A DNA stretch of 64,000 bases from Bacillales bacterium (lineage in GTDB: Bacteria; Bacillota; Bacilli; Bacillales; DASSOY01), in the NCBI GenBank assembly GCA_035700025.1, contig DASSOY010000072.1, forward strand, positions 1-64,000, given 5' to 3'. The position numbers and the translations under genes were made by a program. Every line of letters begins with the position of its first letter. The first letter of the stretch is position 1. Below are positions 1 through 64,000 of this stretch, piece by piece. The notes beneath the pieces were generated by a model that had not been told where the DNA came from, did not search any database, and worked only from the letters and a program-made list of their open reading frames with translations.

Positions 1-63
1 GGACGAAAATATTTCGTTTCTTGAGGTTTGTTTTGATTCGGTGTTCGCATTCATGGCCCTCCA

Positions 64-92
64 AAGTATGTATCTTTCTACTTTACATACTT
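64..92. repeat. 9-bp inverted repeat upstream of sucC
   Basis: AAGTATGTA (64-72) and TACATACTT (84-92) are perfect inverted repeats separated by 11 nt. Flanking CCTCC and GGAGG could lengthen the stem. No T-run follows closely, so this is not a typical intrinsic terminator. It could be an operator or the end of an upstream transcript; the sequence does not decide. Confidence 0.4.
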
Positions 93-188
93 CGATAAAG
101 GGAGGCTCAAAACCTTCATTGCGTTATTAATTCCGTCTAAGTTTTTTTTGTTCACATTTTTGTCAAGCCCCCTTCCTGTTTTCTTCGG

Positions 189-218
189 TGGACAATGCAC
201 GGGAAAGTTATATACAAT
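189..218 (+). promoter_or_regulatory. Candidate sigma-A promoter for sucCD
   Basis: TGGACA (189-194) and TACAAT (213-218) are separated by 18 bp, each one base from consensus. No better promoter is visible closer to sucC. Assignment by pattern only. Confidence 0.4.
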
Positions 219-400
219 GATAAATGGTGAGTGTCTCACGGGTGATCAGTTATTCATTCGAGATGGAGAGATGAACTGCGGTTATTGCCATGCGTGCCCG
301 AACATTGCATCGTCGATCAGACGGAGGTCGCCGACCGGTTGAAGGATGCATCGGTGGAGCAATTTGCGGGTCGGCGCAGCGGTCAATGACTCCTGCATTC

Positions 401-414
401 GTCCGATATCGGAC
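401..414. repeat. Perfect 14-bp palindrome before the sucC RBS
   Basis: GTCCGATATCGGAC is a perfect palindrome ending 11 bases before the AGAGGAGG ribosome binding site. It could be a DNA operator or a loopless RNA dyad. No known Bacillus regulator site is recognised in it. Confidence 0.35.
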
Positions 415-437
415 CAAAAACAAAGAGGAGGTTCAAC

Positions 438-1598
438 ATGAACATTCACGAGTATCAAGGGAAAGAAATCTTGAGAAAGTACGGCGTGGCCGTTCCGAAC
501 GGCAAAGTTGCGTTTACTGCCGAAGAGGCTGTGGAAGCGGCGAAGTCTCTCGATGGCAGTGTGAAAGTCGTCAAAGCGCAAATTCATGCCGGCGGACGCG
601 GCAAAGCGGGCGGTGTAAAGATCGCGAAAAACTTGGATGAGGTGCGTACATATGCCGAGGAACTGCTCGGCAAACAGCTCGTGACTCATCAAACCGGCCC
701 TGAAGGTAAAGAAGTGAAACGGTTATACATTGAAGAAGGCTGCGACATTCAGAAAGAATATTATGTCGGTCTCGTGCTCGATCGTGCAAAATCACGCGTC
801 GTCATGATGGCGTCTGAAGAAGGCGGCACGGAAATCGAAGAGGTAGCCGCGAAGACGCCGGAAAAGATTTTCCGCGAAGAAATTGATCCGGTCGTAGGCT
901 TGATGCCGTATCAAGCAAGACGAATCGCTTTCAACATTAACATTCCGACGAAGCTTGTGAACAAAGCTGTAAAGTTCATGATGGGACTTTACAAGGCTTA
1001 CGTCGAAAAAGACTGCTCGATTGCCGAGATCAATCCGCTCGTGACGACCGGTGACGGCCAAGTCATGGCGCTTGATGCGAAATTGAATTTTGACGATAAC
1101 GCTTTGTACCGTCAAAAGGATATTTTGGAATACCGCGATTTGAGCGAAGAAGACGAGAAAGAAATCGAAGCTTCGAAATTCGATTTGAGCTATATCGCAC
1201 TTGATGGAAACATCGGCTGCATGGTTAACGGTGCGGGTCTTGCGATGGCAACGATGGATATCATCAAGCATCACGGCGGCGAGCCGGCGAACTTCCTCGA
1301 TGTTGGGGGAGGGGCGTCGACCGAAAAAGTGACCGGTGCATTTAAGTTGATTTTATCGGATCCGGACGTGAAAGGAATTCTCGTCAACATTTTCGGCGGC
1401 ATCATGAAATGTGACGTCATTGCCAACGGCATCGTGCAGGCGACGAAAGAAATTGGCCTTGAATTGCCGCTTGTCGTTCGTTTGGAAGGAACGAACGTGG
1501 CTGAAGGCAAAAAGATTCTCGAGGAATCCGGATTGAACATCACGGCTGCCGAATCGTTGTCGAACGCTGCCGAAAAAATCGTATCCTTAGTAAAATAG
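438..1598 (+). CDS. sucC: Succinyl-CoA ligase (ADP-forming), beta subunit
   Basis: This 386-residue protein makes the beta half of succinyl-CoA synthetase, which converts succinyl-CoA to succinate in the TCA cycle with formation of ATP. The N-terminus ([17 protein letters not shown]) and the ATP-grasp fold with [10 protein letters not shown] near residue 53 are typical. The C-terminal CoA-ligase part carries the GGGAS and [10 protein letters not shown] motifs. Length matches the family (about 385). The ATG follows AGAGGAGG at a good distance. It is followed after 16 bases by sucD, so the two subunits are surely co-transcribed. Confidence 0.97.
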
Positions 1599-1614
1599 AA
1601 AGGCGGGAAAATGA

Positions 1615-2514
1615 ATGAGTGTGTATGTCAATAAAGACACGAAAGTGATCGTTCAAGGAATCACCGGTTCCCAAGGTTTGTATCATACGAAACAAATGCT
1701 TGAATACGGAACGAAGATCGTTGGAGGCGTGACTCCGGGCAAAGGCGGCACGGAAATTGAAGGTGTGCCTGTATTTAACACGGTACAGGAAGCGGTTGAA
1801 GCGACCGGTGCAAATGCGTCCATCATTTACGTACCGCCTGCGTTTGCTGCGGATGCGATTGTGGAAGCGGTTGACGCAGAACTTGACCTTGCCATCTGTA
1901 TTACAGAGCATATTCCAGTGCTTGACATGGTAAAAGTGAAGCGTTACATGGAAGGCAAAAAGACTCGTTTGATTGGTCCGAACTGCCCGGGTGTCATCAC
2001 GCCTGAAGAGTGTAAAATTGGTATTATGCCTGGTTACATTCATAAAAAAGGTCATGTCGGCGTTGTATCTCGCTCTGGTACCCTCACTTACGAAGCGGTT
2101 CATCAGTTAACGCAGTCCGGCATCGGCCAATCGACGGCTGTCGGCATCGGCGGCGATCCGGTAAACGGAACGAACTTTATCGACGTGCTTGAGGCTTTCA
2201 ATGAAGATGACGAAACGAAAGCGGTCATCATGATCGGCGAAATCGGCGGCACGGCTGAAGAAGAAGCTGCCGAATGGATCAAGGCGAACATGTCGAAACC
2301 AGTTGTCGGCTTCATCGGCGGCCAAACGGCGCCTCCGGGGAAACGGATGGGTCATGCCGGAGCGATCGTTTCCGGTGGGAAAGGAACGGCTTCGGAAAAG
2401 ATCAAGACGTTGAATGCTTGTGGTATTGAAGTAGCTGAAACTCCAGCGGTAATCGGCGAAACGTTGATTTCTGTTTTGGAACAACGCGGATTGTTGGAAA
2501 AAGTCAAAGGTTAA
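1615..2514 (+). CDS. sucD: Succinyl-CoA ligase (ADP-forming), alpha subunit
   Basis: The alpha subunit (299 residues) binds CoA and carries the phosphorylated histidine. The N-terminal CoA-binding Rossmann motif ([11 protein letters not shown]) and the [10 protein letters not shown] motif are clear. The C-terminal ligase part includes [15 protein letters not shown] and [14 protein letters not shown], where the His of GHAGA is the phospho-histidine of the family. An ATG four bases upstream (1611) is out of frame and ends at once, so 1615 is the start, behind AAAGGCGGG. A strong terminator follows. Confidence 0.97.
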
Positions 2515-2522
2515 ACATCACG

Positions 2523-2552
2523 AATCCCCTCGACTGACGAGGGGATTTTTTC
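2523..2552 (+). terminator. Intrinsic terminator after sucCD
   Basis: AATCCCCTCG (2523-2532), loop ACTGA, CGAGGGGATT (2538-2547), then T-run to about 2551. A perfect 10-bp stem with a U-tract. Confidence 0.9.
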
Positions 2553-2621
2553 CGTACGGCTTTACTTGTGATGTCCTTTTGCCGATGGTATATATGGAAA
2601 CCGATGAAAGAGGTGAGGCGG

Positions 2622-3485
2622 TTGAATGAGCAGGCGGATGTACGCCGGCGATTGATCCATATTCATGAATGCCGCGGGGCAGGCTGGAAGACGATCGCAA
2701 AGTTTTTGCAAGCTGATGCGACGCTTGCCTCGATTTTTACTTATTCACAATCCGAGTTCATCAAGCGATTTTCGATGACCGGTGAATACGCAAAACGATT
2801 TTATGAAGACTTACATACGATTAACGTGGCAGAAAAACTCGACCTTTACCGACGCCGTGGAATCGAGATCGTGACAAGATTCGACGATCGTTATCCTCCG
2901 CTCCTGAAGCATATTTTCGATCCGCCCTGGGTATTGTATTGCCGTGGGAACGTGTCGCTGTTTCAACAATCGGACATGCTGAGCGTCATCGGAACGCGAA
3001 ATCCTTCTTCCTACGGTTTGAAAGTGCTGCGCCATTTGCTTTTGCCGCTCGTTCGATCCGGCCGCGGCATCGTCAGCGGTTTGGCAGAGGGGATTGACAG
3101 CGCTGCTCATCGCCTTGCCTTGCAGAGTGCGACAATTGCCGTGCTCGGATCAGGCTTGTTCCATGTTTATCCGAAAAGCGAACGGGACCTTTTCGAGCAA
3201 ATTGGACGCTCTCACTTGCTTATCAGCGAATTCCCTCCGGATACACCTGCGCGGCCGTGGCAATTTCCGCTCAGAAACCGCATCATCAGCGGACTTACGA
3301 AAGGGACACTCGTCGTCGAGGCTAGGGAAAGAAGTGGAACGTTAATTACGGCGGACCAAGCGCTTGAGCAAGGACGGGACGTTTATGCCGTTCCCGGTTC
3401 CGTGTTCGAACCGCGGTCAGCGGGGACAAATCACCTCATTCAACAAGGAGCCCGGCTGGTCACGGACGCTTCTGATTTGCAATGA
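2622..3485 (+). CDS. dprA: DNA-processing protein DprA (Smf)
   Basis: DprA binds incoming single-stranded DNA and loads RecA during transformation. The Rossmann-like core is plain: VIGTRNPSSYG, SGLAEGIDSAAHR, AVLGSGLFHVYP, LISEFPPDTP and the FPLRNRIISGL signature. I chose TTG at 2622 because AGAGGTGAG lies 5 bases before it, giving 287 residues. The same frame opens upstream with ATGs at 2568 and 2604, but these lack a ribosome binding site. No C-terminal winged-helix domain is present, as in B. subtilis. The gene lies after the sucCD terminator; no strong promoter of its own was seen. Confidence 0.93.
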   Translation: MNEQADVRRRLIHIHECRGAGWKTIAKFLQADATLASIFTYSQSEFIKRFSMTGEYAKRFYEDLHTINVAEKLDLYRRRGIEIVTRFDDRYPPLLKHIFDPPWVLYCRGNVSLFQQSDMLSVIGTRNPSSYGLKVLRHLLLPLVRSGRGIVSGLAEGIDSAAHRLALQSATIAVLGSGLFHVYPKSERDLFEQIGRSHLLISEFPPDTPARPWQFPLRNRIISGLTKGTLVVEARERSGTLITADQALEQGRDVYAVPGSVFEPRSAGTNHLIQQGARLVTDASDLQ

Positions 3486-3562
3486 AACGTCACATCACGC
3501 CCGCGTTTTTTCGCGCTTTTTCGGAAGGGATCGATCTTTTTGTCAAGCACGGCAACGGCTCA

Positions 3563-3607
3563 GTCAAATGAATCATATTTGACAAATGGGGAATCAATCT
3601 TTAATAT
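3563..3607 (+). promoter_or_regulatory. Sigma-A promoter of topA with overlapping dyad
   Basis: TTGACA (3579-3584), 17-bp spacer, TAATAT (3602-3607): a near-consensus promoter. A 7-bp inverted repeat, GTCAAAT (3563-3569) and ATTTGAC (3577-3583), overlaps the -35 box and could be an operator. The topA start lies about 45 bases downstream. Confidence 0.75.
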
Positions 3608-3651
3608 GGGTGAAGATTTAGTAAAGACAAACGGAAGGGAGAAACGTCAAG

Positions 3652-5721
3652 ATGGAAGATTATCTCGTGATCGTTGAATCTCCCGCTAAGGCGAAGACGA
3701 TAAAGAGATATTTAGGGAAAAAATATACCGTGAAAGCTTCTATGGGTCACGTCCGTGATTTACCGAAAAGTCAAATGGGCGTGGACGTTGAACAAAACTA
3801 TACCCCGAAATATATTACCATTCGCGGGAAAGGCGACGTTTTGAAAGATTTAAAAAGTGCGGCGAAGAAAGCAAAAAAAGTCTTTCTTGCTGCCGACCCC
3901 GATCGTGAAGGGGAAGCGATCGCCTGGCATTTGGCGAACAGTTTGCAAATCCCGGAAGATTCCGAGTGCCGGGTCGTGTTTAACGAGATTACGAAAGACG
4001 CGATCAAGGATGCGTTCAAACATCCGCGCTCGATCAACATGGATCTTGTTGATGCCCAGCAGGCGAGAAGAATTTTGGACCGGCTTGTCGGCTACAACAT
4101 CAGCCCGCTGCTATGGAAAAAGGTGAAAAAAGGGTTGAGCGCCGGGCGCGTGCAGTCAGTTGCGGTTAAGTTAATCATTGACCGCGAGAAGGAAATCCAA
4201 AACTTCGAGCCTGAGGAATACTGGTCGATCAAAGGGCGATTCAAGACAGACGGCGAATCGTTTGAAGCCCAGTTTTACGGACTGGACGGCAAGAAAAAGG
4301 AACTTCACTCAGAAGGCGACGTCAAAGCGGTGTTGAAGAGGCTCAAGAAGAACGACTTCATCGTTAAAGAAGTTGAGAAAAAAGAAAGGCGCCGCAACCC
4401 TGCCTTGCCTTTCATTACCTCATCTTTGCAACAAGAGGCGGCGCGAAAGCTGAATTTCCGGGCAAGGAAAACGATGATGCTCGCCCAACAACTGTATGAA
4501 GGAATTGAGATCGACAAAGGCGGAACGACCGGTTTGATCACGTATATGCGCACGGACTCTACACGTTTGTCAGAAACGGCGCAAACGGAAGCCAAGGACT
4601 ATATATTAAAGACTTACGGCAATGACTATGTGAGAAAAGGGAAAGCGAACCAAAAAAAGAACGAAAATGCGCAAGATGCCCACGAGGCGATTCGGCCGAC
4701 TTCGGCTTCTCGTGATCCGAAATCAATGAAACCGTATTTGAGCCGTGATCAGTATCGGCTTTACAAACTTATATGGGAACGGTTCATCGCCAGTCAAATG
4801 GCTCCGGCCGTCATGGATACGGTACGGGCCGACCTGGAACAAGAAGGGGTCGTTTTCCGGGCTAACGGCTCTAAAATTAAGTTTGCCGGTTTCATGAAAG
4901 TTTACATTGAAGGAACGGATGATAAGAAGAAAGAAGAGCAAACCTTTCTTCCCGAACTTCGGGAAGGAAAGACTGTTGCGAAAGAAAATCTCGAGCCGAA
5001 CCAACATTTTACCCAACCGCCGCCGCGTTACACGGAAGCGCGTCTTGTCAAAACATTGGAGGAACTTGGGATCGGGAGACCGTCAACTTATGCCCCGACG
5101 CTCGATACGATCCAGCGTCGCAATTACGTGCAACTGGACGGAAGAAACTTCGTACCGACCGAACTCGGTGAGATCGTGTTAGAATTAATCGTCGACTTCT
5201 TCCCGGAAGTACTCGATGTTGAATTCACCGCGAAAATGGAAAATGAATTGGACGAAATCGAGGAAGGCAAGGAAAATTGGGTTGAAATCATCGACGAGTT
5301 TTACCGCGGCTTCGAGAAGCGGTTGAGGCATGCGGAAAAGGAAATGAAAGAAGTTGAGATCAAAGACGAACCAGCGGGTGTCGAATGTGAAAAATGCGGC
5401 AGCGAAATGGTTTACAAAATGGGGCGATACGGAAAATTCATGGCATGCTCGAATTTTCCCGACTGCCGGAATACGAAACCGATCTTGAAAAAGGTCGACG
5501 TTCCGTGTCCGAAATGCGAAAAAGGCGAGGTCGTCGAACGCCGCAGCAAAAAACGAAGAATCTTTTACGGATGCGATCGTTATCCGGAATGCGAATTTGT
5601 CTCGTGGGATAAACCGATCAGCCGCAAATGTCCGAAATGCGCACAAATGCTTGTCGAGAAAAAATCAAAGAAAAAAGGCACGACGGTTCAATGCAGCCAA
5701 TGTGACTATAAAGAAAGCTAA
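3652..5721 (+). CDS. topA: DNA topoisomerase I (type IA)
   Basis: This type IA topoisomerase (689 residues) relaxes negative supercoils. The TOPRIM domain is at the N-terminus ([11 protein letters not shown] at 7-17, metal-binding DPDRE at 82-86). The catalytic tyrosine is Tyr298 in the [12 protein letters not shown] motif. The C-terminus carries three tetracysteine zinc ribbons (from about residues 580, 620 and 660), the usual Bacillus arrangement. Length matches the family. The ATG follows AAGGGAG. It has its own strong promoter. The gene that normally follows in B. subtilis, trmFO (gid), is missing. Confidence 0.97.
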
Positions 5722-5723
5722 GC

Positions 5724-5757
5724 AAATTTGCCGGAATCCAAATCAATTCCGAATTTT
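5724..5757 (+). terminator. Weak intrinsic terminator after topA
   Basis: CGGAAT (5732-5737) pairs with ATTCCG (5746-5751) over an 8-nt loop. The flanking AAATT and AATTT could extend the stem, and a short T-run follows. The stem is short, so efficiency is uncertain. Confidence 0.45.
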
Positions 5758-5778
5758 TCAACAAAATTGTGAAATCCA

Positions 5779-5818
5779 TTGTCAAAGCTCCTGAATTGTG
5801 GTACGATTTAGGAGCTTT
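5779..5818 (+). promoter_or_regulatory. Promoter of the xerC-hslVU-codY operon inside an inverted repeat
   Basis: TTGTCA (5779-5784), 17-bp spacer, TACGAT (5802-5807) resembles a sigma-A promoter. A perfect 9-bp inverted repeat, AAAGCTCCT (5784-5792) and AGGAGCTTT (5810-5818), brackets the -10 box. This could be an operator; regulator unknown. Confidence 0.6.
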
Positions 5819-5834
5819 CTGAGGTGAAATCGAT

Positions 5835-6731
5835 GTGAACGAACTTCACATTCAAGCGTACGTCGACTATTTGCGCATTGAGAAAAACTATTCGGATCAT
5901 ACGGTATCAGGATACCGAAAAGATATCGAGCAATTCATGTTGTTCATGAGGCAGCAAGCCATCGAATGTTTTGCTGCTGTTTCTTATGCCGACGTACGGC
6001 TTTATTTAACTGAATTGCATGCAAACGGTTACGCCAGGCGCACGATTTCCCGCAAATTGTCTTGCTTGCGCAGCATGTATCGATTTTTGGAAAGGGAAGC
6101 GATGATCGAAGACAATCCATTCGCCGGCGTCCGCACTCCGAAAGCAGGGATGCAGCTGCCTGAGTTTTTTTACAAAGAAGAATTGGAACGGCTTTTTTCG
6201 GTCAGCGACCGAACGACCGCGCTCGGACAAAGAAATCAAGCGCTTCTCGAACTACTATATGCGAGCGGACTTCGGGTGAGCGAATGTTGCGGATTGCGTG
6301 TGCACGATATCGATCCTTTCGTCGGTACGGTTTTTGTCAAGGGAAAAGGGCGCAAAGAAAGATATGTTCCGGTTGGCAGCTATGCCCTCGACGCCATCGC
6401 CGCTTACCTTGACGATGGGAGGAAAGCTTTGCTTGCCAAAGGGCATTTGGAAACGGATCGGCTGTTCTTGAATTATCGCGGTGAACCATTGTCTGAACGT
6501 GGAGTTCGGAAGATTTTGAATGATATGATGACAAATGCGGCTCTTCATCTCCATATCAGCCCTCACGTGCTGCGGCATACGTTTGCAACCCATTTGCTCA
6601 ACGAAGGCGCAGATTTGCGGGCGGTTCAGGAATTGCTCGGTCACTCGAATTTATCCTCGACGCAAGTGTATACGCATGTCACGAAAGAACGGCTGCGAGA
6701 AGTGTATCGCAACCATCATCCGAGAGCTTGA
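5835..6731 (+). CDS. xerC: Tyrosine recombinase XerC/CodV
   Basis: This site-specific recombinase (298 residues) resolves chromosome dimers at dif with XerD and FtsK. An N-terminal SAM-like DNA-binding domain spans about 1-90. The catalytic domain shows Arg147 (ASGLRVSE), a Lys near 169-171, His244 and Arg247 (HVLRHTF), His270 (LGHSN) and the nucleophile Tyr279. The GTG start at 5835 follows GAGGTGA. It begins the codV-clpQ-clpY-codY order; hslV follows after 23 bases. Symbol xerC and codV are synonyms here. Confidence 0.95.
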
Positions 6732-6754
6732 TGCTTCTCACTTGGAGGGATTTC

Positions 6755-7294
6755 ATGAGTTCGATTCATGCGACAACGATCTTTGCGATTCAACATAATG
6801 GAAGAAGTGCGATGGCCGGGGACGGGCAAGTGACGATGGGAAATTCGGTCGTCATGAAACATTCTGCGAGGAAAGTACGTAAACTTTATAGAGGGAACGT
6901 ACTCGCCGGATTCGCGGGATCGGTCGCCGACGCTTTTACGTTGTCGGAGAAATTCGAAGAGAAATTGGAAGCATACAACGGAAATTTGCAGCGGTCCGCT
7001 GTCGAACTTGCGAAGGAATGGCGCAGCGACAAAGTATTGCGAAAGCTGGAGGCGATGCTCATTGTCATGAACAAGGAGGGTTTGTTACTCGTGTCGGGAA
7101 CCGGCGAGGTGATCGAACCGGACGATGGAATTCTTGCGATCGGCTCGGGAGGTCATTATGCGCTCGCGGCCGGACGGGCGATGAAGCTTCATTCCGAGCA
7201 CATGGAAGCGAAGGAAATTGCCCGAGCTGCTCTCGAAATTGCGAGCGATATTTGCGTGTTCACCAACGATCGGATTATTGTCGACGAATTGTAA
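6755..7294 (+). CDS. hslV: HslV/ClpQ peptidase subunit of the HslUV protease
   Basis: HslV forms the peptidase rings of the ATP-dependent HslUV (ClpYQ) protease in the cytoplasm. The ATG at 6755 follows TTGGAGGG and gives 179 residues beginning MSSIHATT. This keeps the N-terminal serine form used by Bacillus ClpQ in place of the N-terminal threonine of other bacteria. [16 protein letters not shown] and [12 protein letters not shown] motifs are typical. Longer frames starting at 6728 have no suitable ribosome binding site. It sits 66 bases before hslU. Confidence 0.96.
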
Positions 7295-7360
7295 ACAAAT
7301 TTCACCTGCCGATGGTTTGATCCATACGATGGATGTATCAAACACCCGAGGAGGCAAAGC

Positions 7361-8764
7361 ATGGAGAATCACTTGACACCGAGAAAAATCGTCGAAAAGC
7401 TAGATCAATACATCGTCGGCCAACAAAAGGCGAAAAAGTCCGTCGCAGTCGCGCTGCGCAATCGCTATCGCCGAATGCAGCTCGACGATCAATTTCGTGA
7501 AGAAATCGTTCCGAAGAACATTTTGATGATTGGACCGACCGGCGTCGGAAAAACGGAAATCGCAAGGCGATTGGCGAAACTCGTCGGCGCCCCGTTCGTG
7601 AAAGTGGAGGCGACGAAATTTACCGAGGTCGGTTATGTCGGCCGTGAAGTAGAATCGATGGTACGGGATCTCGTCGAAGTGTCAATTCGTCAGGTGAAAG
7701 AAGAACGAATGAAAGACGTTCACGAAAAAGCGGAAGAAAACGCGAACAAACGAATTGTGAAGTTGCTCGTTCCATCGGCGAAAAAGCAAGCTTCCTACAA
7801 AAATCCGCTTGAAATGTTTTTCGGGGGCCAAAACGGAAACGAATCCAACGACACGATGGACAGGGACTCTGAGGAAACTACGCTGGCCGCCAGGCGAAAG
7901 CAAATCGAACATCAGCTGGCACTTGGCGAGTTGGAAGATCATTATGTCACCGCGGAATTGGAAGAACAATCGAATAACAACATGTTTGATCTATTTCAAG
8001 GGGCAGGCATGGAACAAATCGGCATGAACATGCAAGATATGCTCGGCAACATGCTGCCGAAGAAAAAGAAAAAAAGAAAAATGACCGTGCGCGAAGCGAG
8101 AAAAGTGTTGACGCAAGATGAAGCGCAAAAGTTGATTGACATGGACGAAGTTGTGCAAGATGGGGTTTTACGAGCGGAACAGTCGGGTATTATTTTTATT
8201 GACGAAATCGACAAAATCACCGGAAAAAACCAAAATTCCGCCGATGTGTCGCGGGAAGGCGTTCAGCGCGACATTTTGCCGATTGTTGAAGGTTCTACGG
8301 TCAATACGAAACACGGATCGATCAAAACCGACCACATTTTGTTTATTGCGGCCGGCGCGTTTCATATCGCGAAACCCTCGGACTTGATCCCTGAACTTCA
8401 AGGCCGATTCCCCATCCGCGTCGAATTGATAGATTTGTCAATCGAGGACTTTGTCAATATTTTGGTCGAGCCCGACAATGCTTTGATCAAACAATATCAA
8501 GCGTTGTTAAATACTGAAGGTATAGACATTGAATTTTCTGACGAAGCTATTCGTAAGATTGCGACAATCGCTTACGAAGTCAATCAAGACACCGACAATA
8601 TCGGGGCGAGAAGGCTGCATACCATTTTGGAACGATTGTTGGAGGATTTATCGTTCGAAGCACCGGATATCAACCTTAAGACGATCACGATCACTCCGCA
8701 ATACGTAGAAGAGAAGTTGGCTGACATCGCGAAAAACCGTGATTTGAGTCAATATATATTGTAG
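7361..8764 (+). CDS. hslU: HslU/ClpY ATPase subunit of the HslUV protease
   Basis: HslU is the AAA+ unfoldase (467 residues) that feeds substrates into HslV. Walker A is GPTGVGKT (58-65) and Walker B is [11 protein letters not shown] near residue 268. The charged, insert-like I domain lies between (about 110-240), including a run of lysines. The C-terminal part ends LSQYIL, consistent with the C-terminal tail that docks into HslV. Length is that of the B. subtilis protein. The start ATG follows CGAGGAGG. Confidence 0.97.
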
Positions 8765-8768
8765 AAAC

Positions 8769-8793
8769 GCCGTCATCTGGTGAAGATGGCGGT
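8769..8793 (+). other. Hairpin between hslU and codY
   Basis: CCGTCATCT (8770-8778) pairs with AGATGGCGG (8784-8792), with one G-U pair and a 5-nt loop. No T-run follows, so it is more likely a processing or stability element than a terminator. Confidence 0.4.
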
Positions 8794-8821
8794 CATAAAC
8801 GACAAGGAGAGTGTTAGAAAA

Positions 8822-9598
8822 ATGAATCTGTTGGAAAAAACGAGACAAATCAACGCAATGCTGCAACAAGCTGCCGGAAAACCGGTAAATTTCAAGGAAA
8901 TGGCGGAAACTTTAAGAGACGTCATTGAATCGAATATTTTCGTCCTGAGCCGGCGCGGGAAATTGCTTGGCCTCGCTCTCAAGCAAGAGATTGAAAACGA
9001 GCGAATGAAAAAAATATTTGAAGAGCGGAAATTTCCGAGCGAATATTCCGAAAATCTGTTCAAAATTACCGAAACGTCTTCGAACATAGACATTAACAGC
9101 GAATTTACGGCGTTTCCTGTCGAGGAAAAGGAATTGTTCGCGAACGGTTTGACGACGATCGTGCCGATCGTAGGCGGCGGTGAACGACTCGGAACGTTGA
9201 TTTTGTCCCGCCTTCGCGAATCGTTCCAAGACGAAGACTTAATTCTCGCGGAATACGGCGCAACGGTTGTCGGCATGGAAATCTTGCGCGAAAAAGCCGA
9301 AGAGATTGAAGAGGAAGCGCGAAACAAAGCGGTCGTTCAAATGGCGATCAGTTCCCTCTCTTACAGTGAATTGGAAGCGATCGAACACATTTTCGAAGAA
9401 TTGGATGGAAAAGAAGGGTTGCTTGTCGCGAGCAAAATCGCCGACCGCGTCGGAATTACTCGTTCCGTAATCGTAAATGCGTTGAGAAAATTGGAAAGCG
9501 CAGGTGTCATTGAATCTCGTTCGCTAGGGATGAAAGGGACTTACATAAAAGTGTTGAACGATAAATTCCTCGTTGAGCTTTCCAGACTGAAATCTTAA
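8822..9598 (+). CDS. codY: GTP- and branched-chain-amino-acid-sensing global repressor CodY
   Basis: CodY represses stationary-phase, nutrient-scavenging and motility genes when GTP and Ile/Leu/Val are plentiful. The N-terminal GAF domain ([16 protein letters not shown] onward) and the C-terminal winged helix-turn-helix ([20 protein letters not shown]) are nearly identical to the B. subtilis protein. ATG at 8822 follows AAGGAGAG and gives 258 residues. An upstream in-frame ATG at 8780 lies in the intergenic hairpin and is not favoured. A terminator follows; the flagellar operon it is known to regulate in B. subtilis begins 286 bases downstream. Confidence 0.97.
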
Positions 9599-9621
9599 TG
9601 AAGATCGGGTCCATAACCTTG

Positions 9622-9651
9622 AACCACCGGTGTAAAGCCGGTGGTTTTTTT
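9622..9651 (+). terminator. Intrinsic terminator after codY
   Basis: AACCACCGG (9622-9630), 7-nt loop, CCGGTGGTT (9638-9646), then T-run to 9651. Perfect 9-bp stem. Confidence 0.92.
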
Positions 9652-9794
9652 GTGCCGTCATCGACCGAACGGCCTTTTGAACGCCAAACAGGAGGATACA
9701 ATAAATGTAATTGGTGTCATTATCTATTATTAATGTTTCAAAAAACATACCTAAAGACCCATTTTTATTGTGGGACCATTGTACCAATAGCAAA

Positions 9795-9840
9795 AGTTTG
9801 TAGAAAATCCATAGACATTCGTACACTCGTTCTATAAAAT
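9795..9840 (+). promoter_or_regulatory. Candidate fla/che operon promoter and CodY-box-like site
   Basis: TAGACA (9812-9817) and TAAAAT (9835-9840) are 17 bp apart; TATAAA (9833-9838) is an alternative -10 at 15 bp. Just upstream, 9795-9809 matches 11 of 15 positions of the CodY consensus AATTTTCWGAAAATT. In B. subtilis CodY represses fla/che. No clear sigma-D promoter was found in 9652-9884, which otherwise holds only AT-rich sequence with a short dyad (ATGTTT/AAACAT, about 9733-9748). Confidence 0.4.
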
Positions 9841-9884
9841 AAACCTAAATTCCGCAACATTCAACAAAAAACGAGGTGAATCCG

Positions 9885-10271
9885 ATGCCATGGTTTTCAG
9901 ATCGAGTCGTTTCTGAACTTCAGGGTGCTTTGGATCGTACATTTTTGCGCCAAAAACTAAACGCGCAAAATATCGCCAACGCCGACACGCCGAATTACAA
10001 GGCGAAACGGGTCGTCTTTGCCGATGAATTCAAAAGTCATTTAAAAGCTTACAAAACGGATCCGAGACATCTCGATTTTTCGACAAACTCAGGGAATAGA
10101 GCTAGAATTTTAACGGAATCCGGAACTTCTTTCAATCACAACGGCAACAATGTCGACATGGATCGGGAGATGACGGAAATCGCGAAAAACCAAATCCGTT
10201 ACCAGGCATTGGTAGCGAGGTTGAATCATGAATTCAGTCAGCTGAAGCTCGTCTTGAGAGGAGGGAATTAA
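9885..10271 (+). CDS. flgB: Flagellar basal-body rod protein FlgB
   Basis: FlgB is a proximal rod subunit exported by the flagellar type III system. The protein (128 residues) begins MPWFSD and contains the NIANADTPNYKAK rod-protein signature near residues 30-42. ATG at 9885 follows GAGGTGA at 5 bases. An in-frame GTG at 9876 is part of that ribosome binding site and is rejected. First gene of the fla/che operon; flgC follows after 5 bases. Confidence 0.95.
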   Translation: MPWFSDRVVSELQGALDRTFLRQKLNAQNIANADTPNYKAKRVVFADEFKSHLKAYKTDPRHLDFSTNSGNRARILTESGTSFNHNGNNVDMDREMTEIAKNQIRYQALVARLNHEFSQLKLVLRGGN

Positions 10272-10276
10272 AGCAA

Positions 10277-10729
10277 ATGTCGATTTTTCAAGGGATCAAC
10301 ATTTCTGCCTCCGGATTAACCGCACAGCGCATGCGGATGGATGTTATTTCTTCTAATCTTGCCAATATCAATTCAACGAGAGCGAAACGGGTGGACGGGG
10401 AATGGGTGCCTTATCGAAGAAAAATGGTTGTTATGGAACCGATTGGGCAAAGATTCGCTGATTATTTGCAACAAGCCTCTGCCGATGCGAAACCTGTAGG
10501 AAAAGGGGTAAAGGTTTCCGCAATCGTCGAGGACGATTCGCCGTTCAAGCTTGTGTACCAGCCTAATCATCCCGACGCCGATGAAAATGGATATGTACGA
10601 ATGCCGAATGTGGACCCGCTTAAGGAGATGGTCGATTTGCTAAGCGCAACGCGTTCTTATGAAGCTAACGTAACCGCGCTCAATGCTACGAAAGGCATGC
10701 TTATGAAAGCTTTGCAAATCGGACGTTGA
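10277..10729 (+). CDS. flgC: Flagellar basal-body rod protein FlgC
   Basis: FlgC is a rod subunit of 150 residues, the usual Bacillus length. The N-terminal signature (GINISASGLTAQRMRMDVISSNLANINST) identifies the rod/hook family, and the C-terminus (EMVDLLSATRSYEANVTALN) is the conserved coiled-coil end. The ribosome binding site (AGGAGGG) lies within the last codons of flgB. Confidence 0.96.
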   Translation: MSIFQGINISASGLTAQRMRMDVISSNLANINSTRAKRVDGEWVPYRRKMVVMEPIGQRFADYLQQASADAKPVGKGVKVSAIVEDDSPFKLVYQPNHPDADENGYVRMPNVDPLKEMVDLLSATRSYEANVTALNATKGMLMKALQIGR

Positions 10730-10745
10730 TCAAAGGAGGGAAATC

Positions 10746-11039
10746 ATGGACAGAATCGAAGGTTTGACCCCATTGTCTTTTCCGAAAGGAACTGAAAACG
10801 TTTCGGCCGCGAAAGCCGGCGAACGTTTCTCGAATCTACTCGGCGAAGCTATGGAAAAGGTGAATGAAACGCAAATCCGCTCGGACGAAGCGGCGGAAAA
10901 CTTCATTCAAGGAAAATCGACGGACTTACATAACGTAATGATCGCTGCGGAAAAAGCTTCCATAACTTTAACTGCTGCGGTTGAAATTAGAGATAAGGTG
11001 ATTGATGCTTATCAAAAGATAATGAGAATGCAAGTCTAA
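10746..11039 (+). CDS. fliE: Flagellar hook-basal body protein FliE
   Basis: FliE (97 residues) joins the MS ring to the rod. The FSNLLGEAMEKVNETQIRSDEAAENF region and the C-terminus with RDKVIDAYQKIMRMQV are characteristic. ATG follows AAAGGAGGGAAA. Position between flgC and fliF agrees. Confidence 0.95.
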   Translation: MDRIEGLTPLSFPKGTENVSAAKAGERFSNLLGEAMEKVNETQIRSDEAAENFIQGKSTDLHNVMIAAEKASITLTAAVEIRDKVIDAYQKIMRMQV

Positions 11040-11067
11040 TATTTGAACATACATACCGGGGGCAAAA

Positions 11068-12651
11068 ATGAAAGAAATCCTTGCTCAATATAAAGAAAAG
11101 GGGCTTCGTTTGTGGAATGGGCAATCCCGTTTCACAAAGGGAGTGATCGCCGGAGGAGCGGGTCTTGTGCTTCTGGCGGTCATATTGATGGTGTGGTTAT
11201 CGAAACCCAATTTTGTGCCGCTGTACAGCAATTTGTCGGCAGAGGAAACAGGTCAAATCAAACAGACGCTTGAAGAAAAAGGCGTACCTGCGCAAATTTC
11301 CGACGGCGGAAGTACGATCAGCGTTCCGAAAAATCTTGTCGACACATTGAAAGTGGAACTGGCTGCCGAAGGAATTCCGGACAGCGGGCATATCGACTAT
11401 ACGTTTTTTGGAAAAAATGCGAGCTGGGGAATGACGGATAACGAGTTCAATGTTATTAAACAAGAAGCGATGCAAACGGAATTGTCTCGTCTCATTACGA
11501 CGATCAGCGGTGTAAAAGGCGCAAAAGTAATGATTTCGTTACCCCAACAAAGCGTTTGGGTTTCCGACGAAAACCAATCGGCGAGTGCATCCGTCGTTTT
11601 GGAACTAGATCCCGGATATCGAATGAAAGCTGAGCAAGTCAATGCGCTGTATCATCTTGTTTCCAAAAGCGTACCCAATTTGCCGATAGAGAACATCGTC
11701 ATCATGGACCAAATGTTTAACTATTTCGAGCCAGCTGGATCATCGTCCGGAAATGCGGCGATGTCGGCGTATCAACAACAGCGTGAAATCAAACAAAGCA
11801 TCGAAGAAGACTTGCAACGCCAAGTTCAGAAAATGCTCGGGATGATGATGGGAATGGATAATGTCGTCGTTTCCGTCACGACCGATATTGATTTCACGAG
11901 AGAAAAAGATGTCAAAAAGCTTGTGAAGCCTGTGGACAAAGAAGACATGGAGGGTTTGCAGGCGAGCGTAGAGAAAATTCGCGAGACGTATTCAGGAAAA
12001 GGGAACAATGCCGGGGGCGTTGCCGGTACCGGATCAAGCGACGTACCGAATTATGTAGCGAATTCCGGAAGCGGAAATAGTGAATATACACATACTGAAG
12101 AACGAATCAATAATGTGTTTAACGAAATTCATAAAACGATTGAAAAAAGTCCTTATTCGATTCGCGACATCGGCATTCAAGTGATGGTTGCTCCGCCTGA
12201 TCCGAAAGATCCGGCATCCTTGCCGCAGTCGAGAGTCAACGACATCAAAAATATTCTCGGGACAATGATTCGTACGACCCTGCCGAAAGATGGGGGTTCA
12301 CCGTTAACGAAACAAGAAATCTCCGATAAAATTTACGTTTCCGTCCAACCGTTCGGGGGACGCGTCGACATCCCTGAAGGAGGCGGCAACGAAGTTCCGC
12401 TTTGGTATTACGTCATCGGCGGCGTGTTGCTTCTCGTCATCTTGCTGTTGTTGTTGTTGTTAATGAAGAAAAGAAGAACTCCTGATGAGCCGATCGTGAG
12501 AGAGGAACCGAAGCCGTCCGGCGAAGTTCCGGAAATGGAAGCCGGAACGGATGACGAAAATACGATAAGAAGAAAACAATTGGAAAAGTTGGCGAAAGAA
12601 AAACCCGATCAATTTGCGAAATTGCTTCGATCTTGGATTTCCGACGAATAG
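11068..12651 (+). CDS. fliF: Flagellar MS-ring protein FliF
   Basis: FliF (527 residues) builds the membrane-supramembrane ring on which the motor assembles. A transmembrane helix lies near residues 26-45, followed by the periplasm-facing ring-building motifs (FVPLYSNLS, ISVPKN, GVKGAKVMISLP). A Gly/Ser-rich loop (about 305-345) comes before the second part. A second transmembrane helix of mostly Val, Ile and Leu lies near 448-467. The acidic C-terminal tail is the FliG-binding part. Start ATG follows a weak GGGGGC site. Confidence 0.96.
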   Translation: MKEILAQYKEKGLRLWNGQSRFTKGVIAGGAGLVLLAVILMVWLSKPNFVPLYSNLSAEETGQIKQTLEEKGVPAQISDGGSTISVPKNLVDTLKVELAAEGIPDSGHIDYTFFGKNASWGMTDNEFNVIKQEAMQTELSRLITTISGVKGAKVMISLPQQSVWVSDENQSASASVVLELDPGYRMKAEQVNALYHLVSKSVPNLPIENIVIMDQMFNYFEPAGSSSGNAAMSAYQQQREIKQSIEEDLQRQVQKMLGMMMGMDNVVVSVTTDIDFTREKDVKKLVKPVDKEDMEGLQASVEKIRETYSGKGNNAGGVAGTGSSDVPNYVANSGSGNSEYTHTEERINNVFNEIHKTIEKSPYSIRDIGIQVMVAPPDPKDPASLPQSRVNDIKNILGTMIRTTLPKDGGSPLTKQEISDKIYVSVQPFGGRVDIPEGGGNEVPLWYYVIGGVLLLVILLLLLLLMKKRRTPDEPIVREEPKPSGEVPEMEAGTDDENTIRRKQLEKLAKEKPDQFAKLLRSWISDE

Positions 12652-12659
12652 GGGTGTGA

Positions 12660-13676
12660 ATGTTGGTCAAAACCACACGAGAAATGACGGGAAAGCAAAA
12701 GGCCGCGGCCCTGATGATTACACTTGGACCCGATACGTCCGCGGAAATTTATAAACATTTGTCGGCGGATGAGATTGAGAAATTAACGCTTGAAATCTCG
12801 AACATTCGAAAAATTGATCAAACGTTGAAAAGCGAAGTCATTGAACAATTTCATCAAATCGCGATGGCGCAAGATTATATCGCTCAAGGCGGCATCGGGT
12901 ATGCAAAAACAGTGCTTGAAAAAGCGCTCGGCACAACAGAGGCGATGAACATCATCAATCGGCTTACGGAAACGCTTCAGGTACGGCCGTTTGATTTTGC
13001 GAGGAAAGCGGATCCTGCACAAATCTTGAATTTTATTCAAAACGAACACCCGCAAACGATCGCGCTCATTTTATCGTATCTTGATGCCTCCCAAGCGGGG
13101 CAAATATTGTCTTCTTTGCCGCATGACATGCAAGGGGACGTGGCAAGACGCATTGCTTTGATGGACAGTACTTCGCCCGAAGTCATTAACGAAGTCGAAC
13201 ATATTTTGGAACAGCGGTTATCGTCATCGGTGACGAAAGACTTCACCCAAGCCGGCGGGCTTGAAGCCGTAGTGGAAGTGTTGAACGGTGTGGATCGCAG
13301 TACAGAGAAGACGATTCTGGACGAATTGGAGACTCAAGATCCGGAGCTCGTCGAAGAAATCAAAAAACGGATGTTTGTCTTCGAGGATATCGTCACGCTC
13401 GACAATCGTGCGATTCAACGTGTCATTCGTGATGTGCAAAACGAAGATTTAATGCTTTCCTTGAAAGCGGCGAGCGAAGATGTGAAAACGATTGTATTCA
13501 AGAACATGTCTCAACGGATGGCGGAAACGATGAAGGAAGAAATGGAATTCATGGGCCCTGTCCGGCTGCGTGACGTGGAAGAGGCGCAAACGCGAATCGT
13601 CTCCGTCATTCGGCGATTGGAAGAGACCGGTGAAATCGTGATTGCCCGCGGCGGAGGAGATGAGGTCATTGTCTAA
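12660..13676 (+). CDS. fliG: Flagellar motor switch protein FliG
   Basis: FliG (338 residues, the family length) transmits torque from the stator to the rotor. The N-terminal FliF-binding domain begins TGKQKAAALMITLG, the middle carries the EHPQT motif (near 129), and the C-terminal domain holds the charged torque helix (GPVRLRDVEEAQ). The ending IARGGGDEVIV is nearly the B. subtilis one. It overlaps the chosen fliH start. Confidence 0.97.
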   Translation: MLVKTTREMTGKQKAAALMITLGPDTSAEIYKHLSADEIEKLTLEISNIRKIDQTLKSEVIEQFHQIAMAQDYIAQGGIGYAKTVLEKALGTTEAMNIINRLTETLQVRPFDFARKADPAQILNFIQNEHPQTIALILSYLDASQAGQILSSLPHDMQGDVARRIALMDSTSPEVINEVEHILEQRLSSSVTKDFTQAGGLEAVVEVLNGVDRSTEKTILDELETQDPELVEEIKKRMFVFEDIVTLDNRAIQRVIRDVQNEDLMLSLKAASEDVKTIVFKNMSQRMAETMKEEMEFMGPVRLRDVEEAQTRIVSVIRRLEETGEIVIARGGGDEVIV

Positions 13677-14433
13677 CATAATTAAGATGGGCAATGCAAA
13701 CAAGTCTTCCGCAAACGCGAAAAAAATACACATCGCGAACATGCAGCTTTTTGAGAAACCCTCGGATTCAACGGATCTATCGAATTCGCCGGAAACCGAC
13801 GCCGTTCCGGTTTTGAAAAAAGCGGAAATTCAAGCAAACAATCTAATAAAAAACGCACAACTCGAAGCGGATAAAATATTGAACAATGCGCGTGCCGAAC
13901 AAGAACGAATGAAAGCCGAGGCAGAAAAAGCTTACGAAAAGACGAAGAGCGAAGGATGGGAAGAAGGGTACGCCCTCGGCTTGCAAACGGGAAAAGAACA
14001 GTATGAAGAATTGTTGAGCGAAGCTAGGAAAACGGTGATATCTGCCAACTCAGAGTATCGGAAACGATTGCTGGACGCAGAGAACGATATTTTGCAGTTA
14101 GCGGTGCATATAGCAGAAAAGATCACGCGGCAAACGATCTCGCAACAATCGCAAAGTTGGCTCAACATTGTCAAAAATGCTATGTCAGAGGTGAAGGAAC
14201 ACGAAGAGATCCGGTTGATCGTACATCCAAAATACTTCGACTTTGTCATGAGTCACAAAAAAGAATTGGACAAGCTGTTGAAGAAAAATGCGGAACTGTT
14301 CATCTATCCGGAATCTGTCAAGGATGAACATCATTGCGTCATCGAGTATCCGTTAGGAAGAATCGACGCCAGCGTGGATCGTCAGCTTTCCGAGATTAAA
14401 CGGGCATTGCTCGATCAAGTGGAGGCCCGATAA
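13660..14433 (+). CDS. fliH: Flagellar assembly protein FliH
   Basis: FliH regulates the export ATPase FliI as a stator-like peripheral arm. The protein is coiled and charged, with a region rich in Glu, Ala and Lys (about 55-105) and the conserved C-terminal FliH/YscL domain (LAVHIAEKITRQTI onward). The start is uncertain. ATG 13660 (MRSLSNIIK) lies very close to GGAGGA; TTG 13669 is better spaced; TTG 13642 is also possible. All overlap the end of fliG. Confidence 0.9.
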   Translation: MRSLSNIIKMGNANKSSANAKKIHIANMQLFEKPSDSTDLSNSPETDAVPVLKKAEIQANNLIKNAQLEADKILNNARAEQERMKAEAEKAYEKTKSEGWEEGYALGLQTGKEQYEELLSEARKTVISANSEYRKRLLDAENDILQLAVHIAEKITRQTISQQSQSWLNIVKNAMSEVKEHEEIRLIVHPKYFDFVMSHKKELDKLLKKNAELFIYPESVKDEHHCVIEYPLGRIDASVDRQLSEIKRALLDQVEAR

Positions 14434-14434
14434 C

Positions 14435-15754
14435 ATGGATGTCGCTGATTTGATGGCCGGGATCGATACGCTGGATCCTTACAAAAGATATGGAAAAGTG
14501 ACCCGCGTCGTCGGGTTGACGGTGGAATCGAACGGACCGCCGAAAACTTCCGTAGGGGACGTTTGTTATATCCATATAGCGAGATCGGGCCGTACTGTCA
14601 AGGCGGAAATCGTCGGTTTTCGCGACGAAAAAGTTTTATTAATGCCGTTTCACAGTGTCCACGAGATTTCTCCCGGCAGTTTTGTCGAATCCACAGGCAT
14701 GCCGTTGGAAATTAAAGTCGGCCCTCAACTCATTGGAAAGATTTTGGACAGTGACGGAAAACTTTTTAACGGCGGGGCTTTGCCGAGCGGTCTGTCTTCC
14801 TTTTCCGTCGATAATGTGCCGCCGAATCCGCTCGAACGACCGCGCATCCAACAACCGATTGAACTCGGTGTTCGTGCAATCGACGGTTTGCTCACTGTAG
14901 GAAAAGGACAGCGAGTCGGCATTTTTGCCGGCAGCGGCGTTGGCAAAAGTACGTTGCTTGGGATGATCGCAAGAAACACGAATGCGGACTTGAATGTCAT
15001 CGCTCTCATTGGTGAGCGGGGGCGCGAAGTGCGGGAATTTATCGAGCGCGATCTTGGCGAAGAAGGGTTAAAGAATTCGATCGTCGTCGTTGCGACTTCT
15101 GACCGTCCGGCATTAATGCGAATCAAAGGTGCGATGACCGCTACGGCGATTGCCGAATATTTTCGCGATTGCGGGAAAGATGTGTTGTTGATGATGGATT
15201 CCGTGACCCGGGTGGCGATGGCGCAAAGGGAAATCGGCCTCGCCGTGGGCGAGCCGCCGACCACGAAAGGCTATACGCCTTCGGTATTTGCGATGTTGCC
15301 GCGCTTGCTCGAGCGGTCGGGGACGAACCGTTACGGAAGCATTACCGCTTTTTACACCGTACTCGTGGATGGAGACGATATGGACGAGCCGATTTCGGAC
15401 GCTGTACGAGGAATACTGGACGGACACTTCGTTCTGAACCGAAAGCTTGCCAATAAAGGGCAATATCCTGCTGTGGACTTGTTAAGCAGTGTAAGCAGGG
15501 TTATGAAAGACATCGTTTCCGATGATCATCAACATGCTGCGGAAAGGTTTCGCGAATGGTTGTCGATTTACAATGACTCTGAAGACTTGATCAACATTGG
15601 CGCCTACAAAAAAGGAACATCGGCACGGGTTGACAAAGCTATCGAACATTTTCCGCAAATGCAGGAGTTCATCAAGCAATCTGTCAACGAAAAGACGAGT
15701 CTCAATGATTCGGTCCAGGAATTGATCTCGCAGTACGGAAAAGGAGGATCCTGA
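14435..15754 (+). CDS. fliI: Flagellum-specific export ATPase FliI
   Basis: FliI (439 residues) is the hexameric ATPase of flagellar type III export, related to F1-beta. Walker A is GSGVGKST (166-173), Walker B ends near VLLMMDSVTR, and the RGREVREFIE segment is typical. The ATG lies one base after the fliH stop, behind AAGTGGAGG. Length agrees with B. subtilis (438). Confidence 0.97.
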   Translation: MDVADLMAGIDTLDPYKRYGKVTRVVGLTVESNGPPKTSVGDVCYIHIARSGRTVKAEIVGFRDEKVLLMPFHSVHEISPGSFVESTGMPLEIKVGPQLIGKILDSDGKLFNGGALPSGLSSFSVDNVPPNPLERPRIQQPIELGVRAIDGLLTVGKGQRVGIFAGSGVGKSTLLGMIARNTNADLNVIALIGERGREVREFIERDLGEEGLKNSIVVVATSDRPALMRIKGAMTATAIAEYFRDCGKDVLLMMDSVTRVAMAQREIGLAVGEPPTTKGYTPSVFAMLPRLLERSGTNRYGSITAFYTVLVDGDDMDEPISDAVRGILDGHFVLNRKLANKGQYPAVDLLSSVSRVMKDIVSDDHQHAAERFREWLSIYNDSEDLINIGAYKKGTSARVDKAIEHFPQMQEFIKQSVNEKTSLNDSVQELISQYGKGGS

Positions 15755-16191
15755 TGTCGTTTCAGTTTACGTTGCAAAAGTTGTTGACCGTAAAAGAAAA
15801 CGAAAAGCAGCATATGGAACGCTCCTATCAAAAGGCATATGCGAATTTTGAGAAAATCGCGCAAACGTTGTATACCTTCCTTAAACAAAAAGAAACGATC
15901 GAAAGATTGCAAGCCGAGGGTATTCAACAAGGTGCGGTAATCGGTGAAATTCAAAAATGGCAATCGAACCTTGATCACGTGCAAAAGGAGATCGACCACT
16001 TCCAGCCTTTGTTTCAAATGGCTCGACAGGAAGCGGAACGATCAAAAGCGAGTCTGATCGAAAAATCGATCGATGTGAAACGTTACGAGAAGTTGAAAAA
16101 GCTCGAGTATGAGAAATTTCTAAAGAAAAGAAAAGCCGAAGAAATGGCACAAATGGACGAACTCTCGACGACTCGTTTCGCCCATCGGTAA
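15754..16191 (+). CDS. fliJ: Flagellar export chaperone FliJ
   Basis: This 145-residue, lysine- and glutamate-rich, almost entirely coiled-coil protein lies directly after fliI (TGATG overlap of one base), the place of fliJ. FliJ links FliI to FlhA during export. It begins MSFQFTLQKLLTVKENEK, matching the family start (FxFxLQKLLxLKE). Confidence 0.9.
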   Translation: MSFQFTLQKLLTVKENEKQHMERSYQKAYANFEKIAQTLYTFLKQKETIERLQAEGIQQGAVIGEIQKWQSNLDHVQKEIDHFQPLFQMARQEAERSKASLIEKSIDVKRYEKLKKLEYEKFLKKRKAEEMAQMDELSTTRFAHR

Positions 16192-16204
16192 AGAGGTGTT
16201 GCGG

Positions 16205-16765
16205 ATGAAAGAGAGCGGGACGGCAGGGAAAGTAGTGAAACCGCTCATGGTTGTATTTGTCGTATTGATCATCGCGGCGGCTTCCTTGTCGGCTTACTTT
16301 ATGTGGAATGGAACCGACGTAGTGAACTGGGGCAAACGGTTGCCGGTTGTTTCTTATTTCTTCGCTGGATCAAAGGAACCGGAAGAACAGACATTGTCGT
16401 CAGCTCAATCGCTTGCAACGAAGCAGAAAGAACGAATCGACGGGCTGCAACAAAAGCTGGCCGCCAAGCAAGAAGAAATCAACCAATTGAAAAGCGAAGT
16501 TGAGCGGTTAGAGGCGAAATCCGAACAAAAGGAGCCAACGTCGACAACCGATGCTGCTTCGAAGAGTAAAGGGTTTGACGAAGTGAGCAAAATTTACGGA
16601 GACATGGCCCCAGACGATGCCGCTTCAATTATCAGCGAAATGAAAAACAGCGACGCGGTCCAAGTATTATCGCGTATGAAACCCGATGCTCTTGCCTTAA
16701 TTTTGGCTGAAATGAAACCGAAGCGTGCGGCCAAGTTGACGTTGTTGCTGGCAAACGAGTCGTAG
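16205..16765 (+). CDS. ylxF: MotE/YlxF family flagellar protein
   Basis: A protein of 186 residues with one N-terminal transmembrane helix (about 12-35), then a coiled coil (about 70-105) and a C-terminal MgtE_N-like segment (IYGDMAPDDAASIISEM...RMKPDALALILAEMKP). This is the layout of YlxF, related to the MotE chaperone. Its exact role in Bacillus is not settled. ATG 16205 is preferred because AGAGGTG is 6 bases upstream; the in-frame GTG at 16196 is part of that site. Confidence 0.85.
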   Translation: MKESGTAGKVVKPLMVVFVVLIIAAASLSAYFMWNGTDVVNWGKRLPVVSYFFAGSKEPEEQTLSSAQSLATKQKERIDGLQQKLAAKQEEINQLKSEVERLEAKSEQKEPTSTTDAASKSKGFDEVSKIYGDMAPDDAASIISEMKNSDAVQVLSRMKPDALALILAEMKPKRAAKLTLLLANES

Positions 16766-16796
16766 CTGCGTCGAAACTTTGAAAGGAGGTGAACAA

Positions 16797-18143
16797 ATGA
16801 CGCCTTCGATAGCGCATTCGAAAATGATCGAGCATTCGACGATGTCGGCGAATGCTGCGAAACCAAAAGAAGCCGCTGGGGTTTTTCAATTGCTTTTGTC
16901 GAACGTCAAGCAAACCGGTTCAAGCGGCCAAGACACCGCTTCAAAAGTGAATCATTCAGACGGTGAAGGAAACATAACGAGATCCGCTTCCGGCACTTCG
17001 AACGCAATGGTGCTCGAAGAGACGAAACAAATGGTCCTTGCATTAAGGAACGTGTTGCGGCAAATCTTGGACGGCATGAAAACGGAAGGAAATGAGAAAA
17101 AAGAGATGCCATCTATGGACGGTGACCTTATGCCATCCGTTCAATGGGAACAACTTGAGGCACAATTGTCCGGTTTGCTTCAACAGTTGCAGCAACTCAT
17201 GCAGCTGCGACCGGACAGCGAAAACGGCGAATCCACGCTGTTGAGTTTCATGGCTGAAAATGTCAAAATTCTTTATTCGCAAGCCGTTCACTCGGAAACG
17301 CAATCTTTCGTCGAGTTGAGCACTAGCGTTCGTCAGACGCTGAATGCCCTTAGCCAATGGCTGCATACGAACGGACAATCGATGACGAGTGCGAATAACG
17401 CGCCTATTCAATCGCAACGTCACATAAACGGCTACGTTGATCATGTGTTGACGGAACGTCACCAAACGTCTGAAAACCGACAAGCCGGAAAAACGGGCGG
17501 AAACGAAAAGCCGTCATTCGCACAAGGAAATTTCGACATGAAGAAAACGGCCGATTCCATCTTTCGACGAGCATTTTCGAATCCACCAACACGTAAAGAA
17601 TCTGTTCCGGGTTCGCAGTCGTTTTTGCCAGGGCCAATGAACCGGCTGCAACAATACGCATTACACGTTCGGGACGGCGCGGATTCCGTCAGCAAAGATC
17701 AATGGATACGCGAAATTCAAAAAGTGTTGACCCATGGGCGATTGACGAATTCAGCAGGGAAACAACAATTGTCGATACAACTCTATCCCCGCCATCTCGG
17801 AAAGTTAAACATACAGTTGACTCGGGTGGACGGGCAATTGACGGCAACGCTCGTGACATCGACGCCGGCGGCGAAAACCCTTGTTGAATCCCATTTGCAT
17901 CAGTTGCAAAATGCGTTCGTTAGTCAAAATTTGCATGTGTCGAAGCTGCAAGTTTCCATGCCGTTTCATCAACTTCCGGGGCAACAACAAGAGTTTGACC
18001 AGGAGCACGGCCATGAGCGTGATCAACAAGATTCTCAACAAGGCGAACGTCACAAGGATGACGAAAGAGAACGTTCGGATGCCGGATTTTTGGCTTGGGT
18101 AGAACAGTTTCATGCTGATCTTGACAAGGAGGTGAACGCATGA
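16797..18143 (+). CDS. fliK: Flagellar hook-length control protein FliK
   Basis: This protein (448 residues) has a long, poorly conserved, Gln/Ser-rich N-terminal part and a conserved C-terminal FliK domain (about 315-400; [21 protein letters not shown]). The C-terminus is His/Gln/Asp/Glu-rich. FliK acts as the hook-length ruler and switches export specificity. ATG 16797 follows the perfect AAAGGAGGTGA site. The stop overlaps the flgD start (ATGA). Confidence 0.9.
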
Positions 18144-18601
18144 TCGACAGAACCGGAGAGTCTTTGTATTTGTCCGATCTTTCGCGAAAACCTGGCGAAG
18201 CCGACCGATTACTTGGAAAAGACGATTTCTTGAAAATGCTCATCGTTCAACTGAAAAATCAAAACCCGTTAAAGCCGATGGATGATAAGGCATTTATATC
18301 ACAGATGGCGACCTTTTCATCTTTGGAACAAATGACAAACATGAACGCATTATTGAGCGGGTTTCTTGAACAGCAAAACGGAAACCAATTATCGAATTTT
18401 GCGGAGTGGATCGGTAAGCAAGTGACTTGGAAAAATGAGAAAGATCAAGAAGGCAAGGAGAATGTGGCCGAAAGCGGCATCGTCGAGTCCGTTTCGATCA
18501 AGAACGGAGTGGTTGAACTTCATACTCAAAACGGCGAAGTCGTCGACAAAAGCATGATTGTTTCAATCGGAATGCCTGAAACTTCGGAAGGGACTGCCTA
18601 A
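18140..18601 (+). CDS. flgD: Hook-capping protein FlgD
   Basis: FlgD (153 residues) is the hook scaffold protein needed for hook assembly. The N-terminal signature [38 protein letters not shown] is unmistakable when read in sections. It is short, as in Bacillus. It overlaps fliK by 4 bases. Confidence 0.95.
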
Positions 18602-18605
18602 GGTG

Positions 18606-18977
18606 ATGAAACGCATACAACCCGAATTGCTCCCGAAAATCGTTCCGAAACAGCCGCAACCGAGCAAAACGACGGAGCCATCGTTTGCCCAACGGTTAAA
18701 AACGGAAACGGAGAAAATCGGGACGTTAAACGTAAGCAAACATGCAGCTCAAAGAATGACGGAAAGAAACTTGTACTTGTCGGAAAGCCAGTGGCGGAAA
18801 ATTGATAGCAAGGTGTCTGTCGCCCGCGGAAAAGGCATTGTCGATTCGCTCGTGTTAGCCGGAGAAGCTGCATTGATCGTAAACACAAAAAACAACACGG
18901 TTGTCACCGCGATGAACAGAAAAGAAGCGGCGTCACATATTTTTACGAATATAAACGGAGCGATTGTATTGGAATGA
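18606..18977 (+). CDS. TIGR02530-type flagellar operon protein
   Basis: A 123-residue basic protein with the conserved block LNVSKHAAQRMTERNL and VDSLVLAGEAALIV, as in the flagellar operon protein family TIGR02530 found between flgD and flgE in many Firmicutes. Its function is unknown. As I recall, B. subtilis 168 lacks it at this site. Start is ATG 18606 or GTG 18603. The ribosome binding site (GGAAGGG) is 10-13 bases away. No signal peptide or membrane helix is seen. Confidence 0.8.
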   Translation: MKRIQPELLPKIVPKQPQPSKTTEPSFAQRLKTETEKIGTLNVSKHAAQRMTERNLYLSESQWRKIDSKVSVARGKGIVDSLVLAGEAALIVNTKNNTVVTAMNRKEAASHIFTNINGAIVLE

Positions 18978-19056
18978 CGGTTGGACCGAAATGGAGACCG
19001 CCGATTTGCCGAATGACGGAAGCAAATCAATTCATCGCTCGAAAGGGGTTTTACAC

Positions 19057-20325
19057 ATGTTAAGATCGATGTATTCAGGAATCAGTGGAATGAAAAATTT
19101 CCAAACGAAATTGGACATTATCGGCAATAACATCGCCAATGTCAATACGTACGGGTACAAAAAAGGAAGAGTGACGTTCCAGTCCCTTGTCAGCCAACAA
19201 CTGTCCGCGGCAAGCAGCCCGACGTTCAATCGCGGCGGGATCAACCCGAAGCAAGTCGGTCTCGGATCATCAATGGGATCGATCGACAAGATCCAAACGC
19301 AAGGCAGTTTACAAACGACGGGACGAGCCCTCGACGTGGCAATATCGGGAGACGGTTATTTTATCGTAAACAAAGGGTTTCAAAATTTTTACACAAGAGC
19401 CGGAAACTTTTATATCGACCAAAACGGGTTACTTGTTAATTCAGACGGGATGCGCGTCCTCGGTTACGGCGTGAACAACAAAGGCCAAATCGACAAGGCT
19501 GGAGATTTGACCGAATTGTACATCAGCGATGACACAATTCAACAACCTTTGTCGGACTCTGTGACCGTCGCCGGGAACCTCGACATCAATAATTTCATCG
19601 ATCCGACCACAGGCGCTGCCGCAGGAACCCAAACGAAGACGTTGAACTTTAAATTGTTCGATTCCCTAGGAGTGGAACATCCTTCCTCGATCACGTTTGA
19701 TTCGCCGACAGCGGCATTGGTTCCGAATACGACCAATGAATATTATGTGCAGCAAATGAACATTACCCTTTCCTCAACGGGCGCTTCTGATGTTACGGGA
19801 ACCGTGACGTTCAATGAAGACGGGACGGTAAAAACAGTAAACTTGAGCAGCGATCCGGCCACTTTTACTTATCCGAGCGGACAGCAGATCGACATTCCCG
19901 AAAGCGGCTTTGATTTGACGGCGCTCTCGGTACGCGATTCTGTCGGTACGGCGGACGTTATCGGAGATGTCGCGTTGTTGACGGGGTATCAGATCGGGAA
20001 TTCCGGCGAAATCTCGGGCGTGTTGTCCAACGGCGACGTACAGTTGCTCGGGCAGCTTGCGCTGGCCGGGTTTAACAACCCCGGCGGTCTTGAAAAAGCC
20101 GGGGATAATCTGTACTCGGTAACGAACAACTCGGGAGATCCGATTGAGGCGGTGCCGGGCGATGGGATCGGTATCTTGCAGACGGGCATGCTCGAAATGT
20201 CGAACGTGGATTTGGCGACGGCGTTTACGGAAATGATTGTCGCCGAACGCGGATTCCAGGCGAACACACGAATCATTACAACTTCGGACGAAATCTTGCA
20301 GGAACTCGTGAATCTCAAACGATAA
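19057..20325 (+). CDS. flgE: Flagellar hook protein FlgE
   Basis: The hook subunit, 422 residues from ATG 19057 (site AAAGGGG). An upstream in-frame start at 18964 would add 31 unlikely residues. The N-terminus (MLRSMYSGISGMKNFQ... IIGNNIANVNTYGYKK) and C-terminus (EMIVAERGFQANTRIITTSDEILQELVNLKR) are conserved. The middle (about 150-330) is a large, Thr/Asp/Gly-rich D1/D2-type insert. It is much longer than the B. subtilis hook protein (264 residues, as I recall), closer to the enterobacterial size. Confidence 0.93.
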   Translation: MLRSMYSGISGMKNFQTKLDIIGNNIANVNTYGYKKGRVTFQSLVSQQLSAASSPTFNRGGINPKQVGLGSSMGSIDKIQTQGSLQTTGRALDVAISGDGYFIVNKGFQNFYTRAGNFYIDQNGLLVNSDGMRVLGYGVNNKGQIDKAGDLTELYISDDTIQQPLSDSVTVAGNLDINNFIDPTTGAAAGTQTKTLNFKLFDSLGVEHPSSITFDSPTAALVPNTTNEYYVQQMNITLSSTGASDVTGTVTFNEDGTVKTVNLSSDPATFTYPSGQQIDIPESGFDLTALSVRDSVGTADVIGDVALLTGYQIGNSGEISGVLSNGDVQLLGQLALAGFNNPGGLEKAGDNLYSVTNNSGDPIEAVPGDGIGILQTGMLEMSNVDLATAFTEMIVAERGFQANTRIITTSDEILQELVNLKR

Positions 20326-20363
20326 GGAGGCGGGGGCGGTTTGTTCCCGCCCCTGATTAAATA

Positions 20364-20585
20364 ATGATTGAACTTACGAGATTGAACGATCATCGGTTTC
20401 GCTTAAATGCCTGTTTCATCGAACAGGTGGAGAGCTTGCCGGACACAACAATCACGATGGTCAACGGGAAGAAGCTCGTCGTTAAGGAAACGGCGGAAGA
20501 AGTGCATCAGGCAATCATACATTTTTACCGGAGAATCGGAATCATCGGGTTGGCTGCAAGAAACGAAAAGATAGAAGGGGATTAA
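20364..20585 (+). CDS. swrD: Swarming motility protein SwrD (FlbD family)
   Basis: A 73-residue FlbD-family protein (MIELTRLNDHRF, TTITMVNGKKLVVKE). In B. subtilis SwrD increases stator torque for swarming. It lies between flgE and fliM. The normal next gene, fliL, is missing: fliM begins 32 bases later. Confidence 0.9.
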   Translation: MIELTRLNDHRFRLNACFIEQVESLPDTTITMVNGKKLVVKETAEEVHQAIIHFYRRIGIIGLAARNEKIEGD

Positions 20586-20617
20586 GGCTATGAAATGTTC
20601 TGCAGGGGGGGATTCCT

Positions 20618-21610
20618 ATGGCTGATGTATTATCGCAAAACGAAATTGATGCTTTATTGTCGGCCATCTCAACGGGGGAAATGGATGCGGATGAACTCCG
20701 GGAGGAAAAGAAAGAGCGAGTAAGAGTTTATGACTTTAAAAGGGCGATGCGATTTTCGAAAGATCAAATTCGCAGTTTGACGAGAATTCATGAAAATTTC
20801 GCTCGCTTGTTGACGACTTTTTTTTCGGCACAGTTGAGGTCCTACGTGCAAATCACGGTTGCCTCGGTCGATCAACTTCCTTATGAAGAATTCATTCGCT
20901 CGGTCCCGAAAATGACCTTGCTGAACACGTTCGAAGCGTCTCCGTTGGAGGGACGTCTGCTAGTGGAAGTGAATCCCCATATTGCTTTTGCAATGATTGA
21001 CAGGGTTCTCGGTGGACAAGGTACAAGTATGAACAAGATTGATAATTTGACAGAAATCGAGTCGAACATCATGCAACGATTGCTCGGAAAGGCGCTGAAG
21101 AGTTTTCGGGACGCCTGGCAAACGGTCATTGAACTCGAAATTGGCAGTCAGGAGATGGAGGTTAATCCGCAGTTTTTGCAAATGGTGTCTCCGAACGAAA
21201 CGGTCGTCGTTATTTCATTGACGACGGTGATCGGCGAATCGAGCGGAATGATCAACATTTGTTTGCCGCATGTAGTTATTGAACCGGTGATTGAGAAATT
21301 GTCGATCCACTACTGGATGCAGGACAAAATGAAACAGCGCAAACCGGAGGAGTACGAACAGCTTAAAGAAAAGCTGCACGGTGCCCCGATCGTCATGAAA
21401 GCAGAGCTCGGACGTTCGGAAATATCCGTCCAGGAGTTTTTGCAACTCAATCGCGGAGATGTCATCGCGCTTGATCAGTTGATCGACAAACCGCTGACGC
21501 TCAGTGCTGGAAACCGACCGAAATTTTACGTGCAGCCCGGAAAGAAAGGCAGGAAGATGGCCGTACAGGTGATTGAAAACATTCCGAAAGGGGAGGGGCA
21601 TGATGAGTGA
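20618..21610 (+). CDS. fliM: Flagellar motor switch protein FliM
   Basis: FliM (330 residues) is part of the C ring and receives CheY-P. The N-terminal CheY-P-binding peptide (LSQNEIDALLSA) is present, followed by the CheC-like middle domain and the C-terminal SpoA/FliN-like domain (about 250-325). The start ATG follows GGGGGGA. It overlaps fliY by several bases. Confidence 0.97.
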   Translation: MADVLSQNEIDALLSAISTGEMDADELREEKKERVRVYDFKRAMRFSKDQIRSLTRIHENFARLLTTFFSAQLRSYVQITVASVDQLPYEEFIRSVPKMTLLNTFEASPLEGRLLVEVNPHIAFAMIDRVLGGQGTSMNKIDNLTEIESNIMQRLLGKALKSFRDAWQTVIELEIGSQEMEVNPQFLQMVSPNETVVVISLTTVIGESSGMINICLPHVVIEPVIEKLSIHYWMQDKMKQRKPEEYEQLKEKLHGAPIVMKAELGRSEISVQEFLQLNRGDVIALDQLIDKPLTLSAGNRPKFYVQPGKKGRKMAVQVIENIPKGEGHDE

Positions 21611-22772
21611 TGATCAGAAACTTTCGCAAGACGAGATTAATGCTCTTTTGAACAACGTGAACGACGATACCGACAAAAAAGAGGAAATCAATGAATACTT
21701 GTCCTCGATTGAAGTGGATACGATGGGAGAAATCGGAAACATTTCGTTCGGGACTGCTGCGACCGTCCTTTCGGAATTGTTGAGGCAAAAAGTTGAGATT
21801 ACGACACCGAAGCTTACAGTTGTGGAGTATGAAAGCTTGTCGGAACATTTTCCGCACCCGCACGTTGCCGTAACCGTAAATTATACGCAAGGATTCCAAG
21901 GATCGAACATTCTTGTGCTGAATTTGCGGGACGCAGGCGTCATCGCAGATTTGATGATGGGCGGCGAAGGCAAGAATCCGAAAGAAGTCATCGGCGATAT
22001 GGAAATGAGCGCGGTTCAAGAGGCGATGAACCAAATGATGGGCTCCGCTTCCACTTCAATGTCGTCGATGTTCAACAAAACGATCGACATTTCTCCACCG
22101 ATCGCCGACATGCTTGATTTTAACAATAAGAGCAGCGGAAATTCGCTGCAGTTTGACGACGTCATGTTAATGGTCATGTTCCGCTTGAAAATCGGCGACC
22201 TGATCGACTCGAACATTATGCATTTGCTGCCGATCGAATTCGCCAAAACAATGGTTGACGAACTGATGAATCCGGGAGAAAATTCATCTGCAAATGAGCC
22301 GTCATTTGCCGACGGAGAATCAGAAACGAACGAACCGGCATCCGCGGCATCCGAGTTAAACGAGCTTGGTGCGAACCATGAGACGACTGAGCCGATGAGT
22401 GATCGTTCCCAACCTGAGCGGCAACATTTAGGCAATGGTTCGACGGCGTCAAGGGACATCCAATCTGCAGTGTTTTCTGATTTTGAAGACAACGACGAGC
22501 TTCGAACACAAACACAAAACTTAAACATGTTGTACGACATTCCGTTGCAAGTGACGGTGGAACTCGGCCGCGCAACGCGTTCGGTGAAAGACATTCTCCG
22601 GTTGACACCGGGTTCTGTCATTGAACTGAACAAATTGGCCGGTGAACCTGTCGATATTTTCGTGAACAACAAAATGATTGCCCGAGGCGAAGTGGTCGTC
22701 ATTGATGAGAATTTCGGCGTTCGAGTAACAGAAATTGCCAGTCAAAAAGATCGATTGAAACGATTGCAGTAA
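21603..22772 (+). CDS. fliY: Flagellar motor switch phosphatase FliY
   Basis: FliY (389 residues) removes phosphate from CheY-P at the switch and supplies the FliN part of the C ring. The N-terminus has the CheY-binding motif (LSQDEINALLNN). Two CheC-type active sites are intact, each of the D/S-x3-E-x2-N form (DTMGEIGN and SAVQEAMN). A low-complexity linker (about 215-285) leads to the FliN-like C-terminal SpoA domain. ATG 21603 gives better spacing to GGAGG than ATG 21600. It overlaps fliM. Confidence 0.95.
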   Translation: MSDDQKLSQDEINALLNNVNDDTDKKEEINEYLSSIEVDTMGEIGNISFGTAATVLSELLRQKVEITTPKLTVVEYESLSEHFPHPHVAVTVNYTQGFQGSNILVLNLRDAGVIADLMMGGEGKNPKEVIGDMEMSAVQEAMNQMMGSASTSMSSMFNKTIDISPPIADMLDFNNKSSGNSLQFDDVMLMVMFRLKIGDLIDSNIMHLLPIEFAKTMVDELMNPGENSSANEPSFADGESETNEPASAASELNELGANHETTEPMSDRSQPERQHLGNGSTASRDIQSAVFSDFEDNDELRTQTQNLNMLYDIPLQVTVELGRATRSVKDILRLTPGSVIELNKLAGEPVDIFVNNKMIARGEVVVIDENFGVRVTEIASQKDRLKRLQ

Positions 22773-22798
22773 ACTTTTCAGGTAACGGAGGAGAACGA

Positions 22799-23161
22799 AT
22801 GGCTCATAAAATTTTGATCGTAGACGATGCCGCATTTATGAGAATGATGGTCAAAGACATTTTGACGAAAAACAATTTTGAAATCGCCGGCGAGGCCGGT
22901 GACGGCGCCGAAGCCGTCGAGAAATATCAAGAAACGTCGCCGGATCTTGTCATACTTGACATCACGATGCCGGAAATGGACGGATTGACCGCTTTGAAAG
23001 AAATTAAGAAAATCGACGGGGATGCGAAAGTGATTATGTGCTCGGCGATGGGACAGCAGGCGATGGTCATTGACGCGATTCAGGCCGGAGCGAAAGATTT
23101 CATCGTGAAACCTTTTCAGGCGGAGCGGGTGGTTGAAGCGATCAATAAAGCGTTGAGTTAG
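22799..23161 (+). CDS. cheY: Chemotaxis response regulator CheY
   Basis: A single-domain receiver of 120 residues: acidic pair Asp9-Asp10, phosphoacceptor Asp54 (VILDITMPEMDG), Ser82 at the conserved Ser/Thr site and Lys104 (IVKPF). It is phosphorylated by CheA and binds FliM/FliY. The ribosome binding site is GGAGGAG. Confidence 0.97.
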   Translation: MAHKILIVDDAAFMRMMVKDILTKNNFEIAGEAGDGAEAVEKYQETSPDLVILDITMPEMDGLTALKEIKKIDGDAKVIMCSAMGQQAMVIDAIQAGAKDFIVKPFQAERVVEAINKALS

Positions 23162-23171
23162 GCAGGTGCTC

Positions 23172-23819
23172 GTGTTGCGAAAGCGATGGTTGGTAGTGAT
23201 TTTGGCGGCAGCGTTCGTTTTTGTTTTCGGAGGCGATCTTGTGCATGCTTCCGGAGGCGGGAAAGACAATCGAACGGTTGCCGATCTATACAAGGATCAA
23301 GTGGGACAGAAAGAAAACGGGGATACGCCGGATTCGGAAATGGGAGCATCTGCAGGAACGGGGAGCACGCTGTGGATGTTCGTCAAAGTGGTTTTCATCC
23401 TTGCGGTTGTCGTGGCGCTCATTTATTTGTTGCTGCGATTCGTGAACGCGAAAACACGTTCATTTTCTTCGGGACGAGCGATTCAAACGATCAGCGGGGT
23501 GAACGTCGGTTCGAATCGTTCCGTCCAACTCGTAAAGGTCGGAACGAAAATTCTCGTTATCGGCGTCGGCGATACTGTCACGCTGTTAAAAGAGATCGAC
23601 GACGAGGACGAAGTGAAGCAATTGACGAACATTCACGAAAAGGATGATGTCATCGACACGTCCGTTGGGAAGTTGAAAGATTGGATCAACACGAAACAAG
23701 CCGGTCGAGGCGAACCGAACGGCGGGTTTAAGGCGATGCTGGAAAAAAGGCTGAATGAAATGGTGGAAGATCGGAAACGTGCCGTCGATCGGTTGAAAAG
23801 GAAAGGCGGACCGCGATGA
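23172..23819 (+). CDS. fliZ: Flagellar biosynthesis protein FliO (FliZ of Bacillus)
   Basis: A protein of 215 residues with an N-terminal hydrophobic signal-like helix (about 6-27), an exported Ser/Asp-rich stretch and a second membrane helix (about 65-88). The FliO domain follows (about 90-150; INGV-like GVNVGSNRSVQLVKVG). It assists FliP assembly in the export gate. The start is uncertain among GTG 23166, GTG 23172 and TTG 23175; 23172 has the best spacing to GGCAGGTG. It overlaps fliP by 4 bases. Confidence 0.85.
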   Translation: MLRKRWLVVILAAAFVFVFGGDLVHASGGGKDNRTVADLYKDQVGQKENGDTPDSEMGASAGTGSTLWMFVKVVFILAVVVALIYLLLRFVNAKTRSFSSGRAIQTISGVNVGSNRSVQLVKVGTKILVIGVGDTVTLLKEIDDEDEVKQLTNIHEKDDVIDTSVGKLKDWINTKQAGRGEPNGGFKAMLEKRLNEMVEDRKRAVDRLKRKGGPR

Positions 23820-24496
23820 ACGGACCGATTCCCGGTGTAGACTTTCAATTTCTCAGCGATCAACCGGCCGACGTCGCGACGACTGTCCAGTTATTTTTAT
23901 TGTTGACGGTCTTGTCGCTTGCGCCAGCGATTCTCGTGTTGATGACTTCGTTTACGCGCATCGTCATTGTGCTTTCTTTCGTCAGAACCGCTCTCGCGAC
24001 AAGACAAATGCCGCCGAACCAAGTATTGATCGGCCTGTCCTTATTTTTAACTTTTTTCATTATGGCCCCGGTCATCAGCGAAGTGAACGATGAAGCCGTT
24101 CAACCGTTTTTGCAAGGGGACTTGACGCAGCAAGAGGCGTTCGATAAGGCGGCTGCGCCGATCAAGCAGTTTATGTCGGAACATACGCGGCAAAAAGACT
24201 TGCGCTTGTTCTTGAACTACGGGGATTACGAACAACCCGAAAGCATCGAGGATATTCCGCTGGCCGCCCTCGTGCCGGCCTTTACGATCAGTGAATTAAA
24301 GACGGCTTTCGAAATCGGCTTTATGATTTATATTCCGTTTTTGGTCATTGACATGGTTGTCGCCAGTATTTTGATGTCGATGGGCATGCTTATGCTTCCG
24401 CCGGTCATGATTTCGCTGCCGTTCAAAATCTTGTTGTTTATTCTCGTCGACGGATGGTATCTTGTCGTCAAATCAATTCTCATCAGTTATCAGTAA
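23816..24496 (+). CDS. fliP: Flagellar type III export gate protein FliP
   Basis: FliP (226 residues) is a core export-gate membrane protein. Typical segments are LTVLSLAPAILVLMTSFTRIVIVLSFVR, TRQMPPNQVLIGL and the C-terminal hydrophobic stretch with VVASILMSMGMLMLPPVMISLPFK. Several transmembrane helices are evident. ATGA overlap with the preceding gene shows translational coupling. Confidence 0.97.
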   Translation: MNGPIPGVDFQFLSDQPADVATTVQLFLLLTVLSLAPAILVLMTSFTRIVIVLSFVRTALATRQMPPNQVLIGLSLFLTFFIMAPVISEVNDEAVQPFLQGDLTQQEAFDKAAAPIKQFMSEHTRQKDLRLFLNYGDYEQPESIEDIPLAALVPAFTISELKTAFEIGFMIYIPFLVIDMVVASILMSMGMLMLPPVMISLPFKILLFILVDGWYLVVKSILISYQ

Positions 24497-24509
24497 AGAA
24501 GGTGTTCCG

Positions 24510-24779
24510 ATGAGTCCAGAATTCGTCATTCAAATTGCGCGTCAAGGTGTTTATACGACCTTGCTGATCGCTGCGCCGATATTGATCATCGCTCTCGGCG
24601 TCGGACTGCTCGTCAGCATTTTTCAAGCGACGACGCAGATTCAGGAACAAACGCTCGCATTCATTCCGAAAATTGCTGCGGCGCTGCTGGCTCTAATTTT
24701 TTTCGGTCCATGGATGCTGTCCGAGCTTTTGGACTTTACCTATCAAATTTTTACGCAACTTGATCAATTCGGCAGATGA
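24510..24779 (+). CDS. fliQ: Flagellar type III export gate protein FliQ
   Basis: FliQ (89 residues, the family length) has two membrane helices and begins MSPEFVIQIARQGVYTTLL. The loop SIFQATTQIQEQTLAFIPK is the family hallmark. ATG 24510 follows AAGAAGGTG; an upstream in-frame start at 24462 lies inside fliP and is rejected. It overlaps fliR by 4 bases. Confidence 0.96.
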   Translation: MSPEFVIQIARQGVYTTLLIAAPILIIALGVGLLVSIFQATTQIQEQTLAFIPKIAAALLALIFFGPWMLSELLDFTYQIFTQLDQFGR

Positions 24780-25564
24780 TCCTTACGCAAGTATTGGAAG
24801 GCGTACCTGCATATTTGCTCATTCTCGTGCGCGTCGCTTCTTTTTTCGCAGCTGTGCCTATTTTTTCGTACCGCAACATTCCGGCAGCCGCCAAAATCGG
24901 AACATCGGTCGTGCTTGCCTGGTTGATGGACGTATCGTTGCAACCGGAACCTCTTCCGGTGGACGGCCGTTTTTTTCTTCTTTTAATAAAGGAATCCATC
25001 GTCGGCCTCTCCATCGGTTTTATCGCGATGATCTTGATTTATGCGTTACAGGTCGCGGGGGAATTCATCGACGTGAAAATGGGCTTGGCGATGGCGACGA
25101 TCTTTGATCCGCATACGTCGGTGCAAGCTCCGGTGACGGGGAATTTCTTGTATACGTTGGCCATTTTGTTCCTATTGTCGATCAATGCCCATTACATGTT
25201 GCTTGACGGCATTTTTTACAGTTACCGGTTGATTCCGCTTGAAACGTTGTCGATTCATTTCGGGAACGGAGGAGCGGCCGAGCTTGCGACGGAGGCATTG
25301 GCGAACATGTTCGTGATTGCTTTTCAAATGTCGGTCCCGATTGTTGGAACGTTGTTTCTCGTGGACGTTGCCTTAGGCATCGTTTCCCGCGCGGTTCCTC
25401 AAGTGAACGTGTTTATCGTCGGCATTCCGTTCAAAGTATTGGTCGGTTACGGCGTATTGCTCGTGACGATCCCGTTGATCATGGGTCTCGTAGCCGAACT
25501 TTCTGAAGAAATGACGACCGCTATGCGTCAACTGATGCAGGCAATGGGGGGGAGAGGCTCTTGA
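24776..25564 (+). CDS. fliR: Flagellar type III export gate protein FliR
   Basis: FliR (262 residues) completes the FliPQR gate. The protein is hydrophobic with about six membrane helices; RVASFFAAVPIFSYRNIPAAAKIG and the GEFIDVKMGLAMATIFDP motif identify it. It overlaps fliQ at its start and flhB at its end (TTGA). Confidence 0.96.
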   Translation: MILTQVLEGVPAYLLILVRVASFFAAVPIFSYRNIPAAAKIGTSVVLAWLMDVSLQPEPLPVDGRFFLLLIKESIVGLSIGFIAMILIYALQVAGEFIDVKMGLAMATIFDPHTSVQAPVTGNFLYTLAILFLLSINAHYMLLDGIFYSYRLIPLETLSIHFGNGGAAELATEALANMFVIAFQMSVPIVGTLFLVDVALGIVSRAVPQVNVFIVGIPFKVLVGYGVLLVTIPLIMGLVAELSEEMTTAMRQLMQAMGGRGS

Positions 25565-26613
25565 GTCAAGAAAAGACGGAGAAAGCAACCCCGAAGAAAC
25601 GGCAGGATTCGAGAAAAAAAGGCCAAGTCTCCAAAAGCAATGACGTCACTGTCGCGATATCGCTTCTGCTCATCTTTTTGTTTTTGATTTTTTTCGGCTC
25701 CTATTTGTTTCAAGGCATGCTGGCTATTATGCGCAACGTGTTGGCGCACTTTCTGTTAATGGACGTTACGCAAGCGAACGTGCACAGTTTGTTCGTGCAG
25801 ATGTCGATGTTATCGCTGAAAGCGGCGGTGCCTATCGGGCTGATCGCTTTCGTCGCTGCCCTCGCCGCCAATTATATGCAAGTCGGGTTTTTGTTTTCGA
25901 CAGAAGCCGTGCAACTGAAAGGGGAACGGATCAATCCGATCCAAGGAGCAAAGAAAATCTTTTCCGTACGCGCCTTGGTCGAACTCGCGAAATCGGTATT
26001 GAAAATTTCCGCTGTCATCGGCGTCAGTTTCGGTTATCTTTGGCTGGAGAAAGACAAATTGACGAGACTCGGACTGTTGTCGCCGGAAAAAGCGTCCGCC
26101 GATCTCGGCAAGCTGCTGATTCAAATGTGTGTGGCCGTGTCCATCCTGCTGATTTTTATTTCCATTCTCGACTATTTGTACCAAAGGTTCGACCATGAAA
26201 AAAACATGCGGATGTCGAAACAAGACGTAAAGGATGAGCGAAAAAACATCGACGGGGATCCGAAGATCAAAGCGAAAATTCGCCAAAAACAACAGCAAAT
26301 GGCGATGAACCGGATGATGCAGGAAGTTCCAAAAGCAGATGTCGTCATTACGAACCCGACGCACTATGCCGTCGCTTTGCAGTATGACGATGCGAAAATG
26401 GATGCTCCGGTCGTTGTCGCCAAAGGGATGGATTTGGTCGCTCAGCGGATTAAGGAAATCGCCGCCGAACATGACATTGTAACGATGGAAAATCGTTCGC
26501 TGGCACAATCGCTTTACCGGCAAGTCAATATCGGCGAGCAAGTGCCGGAATCATTTTTTAAAGTCGTTGCGGAAATTTTGGCTTACGTTTATCGGTTGAA
26601 ACAGAAGGCATAA
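25561..26613 (+). CDS. flhB: Flagellar export specificity-switch protein FlhB
   Basis: FlhB (350 residues) has four membrane helices and a cytoplasmic domain with the self-cleaving NPTH motif at about residues 265-268 (VVITNPTHYAVAL). Cleavage there switches export from rod/hook to filament proteins. The start is TTG at 25561 behind GGGGGAGAGG, overlapping the fliR stop by 4 bases. The N-terminus (SQEKTEKATPKKRQDSRKKGQV) is typical. Confidence 0.97.
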   Translation: MSQEKTEKATPKKRQDSRKKGQVSKSNDVTVAISLLLIFLFLIFFGSYLFQGMLAIMRNVLAHFLLMDVTQANVHSLFVQMSMLSLKAAVPIGLIAFVAALAANYMQVGFLFSTEAVQLKGERINPIQGAKKIFSVRALVELAKSVLKISAVIGVSFGYLWLEKDKLTRLGLLSPEKASADLGKLLIQMCVAVSILLIFISILDYLYQRFDHEKNMRMSKQDVKDERKNIDGDPKIKAKIRQKQQQMAMNRMMQEVPKADVVITNPTHYAVALQYDDAKMDAPVVVAKGMDLVAQRIKEIAAEHDIVTMENRSLAQSLYRQVNIGEQVPESFFKVVAEILAYVYRLKQKA

Positions 26614-26652
26614 TGCTTCACCGGAATTTTTTCATTGAAAGGAAGAACGTCG

Positions 26653-28686
26653 ATGCATCCTCGTGATGTCTCAGTGCTTGTCGGCGTCATTTTGATCATT
26701 GCGATGCTGATCATCCCGTTGCCGAACGTCATGCTGTCGGTGTTGATCATTGTAAACATTTCACTCGCTTTAGTGATCATTTTGGTGACCATGAACATGA
26801 ACGAACCGCTCGAATTTTCCATCTTTCCTTCGTTGTTGCTCTTAGCAACGTTATTCCGTCTTGGACTCAACGTTTCGACAACACGGGCGATTTTAGGGAA
26901 AGGCGATGCGGGCAATGTCATCCATACATTCGGAGAATTCGTCATCGGCGGGAATCCTCTCGTCGGATTTGTCATCTTTCTCATTCTTGTCATTATTCAA
27001 TTCGTTGTCATTACGAAAGGTGCCGAACGTGTGTCCGAAGTCGCTGCCCGATTTACGCTTGATGCGATGCCGGGCAAGCAAATGAGTATCGATGCCGACA
27101 TGAACGCGGGGCTCATTTCCGACCGGGAAGCGAAACAAAGACGCGAAAAGGTTGAACGGGAAGCGGACTTTTACGGAGCAATGGACGGCGCAAGCAAATT
27201 TGTGAAGGGCGACGCGATCGCTGGTATTGTCATTGTTTCGATCAATATTATTTTCGGCATAATTATCGGCGTTGCGCAAAAAGGGATGTCACTTTCCGAT
27301 GCCGCACACAGTTATACGTTGCTTACGGTCGGCGACGGGCTGGTGAGTCAAATTCCAGCGCTCATTTTGTCAACGGCGACGGGGATCGTCGTCACTCGTG
27401 CCGCATCGGAAGGAAATCTCGGACACGACATCACGAAGCAGCTGCTCAGCTATCCGAAATTGCTGTATGCGGCAGGTGCGACGATCGCGATTCTCGGTCT
27501 TTTCACGCCGATCAACGATTTGCTTACACTGCCGATTGCGGCTTTGCTCTTCTTCGGCGGTTTTGTTCTAAACCGCAGCCAGGTGGCGGAGCTCGAAGAG
27601 GAACGCGAGTTGGAATCGGAAACCGAAGAGGAGATGAAGTCGCCGGAAAGCGTCATCCAGCTTTTGTCGATGGACGCCATTGAATTTGAGTTCGGTTACG
27701 GACTCATTCCGCTCGCGGACGTGAACCAAGGCGGCGATTTGTTGGATCGAGTGGTTATGATTCGGCGGCAGTTGGCGCTTGAGCTTGGATTGGTCATTCC
27801 GGTTGTGCGCATCAGGGACAACATTCAACTGGAGCCGAATCAATATCGGATCCGTATCAAAGGCAACGATGTCGCCGGCGGAGAAGTTTTATTGGATCAT
27901 TATTTGGCCATGAGTCCCGGTGTTGAAGACGACACAATCGAAGGCATAAAAACGACTGAGCCCGCTTTCGGACTGCCCGCGATTTGGATCAACGACGAAA
28001 TGAAAGACCGCGCTGAATTGGCCGGCTATACGATCGTCGATCCGCCGTCTGTTGTTTCTACACACTTGACCGAGGTTATCAAAAAACACGCCTTTGAATT
28101 GCTCGGTCGCCAAGAAACAAAGCAGCTGATTGATCATTTGAAAGAAGATCATCCAACGCTCGTCGAAGAAGTCCATCCCGATCCTTTATCCGTCGGGGAC
28201 ATTCAAAAAGTGCTGGTCAATTTACTTAGGGAGAACGTTTCCATCCGCAATTTGCCGGTGATCTTTGAAACGCTTGCCGATTACGGAAAAATGACGAAAG
28301 ACGGTGATTTGTTGACGGAATACGTTCGTCAGTCTCTCTCGAGACAAATCAGCAAACAATTTGCGAACGAGAATGAACCGTTGAAAGTCATAACGATTTC
28401 TGGAACGACGGAGAAAAAATTCGCTGATGCCGTCGAGCAAACGGAACACGGCAATTACTTGGCACTCGACCCTGAATCGACGCAACGATTTTATGATGCT
28501 GCGGCAAAAGAATTGCAGCAATTGAAATCGGCCGATCAATCACCGGTTATCTTATGTTCACCGGCGATCAGGATGTATGTCCGCCAGCTGTTGGAACGAT
28601 TTTTGCCCGATGTTGCCGTGTTGTCGTACAACGAATTGGAACCGACCATTGAAGTCCAAAGTCTCGGGGTGGTGAATCTTCCATGA
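26653..28686 (+). CDS. flhA: Flagellar type III export protein FlhA
   Basis: FlhA (677 residues, the same as B. subtilis) is the export-gate channel and docking platform. About eight N-terminal membrane helices surround the conserved FHIPEP-type loop (SEVAARFTLDAMPGKQMSIDADMNAG). The cytoplasmic domain begins near 310 with ESPESVIQ-like KSPESVIQLL. ATG 26653 follows AAAGGAAG; the in-frame TTG at 26635 precedes that site and is rejected. Confidence 0.97.
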   Translation: MHPRDVSVLVGVILIIAMLIIPLPNVMLSVLIIVNISLALVIILVTMNMNEPLEFSIFPSLLLLATLFRLGLNVSTTRAILGKGDAGNVIHTFGEFVIGGNPLVGFVIFLILVIIQFVVITKGAERVSEVAARFTLDAMPGKQMSIDADMNAGLISDREAKQRREKVEREADFYGAMDGASKFVKGDAIAGIVIVSINIIFGIIIGVAQKGMSLSDAAHSYTLLTVGDGLVSQIPALILSTATGIVVTRAASEGNLGHDITKQLLSYPKLLYAAGATIAILGLFTPINDLLTLPIAALLFFGGFVLNRSQVAELEEERELESETEEEMKSPESVIQLLSMDAIEFEFGYGLIPLADVNQGGDLLDRVVMIRRQLALELGLVIPVVRIRDNIQLEPNQYRIRIKGNDVAGGEVLLDHYLAMSPGVEDDTIEGIKTTEPAFGLPAIWINDEMKDRAELAGYTIVDPPSVVSTHLTEVIKKHAFELLGRQETKQLIDHLKEDHPTLVEEVHPDPLSVGDIQKVLVNLLRENVSIRNLPVIFETLADYGKMTKDGDLLTEYVRQSLSRQISKQFANENEPLKVITISGTTEKKFADAVEQTEHGNYLALDPESTQRFYDAAAKELQQLKSADQSPVILCSPAIRMYVRQLLERFLPDVAVLSYNELEPTIEVQSLGVVNLP

Positions 28687-29771
28687 AAATAAAAAAATTT
28701 ACCGCGCCGACGATGCCGGAAGCTATGAAGCTCATACGAAAATCTCTTGGTACGGATGCGATCATTCTCCATTCAAAAGAGGTCGACAAAGGCGGTTTTT
28801 TCGGCTTTTTCGCGAAAAAGCATCTCGAAGTGATTGCGGCCGTCGATCCGGACGGACAGCCAAACGAACCCCGAAGCAAACAGCCGCAACCGATTGCCAA
28901 CGGGACAGCTTTTTCAGAACGGTTCGACTTGGAATGGTTGGAAGGAGAACTGCGCCAGTTGAAAGCGCCTCAGTATCCCGGTCCGTTGGCACAGATTCAT
29001 GATTTTCTTGTCGATCATGAAATCGAACCGAAATACACCGATTCGTTCATGCAAGATTTGCTGAAAACGTGGTATCGACAAGAGGAAGCGATGAAGAAGC
29101 CGGAATTGTATCGAAAACTGCACGAGTTGCTTGTCGAAAGGTTAGAGCAAAACGAAGGGCTTCCGTTCCGGTATGAAAAAAAATATTTAGTGTTTGCCGG
29201 CCCGACGGGGGTCGGGAAAACGACAAGCTTGGCGAAGATCGCTGCGAAAGCGAAAATCGACGAAGGAAAGTCGATCGCATTCATTACCGCCGATACCTAT
29301 CGAATCGCCGCGGTCGATCAGCTCAAGGCGTACGCTGATATTTTGAACGTCCCGATCGAAGTCGCATACACAAAAGAAGACTTCCGTAAAGCAAAAAAAA
29401 TGTTTGCGGACCGCGATCTCGTGCTGATCGACACGGCCGGAAGAAATTACAAACAATCCACTTACATCGACGAATTGAAAAGCTTGATTTCGTTCGGAGC
29501 CGATACGGAAACTTGGCTCGTTCTTGCTGCGACGGCTAAATACAACGATATGAGGTCGATTGTGAACAAATTTCGTTCCCTTCCGCCGGACCGCCTCGTG
29601 TTTACGAAAACAGATGAAACGACGAGATACGGGACGCTCGTAAATCTTTCGTTGAGTGAACGACTGCAACCGGAATTTATCACAAACGGCCAAAATGTAC
29701 CGGATGATCTTGTGAAAGCAACACCTCGCCGGATTGCCGGAATGGTGACGGGAGTGGAGACGGATGCTTGA
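28683..29771 (+). CDS. flhF: Signal-recognition-particle-like GTPase FlhF
   Basis: FlhF (362 residues) is an SRP-family GTPase that controls the place of flagellar assembly. The N-terminal B domain is basic (MKIKKFTAPTMPEAMKLIRKSLG). The NG domain carries the P-loop [15 protein letters not shown] near 178-192 and the ADTYRIAAVDQL motif. The guanine-specific TKTDET-like motif is VFTKTDETTRYG. It overlaps flhA by 4 bases and flhG by 8. Confidence 0.96.
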   Translation: MKIKKFTAPTMPEAMKLIRKSLGTDAIILHSKEVDKGGFFGFFAKKHLEVIAAVDPDGQPNEPRSKQPQPIANGTAFSERFDLEWLEGELRQLKAPQYPGPLAQIHDFLVDHEIEPKYTDSFMQDLLKTWYRQEEAMKKPELYRKLHELLVERLEQNEGLPFRYEKKYLVFAGPTGVGKTTSLAKIAAKAKIDEGKSIAFITADTYRIAAVDQLKAYADILNVPIEVAYTKEDFRKAKKMFADRDLVLIDTAGRNYKQSTYIDELKSLISFGADTETWLVLAATAKYNDMRSIVNKFRSLPPDRLVFTKTDETTRYGTLVNLSLSERLQPEFITNGQNVPDDLVKATPRRIAGMVTGVETDA

Positions 29772-30612
29772 CCAGGCCGACCAATTGCGAAGAAAAATGA
29801 AGCGCACGCGTGTCATTTCTGTCATCAGCGGGAAAGGAGGCGTCGGAAAATCCAATGTGTCGTTGAATTTTGCGATTGCGCTACGCCGCCTCGGGAAAAA
29901 CGTCATTTTAATCGATCTTGACATCGGCATGGCGAACCTCGACATTTTGATGGGTGTCATTCCTGCCCGCTCGATCGTCGACATGTTGGAGCAGCGCCTT
30001 GCGATTTCCGACATTGTTGAAAGAGGCACAGGAGGGATTCCATTTATCGCGGGCGGAACGGGACTTGCCGAAGTCGTTAGACTCGACGAGCGTAAAAGAA
30101 GCCATTTCTTGCAGCAACTGCAAGCGTTGGAACAACAATTCGACGTCATTGTTTTTGACATGGGGGCCGGCGTGAGCGAGGACTTGTTGAATTTCATTTT
30201 GGCAAGCGACGAGATCTTTCTTGTCACGACACCGGAACCGACAGCGGTAACAGACGCTTATGCCGCGTTGAAATTCGTCGTTCGCCGCAGCCAATCGGCG
30301 ATTCCGATACGCATGATCGTCAATCGTTGCCATGATGCCGCAGAAGGTCGGGAGACCGCAATGCGCTTGCAAAAAGTAAGCGAGCAATTTTTGAATCAAC
30401 CGATTTCGTCTTTTCATTCTTTGCCGGATGATCGCACCGTATCGGATGCGGTGAAAGCAAGGGTTCCCGTTTTGCTTTACGGTCCGCGTGCGGACATTTC
30501 GAAAGCGATCACGAATCTGGCGGAACGATGGTGCGGACTTCCGGTCGAATCCGGCGGATTTTTGCGTAAATTAACCGGGTTTTTGCGCCGCGGCAAGGAG
30601 AAAGCACTATGA
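29764..30612 (+). CDS. flhG: MinD/ParA-like ATPase FlhG (YlxH)
   Basis: FlhG (282 residues) is a MinD-type ATPase that works with FlhF to set flagellar number and pattern. The deviant Walker A motif GKGGVGKS is at about 23-30, followed by NVILIDLDIGMANLDILMG. A C-terminal amphipathic tail is expected for membrane binding (FLRKLTGFLRRGKEK). It overlaps flhF and ends in an ATGA overlap with cheB. Confidence 0.95.
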   Translation: MLDQADQLRRKMKRTRVISVISGKGGVGKSNVSLNFAIALRRLGKNVILIDLDIGMANLDILMGVIPARSIVDMLEQRLAISDIVERGTGGIPFIAGGTGLAEVVRLDERKRSHFLQQLQALEQQFDVIVFDMGAGVSEDLLNFILASDEIFLVTTPEPTAVTDAYAALKFVVRRSQSAIPIRMIVNRCHDAAEGRETAMRLQKVSEQFLNQPISSFHSLPDDRTVSDAVKARVPVLLYGPRADISKAITNLAERWCGLPVESGGFLRKLTGFLRRGKEKAL

Positions 30613-31205
30613 GCGGGACGAAGTGGGTCGTTTGTATTGGAACTTCGACGGGAGGACCGGGTGCGTTACAAAAAGTTTTGACGAAATTGCCGCAATCGTT
30701 TCCTTCCCCATTGTTTATTGTTCAGCATATGCCGCCGAAATTCACGAAAGCCTTGGCTGAACGGCTCGATCATCATTCGAGCATTCGTGTTAAAGAAGCC
30801 GAAGACGGCGAAATGGCGCAAGCGGGAACAGCATACATTGCCCCTGGAGGGTTTCAAATGACCGTATCCGGAATTTTGACGGGAATTCAGCTGTGCGTAC
30901 GATCAGGAGCGGCAAGAGCCGGACACTGTCCTTCCGTTAACGAATTGTTCGATTCGGCGGCAAAACTGAAAAATTTTAAGAAATTGGCCGTTATAATGAC
31001 TGGGATGGGTTCCGACGGTGCGGAAGGATTGAAAGCGCTCGTGGAAAGTGGAAATACGTATGTGGTCGCTGAATCTGCCGCTTCCGCCGTTGTCTTCGGA
31101 ATGCCCCGAGCGGCCATTGAGACGATTGCGGTTAACGAAGTCTTGCACGTTGAGGAGATCGGTGCTTGTTTAACGGATACCATCACCCGCTCGCAAAGGA
31201 GTTGA
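30609..31205 (+). CDS. cheB: CheB methylesterase domain protein without a receiver domain
   Basis: CheB removes methyl groups from (and deamidates) chemoreceptors. Only the catalytic domain is present, 198 residues. The triad Ser13 (GTSTGG), His40 (VQHMP) and Asp136 (MTGMGSDGAEG) is intact. The usual CheB is about 350 residues with an N-terminal receiver domain that CheA phosphorylates. Here the ATG overlaps the flhG stop by 4 bases, so the receiver is truly absent and not mis-started. How its activity is controlled is unclear. Confidence 0.93.
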   Translation: MSGTKWVVCIGTSTGGPGALQKVLTKLPQSFPSPLFIVQHMPPKFTKALAERLDHHSSIRVKEAEDGEMAQAGTAYIAPGGFQMTVSGILTGIQLCVRSGAARAGHCPSVNELFDSAAKLKNFKKLAVIMTGMGSDGAEGLKALVESGNTYVVAESAASAVVFGMPRAAIETIAVNEVLHVEEIGACLTDTITRSQRS

Positions 31206-31208
31206 AAC

Positions 31209-33209
31209 ATGGAAACCGAACAATATTTAGACATGTTTTTGGACGAAAGCCGGGAACATTTGCAGCTCATGAATGACGGACTGTTGGCGCTCGAAAAACA
31301 ACCTTCTGACCTCCAAGTCGTTCAGGAAATTTTTCGCGGTGCCCACACATTGAAAGGCATGTCGGCCTCAATGGGGTTCACGGACATGGCGGAATTGACG
31401 CACAAGCTGGAGAATGTATTGGATGCCGTTCGCAACTTAGAACTGCCAGTAACGACCGAAGTGATCGACATTTTGTTGGAAGGCGCCGACCGGCTCGAAT
31501 TGATGACGGATGATTTGTCGTCAGGCGGGGACGGGAGTTTGGAAGTTGCCGGGACGGTGGAAAAACTAAACCGTCTATTGGAGGGGGAAAGCGGCGCGGA
31601 GGCTTCTGCGGCCGGAAGCGGGGACAGCGAAACGTTCGCGATTGACCAATACAAAGAAGCCGTCATTCGTCAATCACAGGACGAAGGATTTTCCGCATTT
31701 GTCGTTCGCGTCGTTTTGAATGAAGACTGCATGTTGAAAGCAGCACGCAGCGTCATGGTGTTTCAAGTGCTGGAAAACATCGGAGAAATCGTCCATGCGT
31801 CACCTTCGGTTGAGCAAATCGAGGAGGAGGCGTTCGACCAAGCTTTTTCGGTTTTGCTGCTTACACAACAAGAGAAAGAAACGATCGAAAGTCACATTAT
31901 GAACGTTTCGGAAATCGAAAACGTCGAAATCAGCGACTGGGTGCCGGCACAATCGGCGAACGAAGCGGCTGTGAAATCCGAAAGCGACAAGCCGAGTGGA
32001 GCGAATCAAACGAATTCACCGTCAAAACGAGCGAAAGCGAACGATGCCGGCCGCCGGACGGCAAGCAAAACGATTCGGGTCAACATCGAACGGTTGGATC
32101 AATTGATGAATTTGTTCGAAGAACTCGTGATCGACAAAAGCCGTCTGCAGCGATTGGCAAAAGAAATCAAAAACCATGAGTTGACCGAGGTTGTCGAAAG
32201 AATGACCCGCATTTCGGGGAACATGCAGGAAATGATCTTGGCGTTGCGAATGGTTCCGATCGATCAAGTGTTCGGCCGATTTCCGAAAATGGTCAGAGAT
32301 TTGTCGAAAGACTTAAACAAAAAAATTCGATTCCACGTCACCGGTGCCGAAACGGAATTGGACCGTACCGTCGTTGATGAAATCGGCGATCCGCTCATCC
32401 ATTTGCTGCGCAACTCGTTGGATCACGGCATCGAATCCCCGGAAGCGCGCGTGAAAAAAGGAAAGTCGGAGGAAGGCACGATTGAGATTCATGCGTATTA
32501 CAGCGGAAATCACGTGTTGATTGAAATCAAGGACGACGGGGCGGGCATTAATCGCGAAGCGGTTTTGAAAAAGGCGGTCGAAAACGGCGTCGTCGGTAAA
32601 GAAGAAGCCGAGGAGCTGAACGACAAGCAAGTGTACGAGCTGTTGTTCGCCTCGGGATTCAGTACCGCCGAAAAGATTTCCGATCTCTCCGGGCGCGGGG
32701 TCGGGCTTGATGTCGTCAAGAACAAGATCGAGTCGTTAAGCGGGAGAGTGGATGTCGATTCCGAGCCGGACAAGGGGACGACGTTTACGATCCAACTGCC
32801 GCTTACCTTGTCGATCATTCCAGTCATGCTTGTCCAAGTCGGCGCGGAAATTTATGCCGTTCCGCTTTCATCGATCGTCGAGATCGCCGTCATCGGGAAA
32901 GACGACGTTTACGATCCACATCATCACAAAATGGTTCACTATCGCGGCAAAATGATTCCGCTGTTGACGCTGAGAGAGCAATTTCAAGTGGAGGAAGACG
33001 ATCCAACTGCCGATACGTATCCGATTGTCATCGTGCGCAAAGGCGAAAAGTTCGCCGCCTTGCAAGTCGATGCTTTCATCGGCCATCAAGAAGTGGTGTT
33101 GAAGTCTCTCGGTGATTATTTCACACAAATTCCCGGAATTTCCGGCGCCACAATTCTCGGCAACGGAGAGGCAGCTTTGATCATTGATTGCAATACATTG
33201 ATCCCTTGA
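31209..33209 (+). CDS. cheA: Chemotaxis histidine kinase CheA
   Basis: CheA (666 residues) phosphorylates CheY. Domains in order: P1 phosphotransfer with His46 (RGAHTLKGMS), a P2-like receiver-binding domain (about 145-235), P3 dimerisation (from about 290), P4 HATPase kinase with the N-box (LRNSLDHGIE), G1 (IKDDGAGI) and G2 (SGRGVGLDVVK), and the C-terminal CheW-like P5. The ATG follows AAAGGAG, 3 bases after cheB. Confidence 0.97.
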   Translation: METEQYLDMFLDESREHLQLMNDGLLALEKQPSDLQVVQEIFRGAHTLKGMSASMGFTDMAELTHKLENVLDAVRNLELPVTTEVIDILLEGADRLELMTDDLSSGGDGSLEVAGTVEKLNRLLEGESGAEASAAGSGDSETFAIDQYKEAVIRQSQDEGFSAFVVRVVLNEDCMLKAARSVMVFQVLENIGEIVHASPSVEQIEEEAFDQAFSVLLLTQQEKETIESHIMNVSEIENVEISDWVPAQSANEAAVKSESDKPSGANQTNSPSKRAKANDAGRRTASKTIRVNIERLDQLMNLFEELVIDKSRLQRLAKEIKNHELTEVVERMTRISGNMQEMILALRMVPIDQVFGRFPKMVRDLSKDLNKKIRFHVTGAETELDRTVVDEIGDPLIHLLRNSLDHGIESPEARVKKGKSEEGTIEIHAYYSGNHVLIEIKDDGAGINREAVLKKAVENGVVGKEEAEELNDKQVYELLFASGFSTAEKISDLSGRGVGLDVVKNKIESLSGRVDVDSEPDKGTTFTIQLPLTLSIIPVMLVQVGAEIYAVPLSSIVEIAVIGKDDVYDPHHHKMVHYRGKMIPLLTLREQFQVEEDDPTADTYPIVIVRKGEKFAALQVDAFIGHQEVVLKSLGDYFTQIPGISGATILGNGEAALIIDCNTLIP

Positions 33210-33384
33210 CCGAATGACCGTGGAACGCTCGTTTGCAGAAATACAGTTACATACAGTTTGGAATTCGGCAAGTGAGCTGTTTTGAAACATTCCCATGCTT
33301 TCGGATTGCGAGATGTTTTGAGGGTTTCAGCTTGTTCGACAGCACTTTCCAGTCATATCGACTAATAAAGGAGGACATCATCCG
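33210..33384. other. 175-bp gap between cheA and cheW
   Basis: This gap is unusually long for the otherwise overlapping operon. It contains a short direct repeat ACAGTT (two copies about 33242-33258), but no convincing promoter, terminator or small gene. The cheW site AAAGGAGG ends it. Confidence 0.5.
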
Positions 33385-33861
33385 ATGACAACAGCGGTAA
33401 AATCGATTGTTTTTCAGTTGAACGACGAAGAGTATGGTGTGGAAATCCATCAAGTGCGCTCCATTGAGAAAATGCAGCCCGTCACGAGAGTTCCGAGAGC
33501 TCCCGGATTTGTGGCAGGGGTGATTAATTTGCGCGGCGTCGTCACGCCTGTCATCGATTTGCGAAAACGCTTCGACTTCGAAAAACTTGAAGAAACGGAA
33601 GAAACGCGAATGGTGATCGTGCACGTCGATGATATAGAGGTCGGATTGATCGTTGACGCCGCCAACGACGTCATCGACATTCCCGCCGATGCGATTGAGC
33701 CGCCTGACGACCTGGTCGGCGGCGTCAAGGCGGAATATTTGCGCGGCGTGGCAAAAATCGATAACCGGCTGCTCATTATGCTCAATTTGCGTAAGGTGCT
33801 TAATCCAGGAGAAATCGAAGAACTGCGTTCTTTTGAGGAAGAAGAACATGGAACTGCCTAG
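33385..33861 (+). CDS. cheW: Chemotaxis coupling protein CheW
   Basis: CheW (158 residues) couples receptors to CheA. It is a single CheW domain: VFQLNDEEYGVEIHQVRSIEKM near the start and the NLRGVVTPVIDLRKRF motif near 50-65. The ATG follows AAAGGAGG. Its last 14 bases overlap cheC. Confidence 0.97.
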   Translation: MTTAVKSIVFQLNDEEYGVEIHQVRSIEKMQPVTRVPRAPGFVAGVINLRGVVTPVIDLRKRFDFEKLEETEETRMVIVHVDDIEVGLIVDAANDVIDIPADAIEPPDDLVGGVKAEYLRGVAKIDNRLLIMLNLRKVLNPGEIEELRSFEEEEHGTA

Positions 33862-34456
33862 CGGCATCAGCTGGCGCCATCTTGATATATTGAAAGAAAT
33901 CGGGAACATCGGCGCCGGCCATGCGGCAACTGCGTTAGCGAAGTTGTTGAAGAAAAAAATCGAATTGGAAGTCCCGGACGCCGGAGTCGTGACGTTGAAC
34001 GAAATGTGCGAACATGCCGGCGGGGCGGAAACAGTGCTTACAACCATTTTTTTGCGAATCCGCGGGGACGTTCCAGGAAGTCTTTTTATCCTGTTCGCCG
34101 AATCGGAAGCACAGCATCTTGTCAAATGCTTGATTGGCTGCGGAAAAGACGAAGCTTTGGAACGATCGGTTTTGATGGAAACGGGAAACATTTTGGCGGG
34201 ATCGTTTTTGTCCGCGCTTTCGGACTTTACCGGTTTGAGTTTGCAGCCGACGCCGCCGACGCTCATCACTGACATGGCGGGCGCCGTTCTCGTCAGCGGA
34301 TTGGCAGAGGCTTCTCATTTTGGAGAACGGGCCATAATGATGGAGACGGCATTCACCCAATGGGCGGAGATGACAGGGCAATTTTTATACGTTCCGGATC
34401 CAGATGCTTTTGCGACGCTCTTTCAAGCATTGGGGGTCGACAACCGTGACGAATAA
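33848..34456 (+). CDS. cheC: CheY-P phosphatase CheC
   Basis: CheC (202 residues) dephosphorylates CheY-P and is stimulated by CheD. Both active-site motifs of the D/S-x3-E-x2-N type are intact (DILKEIGN near 14-21 and SVLMETGN near 108). ATG 33848 lies inside the end of cheW and has GAGGAAGAAG before it; longer frames upstream are shadows of cheW. It overlaps cheD at its 3-prime end. Confidence 0.95.
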   Translation: MELPSGISWRHLDILKEIGNIGAGHAATALAKLLKKKIELEVPDAGVVTLNEMCEHAGGAETVLTTIFLRIRGDVPGSLFILFAESEAQHLVKCLIGCGKDEALERSVLMETGNILAGSFLSALSDFTGLSLQPTPPTLITDMAGAVLVSGLAEASHFGERAIMMETAFTQWAEMTGQFLYVPDPDAFATLFQALGVDNRDE

Positions 34457-34946
34457 TGTCGGGAGTATTGTCAGCGTCGGGATTGCGGGCATTCATGTTG
34501 TTTCGGCTCCGCTTATTCTTCGTACCGTTGGTCTCGGTTCATGCGTCGGGCTTGTCCTGTTCGACTCCACGATAAAAGCCGCCGCGATGGCGCATATTAT
34601 GCTTCCCGATTCGTCGATTGCGAGAGGAACGGTCGAAAAACCGGGAAAATTCGCAGACACGGCGGTCGCCGAACTCGTAAAAATGTTGACGAGAAAAGGG
34701 GCGGATGTGAAACGGTTGAAGGCAAAAATGGCAGGCGGGGCGATGATGTTTTCGTTCACGACGATGAAGGAAGCGGCCGCCATCGGAAAACGTAACGTCG
34801 AAGCGATCGAAGCGCAGCTGAACAAGTACGGCATTAGAAAGGTTTCTGCGAAAGTCGGCGGAAACAAGGGGAGAACCGTTGAATTTGACGTTGAAAGCGA
34901 AATAATGCGGGTTCGCACCGTCAATGAAGGTGTTGTTGAGATTTAA
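34446..34946 (+). CDS. cheD: Chemoreceptor glutamine deamidase CheD
   Basis: CheD (166 residues) deamidates receptor glutamines and activates CheC. Catalytic Cys33 (GLGSCVG) and His50 (MAHIMLP) are present at the same positions as in B. subtilis. The GTG start at 34446 overlaps the end of cheC and follows GGGGGT. Confidence 0.95.
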   Translation: MTNNVGSIVSVGIAGIHVVSAPLILRTVGLGSCVGLVLFDSTIKAAAMAHIMLPDSSIARGTVEKPGKFADTAVAELVKMLTRKGADVKRLKAKMAGGAMMFSFTTMKEAAAIGKRNVEAIEAQLNKYGIRKVSAKVGGNKGRTVEFDVESEIMRVRTVNEGVVEI

Positions 34947-34957
34947 GGGGGATCCGA

Positions 34958-35746
34958 ATGGTTGATTCAATGAAAACGGAAGAAAAAATCCATTGGAAAA
35001 AGTGGATTGAAAACAAAGACCCCGAGGCGGGCGAACAATTGCTTCAATTGTATATGCCGCTCGTCAGTTATCACGTTCAGCGCATCGCCGTCGGGCTTCC
35101 GCGCGGAATCGATTCGGAAGAACTCCGCAGCCATGCGATGATCGGCCTTTATGACGCTTTAAACAAATTCGATGCCTCAAGGGATTTGAAGTTCGACACG
35201 TATGCGTCCTTCCGGATTCGCGGGGCGATTCTCGACGGTTTGCGAAAAGAGGACTGGATGCCGCGTTCCTTGCGGGAAAAAATTAGAAGAATCGAAAACG
35301 CGATTGAAGACTTGCAACAGCGGCACTTGCGGCCGGTGACGGCACAAGAAGTAGCCGAAGAAGTCGGTCTCGACGAGGAAGAAGTCGCGGCACTTCAGTC
35401 GGAAAGCTTTTTTTCGAACATCTTGTCAATGGACGAGGATACCGGCAGGGAAGAAGGTCCGGCTCACATTTTAATCGAAGACAAACGAGCGCGATTGCCG
35501 GAAAAAGAAGTAATCAAGGAAGAAACTTTACATCATTTAACGGAAATCATCCGAGGGTTGAACGAAAAAGAACAGCTCGTCGTCAGCTTATTTTACTATG
35601 AAGAGTTGACCTTGACGGAGATCGGAAAAGTTCTCGGCCTTTCCACTTCAAGAATTTCGCAAATCCATTCGAAAGCGTTGTTCCGTCTCCAGCAAGCCAT
35701 GATACAATCGAACATACATAAGTCAGAGTGGTATGAAGAGGGATAA
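34958..35746 (+). CDS. sigD: Flagellar RNA polymerase sigma factor SigD (sigma-28)
   Basis: SigD (262 residues) directs transcription of flagellin, motor, autolysin and chemoreceptor genes. Region 2 (SHAMIGLYDALNKFDASRDLKFDTYASFRIRGAILD) and region 4 (KEQLVVSLFYYEELTLTEIGKVLGLSTSRISQIHSKAL) are clear. The site is AAGGGGGA. It closes the fla/che operon with swrB, 3 bases away. Confidence 0.97.
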   Translation: MVDSMKTEEKIHWKKWIENKDPEAGEQLLQLYMPLVSYHVQRIAVGLPRGIDSEELRSHAMIGLYDALNKFDASRDLKFDTYASFRIRGAILDGLRKEDWMPRSLREKIRRIENAIEDLQQRHLRPVTAQEVAEEVGLDEEEVAALQSESFFSNILSMDEDTGREEGPAHILIEDKRARLPEKEVIKEETLHHLTEIIRGLNEKEQLVVSLFYYEELTLTEIGKVLGLSTSRISQIHSKALFRLQQAMIQSNIHKSEWYEEG

Positions 35747-35749
35747 AAA

Positions 35750-36190
35750 ATGGTTTCGTTCTTATTGTTTATTAGTTTTGTTTTGCATGCCTGCGCCTTT
35801 TTCTGGATCTTTCAACTGAAAAAGGAACGAGCAAGCGCTTCGGAAATGGAAAATCTGCTCGCTTTGTATATGGAAGAGATGAAGCAAGAAAATACAAGAC
35901 TCATCGGTCTTCTCGAAGAAAAAGCGGAACAAGCGGACGACGCCCGGCCGCAGGTTGCGGAAACAACGGAAGTCTCTGAAACGGAGACGGATTTGTCGAA
36001 ACCTGAACCGGAGAAGGCGGCGACACCCGGCGGGGCAATAGCAGGAAAAAGCGTCGAACCCCCTTACGAACCGTCGTTTGAAGCGAAGGTGCTTGCGCTG
36101 TCCAAACAAGGCTTGAACCATGAACAAATTGCGAAACAACTCGGACGCGGCAAAGGCGAAGTCGAGTTGTTGCTGCGTTTGCTGAAATGA
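35750..36190 (+). CDS. swrB: Swarming motility protein SwrB (YlxL)
   Basis: SwrB (146 residues) promotes flagellar basal-body maturation in B. subtilis. One N-terminal membrane helix (about 2-22) is followed by a coiled stretch, an acidic Glu/Pro/Thr-rich linker (65-105) and a C-terminal helix-turn-helix-like segment (ALSKQGLNHEQIAKQLGRGKGEVELLLRL). The position after sigD agrees. It is slightly shorter than in B. subtilis. Confidence 0.88.
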   Translation: MVSFLLFISFVLHACAFFWIFQLKKERASASEMENLLALYMEEMKQENTRLIGLLEEKAEQADDARPQVAETTEVSETETDLSKPEPEKAATPGGAIAGKSVEPPYEPSFEAKVLALSKQGLNHEQIAKQLGRGKGEVELLLRLLK

Positions 36191-36222
36191 GTCGTTCCGT
36201 TTGAGATCGATCAGTGGAAAAC

Positions 36223-36251
36223 TTGTCACCGGAAGGCGATTATGGTATATT
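36223..36251 (+). promoter_or_regulatory. Sigma-A promoter of rpsB
   Basis: TTGTCA (36223-36228), 17-bp spacer, TATATT (36246-36251). Transcription would start near 36258, leaving a leader of about 100 nt. Confidence 0.75.
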
Positions 36252-36283
36252 AACTGACGGTGCTTATCACACACGTCTGCCGA

Positions 36284-36319
36284 TTTTCGCGAGGGTGCCG
36301 CGGTGCGGTGTCGCGAAAA
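36284..36319 (+). other. Structured leader hairpin of rpsB mRNA
   Basis: TTTTCGCGA (36284-36292) pairs perfectly with TCGCGAAAA (36311-36319). Inside, CCGC (36298-36301) and GCGG (36305-36308) form a second tier. No T-run follows. It lies between promoter and ribosome binding site, so autoregulation by S2 is a reasonable guess only. Confidence 0.55.
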
Positions 36320-36360
36320 AGAGACGCGGGCGGAGGAAAAAAACCAAAGGAGGAAACAAG

Positions 36361-37059
36361 ATGGCAGTCATTTCTATGAAGCAGCTGCTTGAGGCCGGCG
36401 TACATTTCGGCCACCAGACACGCCGTTGGAATCCGAAAATGAAACGTTACATTTTCACGGAAAGAAACGGCATTTACATTATCGACTTGCAAAAGACGGT
36501 GAAAAAAGTCGAGGAAGCTTTCAACTACGTGAAAGAACTCACGGCTGAAGGCGGAAAAGTCTTGTTCGTCGGAACGAAGAAACAAGCGCAGCATTCCGTG
36601 AAAGAGGAAGCTGAACGCGCGGGCATGTTCTACGTGAACCACCGCTGGCTCGGCGGAACGTTGACGAACTTCGATACCATTCGCAAAAGAATTAAACGTT
36701 TGAAAGATCTCGAGAAAATGGAAGAGGACGGCACATTTGAAGTGTTGCCGAAAAAAGAAGTCGTTTTGCTTAGAAAAGAAAAAGATCGCCTTGAAAAGTT
36801 TCTCGGCGGCATAAAAGAGATGAACCGCCTTCCGGACGCGGTGTTCATCATCGATCCGCGCAAGGAACGCATCGCGATCGCAGAAGCACGCAAACTGAAC
36901 ATTCCGATCATCGCGATCGTCGACACGAATTGCGATCCGGACGAAGTCGATTATGTCATCCCCGGTAACGATGACGCCATTCGCGCGGTTAAGTTGTTAA
37001 CTTCGAAAATGGCGGATGCCGCACTTGAAGCGAATCAGGGCGAAGAAACGACCGCGTAA
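36361..37059 (+). CDS. rpsB: 30S ribosomal protein S2
   Basis: S2 (232 residues) begins [27 protein letters not shown], the family signature. The second signature ([37 protein letters not shown]) is complete when read through. ATG 36361 follows the strong AAAGGAGGAAAC; an upstream in-frame start at 36214 lies in the promoter and is rejected. A terminator follows at 37156, so rpsB and tsf seem to be separate transcripts at least in part. Confidence 0.97.
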
Positions 37060-37155
37060 ATCGAGACCGGAAGCTGCGGATTGAATCGTCTGTTCGATCC
37101 GGAGTACTTCAGTGACGGCAGAGAGATTGATAAATTTAAAGGATTGATAACCAGG

Positions 37156-37202
37156 AAGGGTGATGAAGGGGAATTAGTGAAAACCCTTTGTCATCCTTTT
37201 TT
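37156..37202 (+). terminator. Intrinsic terminator after rpsB
   Basis: A 15-bp stem with three G-U pairs: 37156-37170 against 37184-37198, loop of 13 nt, then T-run to 37202. It lies in the 457-bp gap between rpsB and tsf. Confidence 0.8.
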
Positions 37203-37374
37203 AAACGGCAGATTTCGAAACCGCAGGAAGTTCATCGTAAATCGAATGTATCGGATACTGACAAATGGTACAACATTGTGAACATGGTAAATTGAATGTA
37301 TCAGGCTCTGACGAATGGTACAATCACTATGAACAAGCGTTCATGGTAAATAGAATGAGGAGGGCTCAACAACG

Positions 37375-37442
37375 CATCGTCGAGTAGACGGTGTTAGACC
37401 AACCGGAAACTTATGCTTCGCTGGCTCGGCGATGGGTTGGTC
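37375..37442 (+). other. Insert between the tsf-upstream repeats with crossed stems
   Basis: The 83 bp from 37365 to 37447 separate the two 62-bp repeats. CATCGTCGAG (37375-37384) can pair with CTCGGCGATG (37425-37434; one G-U), and GACCAACC (37397-37404) with GGTTGGTC (37435-37442). The two stems interleave, so they form either a pseudoknot or two alternative folds. Their right arms abut with no gap. No known RNA family is recognised. Confidence 0.5.
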
Positions 37443-37460
37443 GTACAAGGCTCTGACGAA

Positions 37461-37469
37461 TGGTACAAT
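37461..37469 (+). promoter_or_regulatory. Extended -10 promoter candidate of tsf (last module)
   Basis: TGGTACAAT has the TGn extension and a -10 one base from consensus. The same element lies at 37316-37324 in the previous module; the first module has TACAAC instead. No good -35 box is found at 17 bp. Transcription from 37464-37469 would start inside the AAGC dyad. Confidence 0.4.
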
Positions 37470-37516
37470 CACTATGAACAAGCGTTCATAGTAAATAGAA
37501 TGAGGAGGGAACACCA

Positions 37517-38401
37517 ATGGCAGTAACGGCAAAAATGGTAAAAGAACTGCGCGAGAAAACGGGCGCCGGCATGATGGATTGCAAAAAGGCGCTGACTGAA
37601 ACGAATGGAGACTTGGAGAAAGCCATCGATTTTCTCCGTGAAAAGGGCATATCGAAGGCGGCCAAGAAAGCGGACCGCATTGCCGCGGAAGGGTTGGCTT
37701 ACATTAAGGCGGAAGGAGATTCCGCTGTGATTGTCGAGGTCAATTCGGAAACGGATTTCGTTGCGAAAAACGATAATTTCAAGGCATTGATCGAAACGGT
37801 TGCGGGGCAATTGCTGAAGGCGCGCCCGCGCACGGTCGAAGAAGCTCTTTCACAAGATGTAGAAGGCGGCGAAGGGACCGTTCAAGATTTGCTCAATAAC
37901 GCAATCGCGAAAATCGGCGAAAAAATCTCCTTGCGTCGTTTTCAAATCGTCGACAAAGACTCCGGGGATTCTTTTGGCGAGTATTTGCACATGGGCGGCT
38001 CGATCGCGGCTTTAACCGTGCTTGAAGGAACCGGAAAAGAGGATACGGCGAGAGACGTCGCGATGCACGTGGCTGCTATCAATCCGCGCTACTTGTCCCG
38101 CGAACAAGTCGTTCAGGAAGAAGTTGATCAAGAGCGGGAAACGCTGAAAGCACAGGCGTTGAATGAAGGAAAACCCGAACATATTGTCGAAAAAATGGTG
38201 GAAGGCCGTCTGAACAAATGGTTTGAAGAAATTTGCCTGCTTGACCAGCCTTTCGTAAAAGATCCCGATCAAAAGGTCGGTAAATACGTAAAGGCCAATG
38301 GATCTGCCGTAAAATCTTTCGCCCGTTATGCTGTAGGGGAAGGGATCGAAAAACGGGAAGAAAATTTTGCGGAAGAAGTACAATCGCAAATAAGAAAATA
38401 A
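37517..38401 (+). CDS. tsf: Translation elongation factor Ts
   Basis: EF-Ts (294 residues) is the guanine-nucleotide exchange factor of EF-Tu. The N-terminal UBA-like domain ([26 protein letters not shown]) and the second signature ([17 protein letters not shown]) are typical. The ribosome binding site GAGGAGGG is the end of the last upstream repeat module. A terminator-like hairpin follows before pyrH. Confidence 0.97.
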
Positions 38402-38405
38402 CGGG

Positions 38406-38431
38406 AAGGGGACACATCGTGTTCCCTTTTT
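38406..38431 (+). terminator. Intrinsic terminator or attenuator between tsf and pyrH
   Basis: AAGGGGACAC (38406-38415), loop ATC, GTGTTCCCTT (38419-38428), with one G-U pair, then T-run to 38431. pyrH begins 52 bases later without an obvious promoter, so partial read-through is likely. Confidence 0.75.
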
Positions 38432-38482
38432 CCGAACGAATCCATAAGTTACTTCAATCATACTTCAAGCATGGAGGTCAAT

Positions 38483-39205
38483 ATGTCGGAACCGAAGTAT
38501 CGTCGCGTGGTGTTGAAATTAAGCGGAGAAGCCTTAGCAGGTGAAAATCGTTACGGGATCGAACCGGCGGTCATCCAATCGATTGCCGAACAAGTGAAGG
38601 ACATCGTCGACCTCGGCGTGGAAGTGGCCATCGTCGTCGGCGCCGGCAATATTTGGCGCGGAAAAACGGGCAGCGAAATGGGCATGGATCGCGCCACAGC
38701 CGATTATATGGGAATGTTGGCGACGGTGATGAACGCGATGGCCTTGCAAGACAGTTTGGAGAATATCGCTGTCGAAACGCGTGTGCAAACATCGATTGAA
38801 ATGCGCCAAGTTGCCGAACCGTACATTCGCCGTAAAGCGATTCGTCATCTAGAAAAGAAACGCGTTGTGATTTTTGCTGCCGGAACGGGCAATCCGTATT
38901 TCACCACAGATACGACGGCTGCCTTGCGCGCAGCCGAAATCGAGGCGGAAGTGATCTTGATGGCGAAAAACAACGTTGATGGCGTTTATAACGCTGATCC
39001 TTCCGTTGACGAAAACGCAACGAAGTATCAAACGTTGTCCTATTTGGATGTTTTGAAAAAACAACTTGCGGTCATGGATTCAACGGCATCATCGTTGTGC
39101 ATGGATAACGACATTCCGCTTGTCGTGTTCTCGATTATGGAGAACGGCAACATTCGCCGGGCTGTGCTGGGAGAATCCATCGGAACCGTCGTAAAGGGGA
39201 AATAA
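38483..39205 (+). CDS. pyrH: Uridylate kinase
   Basis: UMP kinase (240 residues, family length) makes UDP for RNA, DNA and cell-wall precursors. The amino-acid-kinase fold shows KLSGEALAG near 11-19, VGAGNIWRG near 50-58 and the [17 protein letters not shown] segment. ATG 38483 follows GGAGGT; the ATG at 38471 overlaps that site and is rejected. Confidence 0.97.
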
Positions 39206-39209
39206 GCAA

Positions 39210-39767
39210 ATGTCGAATGAAGTGATCAAGAACGCAAAAGAAAAGATGGAAAAAGCGGTGGCCGCATACCGCCGTGAATTGGCGACCGTGCGTGCCGGCA
39301 GAGCCACTCCGTCGTTGCTCGACAAAGTTACCGTCGATTATTACGGAGCGGTTACTCCGTTGAACCAGCTGGCGAGCGTGACAGCTCCCGAAGCTCGTTT
39401 GCTCGTCATTCAACCGTATGACAAATCGATTCTCGGTGATATTGAAAAAGCCATTTTGAAAGCGGATCTCGGACTTTCTCCTTCCAACGACGGCGACTTG
39501 ATTCGCATCTCGATTCCGCAATTGAACGAAGAGAGGCGCCAAGAACTCGTCAAAGTCGTGAGAAAGTATGCCGAGGAAGCCAAGGTCGCTGTGCGCAATG
39601 TACGGCGCGACGCCAATGACGAACTTAAGAAAGAACAAAAGAATGGTGATCTCACCGAAGACGAACTTCGCCGCGAGACGGACGACGTTCAGAAGATTAC
39701 CGACGACCACATTGCGACCGTCGACCGATTGACTGCCGAAAAAGAAAAAGAAATGATGGAAGTGTAA
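39210..39767 (+). CDS. frr: Ribosome recycling factor
   Basis: RRF (185 residues) splits post-termination ribosomes with EF-G. Typical motifs are the [14 protein letters not shown] region near 28-41, [14 protein letters not shown], and the long helical C-terminus with [14 protein letters not shown]. It starts 4 bases after pyrH behind AAAGGGGAAA. A hairpin terminator follows. Confidence 0.97.
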
Positions 39768-39791
39768 CGGGATTGGCGATACAATAGACGT

Positions 39792-39824
39792 AAAAGCCCT
39801 CCATATTTGTGCGAGGGCTTTTCG
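39792..39824 (+). terminator. Intrinsic terminator after frr
   Basis: AAAAGCCCTC (39792-39801), 11-nt loop, GAGGGCTTTT (39813-39822). A perfect 10-bp stem, with only a short T-run. It is probably partial, since uppS follows at once with no clear promoter. Confidence 0.7.
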
Positions 39825-39845
39825 TCAGACAATGGGGGAAATCGG

Positions 39846-40604
39846 ATGCTGGGGAAATTTTCGATGAAAAGCGGAGGTTCCGATCGTTCGGAATCGCTCG
39901 ATCCGTTGAACGTGCCAAAACATATTGCCATTATTATGGATGGCAACGGGAGATGGGCAAAAAAACGCGGACTGCCAAGGGTGGCCGGTCACCGCGAAGG
40001 CATGAAAGTCGTTCGCAACACGGTGATCCGATGCAGCCAACTTGGTGTCGAGGCATTGACGCTGTATGCTTTCTCAACGGAAAATTGGAAACGCCCGCGC
40101 CCGGAAATCGATTTTCTCATGAAACTTCCCGGCAAATTTTTAACTACGTATTTGCCTGAACTCGTCGAAGAAAATGTGCAAGTCCGCACAATGGGAAGCC
40201 GGGAAAAGCTGCCGAACCATACACAAAAAGCGGTGGAGCAGGCCATCGAACAAACAAAAGACAACACCGGTCTCATCTTGAATTTTGCCTTGAACTACGG
40301 CAGCCGATTCGAAATTGTCGAAGCGGTCAAAGCGCTTTCCAAAGATGTGAAAACCGGCAAAGTCGTGATTGACGATATCGATGAGGCATTAATGTCCGCA
40401 TACATGTTTTCTCCTTCGCTCGGCGATCCGGATTTGCTCATTCGCACGAGCGGCGAGATTCGCTTGAGCAATTTTATGCTTTGGCAATTGGCGTATACGG
40501 AACTTTGGTTCACAAACGTGTTATGGCCGGATTTCAAAGAAGAACAGCTCCACGAAGCGATTGCTGAATACCAAAAACGCGGAAGGCGATTCGGCAGCGT
40601 ATGA
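39846..40604 (+). CDS. uppS: Undecaprenyl diphosphate synthase
   Basis: UppS (252 residues) makes the C55 lipid carrier for cell-wall synthesis. The substrate-binding motif IAIIMDGNGRWAKKRGLPRVAGH near 32-54 and the C-terminal LLIRTSGEIRLSNFMLWQ segment are diagnostic. ATG 39846 follows GGGGGAAA; a GTG at 39807 inside the terminator is rejected. Confidence 0.96.
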   Translation: MLGKFSMKSGGSDRSESLDPLNVPKHIAIIMDGNGRWAKKRGLPRVAGHREGMKVVRNTVIRCSQLGVEALTLYAFSTENWKRPRPEIDFLMKLPGKFLTTYLPELVEENVQVRTMGSREKLPNHTQKAVEQAIEQTKDNTGLILNFALNYGSRFEIVEAVKALSKDVKTGKVVIDDIDEALMSAYMFSPSLGDPDLLIRTSGEIRLSNFMLWQLAYTELWFTNVLWPDFKEEQLHEAIAEYQKRGRRFGSV

Positions 40605-40637
40605 TCGGTTTTCCCTATCGGAAAGGAGGATGCCTTT

Positions 40638-41414
40638 TTGAAACAACGCTTTGTGACCGGCACGTTGGCCGGCATCTTTTTCTTGCTTGCTGCCCTGTGG
40701 GGCGGTCCCTTTTTTACGACGGTTGTCACCTTGCTGGCCGGCGTCGGTTTTTGGGAGTTTTTGCGGATGAAACATTTCAGCCTCCTTTCCGTTCCCGGGG
40801 TGGTCGGTGTTGCGGCGATCTTGCTGCTCGTCCCGGTTTCGCTTTCTCTTCCCGTTGAACCGGTTCACGTGTTGCTGCTCCTGTTTGTGCTGTTACTGTT
40901 TTACACCGTTTGGTCGCAAAACGACTTTACTTTCGACGACGCGGCGTTTGTTTTTCTGGCGATTTTCTACGTCGGCTTCGGTTTTCATTATATGCTCCTT
41001 ATCCGGTTTGAAGATCACGGATTCCGTGCCTTGCTTTTCGTCTTGCTGTTAATCTGGTCTTCGGACAGCGGGGCCTATTTTTGCGGAAGCGCGTTTGGCA
41101 AGAGGAAACTGCTGCCGTCGATCAGCCCGAAAAAAACGGTGGAAGGCGCCGTCGGCGGCATTTGCGCAGCTGTCATCGTCGCAATTGGGTTTCAATTGCT
41201 TTTTCCGGTGGCGGACGGATGGTCTCAATCGCTATTCGCTGCAGTCGTCATTTCTGTTCTCGGTCAATTCGGCGATTTGATCGAGTCCGCTTTCAAACGC
41301 CATTACGGCGTGAAGGATTCGGGAACGTTGCTGCCCGGACACGGCGGGATTCTTGACCGGTGCGACAGTTGGTTGATCGTACTGCCGGTCGTTTATTTGC
41401 TGAATGTCGTATAA
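40638..41414 (+). CDS. cdsA: Phosphatidate cytidylyltransferase CdsA
   Basis: CdsA (258 residues) makes CDP-diacylglycerol for phospholipid synthesis. It is an integral membrane protein with about seven hydrophobic segments. The signature SDSGAYFCGSAFGKRKLLPSISPKKTVEG near 140-170 is present. The start is TTG 40638 behind AAAGGAGGA. Confidence 0.95.
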   Translation: MKQRFVTGTLAGIFFLLAALWGGPFFTTVVTLLAGVGFWEFLRMKHFSLLSVPGVVGVAAILLLVPVSLSLPVEPVHVLLLLFVLLLFYTVWSQNDFTFDDAAFVFLAIFYVGFGFHYMLLIRFEDHGFRALLFVLLLIWSSDSGAYFCGSAFGKRKLLPSISPKKTVEGAVGGICAAVIVAIGFQLLFPVADGWSQSLFAAVVISVLGQFGDLIESAFKRHYGVKDSGTLLPGHGGILDRCDSWLIVLPVVYLLNVV

Positions 41415-41432
41415 CAAGGATGGGGTCGTTTT

Positions 41433-42578
41433 ATGAAAAAAATCAGTTTGCTCGGTGCAACGGGGTCGATCGGCCGTCAAACGCTTGACGTCATCGCTTC
41501 ACACCGGGAAACTTTCGCCCTTGCCGCGATGGCTTTTGGAAAAAACGTGGCATCGGCGCTTGAGATTATACATACGTTTCAACCAAAGCTCGTTTGTGCC
41601 GAAACGAAAGAAGTTCATGATGCTCTGCTCGCTCACGTGCCGGCGGGGGTGAAGGTCGTATTCGGCAGGGAAGGACTCATTGAAGTCGCCACCTTTGACG
41701 ATGCCGACTTCGTCTTAAACGCGTTATTAGGAAGCGTTGGGCTCGAGTCGACTCTTGCGGCGATCGAGGCCGGGAAAACGCTCGGTTTTGCCAATAAAGA
41801 AACGCTCGTGACGGCCGGTCATCTTGTCACCGCAGCCGCCGACAGACGGGGCGTTGCGATTCTTCCCGTCGACAGCGAGCATTCGGCGATTTTTCAATGT
41901 TTGCGCGGCGAAAACAAAAGGGATGCGGCAAAGTTGATCTTGACGGCATCGGGTGGAAGTTTTCGCGACAAAACGCGCGAACAGTTGCAAGGGGTAACGG
42001 TCGATGAAGCGCTCAACCACCCGAACTGGTCGATGGGCGCGAAGATTACCATCGATTCGGCGACGATGATGAATAAAGGGCTTGAAGTGATTGAAGCGCA
42101 TTGGCTGTTCAACATGCCATATGAACGAATCGACGTCCTCTTGCACCGGGAGAGCATTGTTCATTCGTTAGTGGAATTTACCGACACGAGCGTTCTCGCC
42201 CAGCTCGGAATGCCGGACATGAGAGTGCCGATTCAATATGCTTTGTCGTATCCGAACAGGCTTGAATTGAACGGAGCAAAAAGGTTAAACTTATGGGAAA
42301 CAGGCACGCTTCATTTTGAAAAGTGCGATTTTCGCCGCTTTCGCTGTCTCGCGTTCGCGTATGAGGCCGGGAAAACGGGGGGAACGGCGACGACGGTTTT
42401 GAACGCCGCCAATGAAGAGGCTGTACAGTTATTTTTAAATGGACAAATCGAGTTTTTGCAGATCGAATCGATGATCGAAAAGGCACTGTCGCGGCACGAG
42501 ACCGTCCAGCGGCCGGATTTGGAAACGATCGTAGCTGTTGACCGAGAGACGCGCGATTTCGTCAGGACAGTTGTTTAA
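41433..42578 (+). CDS. dxr: 1-deoxy-D-xylulose-5-phosphate reductoisomerase
   Basis: DXR (381 residues) is the second enzyme of the MEP isoprenoid pathway. The NADPH-binding start [16 protein letters not shown] is clear, as are the substrate-binding [14 protein letters not shown] and the [29 protein letters not shown] regions. It supplies precursors for the neighbouring uppS. Start ATG follows AAGGATGG. Confidence 0.97.
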
Positions 42579-42598
42579 CAAAAAAAGGTGGGTCTTCA

Positions 42599-43867
42599 AT
42601 GGAAACGTTTATTGCGATAGTCATTATTTTCGGGTTGCTGATCTCGATTCACGAATTGGGCCACCTGATTATGGCGAAACGAGCAGGCATTTTGTGCAGG
42701 GAGTTTGCCATCGGATTCGGACCGAAGCTTTTTTCGATTCGTAAAAACGAAACGATTTACACGATTCGGTTGTTGCCCATCGGCGGTTTCGTGCGCATGG
42801 CCGGAGAAGACCCGGAGACGATCGAACTGAAACCGGGTCAACGCGTCGGTCTTACCTTCAATCGCGAGGGAGAAGTCGATCGGATCATCGTCAATCATCA
42901 ATCGAAGCATCCGGACGCTCGTTTCGTCACCGTGGAGACGTCCGATTTGGAACGCGATTTGTTCATTCGCGGAATGGAAAGCGAAGACGGATCCATCGAA
43001 ACCTTCCGCGTCCATGAAAAGGCGGATTTCATCATCGACGAACAAGCGGTGCAAATCGCGCCGCTTCACAGGCAGTTCGCATCAAAACCGGTATGGGACC
43101 GCGTTTTGGCCATTTTTGCAGGACCATTCATGAATTTCTTCCTCGCGTTTTTGCTTTTTGTTATCTATGCTCTGATTAACGGCATCCCGACACATGAAGC
43201 AAAGCTCGGCAAACTGATCCCGAATCAGCCGGCGATCGAATCGGGCTTGCACCAAGGCGACCGAGTATTGGCGGTCAACGGCAATCCGGTCAATTCTTGG
43301 AGAGAACTTGTCACCGTCATTCAAAACCATCCGGGAGAAAGCCTCGTTTTTAAAATTAAACGCGGGGATACTGTTAAAAAAATTTCCGTTACGCCGCGGG
43401 CGCAAAAAATGAACAACGGCGAAGTGGAAGGCAAAATTGGTGCTTATGAAGCGATGAGATATTCGTTTATCGGTTCGTTTCACTATGGGTTGGTGAAAAC
43501 CGCGCAGTGGTCGACCGTCATTTTCGATGCCGTCGGCAAGCTCGTTACTGGACAGATCGGTTTGAACAGCTTGTCGGGACCGGTAGGTATCTACAATTAT
43601 ACGGGCGTCGTCGCGCAAAACAGCGGAATTTCCGGTTTGATGCAATGGGCGGCCGCGTTAAGCATCAACATCGGTATTTTTAATTTATTGCCGCTCCCCG
43701 CTCTCGACGGTGGAAGGTTGTTGTTCCTTTTCTTCGAAGCGCTGCGCGGCAAACCGGTCGATCCGCAAAAGGAATCGCTCATGCATTTGGTCGGCTTCGC
43801 CTTTTTGCTGTTGCTCATGATCGTGGTCACTTGGAACGACATTCATCAATTTTTTCTTAATCAATAA
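42599..43867 (+). CDS. rseP: Site-2 intramembrane metalloprotease RseP/RasP
   Basis: This zinc protease (422 residues) cleaves anti-sigma factors and signal-peptide remnants in the membrane. The HELGH motif is at 18-22 in the first helix. A PDZ domain lies at about 200-280. The second active-site motif LDGGR is near 362 in the last helices. B. subtilis names it RasP or YluC. Confidence 0.95.
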   Translation: METFIAIVIIFGLLISIHELGHLIMAKRAGILCREFAIGFGPKLFSIRKNETIYTIRLLPIGGFVRMAGEDPETIELKPGQRVGLTFNREGEVDRIIVNHQSKHPDARFVTVETSDLERDLFIRGMESEDGSIETFRVHEKADFIIDEQAVQIAPLHRQFASKPVWDRVLAIFAGPFMNFFLAFLLFVIYALINGIPTHEAKLGKLIPNQPAIESGLHQGDRVLAVNGNPVNSWRELVTVIQNHPGESLVFKIKRGDTVKKISVTPRAQKMNNGEVEGKIGAYEAMRYSFIGSFHYGLVKTAQWSTVIFDAVGKLVTGQIGLNSLSGPVGIYNYTGVVAQNSGISGLMQWAAALSINIGIFNLLPLPALDGGRLLFLFFEALRGKPVDPQKESLMHLVGFAFLLLLMIVVTWNDIHQFFLNQ

Positions 43868-43882
43868 ATGAAAAATAGGCTA

Positions 43883-43920
43883 CAGCGGACCGCCGATTCG
43901 TTGGTCGGCGTCGTCCGCTG
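43883..43920 (+). other. Strong hairpin between rseP and proS
   Basis: CAGCGGAC (43883-43890) pairs with GTCCGCTG (43913-43920), continued by CGCCGA (43891-43896) with TCGGCG (43905-43910), leaving a 2-nt bulge. A 14-bp stem, GC-rich, but no real T-run follows. It could be a weak terminator, a processing stop or part of a proS leader. Confidence 0.55.
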
Positions 43921-43945
43921 AATTTCTTGGACAGAGGTGCGGAAA

Positions 43946-45628
43946 ATGAGACAAAATCAAGCGTTTGTTCCCACTTTGCGAGACGTGCCCTCCGATGCGG
44001 AAGCCGCGAGTCACCGGCTTTTGTTGCGTGCGGGTTTTATTCGTCAAAATGCTGCGGGCATCTATTCTTTCTTGCCGCTCGGAAAACGAGTGTTGGACAA
44101 AGTCCAACAGATTGTGAGAGAGGAAATGGACCGTGCGGGGGCGCAAGAGTTGCTCATGCCGGCGATTCAGCCTGCCGAACTATGGCATGAAACCGGGCGG
44201 TGGGAGTTGTACGGACCTGAATTGATGCGATTGCGCGACCGCCATGAACGTGAGTTTGCGCTTGGCGCCACCGGCGAAGAATTGATTACGAGTTTGGCTC
44301 GCGAAGTGAATTCATATAAAAGATTGCCGATGACGCTTTACCAAATCCAAACGAAATACCGTGACGAGAAACGGCCTCGTTTTGGTCTGCTCCGCGGCAG
44401 GGAATTTCTCATGAAAGATGCGTACTCGTTTAATACGAGCATCGAAAGTCTTGACGAAAGTTATCAGCAAATGTATGAAGCTTATGAAAAAGTATTTACC
44501 CGCTGCGGCTTGCGTTTCCGCGCGGTGCTTGCCGATTCCGGAGAAATGGGCGGGAAGGACACGCAGGAATTCATGGCATTAGCGGAGATCGGCGAAGACA
44601 CGATCGCCTATTCAGATGCATCTTCGTATGCGTCGAACGTTGAGATGGCGGAAGTGATCGATTTTTACGAAAAAAGCGATGAACCTGAACGTGAACGGGG
44701 AAAAATCGACCGGACAACCTTCGAAAACGCCCCTGCGTCGAAACGGTTGCAGTCGCGGCTGTATGCTGTGGATGACCGTTACGTTCTCGTCGTTCTGCGC
44801 GGAGATCATTCGTTAAATGAGGTTAAATTTAGAAACGCCTTGTCGGCTCGAAAAATTGAACTTGTCGACGACAAAACCGTTGAAGCGTTGTTCAACTGCG
44901 ACACGGATGCACTCGGACCCTTCCATATCCCTGATGATGTGAAAGTGACGGCCGATTATGCAGTACGTCATCTCGTCAACGGATTCAGCGGGGCGGGCGA
45001 AACCGATACTTATTACGAAAATGTTAATCCAGAAAGGGATTTTTCCGTCGAAGCGTTTTATGATTTGCGCGAAATTCAAGAAGGGGATCCTTCTCCGGAC
45101 GGAAAAGGGACCATCCGTTTTGCCCGCGGAATCGAAGTCGGACAAATTTTCAAACTCGGAACGTTTTACAGCGAAACGATGAACGCCCATTATTTGGATG
45201 AAAACGGAAAGGCGTGTCCAATGATCATGGGTTGTTACGGAATCGGCGTTTCTCGTACGGTGGCGGCGATTGTCGAGCAGCATCACGATGAGGACGGCAT
45301 GATTTGGCCGCTTGCGGTTGCACCTTACCAACTGCATCTAATCGCCGTGAACATGAAAAACGACGCACAGGCAGAAACCGCAGAACGTTTGTACGAAACG
45401 TTGAACAAAAGCTATGAGGTGTTGTTCGACGACAGGAAAGAACGAGCAGGCGTGAAATTCGCGGATGCAGATTTGATCGGATTGCCGGTTCGGATCACCG
45501 TCGGAAAGAAGGCGGCGGAAGGAATCGTCGAACTGAAAGTGAGAGCGACCGGAGAAGTGCGGGAAGTCCGCGCGGACGAAATTGAAACGGTGTTGCCGGA
45601 ACTGCTGAAATCGTTGGCCGGCGAGTAA
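43946..45628 (+). CDS. proS: Prolyl-tRNA synthetase
   Basis: ProRS (560 residues) charges tRNA-Pro; class II core with RHRRY-free bacterial layout: N-terminal catalytic part, INS editing insert (about 235-365), then catalytic end and anticodon-binding domain (from about 465). Motif 2 ([21 protein letters not shown]) is intact. Oddities: the TxE loop reads TGEE where THEE is usual, and the INS insert is shorter than in B. subtilis. The lysine matching E. coli Lys279, needed for editing Ala-tRNA-Pro, appears to be Gln269 (RLQSRLY). The alignment is by eye. ATG 43946 follows AGAGGTG. Confidence 0.95.
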
Positions 45629-45654
45629 TTGAGTTACCGGAGGGGGGAAAGACG

Positions 45655-48600
45655 GTGGAGCGAGAGGGATTGGAAAAGACGAAAAAATTTCAAGTGCTTC
45701 TCGAACAGTTGGAAGTTCCAGCTGAACTGATCGAACGTCATTTTCAAGGGGCGGCACTAGAGAAGCTGATCGTCGACACGAACGAACGCGGCTGGCACTT
45801 TTGCTTCTCCTTGCCCGCCCCTTTGCCGTATAACGTGCACGAATGGATGAAGGCTCGGCTCGAAGAAAAATTTGCGAACATCGCGTCGGTATCCTTTTCG
45901 GTTCAAGCGCAAAAATGTGTGATTGACGAGAAAATGCTCGCCGACTACTGGCCGCATTGCGTAGAAGCTTTGTCCGGTTTGTCGGAATCGTTATCGGCGG
46001 TTTTGAAAAACCAACAACCCCGCTTTGCCGATGGGAAATTGCGGCTCGAAGCCCGCAATGAAACGGAAGCGGTCGTCTTCAAAAAGAAATTGGCCGATCG
46101 AATCGCCGGCGCCTACGAAACGTTCGGCATCAGTGGATTGAAGATCGCCTTTCAAGTGCAAGAAAGCGAGAAAGATTACGAAAAGTTTTTGGAACAAAAA
46201 CAAGAAGAAGACCGGACGAAAGTGACGGAAGCGGTCATCCAAAAAGAAAAAGCCGTGCAAAAGAAGACAGCCGATGTGACGGGAGCGGACGGGCCGGTCG
46301 CGGTCGGGTATACGATCAAGGATGCGCCTGTGCAAATTCAAACGATTACGGAAGAAGAGCGGAAGATTACCGTGCAAGGGTACGTGTTTGAAGCGGAAAC
46401 ACGCGAATTGCGGAGCGGCCGGTTGCTGTTGACGGTGAAATTGACCGATTACAGCGATTCACTCATGGTGAAGATGTTTTCCCGCAAAGACGAAGATATT
46501 CCGAAGATGAAAGCGGTAAAGCAAGGCATTTGGTTGAAGGCGCGCGGAAGCATTCAGCATGACACGTTCGTTCGCGATCTCGTCATGATTGCCAACGATT
46601 TGCAGGAAGTGCCGTCGGTCGTCAGAACCGACGATGCGCCTGAAGGGGAAAAGCGTGTCGAATTACATATGCACACACCGATGAGTCAAATGGATGCGGT
46701 CACGTCTACGGCTCGGCTTGTGGAACAAGCAGCGAAATGGGGCCACGAAGCGGTTGCCATTACCGACCACGGTGTCGTCCAATCTTATCCGGAAGCGTAC
46801 GCAGCCGGAAACAAGCACGGCATTAAAGTGTTGTACGGGCTTGAAGCGAACCTAGTCGACGACGGTGTACCGATTGCCTACAATGGAGCACATCGGAAAT
46901 TGCTTGGTGAAACGTATGTCGTGTTTGACGTGGAAACGACCGGTTTGTCGGCCGTGTATGATAAAATCATCGAACTTGCGGCGGTGAAAGTGAAAAACGG
47001 CGAGATCATCGACCGCTTTGAGCGGTTTGCCAACCCGCACCATGCATTGTCACAAACGACGATTGAGCTCACCGGAATTACCGACGACATGGTTGAAAAT
47101 GCGCCGGAAATCGAAGAAGTGCTGCGCGATTTTCATGCGTTTACCGGAGACGATGTCCTTGTTGCCCATAACGCGAGCTTTGACATGGGCTTTTTGAACG
47201 TCGGCTACAAACAAATCGGCTATGGAAAAGCGAAAAATCCGGTCGTCGATACGCTGGAACTCGGAAGATTTTTATATACCGATTTAAAAAATCATCGGCT
47301 GGATACGCTTTGTAAAAAATTCAACATCGAATTAACCCAGCATCACCGGGCGATTTACGATGCGGAAGCGACCGGACATTTGGTTTGGAAAATGGTGCTC
47401 GACGCGAAAGAACAAGGAATCATTTTTCACGATCAGCTGAACGAAAAACGCGGGAAAGGCGAATTTCGCCGTGTGCGTCCGATGCATTGCACATTGCTGG
47501 CACAAACACAGCAAGGTTTGCGGAACCTGTACAAGCTCGTGTCGATCGCGCATCTCGATTATTTTCACCGCGTGCCGCGGATTCCGCGTTCCGAACTTGA
47601 AAAGTACCGGGAAGGCTTGCTTGTCGGTTCCGGATGCAGCGAAGGCGAGCTGTTTACCGCTGTCATGCAAAAATCGTTAGACGAAGCCGAAGAAGTCGCG
47701 GAATTTTACGATTATATCGAAGTTCATCCGCCGGTCGTCTACGAACGGCTCATCGAAACGGATTTGATTCATAACGAAAATGCGCTTCGCGACATTTTAA
47801 AGAAATTGGTTCAACTCGGCGAAAAATTGGACAAACCGGTCGTTGCCACCGGAAACGTGCATTATCTTGATCCGAATGACCACATTTACCGAAAAATCTT
47901 GGTTGCTTCTCAAGGCGGCGCCAATCCGCTCAATCGGCTGAACCGACTGCCGCAAGTGCACTTTCGCACGACGACGGAAATGCTTGAGGCGTTCGCTTTT
48001 CTCGGCGAAGAAAAGGCGAAAGAAATTGTCGTCACGAATCCGCAGCAAATCGCCAACAGCATCGGTGAAGTCAAGCCGGTCAAAGATGACTTGTATACAC
48101 CGAACATCGAAGGCGCTGACGAGGAAGTCCGCCGGAAAAGTTTTGAACGGGCGCGCTCGATTTACGGAGACCCGCTTCCGAAACTCGTCGAACAGAGGCT
48201 CGAAAAAGAGTTGGAAAGCATTATCGGAAACGGCTTTGCGGTCATTTACTTGATTTCCCACAAGCTCGTCAAGAAATCATTGGAGGACGGCTATCTCGTT
48301 GGTTCCCGCGGCTCGGTCGGCTCCTCTTTTACCGCAACGATGCTCGAAATTACCGAGGTCAATCCACTGCCTCCGCATTACGTTTGCCCGGAATGCAAGC
48401 ATTCCGAGTTTATTGAAGACGGTTCGATCGGCTCTGGTTTTGACCTTCGAGACGCCGATTGTCCAAAGTGCGGGGCGCACTACGTGAAAAACGGCCACGA
48501 CATACCGTTTGAAACGTTCCTTGGTTTTAAAGGTGATAAAGTTCCTGATATCGATTTGAACTTCTCTGGTGAATATCAACCGCGTGCCCATAACTATACG

Positions 48601-49965
48601 AAGGAATTATTCGGGGAAGACAAAGTGTACCGAGCCGGTACGATCGGAACTGTTGCCAATAAGACGGCGTACGGGTTTGTCCGCGGGTACGAAAACGACA
48701 ATGGCTTTCATTTCCGGTCAGCGGAAATCGATCGACTGACCGCTGGCTGCACCGGGGTAAAACGAACGACCGGACAGCATCCGGGCGGCATCATCGTCGT
48801 TCCCGACGACATGGATATTTACGATTTTACACCGATCCAATATCCGGCAGACGATCGCAACTCCGAGTGGCGGACGACACACTTTGATTTCCACTCGATT
48901 CACGACAACTTGTTGAAACTCGATATTCTCGGACACGATGATCCGACGATGATCCGTATGCTGCAAGATTTAAGCGGCATCGATCCGAAGACAATTCCGA
49001 CCGACGACGAAGGCGTCATGAGCTTGTTCAGCGGCACCGAATCCATCGGCGTCACAGAGGATCAAATCATGTGTAAAACGGGAACACTCGGCATTCCCGA
49101 ATTCGGCACCCGTTTCGTGCGGCAAATGCTTGAAGAAACGAAACCGTCGACGTTCTCGGAGCTCGTGCAAATTTCGGGACTCTCCCATGGAACCGACGTA
49201 TGGCTCAACAATGCGAGCGATTTAATTGCCGACGGTACGTGCGAGCTGAAAGACGTCATCGGCTGCCGTGACGACATCATGGTTTATCTCATGTATAAAG
49301 GACTCGAACCGTCCTTGGCGTTTAAAATTATGGAATTCGTCCGGAAAGGACGCGGTTTGCAAGACGAATGGATTGAAGCAATGAAGGCCAACGGTGTGCC
49401 GGATTGGTACATTGAATCTTGTAAAAAGATTAAGTACATGTTCCCGAAAGCTCACGCCGCTGCCTACGTGCTGATGGCCGTTCGGATTGCTTATTTCAAA
49501 GTGCATCATCCGATTTGGTTTTACGCCGCTTATTTTACCGTACGCGCCGGCGACTTCGATTTGGCGACGATGGTGCGCGGATCCAGCGCGATCCGCTCGA
49601 AAATCGAAGACATTCAAAAGAAAGGCCTCGACGCTTCGCCGAAAGAAAAAAGTTTGCTCACTGTGCTTGAACTCGCTTTGGAAATGTGTGAACGCGGCAT
49701 GTCCTTCCAAAAGGTCGATTTGTACCGGTCGCAAGCAGCTGAATTTATCGTGGAAGGCGATACATTGATTCCGCCGTTCAATGCGATTGCGGGACTGGGC
49801 ACGAACGCGGCTCTTAATATTGTTAAGGCGCGTGAAGACGGCGAATTTTTATCGAAAGAAGATTTGCAGCAACGAGCAAGACTTTCAAAAACGGTCGTCG
49901 AAGACCTCGACGGGCACGGATGTTTACAGAATATGCCGGATTCGAACCAGTTGTCGCTTTTCTAA
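45655..49965 (+). CDS. polC: DNA polymerase III alpha subunit PolC
   Basis: PolC (1436 residues) is the replicative polymerase of low-GC Gram-positives. In order: N-terminal domains, OB fold (about 240-325), PHP domain ([14 protein letters not shown] near 335), inserted 3-5 exonuclease ([10 protein letters not shown] near 421), zinc finger (CPEC...CPKC near 910-945) and catalytic palm (PDIDLNFSG near 964). Length equals the family. The GTG start follows CCGGAGGGGGG. Confidence 0.98.
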
Positions 49966-50101
49966 CACTTTCGACTTCGTGAAAACGTTCATGCTGCATG
50001 TGTACTTAAGAAACTTTGAACCCATCGGTTCAAGGCCGAGATTCGTTTTGAGTAACAGCCGGGCGGTTAGACTGACCTGTCCGACCGTGAAACTGCCTCA
50101 T

Positions 50102-50130
50102 TTGCGGTTGTTGGACGATTATGATATTAT
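50102..50130 (+). promoter_or_regulatory. Sigma-A promoter of the rimP-nusA-infB operon
   Basis: TTGCGG (50102-50107), 17-bp spacer, TATTAT (50125-50130). Transcription would start near 50137, about 100 nt before rimP. Confidence 0.6.
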
Positions 50131-50160
50131 AAGGATGGCTATACTGTGGATAACGCGCGC

Positions 50161-50193
50161 AAAGAGTGGGATTTTCCCACTCTTTCGTTTTCG
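50161..50193 (+). terminator. Leader hairpin of rimP operon (possible attenuator)
   Basis: AAAGAGTGGGA (50161-50171), loop TTT, TCCCACTCTTT (50175-50185): a perfect 11-bp stem followed by a T-rich stretch broken by C and G. It begins about 25 nt after the predicted start of transcription and before rimP, so it may act as an attenuator. Confidence 0.6.
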
Positions 50194-50236
50194 TTTGCAG
50201 TCGATTCAACCAAGAGAAAGGAGGCCAAGGCGAACG

Positions 50237-50710
50237 ATGGCAGAACGTGTAACGGAAACTGCGGAGCGATTGGTGGTGCCGATCCTCGAAGCGATGCAGT
50301 TGGAACTCGTCGATGTCGAGTTCGTGAAAGAAGGCAAACATTGGTACTTGCGGATTTACATTGATTCCGACGAAGGTGTCGGGCTCGATGAATGTTCCGC
50401 CGTCAGCGAACAATTGAGTGAACGGCTTGATGAGCAAGAGATCATTGACCAAGCTTACTTCCTGGAAGTTTCTTCACCCGGCGCCGAACGTCCTTTGAAA
50501 AAGGATAATGATTTCCGCGGAGCGGTAGGGAAACATGTAAGAATTACCACGTATGCGCCGATCGACGGCGCAAAAGCGTTTGAAGGAAAGCTGACGGACT
50601 TTGACGGAAATCGTTTGCAGCTGGCCGTGCAAGATAAAACGATAGAAAAACAAGTCGAAATCCCGATCGATAAAGTGGCCAGCGCGCGGCTTGCCGTTGT
50701 ATTTCATTAA
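50237..50710 (+). CDS. rimP: Ribosome maturation factor RimP
   Basis: RimP (157 residues) is needed for 30S subunit maturation. The core [16 protein letters not shown] near 28-43, the [16 protein letters not shown] block and the [11 protein letters not shown] motif identify it. ATG 50237 follows AAAGGAGGCC. Frames extending upstream are read from inside polC and are rejected. Start of the classic nusA operon. Confidence 0.95.
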
Positions 50711-50743
50711 TCAGCTTTATGTTAAAGGGGAGAATGAACCGAA

Positions 50744-52024
50744 ATGAGCAGTGATTTGCTGGAAGCACTCACTTCCATCGAAAAAGAGAAAGGCATAAGC
50801 AAAGAAATCATTCTTGAGGCGCTCGAAGCCGCTTTGATTTCCGCTTACAAGCGAAACTTTCATCAGGCGCAAAACGTTCGCGTGCAAATCAACGAAGAAA
50901 CCGGAAAAATCGAAGTTTACGCGAGAAAAGAAGTGGTCGAAGCGGTCGAAGATCACGACCAGCAGATTTCACTCGCCGAAGCGCACAAAATCAATCCGCA
51001 ATATGAAATTGGTGACATCGTCGAAAAGGAAGTGACTCCGCGGGATTTCGGAAGAATTGCTGCCCAAACGGCGAAACAAGTCGTTACGCAGCGTGTGCGC
51101 GAAGCCGAAAGAGGCATCATTTATTCCGAGTTCATCGACCGTGAAGACGACATTATGACCGGAATCGTTCAACGGCAAGATCATCGCTTTATTTATGTCG
51201 ACCTCGGCAGGATTGAAGCGCTGTTGCCGTCGGGAGAACAAATGCCGAACGAGACGTATCGGCAACACGACCGGATCAAAGTGTACATCACGAACGTCGA
51301 GAAGACGACGAAAGGGCCGCAGGTGATGGTATCGAGGACCCATCCGGGGTTGTTGAAGCGTCTGTTCGAACTGGAAGTGCCGGAAATTTACGAAGGCATC
51401 GTCGAAATTAAATCCATCTCGCGTGAGGCGGGGGATCGTTCGAAAATCGCCGTACACGCGGAAGATTCGGATATCGATCCGGTTGGCTCGTGCGTCGGCC
51501 ACAAAGGTTCGCGCGTCCAGGCGATCGTCAATGAATTGAAAGGCGAAAAGATCGACATCGTGCGTTGGCGCGAAGATCCCGTCGAATACGTGGCTAATGC
51601 GCTCAGCCCGTCGAAAGTCATCCAAGTACGGGTGAATGAAGAGGAAAAATCGACGCAAGTGATCGTTCCCGATTACCAGCTTTCCTTGGCGATCGGAAAA
51701 CGAGGGCAGAATGCGCGTCTCGCCGCGAAATTGACCGGATGGAAAATCGACATCAAAAGTGAGTCGGAAGCCGAAGAGCTCGGTTTGTTCGAGGAAGACG
51801 AAGAAACGTATCTCGAAGACGGCTATGACGAAGTTGACGATTACGAAGTGGATTCGGACGACGAGGAGTTCGAAGCGTACGATGAAGAGTACGAGGACGA
51901 TGAGAATCGTCTGAACGGTGACGAATCGGAAGAAATTGCAGATGACGACGAGTTCGTCGAGGATGAAGGCGAAGATTCGGAGGAAGACGAAGAAACACCG
52001 GTTTCCGAAGAGGATAAGGCGTAA
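50744..52024 (+). CDS. nusA: Transcription factor NusA with a long acidic tail
   Basis: NusA modulates pausing, termination and antitermination. The N-terminal polymerase-binding domain (1-125), S1 (about 135-200) and the KH1-KH2 pair (SCVGHKGSRVQAI near 249-261; LAIGKRGQNARLAAKLT near 315-331) are standard. The usual Bacillus protein ends soon after KH2 (371 residues in B. subtilis). Here residues 351-426 form an extra tail in which 45 of 76 residues are Asp or Glu. The frame stays open up to TAA and rnpM follows after 14 bases, so the tail is not a sequencing artefact of the frame. Confidence 0.96.
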   Translation: MSSDLLEALTSIEKEKGISKEIILEALEAALISAYKRNFHQAQNVRVQINEETGKIEVYARKEVVEAVEDHDQQISLAEAHKINPQYEIGDIVEKEVTPRDFGRIAAQTAKQVVTQRVREAERGIIYSEFIDREDDIMTGIVQRQDHRFIYVDLGRIEALLPSGEQMPNETYRQHDRIKVYITNVEKTTKGPQVMVSRTHPGLLKRLFELEVPEIYEGIVEIKSISREAGDRSKIAVHAEDSDIDPVGSCVGHKGSRVQAIVNELKGEKIDIVRWREDPVEYVANALSPSKVIQVRVNEEEKSTQVIVPDYQLSLAIGKRGQNARLAAKLTGWKIDIKSESEAEELGLFEEDEETYLEDGYDEVDDYEVDSDDEEFEAYDEEYEDDENRLNGDESEEIADDDEFVEDEGEDSEEDEETPVSEEDKA

Positions 52025-52038
52025 GGGGCGCAAAAACG

Positions 52039-52314
52039 ATGAAAAGGAAAAAAACACCGTTACGCAAATGTGTCGCGACGCAGGAAATGAAACCGAAACA
52101 AGAATTGTTCCGGATCGTGCGCACGCCGGAAGGTGATGTACTGTACGATCCGAGCGGAAAGAAATCAGGCAGAGGCACGTATTTGAGCAAACAGCCGGAA
52201 GCGATCGCGAAAGCGAGAAAACAAAACATTTTGGCGAAACATTTGAAAGCCGAAGTGAAAGAGGAAGTTTACGAACAATTGCTCGAACTGGCGGAGAAGG
52301 AACAGCGCCAATGA
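52039..52314 (+). CDS. rnpM: RnpM/YlxR family RNA-binding protein
   Basis: A 91-residue basic protein with the family motif LRKCVATQEMKPKQELFRIVR and the GRGTYLSK segment. YlxR is reported to bind RNase P RNA (name RnpM) and to affect transcription. It is always found after nusA. It overlaps ylxQ by 4 bases. Confidence 0.92.
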   Translation: MKRKKTPLRKCVATQEMKPKQELFRIVRTPEGDVLYDPSGKKSGRGTYLSKQPEAIAKARKQNILAKHLKAEVKEEVYEQLLELAEKEQRQ

Positions 52315-52625
52315 AACAGGAGCGTTGGTTTTCTCTTCTCGGTCTCGCGTTTCGAGCGGGAAAAGTCGTTTCCGGGGAAGAAGCGGTTTTGGCAGCGGTT
52401 AGGAACAAGAAAGCTCGTTTGGTGCTCGTGGCCGGCGATGCTTCGGCGCGTTCGTTGAAGCAATGGAGAAACAAATGCGAGCATTATGAAGTTCCGGCTC
52501 GCGTCGTTGCCGACCGTTATGAGCTCGGGCGTGCGATGGGCAAGGCACATCGCGTTGTCATCGCGGTGAATGACGAAGGTTTTGCCGGAAAATTAACCGC
52601 CTTGCTTGATCAATATCGGGGGTGA
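52311..52625 (+). CDS. ylxQ: L7Ae-family RNA-binding protein YlxQ
   Basis: A 104-residue protein of the L7Ae/L30e kink-turn-binding family ([27 protein letters not shown]). In Bacillus it binds kink-turns in vitro; its cellular role is unclear. ATGA overlap with rnpM. infB begins 4 bases after its stop. Confidence 0.93.
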
Positions 52626-52629
52626 ACGT

Positions 52630-54987
52630 ATGAGCAAGAAAAGAATTTATCAGTATGCAAGAGAAAAAAACATCACGAGTAAAGAAGTGATTGACAAATT
52701 AAAAGCGATGAATGTCGACGTTTCCAATCACATGTCGGTCATCGAAGACCATGTGATTGGCAAACTGGATGAAGCGTTCAGCGGCAAAAAAGAACGACCG
52801 GCGGCAAAAGCTGACCGGCGTGAGCGAAACGGCGGCTCCTCCGCGGGTGAACGCCAGCGGCGGCCGAATGCGACAGCGGAAAAAAGCCGCGTGTCACGGC
52901 CGAAGGAAAACGGCGTGGAACGGAGACGACGTCCGGCAGGGGAAGGCAATCGCCGTCCCCCGGCAAGGAATACCGGAGGCGAAGAGCGCAAAGGCCGCAC
53001 AGGCGGACAGGAACGCGCCGCGAAGGCGGGCGGCGGAGAGCGCAAGCAGGCGCAAGGTGCTGATCGCCGCCGTCGTCCGAACGACGGGAACAACGGCCAG
53101 CAACAGCGGAGAAATCATCCCGCCAAGGCGCGGTCCGGGCAAAACGGCCGTCGCGGGAACGGGAACCGGAACAACAGGCGTTCGCGGCAAGGGCACGGAC
53201 GGTCGCAAAAGCAAGTTTCCCATTCCATTCCGGTACCGGAAAAGATTACGTACAATGGGACGTTGACGGTAGCAGGAATGGCGGAAAAACTCGGAAAATC
53301 ATCGTCGGAAATCATTAAGAAGTTGATGGCGTTCGGCGTAATGGCGACGAAAAATCAAGAATTGACGAAAGACGCGATTGAGAAGATCGCCGCTGATTAC
53401 GGTGCTCAGGTCGAAGAAGAACAACAGATCGATGAGACCGATCTCGATTTGTACGATCGTCAAGACAGCGAAGAGAACTTGCAGCTTCGGCCCGCGGTCG
53501 TAACCATGATGGGGCATGTTGACCACGGAAAAACGACTTTGCTCGATGCGATCCGGCACACGAAGGTGACTTCGGGTGAAGCCGGCGGCATTACGCAACA
53601 TATCGGCGCCTATCAAATCGAGGAAAACGGCAAAAAAATCACCTTCCTCGATACACCCGGCCATGCGGCATTTACAACGATGCGCGCAAGGGGAGCGAAA
53701 GTGACGGACATTACGATTTTGGTTGTTGCCGCGGATGACGGCGTCATGCCGCAGACCATCGAAGCCATCAACCACGCGAAGGCGGCCAACGTGCCGATCA
53801 TCGTGGCGGTGAACAAAATGGACGCGCAAGGTGCCAATCCCGATAAGGTCATGCAAGAACTTTCCGAGCACGGGTTGATTCCCGAGGACTGGGGCGGAGA
53901 CACGATTTTCGTCCGGCTTTCCGCGCTTACGGGAGAAGGAATCGACGAACTGCTTGAGATGATCTTGCTCGTCGCCGAGGTTGAGGAATACAAAGCGAAT
54001 CCGGATCGTTTGGCTGCAGGTACGGTGATTGAAGCCGAACTTGACAAAGGCAGAGGGTCGGTAGCAACTTTGCTTGTGCAGAAAGGAACCCTTCACGTCG
54101 GTGATTCTTTGGTCGTCGGCAACACGTATGGACGTGTGAGGGCGATGGTCAATGAACACGGTCGGCGCGTGAAAACGGCTCCGCCTTCGACGCCGGTGGA
54201 AATTACAGGATTAAATGATGTGCCGCAGGCAGGCGATCGCTTCGTCGTGTTCGAAGATGAGAAGAAAGCTCGCCATGTCGGGGAAGCCCGTGCAAAGCAG
54301 CAGGTGGAGTCCAATCGGAATGAAACGTCCAAAGTGAGCCTCGATGATTTGTTTGAACAGATCAATCAAGGGGATTTGAAAGAAATCAACGTGATCGTTA
54401 AAGCCGATGTGCAAGGTTCGGTTGAGGCATTGGCCGGAGCATTGCAAAAAATTGATGTCGAAGGCGCGAAGTTAAACGTCATTCATACCGGCGCCGGGGC
54501 GGTCACCGAATCGGACATCATTCTCGCATCCGCTTCGAATGCGATCATCGTAGGCTTCAACGTTCGTCCAGACAACAATGCGAAAAATGCGGCGGAATCG
54601 GAAAAAGTCGACATCCGTTTGTATCGCGTGATCTATGATGCGATCGAAGAAATTGAAGCAGCCATGAAAGGCATGCTCGATCCCGAATACGAAGAAAAGG
54701 TTATCGGGGCTGCAGAAGTTCGTACAACGTTTAAAGTTTCCAAGCTTGGAACCATTGCCGGATCGTACGTGACCGACGGGAAAATTACGAGAGATTCAAA
54801 AATCCGGCTCATTCGTGACGGCGTCGTCATTTTCGAAGGCGAAATCGATTCGTTGAAACGGTTCAAGGACGATGCCAAAGAAGTAAGCGCTGGATACGAA
54901 TGCGGGATTACTTTGGAAAAATTCAACGATATTAAAGAGGGCGACACGATGGAAGCCTATATCATGGCTGAAAAAGAACGGGCGTAA
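52630..54987 (+). CDS. infB: Translation initiation factor IF-2
   Basis: IF-2 (785 residues) places initiator tRNA on the 30S subunit. An N-terminal IF2_N domain ([21 protein letters not shown]) is followed by a long Arg/Gly/Asn-rich basic linker (about 55-195), a second IF2_N domain, and the G domain with GHVDHGKT near 294-301, DTPGH and NKMD motifs. The protein is longer than B. subtilis IF-2 (716) mainly in that linker. ATG 52630 follows GGGGGTGA. Confidence 0.97.
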
Positions 54988-55046
54988 CCGCCGCTGTTCT
55001 TCCACTCGTTTCGACTGGCAACTTTTGTTGTAGTGAGGTGCTGAAA

Positions 55047-55400
55047 GTGAGCAATTTGCGGGCAAACCGCGTTGCGGAACAAATGAAGAAAGAACTCGGA
55101 GATCTTTTGTCGAGACGGTTGAAAGATCCGCGCATCGGTTTCGTGACGGTCACCGACGTCGAGGTGACAGGCGATTTGCAGCTGGCGAAAATATTCCTGA
55201 CCGTTCTCGGCGATGAAAACAAGAAGGAAGCCACTTTGAACGGTTTGGAAAAAGCGAAAGGGTTCATCCGGAGCGAAATCGGCAAACGAATCCGGCTTCG
55301 GAAAACACCTGAATTGACGTTTCACTGGGATGAATCGTTCGAACACGGTGCGCGCATCGATGAGTTGCTGCATGACCTTCATAAACGAAACGACGATTGA
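55047..55400 (+). CDS. rbfA: Ribosome-binding factor A
   Basis: RbfA (117 residues) is a late 30S assembly factor with a KH-like fold. The N-terminus ([18 protein letters not shown]) and the [19 protein letters not shown] segment are typical. GTG 55047 (MSNLRAN) is spaced well from GTGAGGTG; GTG 55038 is part of that site. B. subtilis has ylxP before rbfA; here it is absent. Confidence 0.94.
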
Positions 55401-55404
55401 CGCC

Positions 55405-55437
55405 AAAAGGATAGACGTTCGTGTCTATCCTTTTCCG
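55405..55437 (+). terminator. Intrinsic terminator between rbfA and truB
   Basis: AAAAGGATAGAC (55405-55416), loop of 6 nt, GTCTATCCTTTT (55423-55434). A perfect 12-bp stem ending in T. No clear promoter for truB is seen after it, so read-through may matter. Confidence 0.8.
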
Positions 55438-55491
55438 CGTTCTTTTTTCGCAAACCGGAACTAAATGATCGTGGCAAGGATGGTGGGAGCA

Positions 55492-56403
55492 ATGAATGGG
55501 ATTTTGCCGTTGAACAAACCGACGGGCTGGACTTCGCACGATTGCGTGCACAAAATGCGAAAATGGAGCGGCCAGCGAAAAATCGGGCATACCGGGACGT
55601 TGGATCCGGCTGCCACAGGGGTGCTGCTCTTATGTTTCGGAACGGCGACGAAAGCCGTGCCTTACTTGACCGAGGACGACAAAGAATATGAAGCCACGAT
55701 TGTCTTGGGCTCGGCAACGACTACTGAAGATGCGGAAGGGGAAGTCATTGCTAGAAAAAAAGTGACGGAACTTCCCAGCGTGGCGAAAATCGAATCGGTG
55801 TTGTCGGAGTGGACGGGAAACATTCGGCAAGTGCCGCCGATGTATTCGGCAGTGAAAGTCAACGGCCGAAAATTGTACGAATACGCGCGTGAAGGCATTG
55901 AAGTGGATCGTCCCGAAAGATTCGTCACCATTCATGCCTTAGAATTGATGAGCGACGGCATTCGAACTCATGAAGACGAAGCCTCTTTTCGGGTTCGCGT
56001 TCACTGCAGCAAAGGCACTTACATTCGTACGTTGGCCGTCGACATTGGAAAATCGCTCGGGTATCCCGCGCATTTGACTTCATTGAAGCGAACGAGGTCG
56101 GGAATGTTTTCATTGTCGGATTGTTTGTCGCTGAAGCAGGCCGAGCGACTTGCTGAGGATGGGGAGCTGGATGATGCGCTCGTGCCGTTGGAGAAAGCTT
56201 TTCGTGCGATGCCGAGATGGATCGTTCCGGCAGACGCAGCCGAAAAGATAAAGAACGGAAGCGTCCTTCCGCTGCCTGAAGAGATGAAAGCGAACCGTTT
56301 TACCGTTTATAATGAAAAAGGATCCTTGTTGGCGGTTTATCGCCGCCATCCGCATAAAGAGGGATACATGAAACCGGAGCGAGTGTTCCCGGAATCGGAT
56401 TGA
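55492..56403 (+). CDS. truB: tRNA pseudouridine-55 synthase TruB
   Basis: TruB (303 residues) makes pseudouridine 55 in the T-loop of tRNAs. The start NGILPLNKPTGWTSHDCV and the catalytic motif GHTGTLDPAATGVLL (nucleophile Asp near residue 39) are clear. ATG 55492 is chosen by family alignment, behind GTGGGAG; ATG 55465 lies upstream. Its stop is 32 bases before the ribF start. Confidence 0.95.
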   Translation: MNGILPLNKPTGWTSHDCVHKMRKWSGQRKIGHTGTLDPAATGVLLLCFGTATKAVPYLTEDDKEYEATIVLGSATTTEDAEGEVIARKKVTELPSVAKIESVLSEWTGNIRQVPPMYSAVKVNGRKLYEYAREGIEVDRPERFVTIHALELMSDGIRTHEDEASFRVRVHCSKGTYIRTLAVDIGKSLGYPAHLTSLKRTRSGMFSLSDCLSLKQAERLAEDGELDDALVPLEKAFRAMPRWIVPADAAEKIKNGSVLPLPEEMKANRFTVYNEKGSLLAVYRRHPHKEGYMKPERVFPESD

Positions 56404-56435
56404 ACTTGCTACTTCGCAGAACAGAAGGTGAAATG

Positions 56436-57380
56436 ATGGAAGTGATTCATTTAAGCCATCCCGGAAAATGGGACATCGATCCAAAACGCTCGGTGATGGC
56501 TCTCGGTTTTTTTGACGGTGTTCATCGCGGTCACGAAAAAGTCATTTTAACCGCGAAACGATTCGCCGACGAAAACGGACTGCAATCGGCGGTGATGACG
56601 TTTTATCCACATCCGGCCGTCGTGCTCGGAAAAAAAGAAAATCCGGAATATTTGACGCCGCTGCCGGAAAAAGTGAAACGCATCGAAGCGCTTGGGGTCG
56701 ACCGGCTCTATGTCGTGAAGTTTGATGAACATTTTTCCTCGTTTGGTCCGCAACAATTCGTCGATGCATACCTCGTGAATTTGTCGGTCGTTCATGCGGT
56801 CGCCGGATTTGATTTTACATATGGACATAAGGGCGAAGGCACAATGCGAACGCTTCCGGAACATGCTAGTGGCCGCTTTCAAGTGACGGTCATTCCGAAA
56901 GTGGAGGAAAACGGCGAAAAAGTCAGCTCGACGAAAATTCGCGAATTGCTGCGCTCGGGGGATGTCGACGAAGTTCCTCCTTATTTAGGACGTTATTATG
57001 AAATCGAAGGGACGGTTGTGAACGGAGAGAAACGGGGGAGGACGATCGGATTTCCGACCGCAAACATTGAATCGCAAGAGTCGTATTTCATTCCCGCCAC
57101 GGGCATTTATGCGGTGCGCACAAAGGTTGGCGGACATTGGCATGACGGCGTCGCCAGCATCGGATTCAAGCCGACGTTTCACGACGATTACGGTGAGCGG
57201 CCGGCCGTAGAAGTTCACCTTTTCGATTTCGATGGTGATTTGTACGGGAAACAAGCGGTCGTCCGTTGGTTCAAAAAACTGCGGGACGAAGAAAAATTCG
57301 ACACCGTTGACGCGTTGGTAAATCAAATGAATCGCGACGCGGCAGAGGCGCAAGCGTATTTGCAAACACGCAAAGGTTGA
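56436..57380 (+). CDS. ribF: Bifunctional riboflavin kinase / FAD synthetase
   Basis: RibF (314 residues; RibC in B. subtilis) converts riboflavin to FMN and FAD. The N-terminal FAD-synthetase part holds GFFDGVHRGHEKVI near 27-40 and FTYGHKGEG near 128. The C-terminal kinase part holds GRTIGFPTANIE. ATG 56436 fits GGTGA better than ATG 56433. The stop codon overlaps the -35 box of the rpsO promoter. Confidence 0.95.
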   Translation: MEVIHLSHPGKWDIDPKRSVMALGFFDGVHRGHEKVILTAKRFADENGLQSAVMTFYPHPAVVLGKKENPEYLTPLPEKVKRIEALGVDRLYVVKFDEHFSSFGPQQFVDAYLVNLSVVHAVAGFDFTYGHKGEGTMRTLPEHASGRFQVTVIPKVEENGEKVSSTKIRELLRSGDVDEVPPYLGRYYEIEGTVVNGEKRGRTIGFPTANIESQESYFIPATGIYAVRTKVGGHWHDGVASIGFKPTFHDDYGERPAVEVHLFDFDGDLYGKQAVVRWFKKLRDEEKFDTVDALVNQMNRDAAEAQAYLQTRKG

Positions 57381-57405
57381 TTTTTGTCTGCAAAAAATGT
57401 ACAAT
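57377..57405 (+). promoter_or_regulatory. Sigma-A promoter of rpsO
   Basis: TTGATT (57377-57382), 17-bp spacer, TACAAT (57400-57405). It overlaps the end of ribF. Confidence 0.65.
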
Positions 57406-57419
57406 TCGATTGTATGCAA

Positions 57420-57463
57420 CCGATGCTTGGCAATCGAGTCACCGCCGTTTGCTCGGCATGCGG
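57420..57463 (+). other. Structured leader of rpsO mRNA
   Basis: CCGATGC (57420-57426) can pair with GCATGCGG (57456-57463) with one bulged base, and inside it CGAG (57435-57438) with CTCG (57452-57455). Leaders of rpsO in related bacilli bind S15 for autoregulation, so this is a candidate S15 site. By-eye fold only. Confidence 0.45.
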
Positions 57464-57488
57464 GGATTTGACAAGGAGGTGAAAAAGG

Positions 57489-57758
57489 ATGGCATTGACA
57501 CAAGAACGCAAACAGGAAATCGTTGAGGAGTTCAAAACTCACGAAAACGACACGGGCTCACCCGAAGTCCAAGTAGCTATCCTTACGGAGCAGATCAATT
57601 CGTTGAACGGACATTTGCGCGACCATAAGAAAGATCATCACTCTCGTCGCGGCTTGTTAAAGATGGTCGGTAAACGCCGGAACTTATTGACGTATTTGCG
57701 CAATAAGGACATACAGCGCTACCGTACGCTCATCAACAAACTTGGTTTGCGTCGTTAG
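57489..57758 (+). CDS. rpsO: 30S ribosomal protein S15
   Basis: S15 (89 residues, exact family length). The signature [39 protein letters not shown] is intact when read in blocks. The ATG follows AAGGAGGTGA. A strong terminator separates it from pnp. Confidence 0.98.
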
Positions 57759-57763
57759 TTTGC

Positions 57764-57789
57764 AAAAGCGGGAAACCTTCCCGCTTTTT
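57764..57789 (+). terminator. Intrinsic terminator after rpsO
   Basis: AAAAGCGGGAA (57764-57774), loop ACC, TTCCCGCTTTT (57778-57788), then T. Perfect 11-bp stem. A TATAAT box (57794-57799) follows at once but without a recognisable -35 box. Confidence 0.9.
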
Positions 57790-57833
57790 GGTTTATAATG
57801 AAAGGTTTTGACAGAAAGGAGTTCACAAAGGAC

Positions 57834-59960
57834 ATGGGTCACGGAAAACAAGTTTTTTCCATTGACGTAGCGGGTCGTAAATTGTCCGTCGAAATTGGAC
57901 AACTTGCCAAACAAGCCAATGGTGCCGCCATGATCAGATATGGAGACACCGCAGTGTTATCGACGGCTACAGGATCGAAGACGCCGAAAGATTTACCGTT
58001 CTTTCCGCTGACGATCAATTACGAAGAACGTCTCTATGCCGTTGGGAAAATTCCCGGAGGCTTCATTAAACGGGAAGGAAGACCGAGCGACAAAGCGATT
58101 TTGTCGGCGAGACTGATCGACCGTCCGATACGCCCTTTGTTTCCTGACGGATTTCGCAACGAAGTGCAAGTCGTCAACATGGTGATGAGCGTCGATCAAG
58201 ATTGTTCTTCGGAGATGGCGGCTATGCTCGGTTCCTCGTTGTCGCTCTGCATTTCCGACATTCCGTTCGGCGGACCGATTGCCGGTGTGATCGTCGGCAG
58301 AATCGACGGAAAATTCGTCATTAATCCGACTTCCGAACAAGCGGAGAAGAGTGACATTCATTTGACGGTGGCCGGAACGAAAGATGCGATTAACATGGTC
58401 GAAGCAGGTGCGAATGAAGTTCCCGAAGAAGTGATGCTCGATGCGATGATGTTCGGTCACGAAGAAATTAAACGCCTCGTCGAGTTCCAGGAATCGATTG
58501 TCGAGACTGTGCACAATGAGAAAATGGAAGTCGAGTTGCACGAGCTTGATGCAGAATTGGAAGCGAAAGTTCGTGCGGCTGTCGAAGGAGACATTAAAGA
58601 AGCCGTTAAGGTAACGGAAAAACAAGCGCGCGAAGCAGCGATCGAAGCGGTCGAAACGAAAGCCGCGGAGCAGTTTGCTTCTGAAGCGGAGGATGAGGAC
58701 CGTTCCGAAGAGGCGAAAGAAATCGTTCACAAGATTGTGAAACAAGAAGTTCGTGAATTAATTCTGAACGAGAAAATACGTCCCGACGGTCGGAAGGTGA
58801 ATGAAATTCGCGAGCTTTCTTCCGAAGTTCACGTTTTGCCGCGGACACACGGTTCCGGACTATTCACGCGCGGACAAACCCAGGCGCTCAGCGTTTGCAC
58901 GCTTGGTGCGCTCGGCGACGTGCAAATTTTGGACGGGCTTGATTTGGAAGAATCGAAACGGTTTATGCACCATTACAATTTCCCGCCGTTCAGTGTCGGG
59001 GAAGCGAGGCCAATGAGAGGGCCGGGCCGCAGGGAAATCGGGCACGGTGCGCTCGGCGAACGTGCGCTTGAACCGGTGATTCCGTCTGAAAAAGAATTCC
59101 CTTATACCATCCGGCTCGTTTCTGAAGTGCTCGAATCGAATGGATCGACTTCTCAGGCGAGCATTTGCGGCAGTACGTTGGCGATGATGGATGCGGGCGT
59201 ACCGTTGAAGGCGCCGGTTGCGGGAATCGCAATGGGCCTCGTGAAAGAAGACGACCGGGTAACGGTATTGACAGACATACAGGGGATGGAAGACCATCTT
59301 GGCGACATGGACTTTAAAGTGGCCGGAACCGAAAAAGGCGTTACGGCTTTGCAAATGGACATCAAAATATCCGGCATTGACCGTGAGGTTTTGAAAACGG
59401 CGCTTGAACAGGCGAAGGAAGGCCGCATGGCAATTCTCGAGAACATGAAAACAGCGATTGCCGAGCCTCGCAAAGAACTTTCGAAGTATGCGCCGAAGAT
59501 TTTGATCATGAACATTGATCCGGACAAAATTCGCGACGTTATCGGACCGAGCGGAAAAACGATCAATAAGATTATTGAACAAACGGACGTCAAAATCGAT
59601 ATCGAACAAGACGGGAGCATTTATATTTCTTCCACCAATCAAGAAATGAACGAAAAGGCGAAGAAAATCATTGAGGACTTGGTTCGTGAAGCGAAAGTCG
59701 GGGAAATCTACCTCGGCACGGTGAAACGGATCGAGAAATTCGGAGCTTTCGTGGAATTGTTCAGCGGCAAAGACGGACTCGTGCATATTTCTGAGTTGGC
59801 GAAAGAACGCATTGGGAAAGTCGAAGACGTCGTCTCCATCGGTGACGAGATTCTCGTCAAAGTCATCAACATCGACAATCAAGGACGGGTGAAACTATCG
59901 CGAAAAGCGGTGCTTCTCGACCAGGAAAAAGCCGAAAAGGAAAAGCAAGAACAGAACTAG
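57834..59960 (+). CDS. pnp: Polyribonucleotide nucleotidyltransferase (PNPase)
   Basis: PNPase (708 residues) degrades RNA 3-to-5 by phosphorolysis. Two RNase PH domains flank an all-helical domain (about 230-320, here rich in Glu and Ala). The KH domain holds [15 protein letters not shown] near 565 and the S1 domain spans about 620-690. ATG 57834 (MGHGKQVFS) matches the family start. AAAGGAG is 12 bases away, which is rather far. An in-frame ATG at 57798 overlaps the -10-like box. Confidence 0.96.
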
Positions 59961-59984
59961 AAGCTGGGCATCCCAGCTTTTTTT
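59961..59984 (+). terminator. Intrinsic terminator after pnp
   Basis: AAGCTGGG (59961-59968), loop CAT, CCCAGCTT (59972-59979), T-run to 59984. It begins right after the pnp stop codon. Confidence 0.92.
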
Positions 59985-59999
59985 GTTTCGGAGGGAAGA

Positions 60000-60252
60000 A
60001 TGAGTTTTTTTAAAATTATACTAATAATAAGTGTTTTATTGATCATTACAAGTTGCTCAATAATGCTTTAGATACTGATATAAGGGATATAGAAAAAAAG
60101 GGGTGGACCATTGACCGTATAATGGAAAAAGAACTCTTTGTACGGATGCGCTATACGAATAATGGTATCAATATGACAAAATTTATAAGCAAAAGTTTTT
60201 GTTAAATGAGGAGCGTAAAACGGCATATTTCATAAAAAAACTCGGGATTTGA
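60000..60252 (+). pseudogene. Decayed small lipoprotein gene
   Basis: ATG 60000, behind GGAGGGAAG, opens a 23-residue frame that is a lipoprotein signal peptide (MSFFKIILIISVLLIITSCS) and then stops at 60069-60071. Restoring one base near 60059 joins it to a second frame (NNALDTDIRDIEKKGWTIDR, stop after 60200). A further shift around the A-run near 60125, past one TAA, leads to a third frame (WYQYDKIYKQKFLLNEERK, stop 60250-60252). So at least three lesions break what looks like an original protein of about 80 residues. The stretch is markedly AT-rich compared with its neighbours, and the lipobox ITSC is intact. No family is recognised. It lies between pnp and ylxY, where B. subtilis has none that I recall. 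Confidence 0.6.
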
Positions 60253-60275
60253 ATTTGACTCCCGAGTATTTTTTT
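60240..60275 (+). terminator. Intrinsic terminator of the decayed lipoprotein gene
   Basis: ACTCGGGA (60240-60247), 12-nt loop, TCCCGAGT (60260-60267), then A and a T-run to 60275. It overlaps the last codons of the pseudogene. Confidence 0.85.
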
Positions 60276-60296
60276 GTTGGTCAAGTATAAGTTGTC

Positions 60297-60326
60297 CCCT
60301 CCATTCATAGTTTTTTGTGAGGAGGG
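60297..60326 (+). promoter_or_regulatory. Inverted repeat covering the ylxY ribosome binding site
   Basis: CCCTCC (60297-60302) is complementary to GGAGGG (60321-60326), which is the ylxY Shine-Dalgarno sequence. The 18-nt loop is AT-rich. In RNA this could hide the site and lower translation. No clear promoter for ylxY was found in 60276-60332. Confidence 0.4.
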
Positions 60327-60332
60327 AATCCG

Positions 60333-61289
60333 ATGAAAAAACTGATCGTGCACTGGACGGCGTTCGTTCTAATTTTTTTGTTTGCCTTCGGGACGGTGCA
60401 AAATCCGTGGACGTCTCGTTACATTCATGATCTCAAACAAGATCCTGTCGTTTCGGTAGATCAAAACAATCCGTTGTACGAAAAAATCGTTCAGGCTGCG
60501 GAGAAATACAACGAACCGGCGATTGATGCGAAAATCGATCCTGTTTGGAAAGCGGTTCCGGGATATAATGGCATCAAGGTCGATGTCGCGGCTTCCTATA
60601 AAAAAATGATGAAAGACGGACAGCGATTCGCGAACGATCGTCTCGTGTTTCGCCAAGTCGAGCCGGATGTACATTTGAACGATTTGAAGCCGGCGCCGAT
60701 TTACAAAGGCAATCCGAACAAGCCGATGGTCAGCTTGATGGTGAATGTTGCGTGGGGAAATGAATACATCCCGAAAATGTTGAAAGTTTTAAAACAGGAG
60801 CATGTGCGCGCGACGTTTTTTCTCGACGGTTCTTGGGTGAAGAAAAATCCGGACCTTGCCAAAATGATTGCGGAAGCCGGAAATGAAATCGGCAATCATG
60901 CTTATTCCCACCCGGATATGAAAGCTTTATCCGCCGAGGCGGCACGCCGACAGATCGTGAAAACGAACGAAGTGATTCGCTCCACGCTGGAAATGAAGCC
61001 GAAACTGTTTGCTCCGCCGAGCGGGAGTTACAATAAACAAACGGTAAAAGTGGTCGATTCGCTCGGAATGAAAACGATTATGTGGACGGTCGACACGGTC
61101 GATTGGAAAAATCCGAATCCCGATGCGATGGTCATGAGGGTGTTGCAAAACATCGGTTCCGGGTCGCTCGTGTTAATGCATCCCACCAAGGCATCGGCGG
61201 AAGGGCTTGCAGCGATGATTCATGGGATTCGGGAACGCGGATATCAGATCGGCACAGTGTCCGCACTGCTGGATGAAGATCGACTTTAA
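60333..61289 (+). CDS. ylxY: Polysaccharide deacetylase family protein YlxY
   Basis: YlxY (318 residues) has an N-terminal signal/anchor helix (about 5-24) and a NodB-homology domain (about 130-310). The canonical TFDDG metal motif is replaced by VNVAWG, and the RPPYG motif by APPSG. The NHAYSHPD histidines remain. The YlxY family is known to deviate in this way, so deacetylase activity is doubtful. ATG follows GAGGAGGGAA. Confidence 0.88.
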   Translation: MKKLIVHWTAFVLIFLFAFGTVQNPWTSRYIHDLKQDPVVSVDQNNPLYEKIVQAAEKYNEPAIDAKIDPVWKAVPGYNGIKVDVAASYKKMMKDGQRFANDRLVFRQVEPDVHLNDLKPAPIYKGNPNKPMVSLMVNVAWGNEYIPKMLKVLKQEHVRATFFLDGSWVKKNPDLAKMIAEAGNEIGNHAYSHPDMKALSAEAARRQIVKTNEVIRSTLEMKPKLFAPPSGSYNKQTVKVVDSLGMKTIMWTVDTVDWKNPNPDAMVMRVLQNIGSGSLVLMHPTKASAEGLAAMIHGIRERGYQIGTVSALLDEDRL

Positions 61290-61292
61290 CGA

Positions 61293-61321
61293 TTGATGAT
61301 GCGTTGATTTCCTGCTATAGT
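61293..61321 (+). promoter_or_regulatory. Sigma-A promoter of mlpA
   Basis: TTGATG (61293-61298), 17-bp spacer, TATAGT (61316-61321), with the extended TGC before the -10 box. It lies just after the ylxY stop. Confidence 0.6.
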
Positions 61322-61353
61322 GGTCATAGCTTAGGGAATAGAGGGGGGATCTT

Positions 61354-62595
61354 TTGATTACGAGACATCGATGTTCGAATGGCGTGACGATAGTGTTGGA
61401 AAAGATTCCTGCAGTTCGCTCGGTATCGATCGGTGTTTGGGTTGGTACTGGATCCCGTAACGAGACGAAAGAAAACAACGGGGTTTCTCATTTTTTGGAG
61501 CATATGTTCTTTAAAGGCACGACCTCGCGCAATGCAAGAGAGATCGCCGAAGCATTCGATCGGATCGGCGGTCATGTGAATGCTTTCACTTCAAAGGAAT
61601 ATACTTGTTTTTATTCAAAAGTACTTGACGAACATGCCGAGCATGCCTTGGACCTTTTGGCAGACATGTTTTTTCATTCGACGTTTTCCGCCGACGAAAT
61701 GATCAAAGAAAAGTCCGTCGTTCATGAAGAGATCAAAATGTACGAAGACACACCCGACGAGATGGTTCACGATTTGCTCGGACAGGCTTGTTACGGAGAC
61801 CATCCGCTCGGCTACCCGATTTTGGGAAGCGAGAAGGTGCTTGATTCTTTCGACAGCCGAACGCTTCGGGATTACATGAAAAAAAGTTATACGCCGGACA
61901 ACGTCGTGATTTCGATAGCGGGTCATATCGACGAATCGATCATCACGTATGCGGAACAATTTTTCGGCGGCTTTCATGGGGAATCTGGAGCGGCGCCAAC
62001 GGAATCGCCGGTTTTCCGCACGGACAAATTGGCGCGCAGGAAGGACACCGAACAAGCGCATCTTTGTGTCGGCTTTCGCGGGTTGCCTGTGAATCACGAA
62101 GAAATTTTTACACTGGCGGTTTTGAACAACATTCTCGGGGGAAGCATGTCGAGCCGGTTATTTCAGGAAGTGCGGGAGGAACGTGGGCTCGCTTATTCGA
62201 TTTTTTCCTATCATTCCGCTTTCCGAGACAACGGTGTATTGAGCATTTACGGCGGCACAGGGGTTGACCGCGTCGATGAAATGTACACAACTGTCCACGA
62301 AGTGCTGGCAAAGTTACGGTCAGGCGGTGTTACTGACAGTGAACTGGAAAACAGCAAGGAACAAATCAAAGGCAACTTGATGCTCGGCTTGGAAAGCACG
62401 AACAGCCGCATGAATTTGAACGCGAAAAACGAAATGTTCCTCGGACGCCACCGAACGCTCGATGAAATGACCGAAGACATTGCCGCCGTCACGAAAACAC
62501 GCGTCAACGCAATGGCCGAAGCGATTTTCAGTGAAGACTTCTCTTGTTCCATCGTCAGTCCGGGCGGAAAGCTTCCGCGCGTTTTGCAAGTTTAA
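61354..62595 (+). CDS. mlpA: M16-family processing protease MlpA (YmxG)
   Basis: A zinc metallopeptidase of the M16 (pitrilysin/MPP) family, 413 residues. The inverted zinc motif HFLEH (near 46-50) and the downstream glutamate (about 76 residues later; EEIKMYED) are present, with the C-terminal half carrying the GGSMSSRLFQEVREERGLAYS motif. In B. subtilis MlpA affects protease gene expression. TTG start behind GAGGGGGGAT. Confidence 0.94.
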   Translation: MITRHRCSNGVTIVLEKIPAVRSVSIGVWVGTGSRNETKENNGVSHFLEHMFFKGTTSRNAREIAEAFDRIGGHVNAFTSKEYTCFYSKVLDEHAEHALDLLADMFFHSTFSADEMIKEKSVVHEEIKMYEDTPDEMVHDLLGQACYGDHPLGYPILGSEKVLDSFDSRTLRDYMKKSYTPDNVVISIAGHIDESIITYAEQFFGGFHGESGAAPTESPVFRTDKLARRKDTEQAHLCVGFRGLPVNHEEIFTLAVLNNILGGSMSSRLFQEVREERGLAYSIFSYHSAFRDNGVLSIYGGTGVDRVDEMYTTVHEVLAKLRSGGVTDSELENSKEQIKGNLMLGLESTNSRMNLNAKNEMFLGRHRTLDEMTEDIAAVTKTRVNAMAEAIFSEDFSCSIVSPGGKLPRVLQV

Positions 62596-62613
62596 CGAAT
62601 AGATGATTGAATG

Positions 62614-62647
62614 AAGCAAGTTCTTAAACGGGACTTGCTTTTTTTTA
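62614..62647 (+). terminator. Intrinsic terminator after mlpA
   Basis: AAGCAAGTTC (62614-62623) pairs with GGACTTGCTT (62631-62640), T-run to about 62646. The usual next gene ymxH is absent. Confidence 0.9.
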
Positions 62648-62655
62648 TGCCTTTT

Positions 62656-62685
62656 TCACAAATTGGGCGGTTGTCACATATTGTA
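62656..62685 (+). promoter_or_regulatory. Sigma-K-like promoter of dpaAB
   Basis: TCACA (62656-62660), 16-bp spacer, CATATTGTA (62677-62685). The -10 box matches the sigma-K consensus CATANNNTA exactly. dpaAB (spoVF) is transcribed by sigma-K in the mother cell in B. subtilis. Confidence 0.65.
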
Positions 62686-62766
62686 TCGCAGACGCCGGCA
62701 TTTCTGGCGTACTTAGGAATCCGTTCTCTCGCGATCACGGACTTTGCAAGCTAAAGGAGGGCATCG

Positions 62767-63657
62767 ATGCTAACGGGACTTACGATTGCCGTCATCGGCG
62801 GCGACGCGAGGCAACTTGAGGTTATTCGGCAACTGAGCGAGAGGGATGCGAATCTTGTATTAATCGGGTTCGAGCAGCTCGATGAAGATATGACCGGCTC
62901 GGCGAAAGCGAAATTGGATCAAGCCCATTTCGAGTCGTTTGACGCGATATTGCTGCCGGTGAGCGGCACGAACCAACAAGGGAGAGTGGAGACGATCTTT
63001 TCCGACGAAGAACTCGTGTTGACTGACAATCATTTGAAAAGAACGCCGGAACGATGCGTCGTGTACAGCGGAATCAGCAACGATTACTTGGAAAACGCTG
63101 CCGCCGCGGCCGGGCGCAAACTCGTAAAATTGTTTGAGCGAAACGACGTTGCCATTTACAACTCCATTCCGACGGCGGAAGGGACAATTATGATGGTCAT
63201 TCAAAACACGGATGTGACGATTCATCAGTCGAATGTTGCGGTTCTTGGATTTGGAAGGACGGGGATGACCGTTGCACGGATGATGGACGCGCTTGGAGCG
63301 AAGGTGAAAGTCGGCGCACGCAGGTCGGAACATCTTGCGCGCATTTCGGAGATGGGGTTGACTCCGTTTTACACGGAAAAGGTCGCCGAAGAAATCACAA
63401 ACATCGACGTCTGTATCAACACGATTCCGGATCAAGTCCTTACGGCGAGCGTTTTGTCGCAAATGCCGCTGAACGCATTGATCGTTGATCTTGCGTCGAA
63501 ACCTGGAGGAACGGATTTTCGATATGCGGACAAAAGGGGCATCAAGGCATTGTTGGCACCTGGGTTGCCGGGAATCGTCGCACCGAAGACGGCAGGAGGC
63601 ATTCTCGCGAAAGTTTTGCATTCATTGTTGAAGGAGGAACGGAAAAATGAGTCTTGA
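62767..63657 (+). CDS. dpaA: Dipicolinate synthase subunit A (SpoVFA)
   Basis: DpaA (296 residues) with DpaB makes dipicolinic acid, the spore-core chelator, from dihydrodipicolinate. A Rossmann dehydrogenase fold is seen: VAVLGFGRTGMTVARMMDALGAKVKVGARR near 158-187. The N-terminal domain (LTIAVIGGDARQLEVIRQL) resembles NAD-binding catalytic domains of the family. ATG follows AAAGGAGGG. It overlaps dpaB by 11 bases. This shows that the organism forms spores. Confidence 0.95.
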   Translation: MLTGLTIAVIGGDARQLEVIRQLSERDANLVLIGFEQLDEDMTGSAKAKLDQAHFESFDAILLPVSGTNQQGRVETIFSDEELVLTDNHLKRTPERCVVYSGISNDYLENAAAAAGRKLVKLFERNDVAIYNSIPTAEGTIMMVIQNTDVTIHQSNVAVLGFGRTGMTVARMMDALGAKVKVGARRSEHLARISEMGLTPFYTEKVAEEITNIDVCINTIPDQVLTASVLSQMPLNALIVDLASKPGGTDFRYADKRGIKALLAPGLPGIVAPKTAGGILAKVLHSLLKEERKNES

Positions 63658-64000
63658 AGGCAAAAAAATCGGTCTCGGCATGACGGGATCCCATTGCACC
63701 TATGATCAAGTCGTTCCCCAAGTTCAACGGCTTGTCGACGAACGGGCAGACGTCACTGTGTTTGTTACGTACACCGTAAAAAACACGGTAACGAAGTTTG
63801 GAGACGGGCGTGATTGGATCAAGAAGGTTGAAGACATTACGGGAAAGAAAGTCGTCGATTCACTGGTCGACGCCGAGCCGTATGGACCGAAAAAACCTTT
63901 GGATTGTATGGTGATCGCACCGATGACGGGAAATTCGATCAGCAAGTTTGCGCAAGCGATGACTGACTCCCCAGTACTGATGGCGGCGAAGGCGACGATG
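63647..64000 (+). CDS. dpaB: Dipicolinate synthase subunit B (SpoVFB), cut by the window end
   Basis: The frame is open from ATG 63647 (behind AAGGAGGA) to the end of the window, 118 codons without a stop. It begins MSLEGKKIGLGMTGSHCTYD, a flavoprotein-like fold as in DpaB. VIAPMTGNSISKFAQAMTDSPVLMA is typical of the flavoprotein family to which it belongs. The gene overlaps dpaA. About 200 residues are expected in full. Confidence 0.94.
   Translation, partial: MSLEGKKIGLGMTGSHCTYDQVVPQVQRLVDERADVTVFVTYTVKNTVTKFGDGRDWIKKVEDITGKKVVDSLVDAEPYGPKKPLDCMVIAPMTGNSISKFAQAMTDSPVLMAAKATM

Follow-up and report, generated by a model that had tools for sequence, protein, structure and literature searches.

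A CheB-type methylesterase without a receiver domain as the only CheB in a Bacillales draft assembly, and its recurrence in Bacilli

CheA phosphorylation of CheB is the textbook feedback loop of chemotaxis. The locus described here raises the question of how receptor demethylation is controlled when the methylesterase has no domain to be phosphorylated. The DNA analysed (the window; 64,000 nucleotides from contig DASSOY010000072.1 of a Bacillales bacterium, assembly GCA_035700025.1) contains a cheB gene (30609–31205, + strand) whose product, according to its open reading frame, Pfam search and structure alignment, comprises 198 aa and the methylesterase domain only.

CheB_methylest (PF01339) was the sole Pfam domain of this protein, matched with E = 1e-60 over profile positions 1–173 of 174, and the Pfam search gave no Response_reg match. 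Alignment with the Salmonella CheB structures 1chd and 1a2o paired Ser13, His40 and Asp136 (codons 30645–30647, 30726–30728 and 31014–31016, + strand) with Ser164, His190 and Asp286. The first-pass annotation had described a CheB of about 198 residues that starts at its catalytic domain and keeps this triad; frame, length, coordinates, Pfam result and alignment all bear this out. The gene is preceded by an AAGGAG ribosome-binding site (30595–30600, + strand), located within the end of flhG, 8 bases 5′ of the ATG. The ATG at 30609 shares the sequence ATGA with the flhG stop codon at 30610–30612 and therefore leaves no room for a receiver domain. The cheB frame opens 13 codons 5′ of this ATG, which is the only start codon ahead of the domain.

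A sequencing, assembly or start-codon artefact could conceal a normal CheB, and the survey described below contains such precedents: in G131, G177 and G298 a receiver lies next to cheB in another frame. Upstream of the window cheB, however, an examination of all frames revealed no receiver, whether whole, split or frameshifted, the preceding FlhG is complete (282 aa), with its stop overlapping the cheB start, and other, independent assemblies show the same arrangement. We consider an artefact highly improbable, and the earlier statement that the start overlaps the flhG stop and no receiver is encoded is confirmed by the shared ATGA, the complete FlhG and the empty upstream frames.

The protein has the catalytic domain, the triad and the che operon context of a CheB; the N-terminal receiver with its phospho-accepting Asp and the linker are missing. 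By sequence it is therefore classed as a CheB-type methylesterase and not as a CheB response regulator. As the phospho-acceptor is absent, CheA cannot activate it by phosphorylation, which supports the annotation on this point too.

The gene order at the locus, flhF-flhG-cheB-cheA-cheW-cheC-cheD-sigD, is conserved in Bacilli according to the locus comparison, for which flhF (28683–29771, + strand; named by place and homology to flhF of other loci) served as the reference. The further genes of the window described here are also on the + strand. Next to flhF lies flhG (29764–30612), and cheB is followed by cheA (31209–33209), which encodes Hpt, P2, dimerisation, ATPase and CheW-like domains and keeps both the phosphorylatable Hpt motif (AHTLKG) and the P2 domain. 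The CheW-domain gene cheW occupies 33385–33861. The gene cheC (33848–34456; likely start at Met66 of a long ORF opening at 33653) has both phosphatase motifs, [DS]xxxExxN-x22-P, intact, and cheD (34404–34946) encodes the CheD motifs LGLGSCV, MAHIMLP and GGAMMF. The gene sigD (34958–35746) completes the series. Elsewhere in the window are fliY (21573–22772), with two intact CheC-type phosphatase motifs of the same pattern and a FliN C-terminal domain, and cheY (22799–23161), a stand-alone receiver. A 342-codon frame antisense to cheW and cheC (33247–34275, − strand) had no Pfam match and is most likely a shadow ORF. Because this gene order is conserved and the same short form occurs in other genera, the short cheB is evidently not a chance product.

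The window belongs to a draft genome of 2.84 Mb in 90 contigs, the sole genome of its family in the comparison. Either a complete CheB or a receiver-only protein elsewhere in the genome could restore normal control, as the first-pass annotation had pointed out, and both were sought. The assembly, at 97.7% completeness, which makes a missed gene possible, contained no second CheB, so that the initial reading is upheld and the 198-aa protein stands alone. The 17 receivers of the genome include CheY, a Spo0F-like protein and 15 receivers fused to output domains (13 recognised by Pfam; L015 and L019 from the LuxR-type C-termini in their sequences); none is a receiver-only CheB partner. The single-domain receivers are CheY, encoded in the window, and the Spo0F-like protein, encoded between pyrG and fbaA.

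The annotation had also proposed looking for CheR and CheV. One CheR is present, on the same contig as cheB. A search for CheW domains in the genome returned only two genes, those for CheA and CheW, and therefore no CheV. With neither CheV nor a receiver-only partner found, CheA has no recognisable chemotaxis receiver left other than CheY. CheY thus seems to be the sole phospho-target of the chemotaxis kinase in this genome, which makes for an unusually simple circuit of the CheC/CheD type. The genome has two MCPs in total (L022 and L023, each with HAMP and signalling domains), far below the number in most relatives; both carry methylation-site motifs. One is short (433 aa) and seemingly almost without an extracellular sensor domain.

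The comparison of the locus proposed by the annotation was extended to a CheB survey of 397 genomes from the order, in which the match lists of 160 genomes were completed afterwards. About 309 genomes had a readable CheB frame, and 24 of these frames were short. The three genomes with a receiver adjoining in another frame (G131, G177 and G298) were set aside from the losses. A receiver-less CheB was the only CheB in 21 of the ~309 genomes, distributed over eight families including that of the window. Wherever flhG was present, the short cheB followed it directly, and it did so in other genera as well; the distance from flhG to the catalytic domain ranged from a 5-base overlap to 200 bases in short genes versus about 490–530 bases in genes with a receiver. 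Judged by these frames, the receiver-less CheB is a recurrent state in Bacilli and not an oddity of the window genome. Lederbergia citri (L077 = G342) and L. citrisecunda (L074) belong to the family with most cases, and two further cases from named genomes are Virgibacillus halotolerans (L119) and Gorillibacterium timonense (L120). A phylum-wide sample added three more short CheB frames. One (L175, genome G408, 1693–6407), from another class, lies in a clostridial-type operon cheW-cheA-cheY-cheD-cheB-cheR and encodes a genuine receiver-less CheB of 203 aa; the second (L177) follows cheA and has no receiver match, and the third (L176) is at a contig end. In L175 a stand-alone CheY gene adjoins cheA, and its CheB is independently receiver-less.

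The Ser/His/Asp triad was present in all 141 sequences compared, 24 receiver-less and 117 full-length CheBs, and close pairs of short cheB genes had dN/dS values of 0.08–0.31. The triad in all 24 short proteins, together with these values, indicates that the bare catalytic domain is maintained by purifying selection. This bears on the possibility that the window cheB is a remnant of a decaying methylation-based adaptation, with a non-functional or weakly functional product. The small number of MCPs in the window genome would agree with decay, as would the unusual residues in a conserved loop of the protein, GHCPSVN instead of GHRPSVD. However, the triad is intact, the gene has its ribosome-binding site and flhG overlap, the genome encodes CheR, methylation motifs persist in the MCPs, and the dN/dS values between short genes elsewhere are well below 1. 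A remnant is therefore an unlikely reading.

CheC and CheD were retained in the examined loci of receiver-less genomes. A link between receiver loss and CheV loss was considered but found no support: among the 20 remaining receiver-less genomes, at least 16 contain a CheV-sized CheW-domain frame. The window genome, without CheB receiver and CheV, is the most reduced of the set.

Several other departures were seen among these loci. In ten Bacilli (L119, L151, L154–L157, L166, L167, L170 and L171) there was no cheA match between cheB and cheC/cheD; in V. halotolerans (L119) cheW alone remains there, and in several of these genomes cheA and cheW adjoin each other elsewhere. The full-length cheB genes of L141 (G177), L143 (G131) and L153 (G298) are frameshifted between or within receiver and catalytic domain, and their close relatives are intact; either errors in sequencing or an early stage of receiver loss may account for this. 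In the Lederbergia relative G322, a CheW-domain frame (C1:1493613–1494020) has only 156 aa and no CheV-sized frame was found among the matches listed, whereas its relatives have a CheV-sized frame of about 304–322 aa; the short gene possibly represents a CheV that has lost its receiver too.

The tree of CheB catalytic domains required 10 state changes, at least five of them forced by well-supported branches. For a tree built from the adjacent genes (FlhF, FlhG, CheA, CheC, CheD and SigD), obtained by a quick search with SH-aLRT support only, the number was 11, at least nine of them forced. The loss in the window lineage falls on a branch that is long and isolated. Both trees are unrooted, and the change counts alone give no direction. 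In two cases the direction is that of loss. The congeners L149 (short) and L164 (full-length) have in common the flhG end, ribosome-binding site and TTG start 'TTGCAAAAAA', from which L149 runs straight into the catalytic domain, whereas in L164 a receiver and linker come first, closing with a further A-run. We infer an in-frame deletion between short repeats, an apparent excision. In the Lederbergia genome G362 (L158), sister to species without any receiver, the N-terminal 170 residues are present, yet Pfam recognises no receiver in them even at E ≤ 1. This N-terminus is evidently an eroded receiver.

Genomes with receiver-less CheB had a median of 6 MCPs (n = 21) versus 14 in those with full-length CheB (n = 24; Mann-Whitney test, p = 6e-5; p = 7e-4 by family means). 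The full-length set consisted of relatives and diverse controls, picked before MCPs were counted. Within-family contrasts all pointed in the same direction, for example 4 versus 14 in one genus. Tree-independent pairs were about 4 to 0, too few for significance (sign test, p about 0.06–0.13), and L158, with its eroded receiver, has 23 MCPs and does not fit a simple rule. Receiver loss thus seems to accompany a small receptor set in the genomes sampled, which is a lead rather than a result and hints at when the CheB phosphorylation loop is expendable.

What the bare domain does can be considered against published work on CheB. In the full-length protein, the receiver makes the active site less accessible, an effect relieved by phosphorylation; the catalytic domain of E. 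coli alone (CheBc) acts roughly like phosphorylated CheB (PMC5809149). Precise adaptation persists with CheBc, without phosphorylation feedback, because demethylation depends on receptor activity, although kinase activity becomes bimodal among the cells and their migration in soft agar is poor (PMC5809149). Given these defects, losing the receiver should carry a cost, unless some other feedback makes up for it. In B. subtilis, receptors are demethylated upon attractant addition and removal alike, and the modelling of Rao et al. (2004) led to the view that CheB phosphorylation 'makes little sense' in this organism and that the logical choice for carrying the feedback is CheY-P, probably acting with CheC and CheD (PMC340952).

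The behaviour of CheBc and the argument of Rao et al. together make a constitutive methylesterase, with feedback by CheY-P through CheC/CheD, the best reading. It is likely that the window CheB is a functional receptor methylesterase/deamidase that lacks receiver and linker, is constitutively active and has lost CheA control, with kinase feedback passing through CheY-P, CheC and CheD. By analogy with CheBc, the enzyme would be constitutively active once the receiver shielding its active site was gone. Demethylation would then be set by the number of receptors in a cleavable conformation and by CheB abundance, while CheR methylates. CheA phosphorylation would feed back only through CheY-P, which would draw CheD onto CheC, and CheC and FliY would remove CheY-P. 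We infer this CheY-P/CheC/CheD route for the window genome, and feedback carried by CheC/CheD is plausible there because both phosphatase motifs of CheC are intact and the genome encodes CheD. As most other receiver-less genomes carry CheV, the means of compensation may differ from genome to genome.

The receiver function might instead be supplied in trans, with CheY-P or CheC/CheD binding and controlling the bare catalytic domain. In favour of such an arrangement, no chemotaxis receiver other than CheY is left, and a single flagellar/chemotaxis cluster holds the genes. In addition, several receiver-less lineages show variation at positions 48, 83, 105, 106 and 111 of the catalytic domain, where conservation among full-length CheBs is at least 90%, so that a putative receiver-facing surface may have been relaxed or have changed its role. 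Yet variation at some of these positions is also seen in divergent full-length CheBs, which makes the shift non-specific, and no added partner-binding domain or extension was seen. We regard control in trans as improbable, and give similarly little credence to a new protein-protein link from CheY-P or the CheC/CheD exchange that would replace the lost receiver by feeding back on the demethylation arm. The constitutive enzyme with feedback through CheY-P, CheC and CheD is preferred.

The repeated loss of the receiver suggests that chemotaxis of these bacteria does not need the CheB feedback loop. Repeated natural loss, with the enzyme under selection and CheC/CheD retained in the examined loci, provides independent support for the proposal of Rao et al. 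(PMC340952), and the genomes with receiver-less CheB are ready natural test cases. In the literature covered, which mostly excludes subscription journals, we found no report of a natural receiver-less CheB as the sole CheB in flagellar chemotaxis.

Among known systems, the CheB of B. subtilis and other Bacilli shares with the window protein the locus order, the methylesterase domain, the triad and the CheA, CheC, CheD and SigD neighbours, but the window CheB has no receiver and linker and hence no target for CheA phosphotransfer. Engineered E. coli CheBc (residues 147–349; PMC5809149) is likewise a catalytic domain alone, without phosphorylation feedback; it is a laboratory construct, whereas the window form is natural, fixed and part of a system with CheC, CheD and FliY. 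FrzG of Myxococcus xanthus is a CheB homologue with a secondarily degenerate receiver (PMC4546325). Its role is in the Frz pathway of gliding reversal, which uses a hybrid kinase, and CheBs of this type are encoded together with frzCD, a hybrid CheA-receiver kinase and a tandem-receiver protein, while in the window the domain has been removed outright from a CheB of a flagellar che operon, the neighbours are flagellar genes and CheA ends with a CheW-like domain; the protein is thus not of the FrzG type. Closest in form are the CheBs of L. citri, L. citrisecunda, V. halotolerans and G. timonense, which also consist of the catalytic domain only, directly after flhG. They share about 47–52% protein identity with the window CheB and represent mostly separate losses by the trees; in V. 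halotolerans, unlike in the window, cheA does not adjoin cheB. Taken with these systems, the window CheB represents a known enzyme in a recurrent variant that has lost a domain; it is informative on which feedback loops matter and is not a new kind of system.
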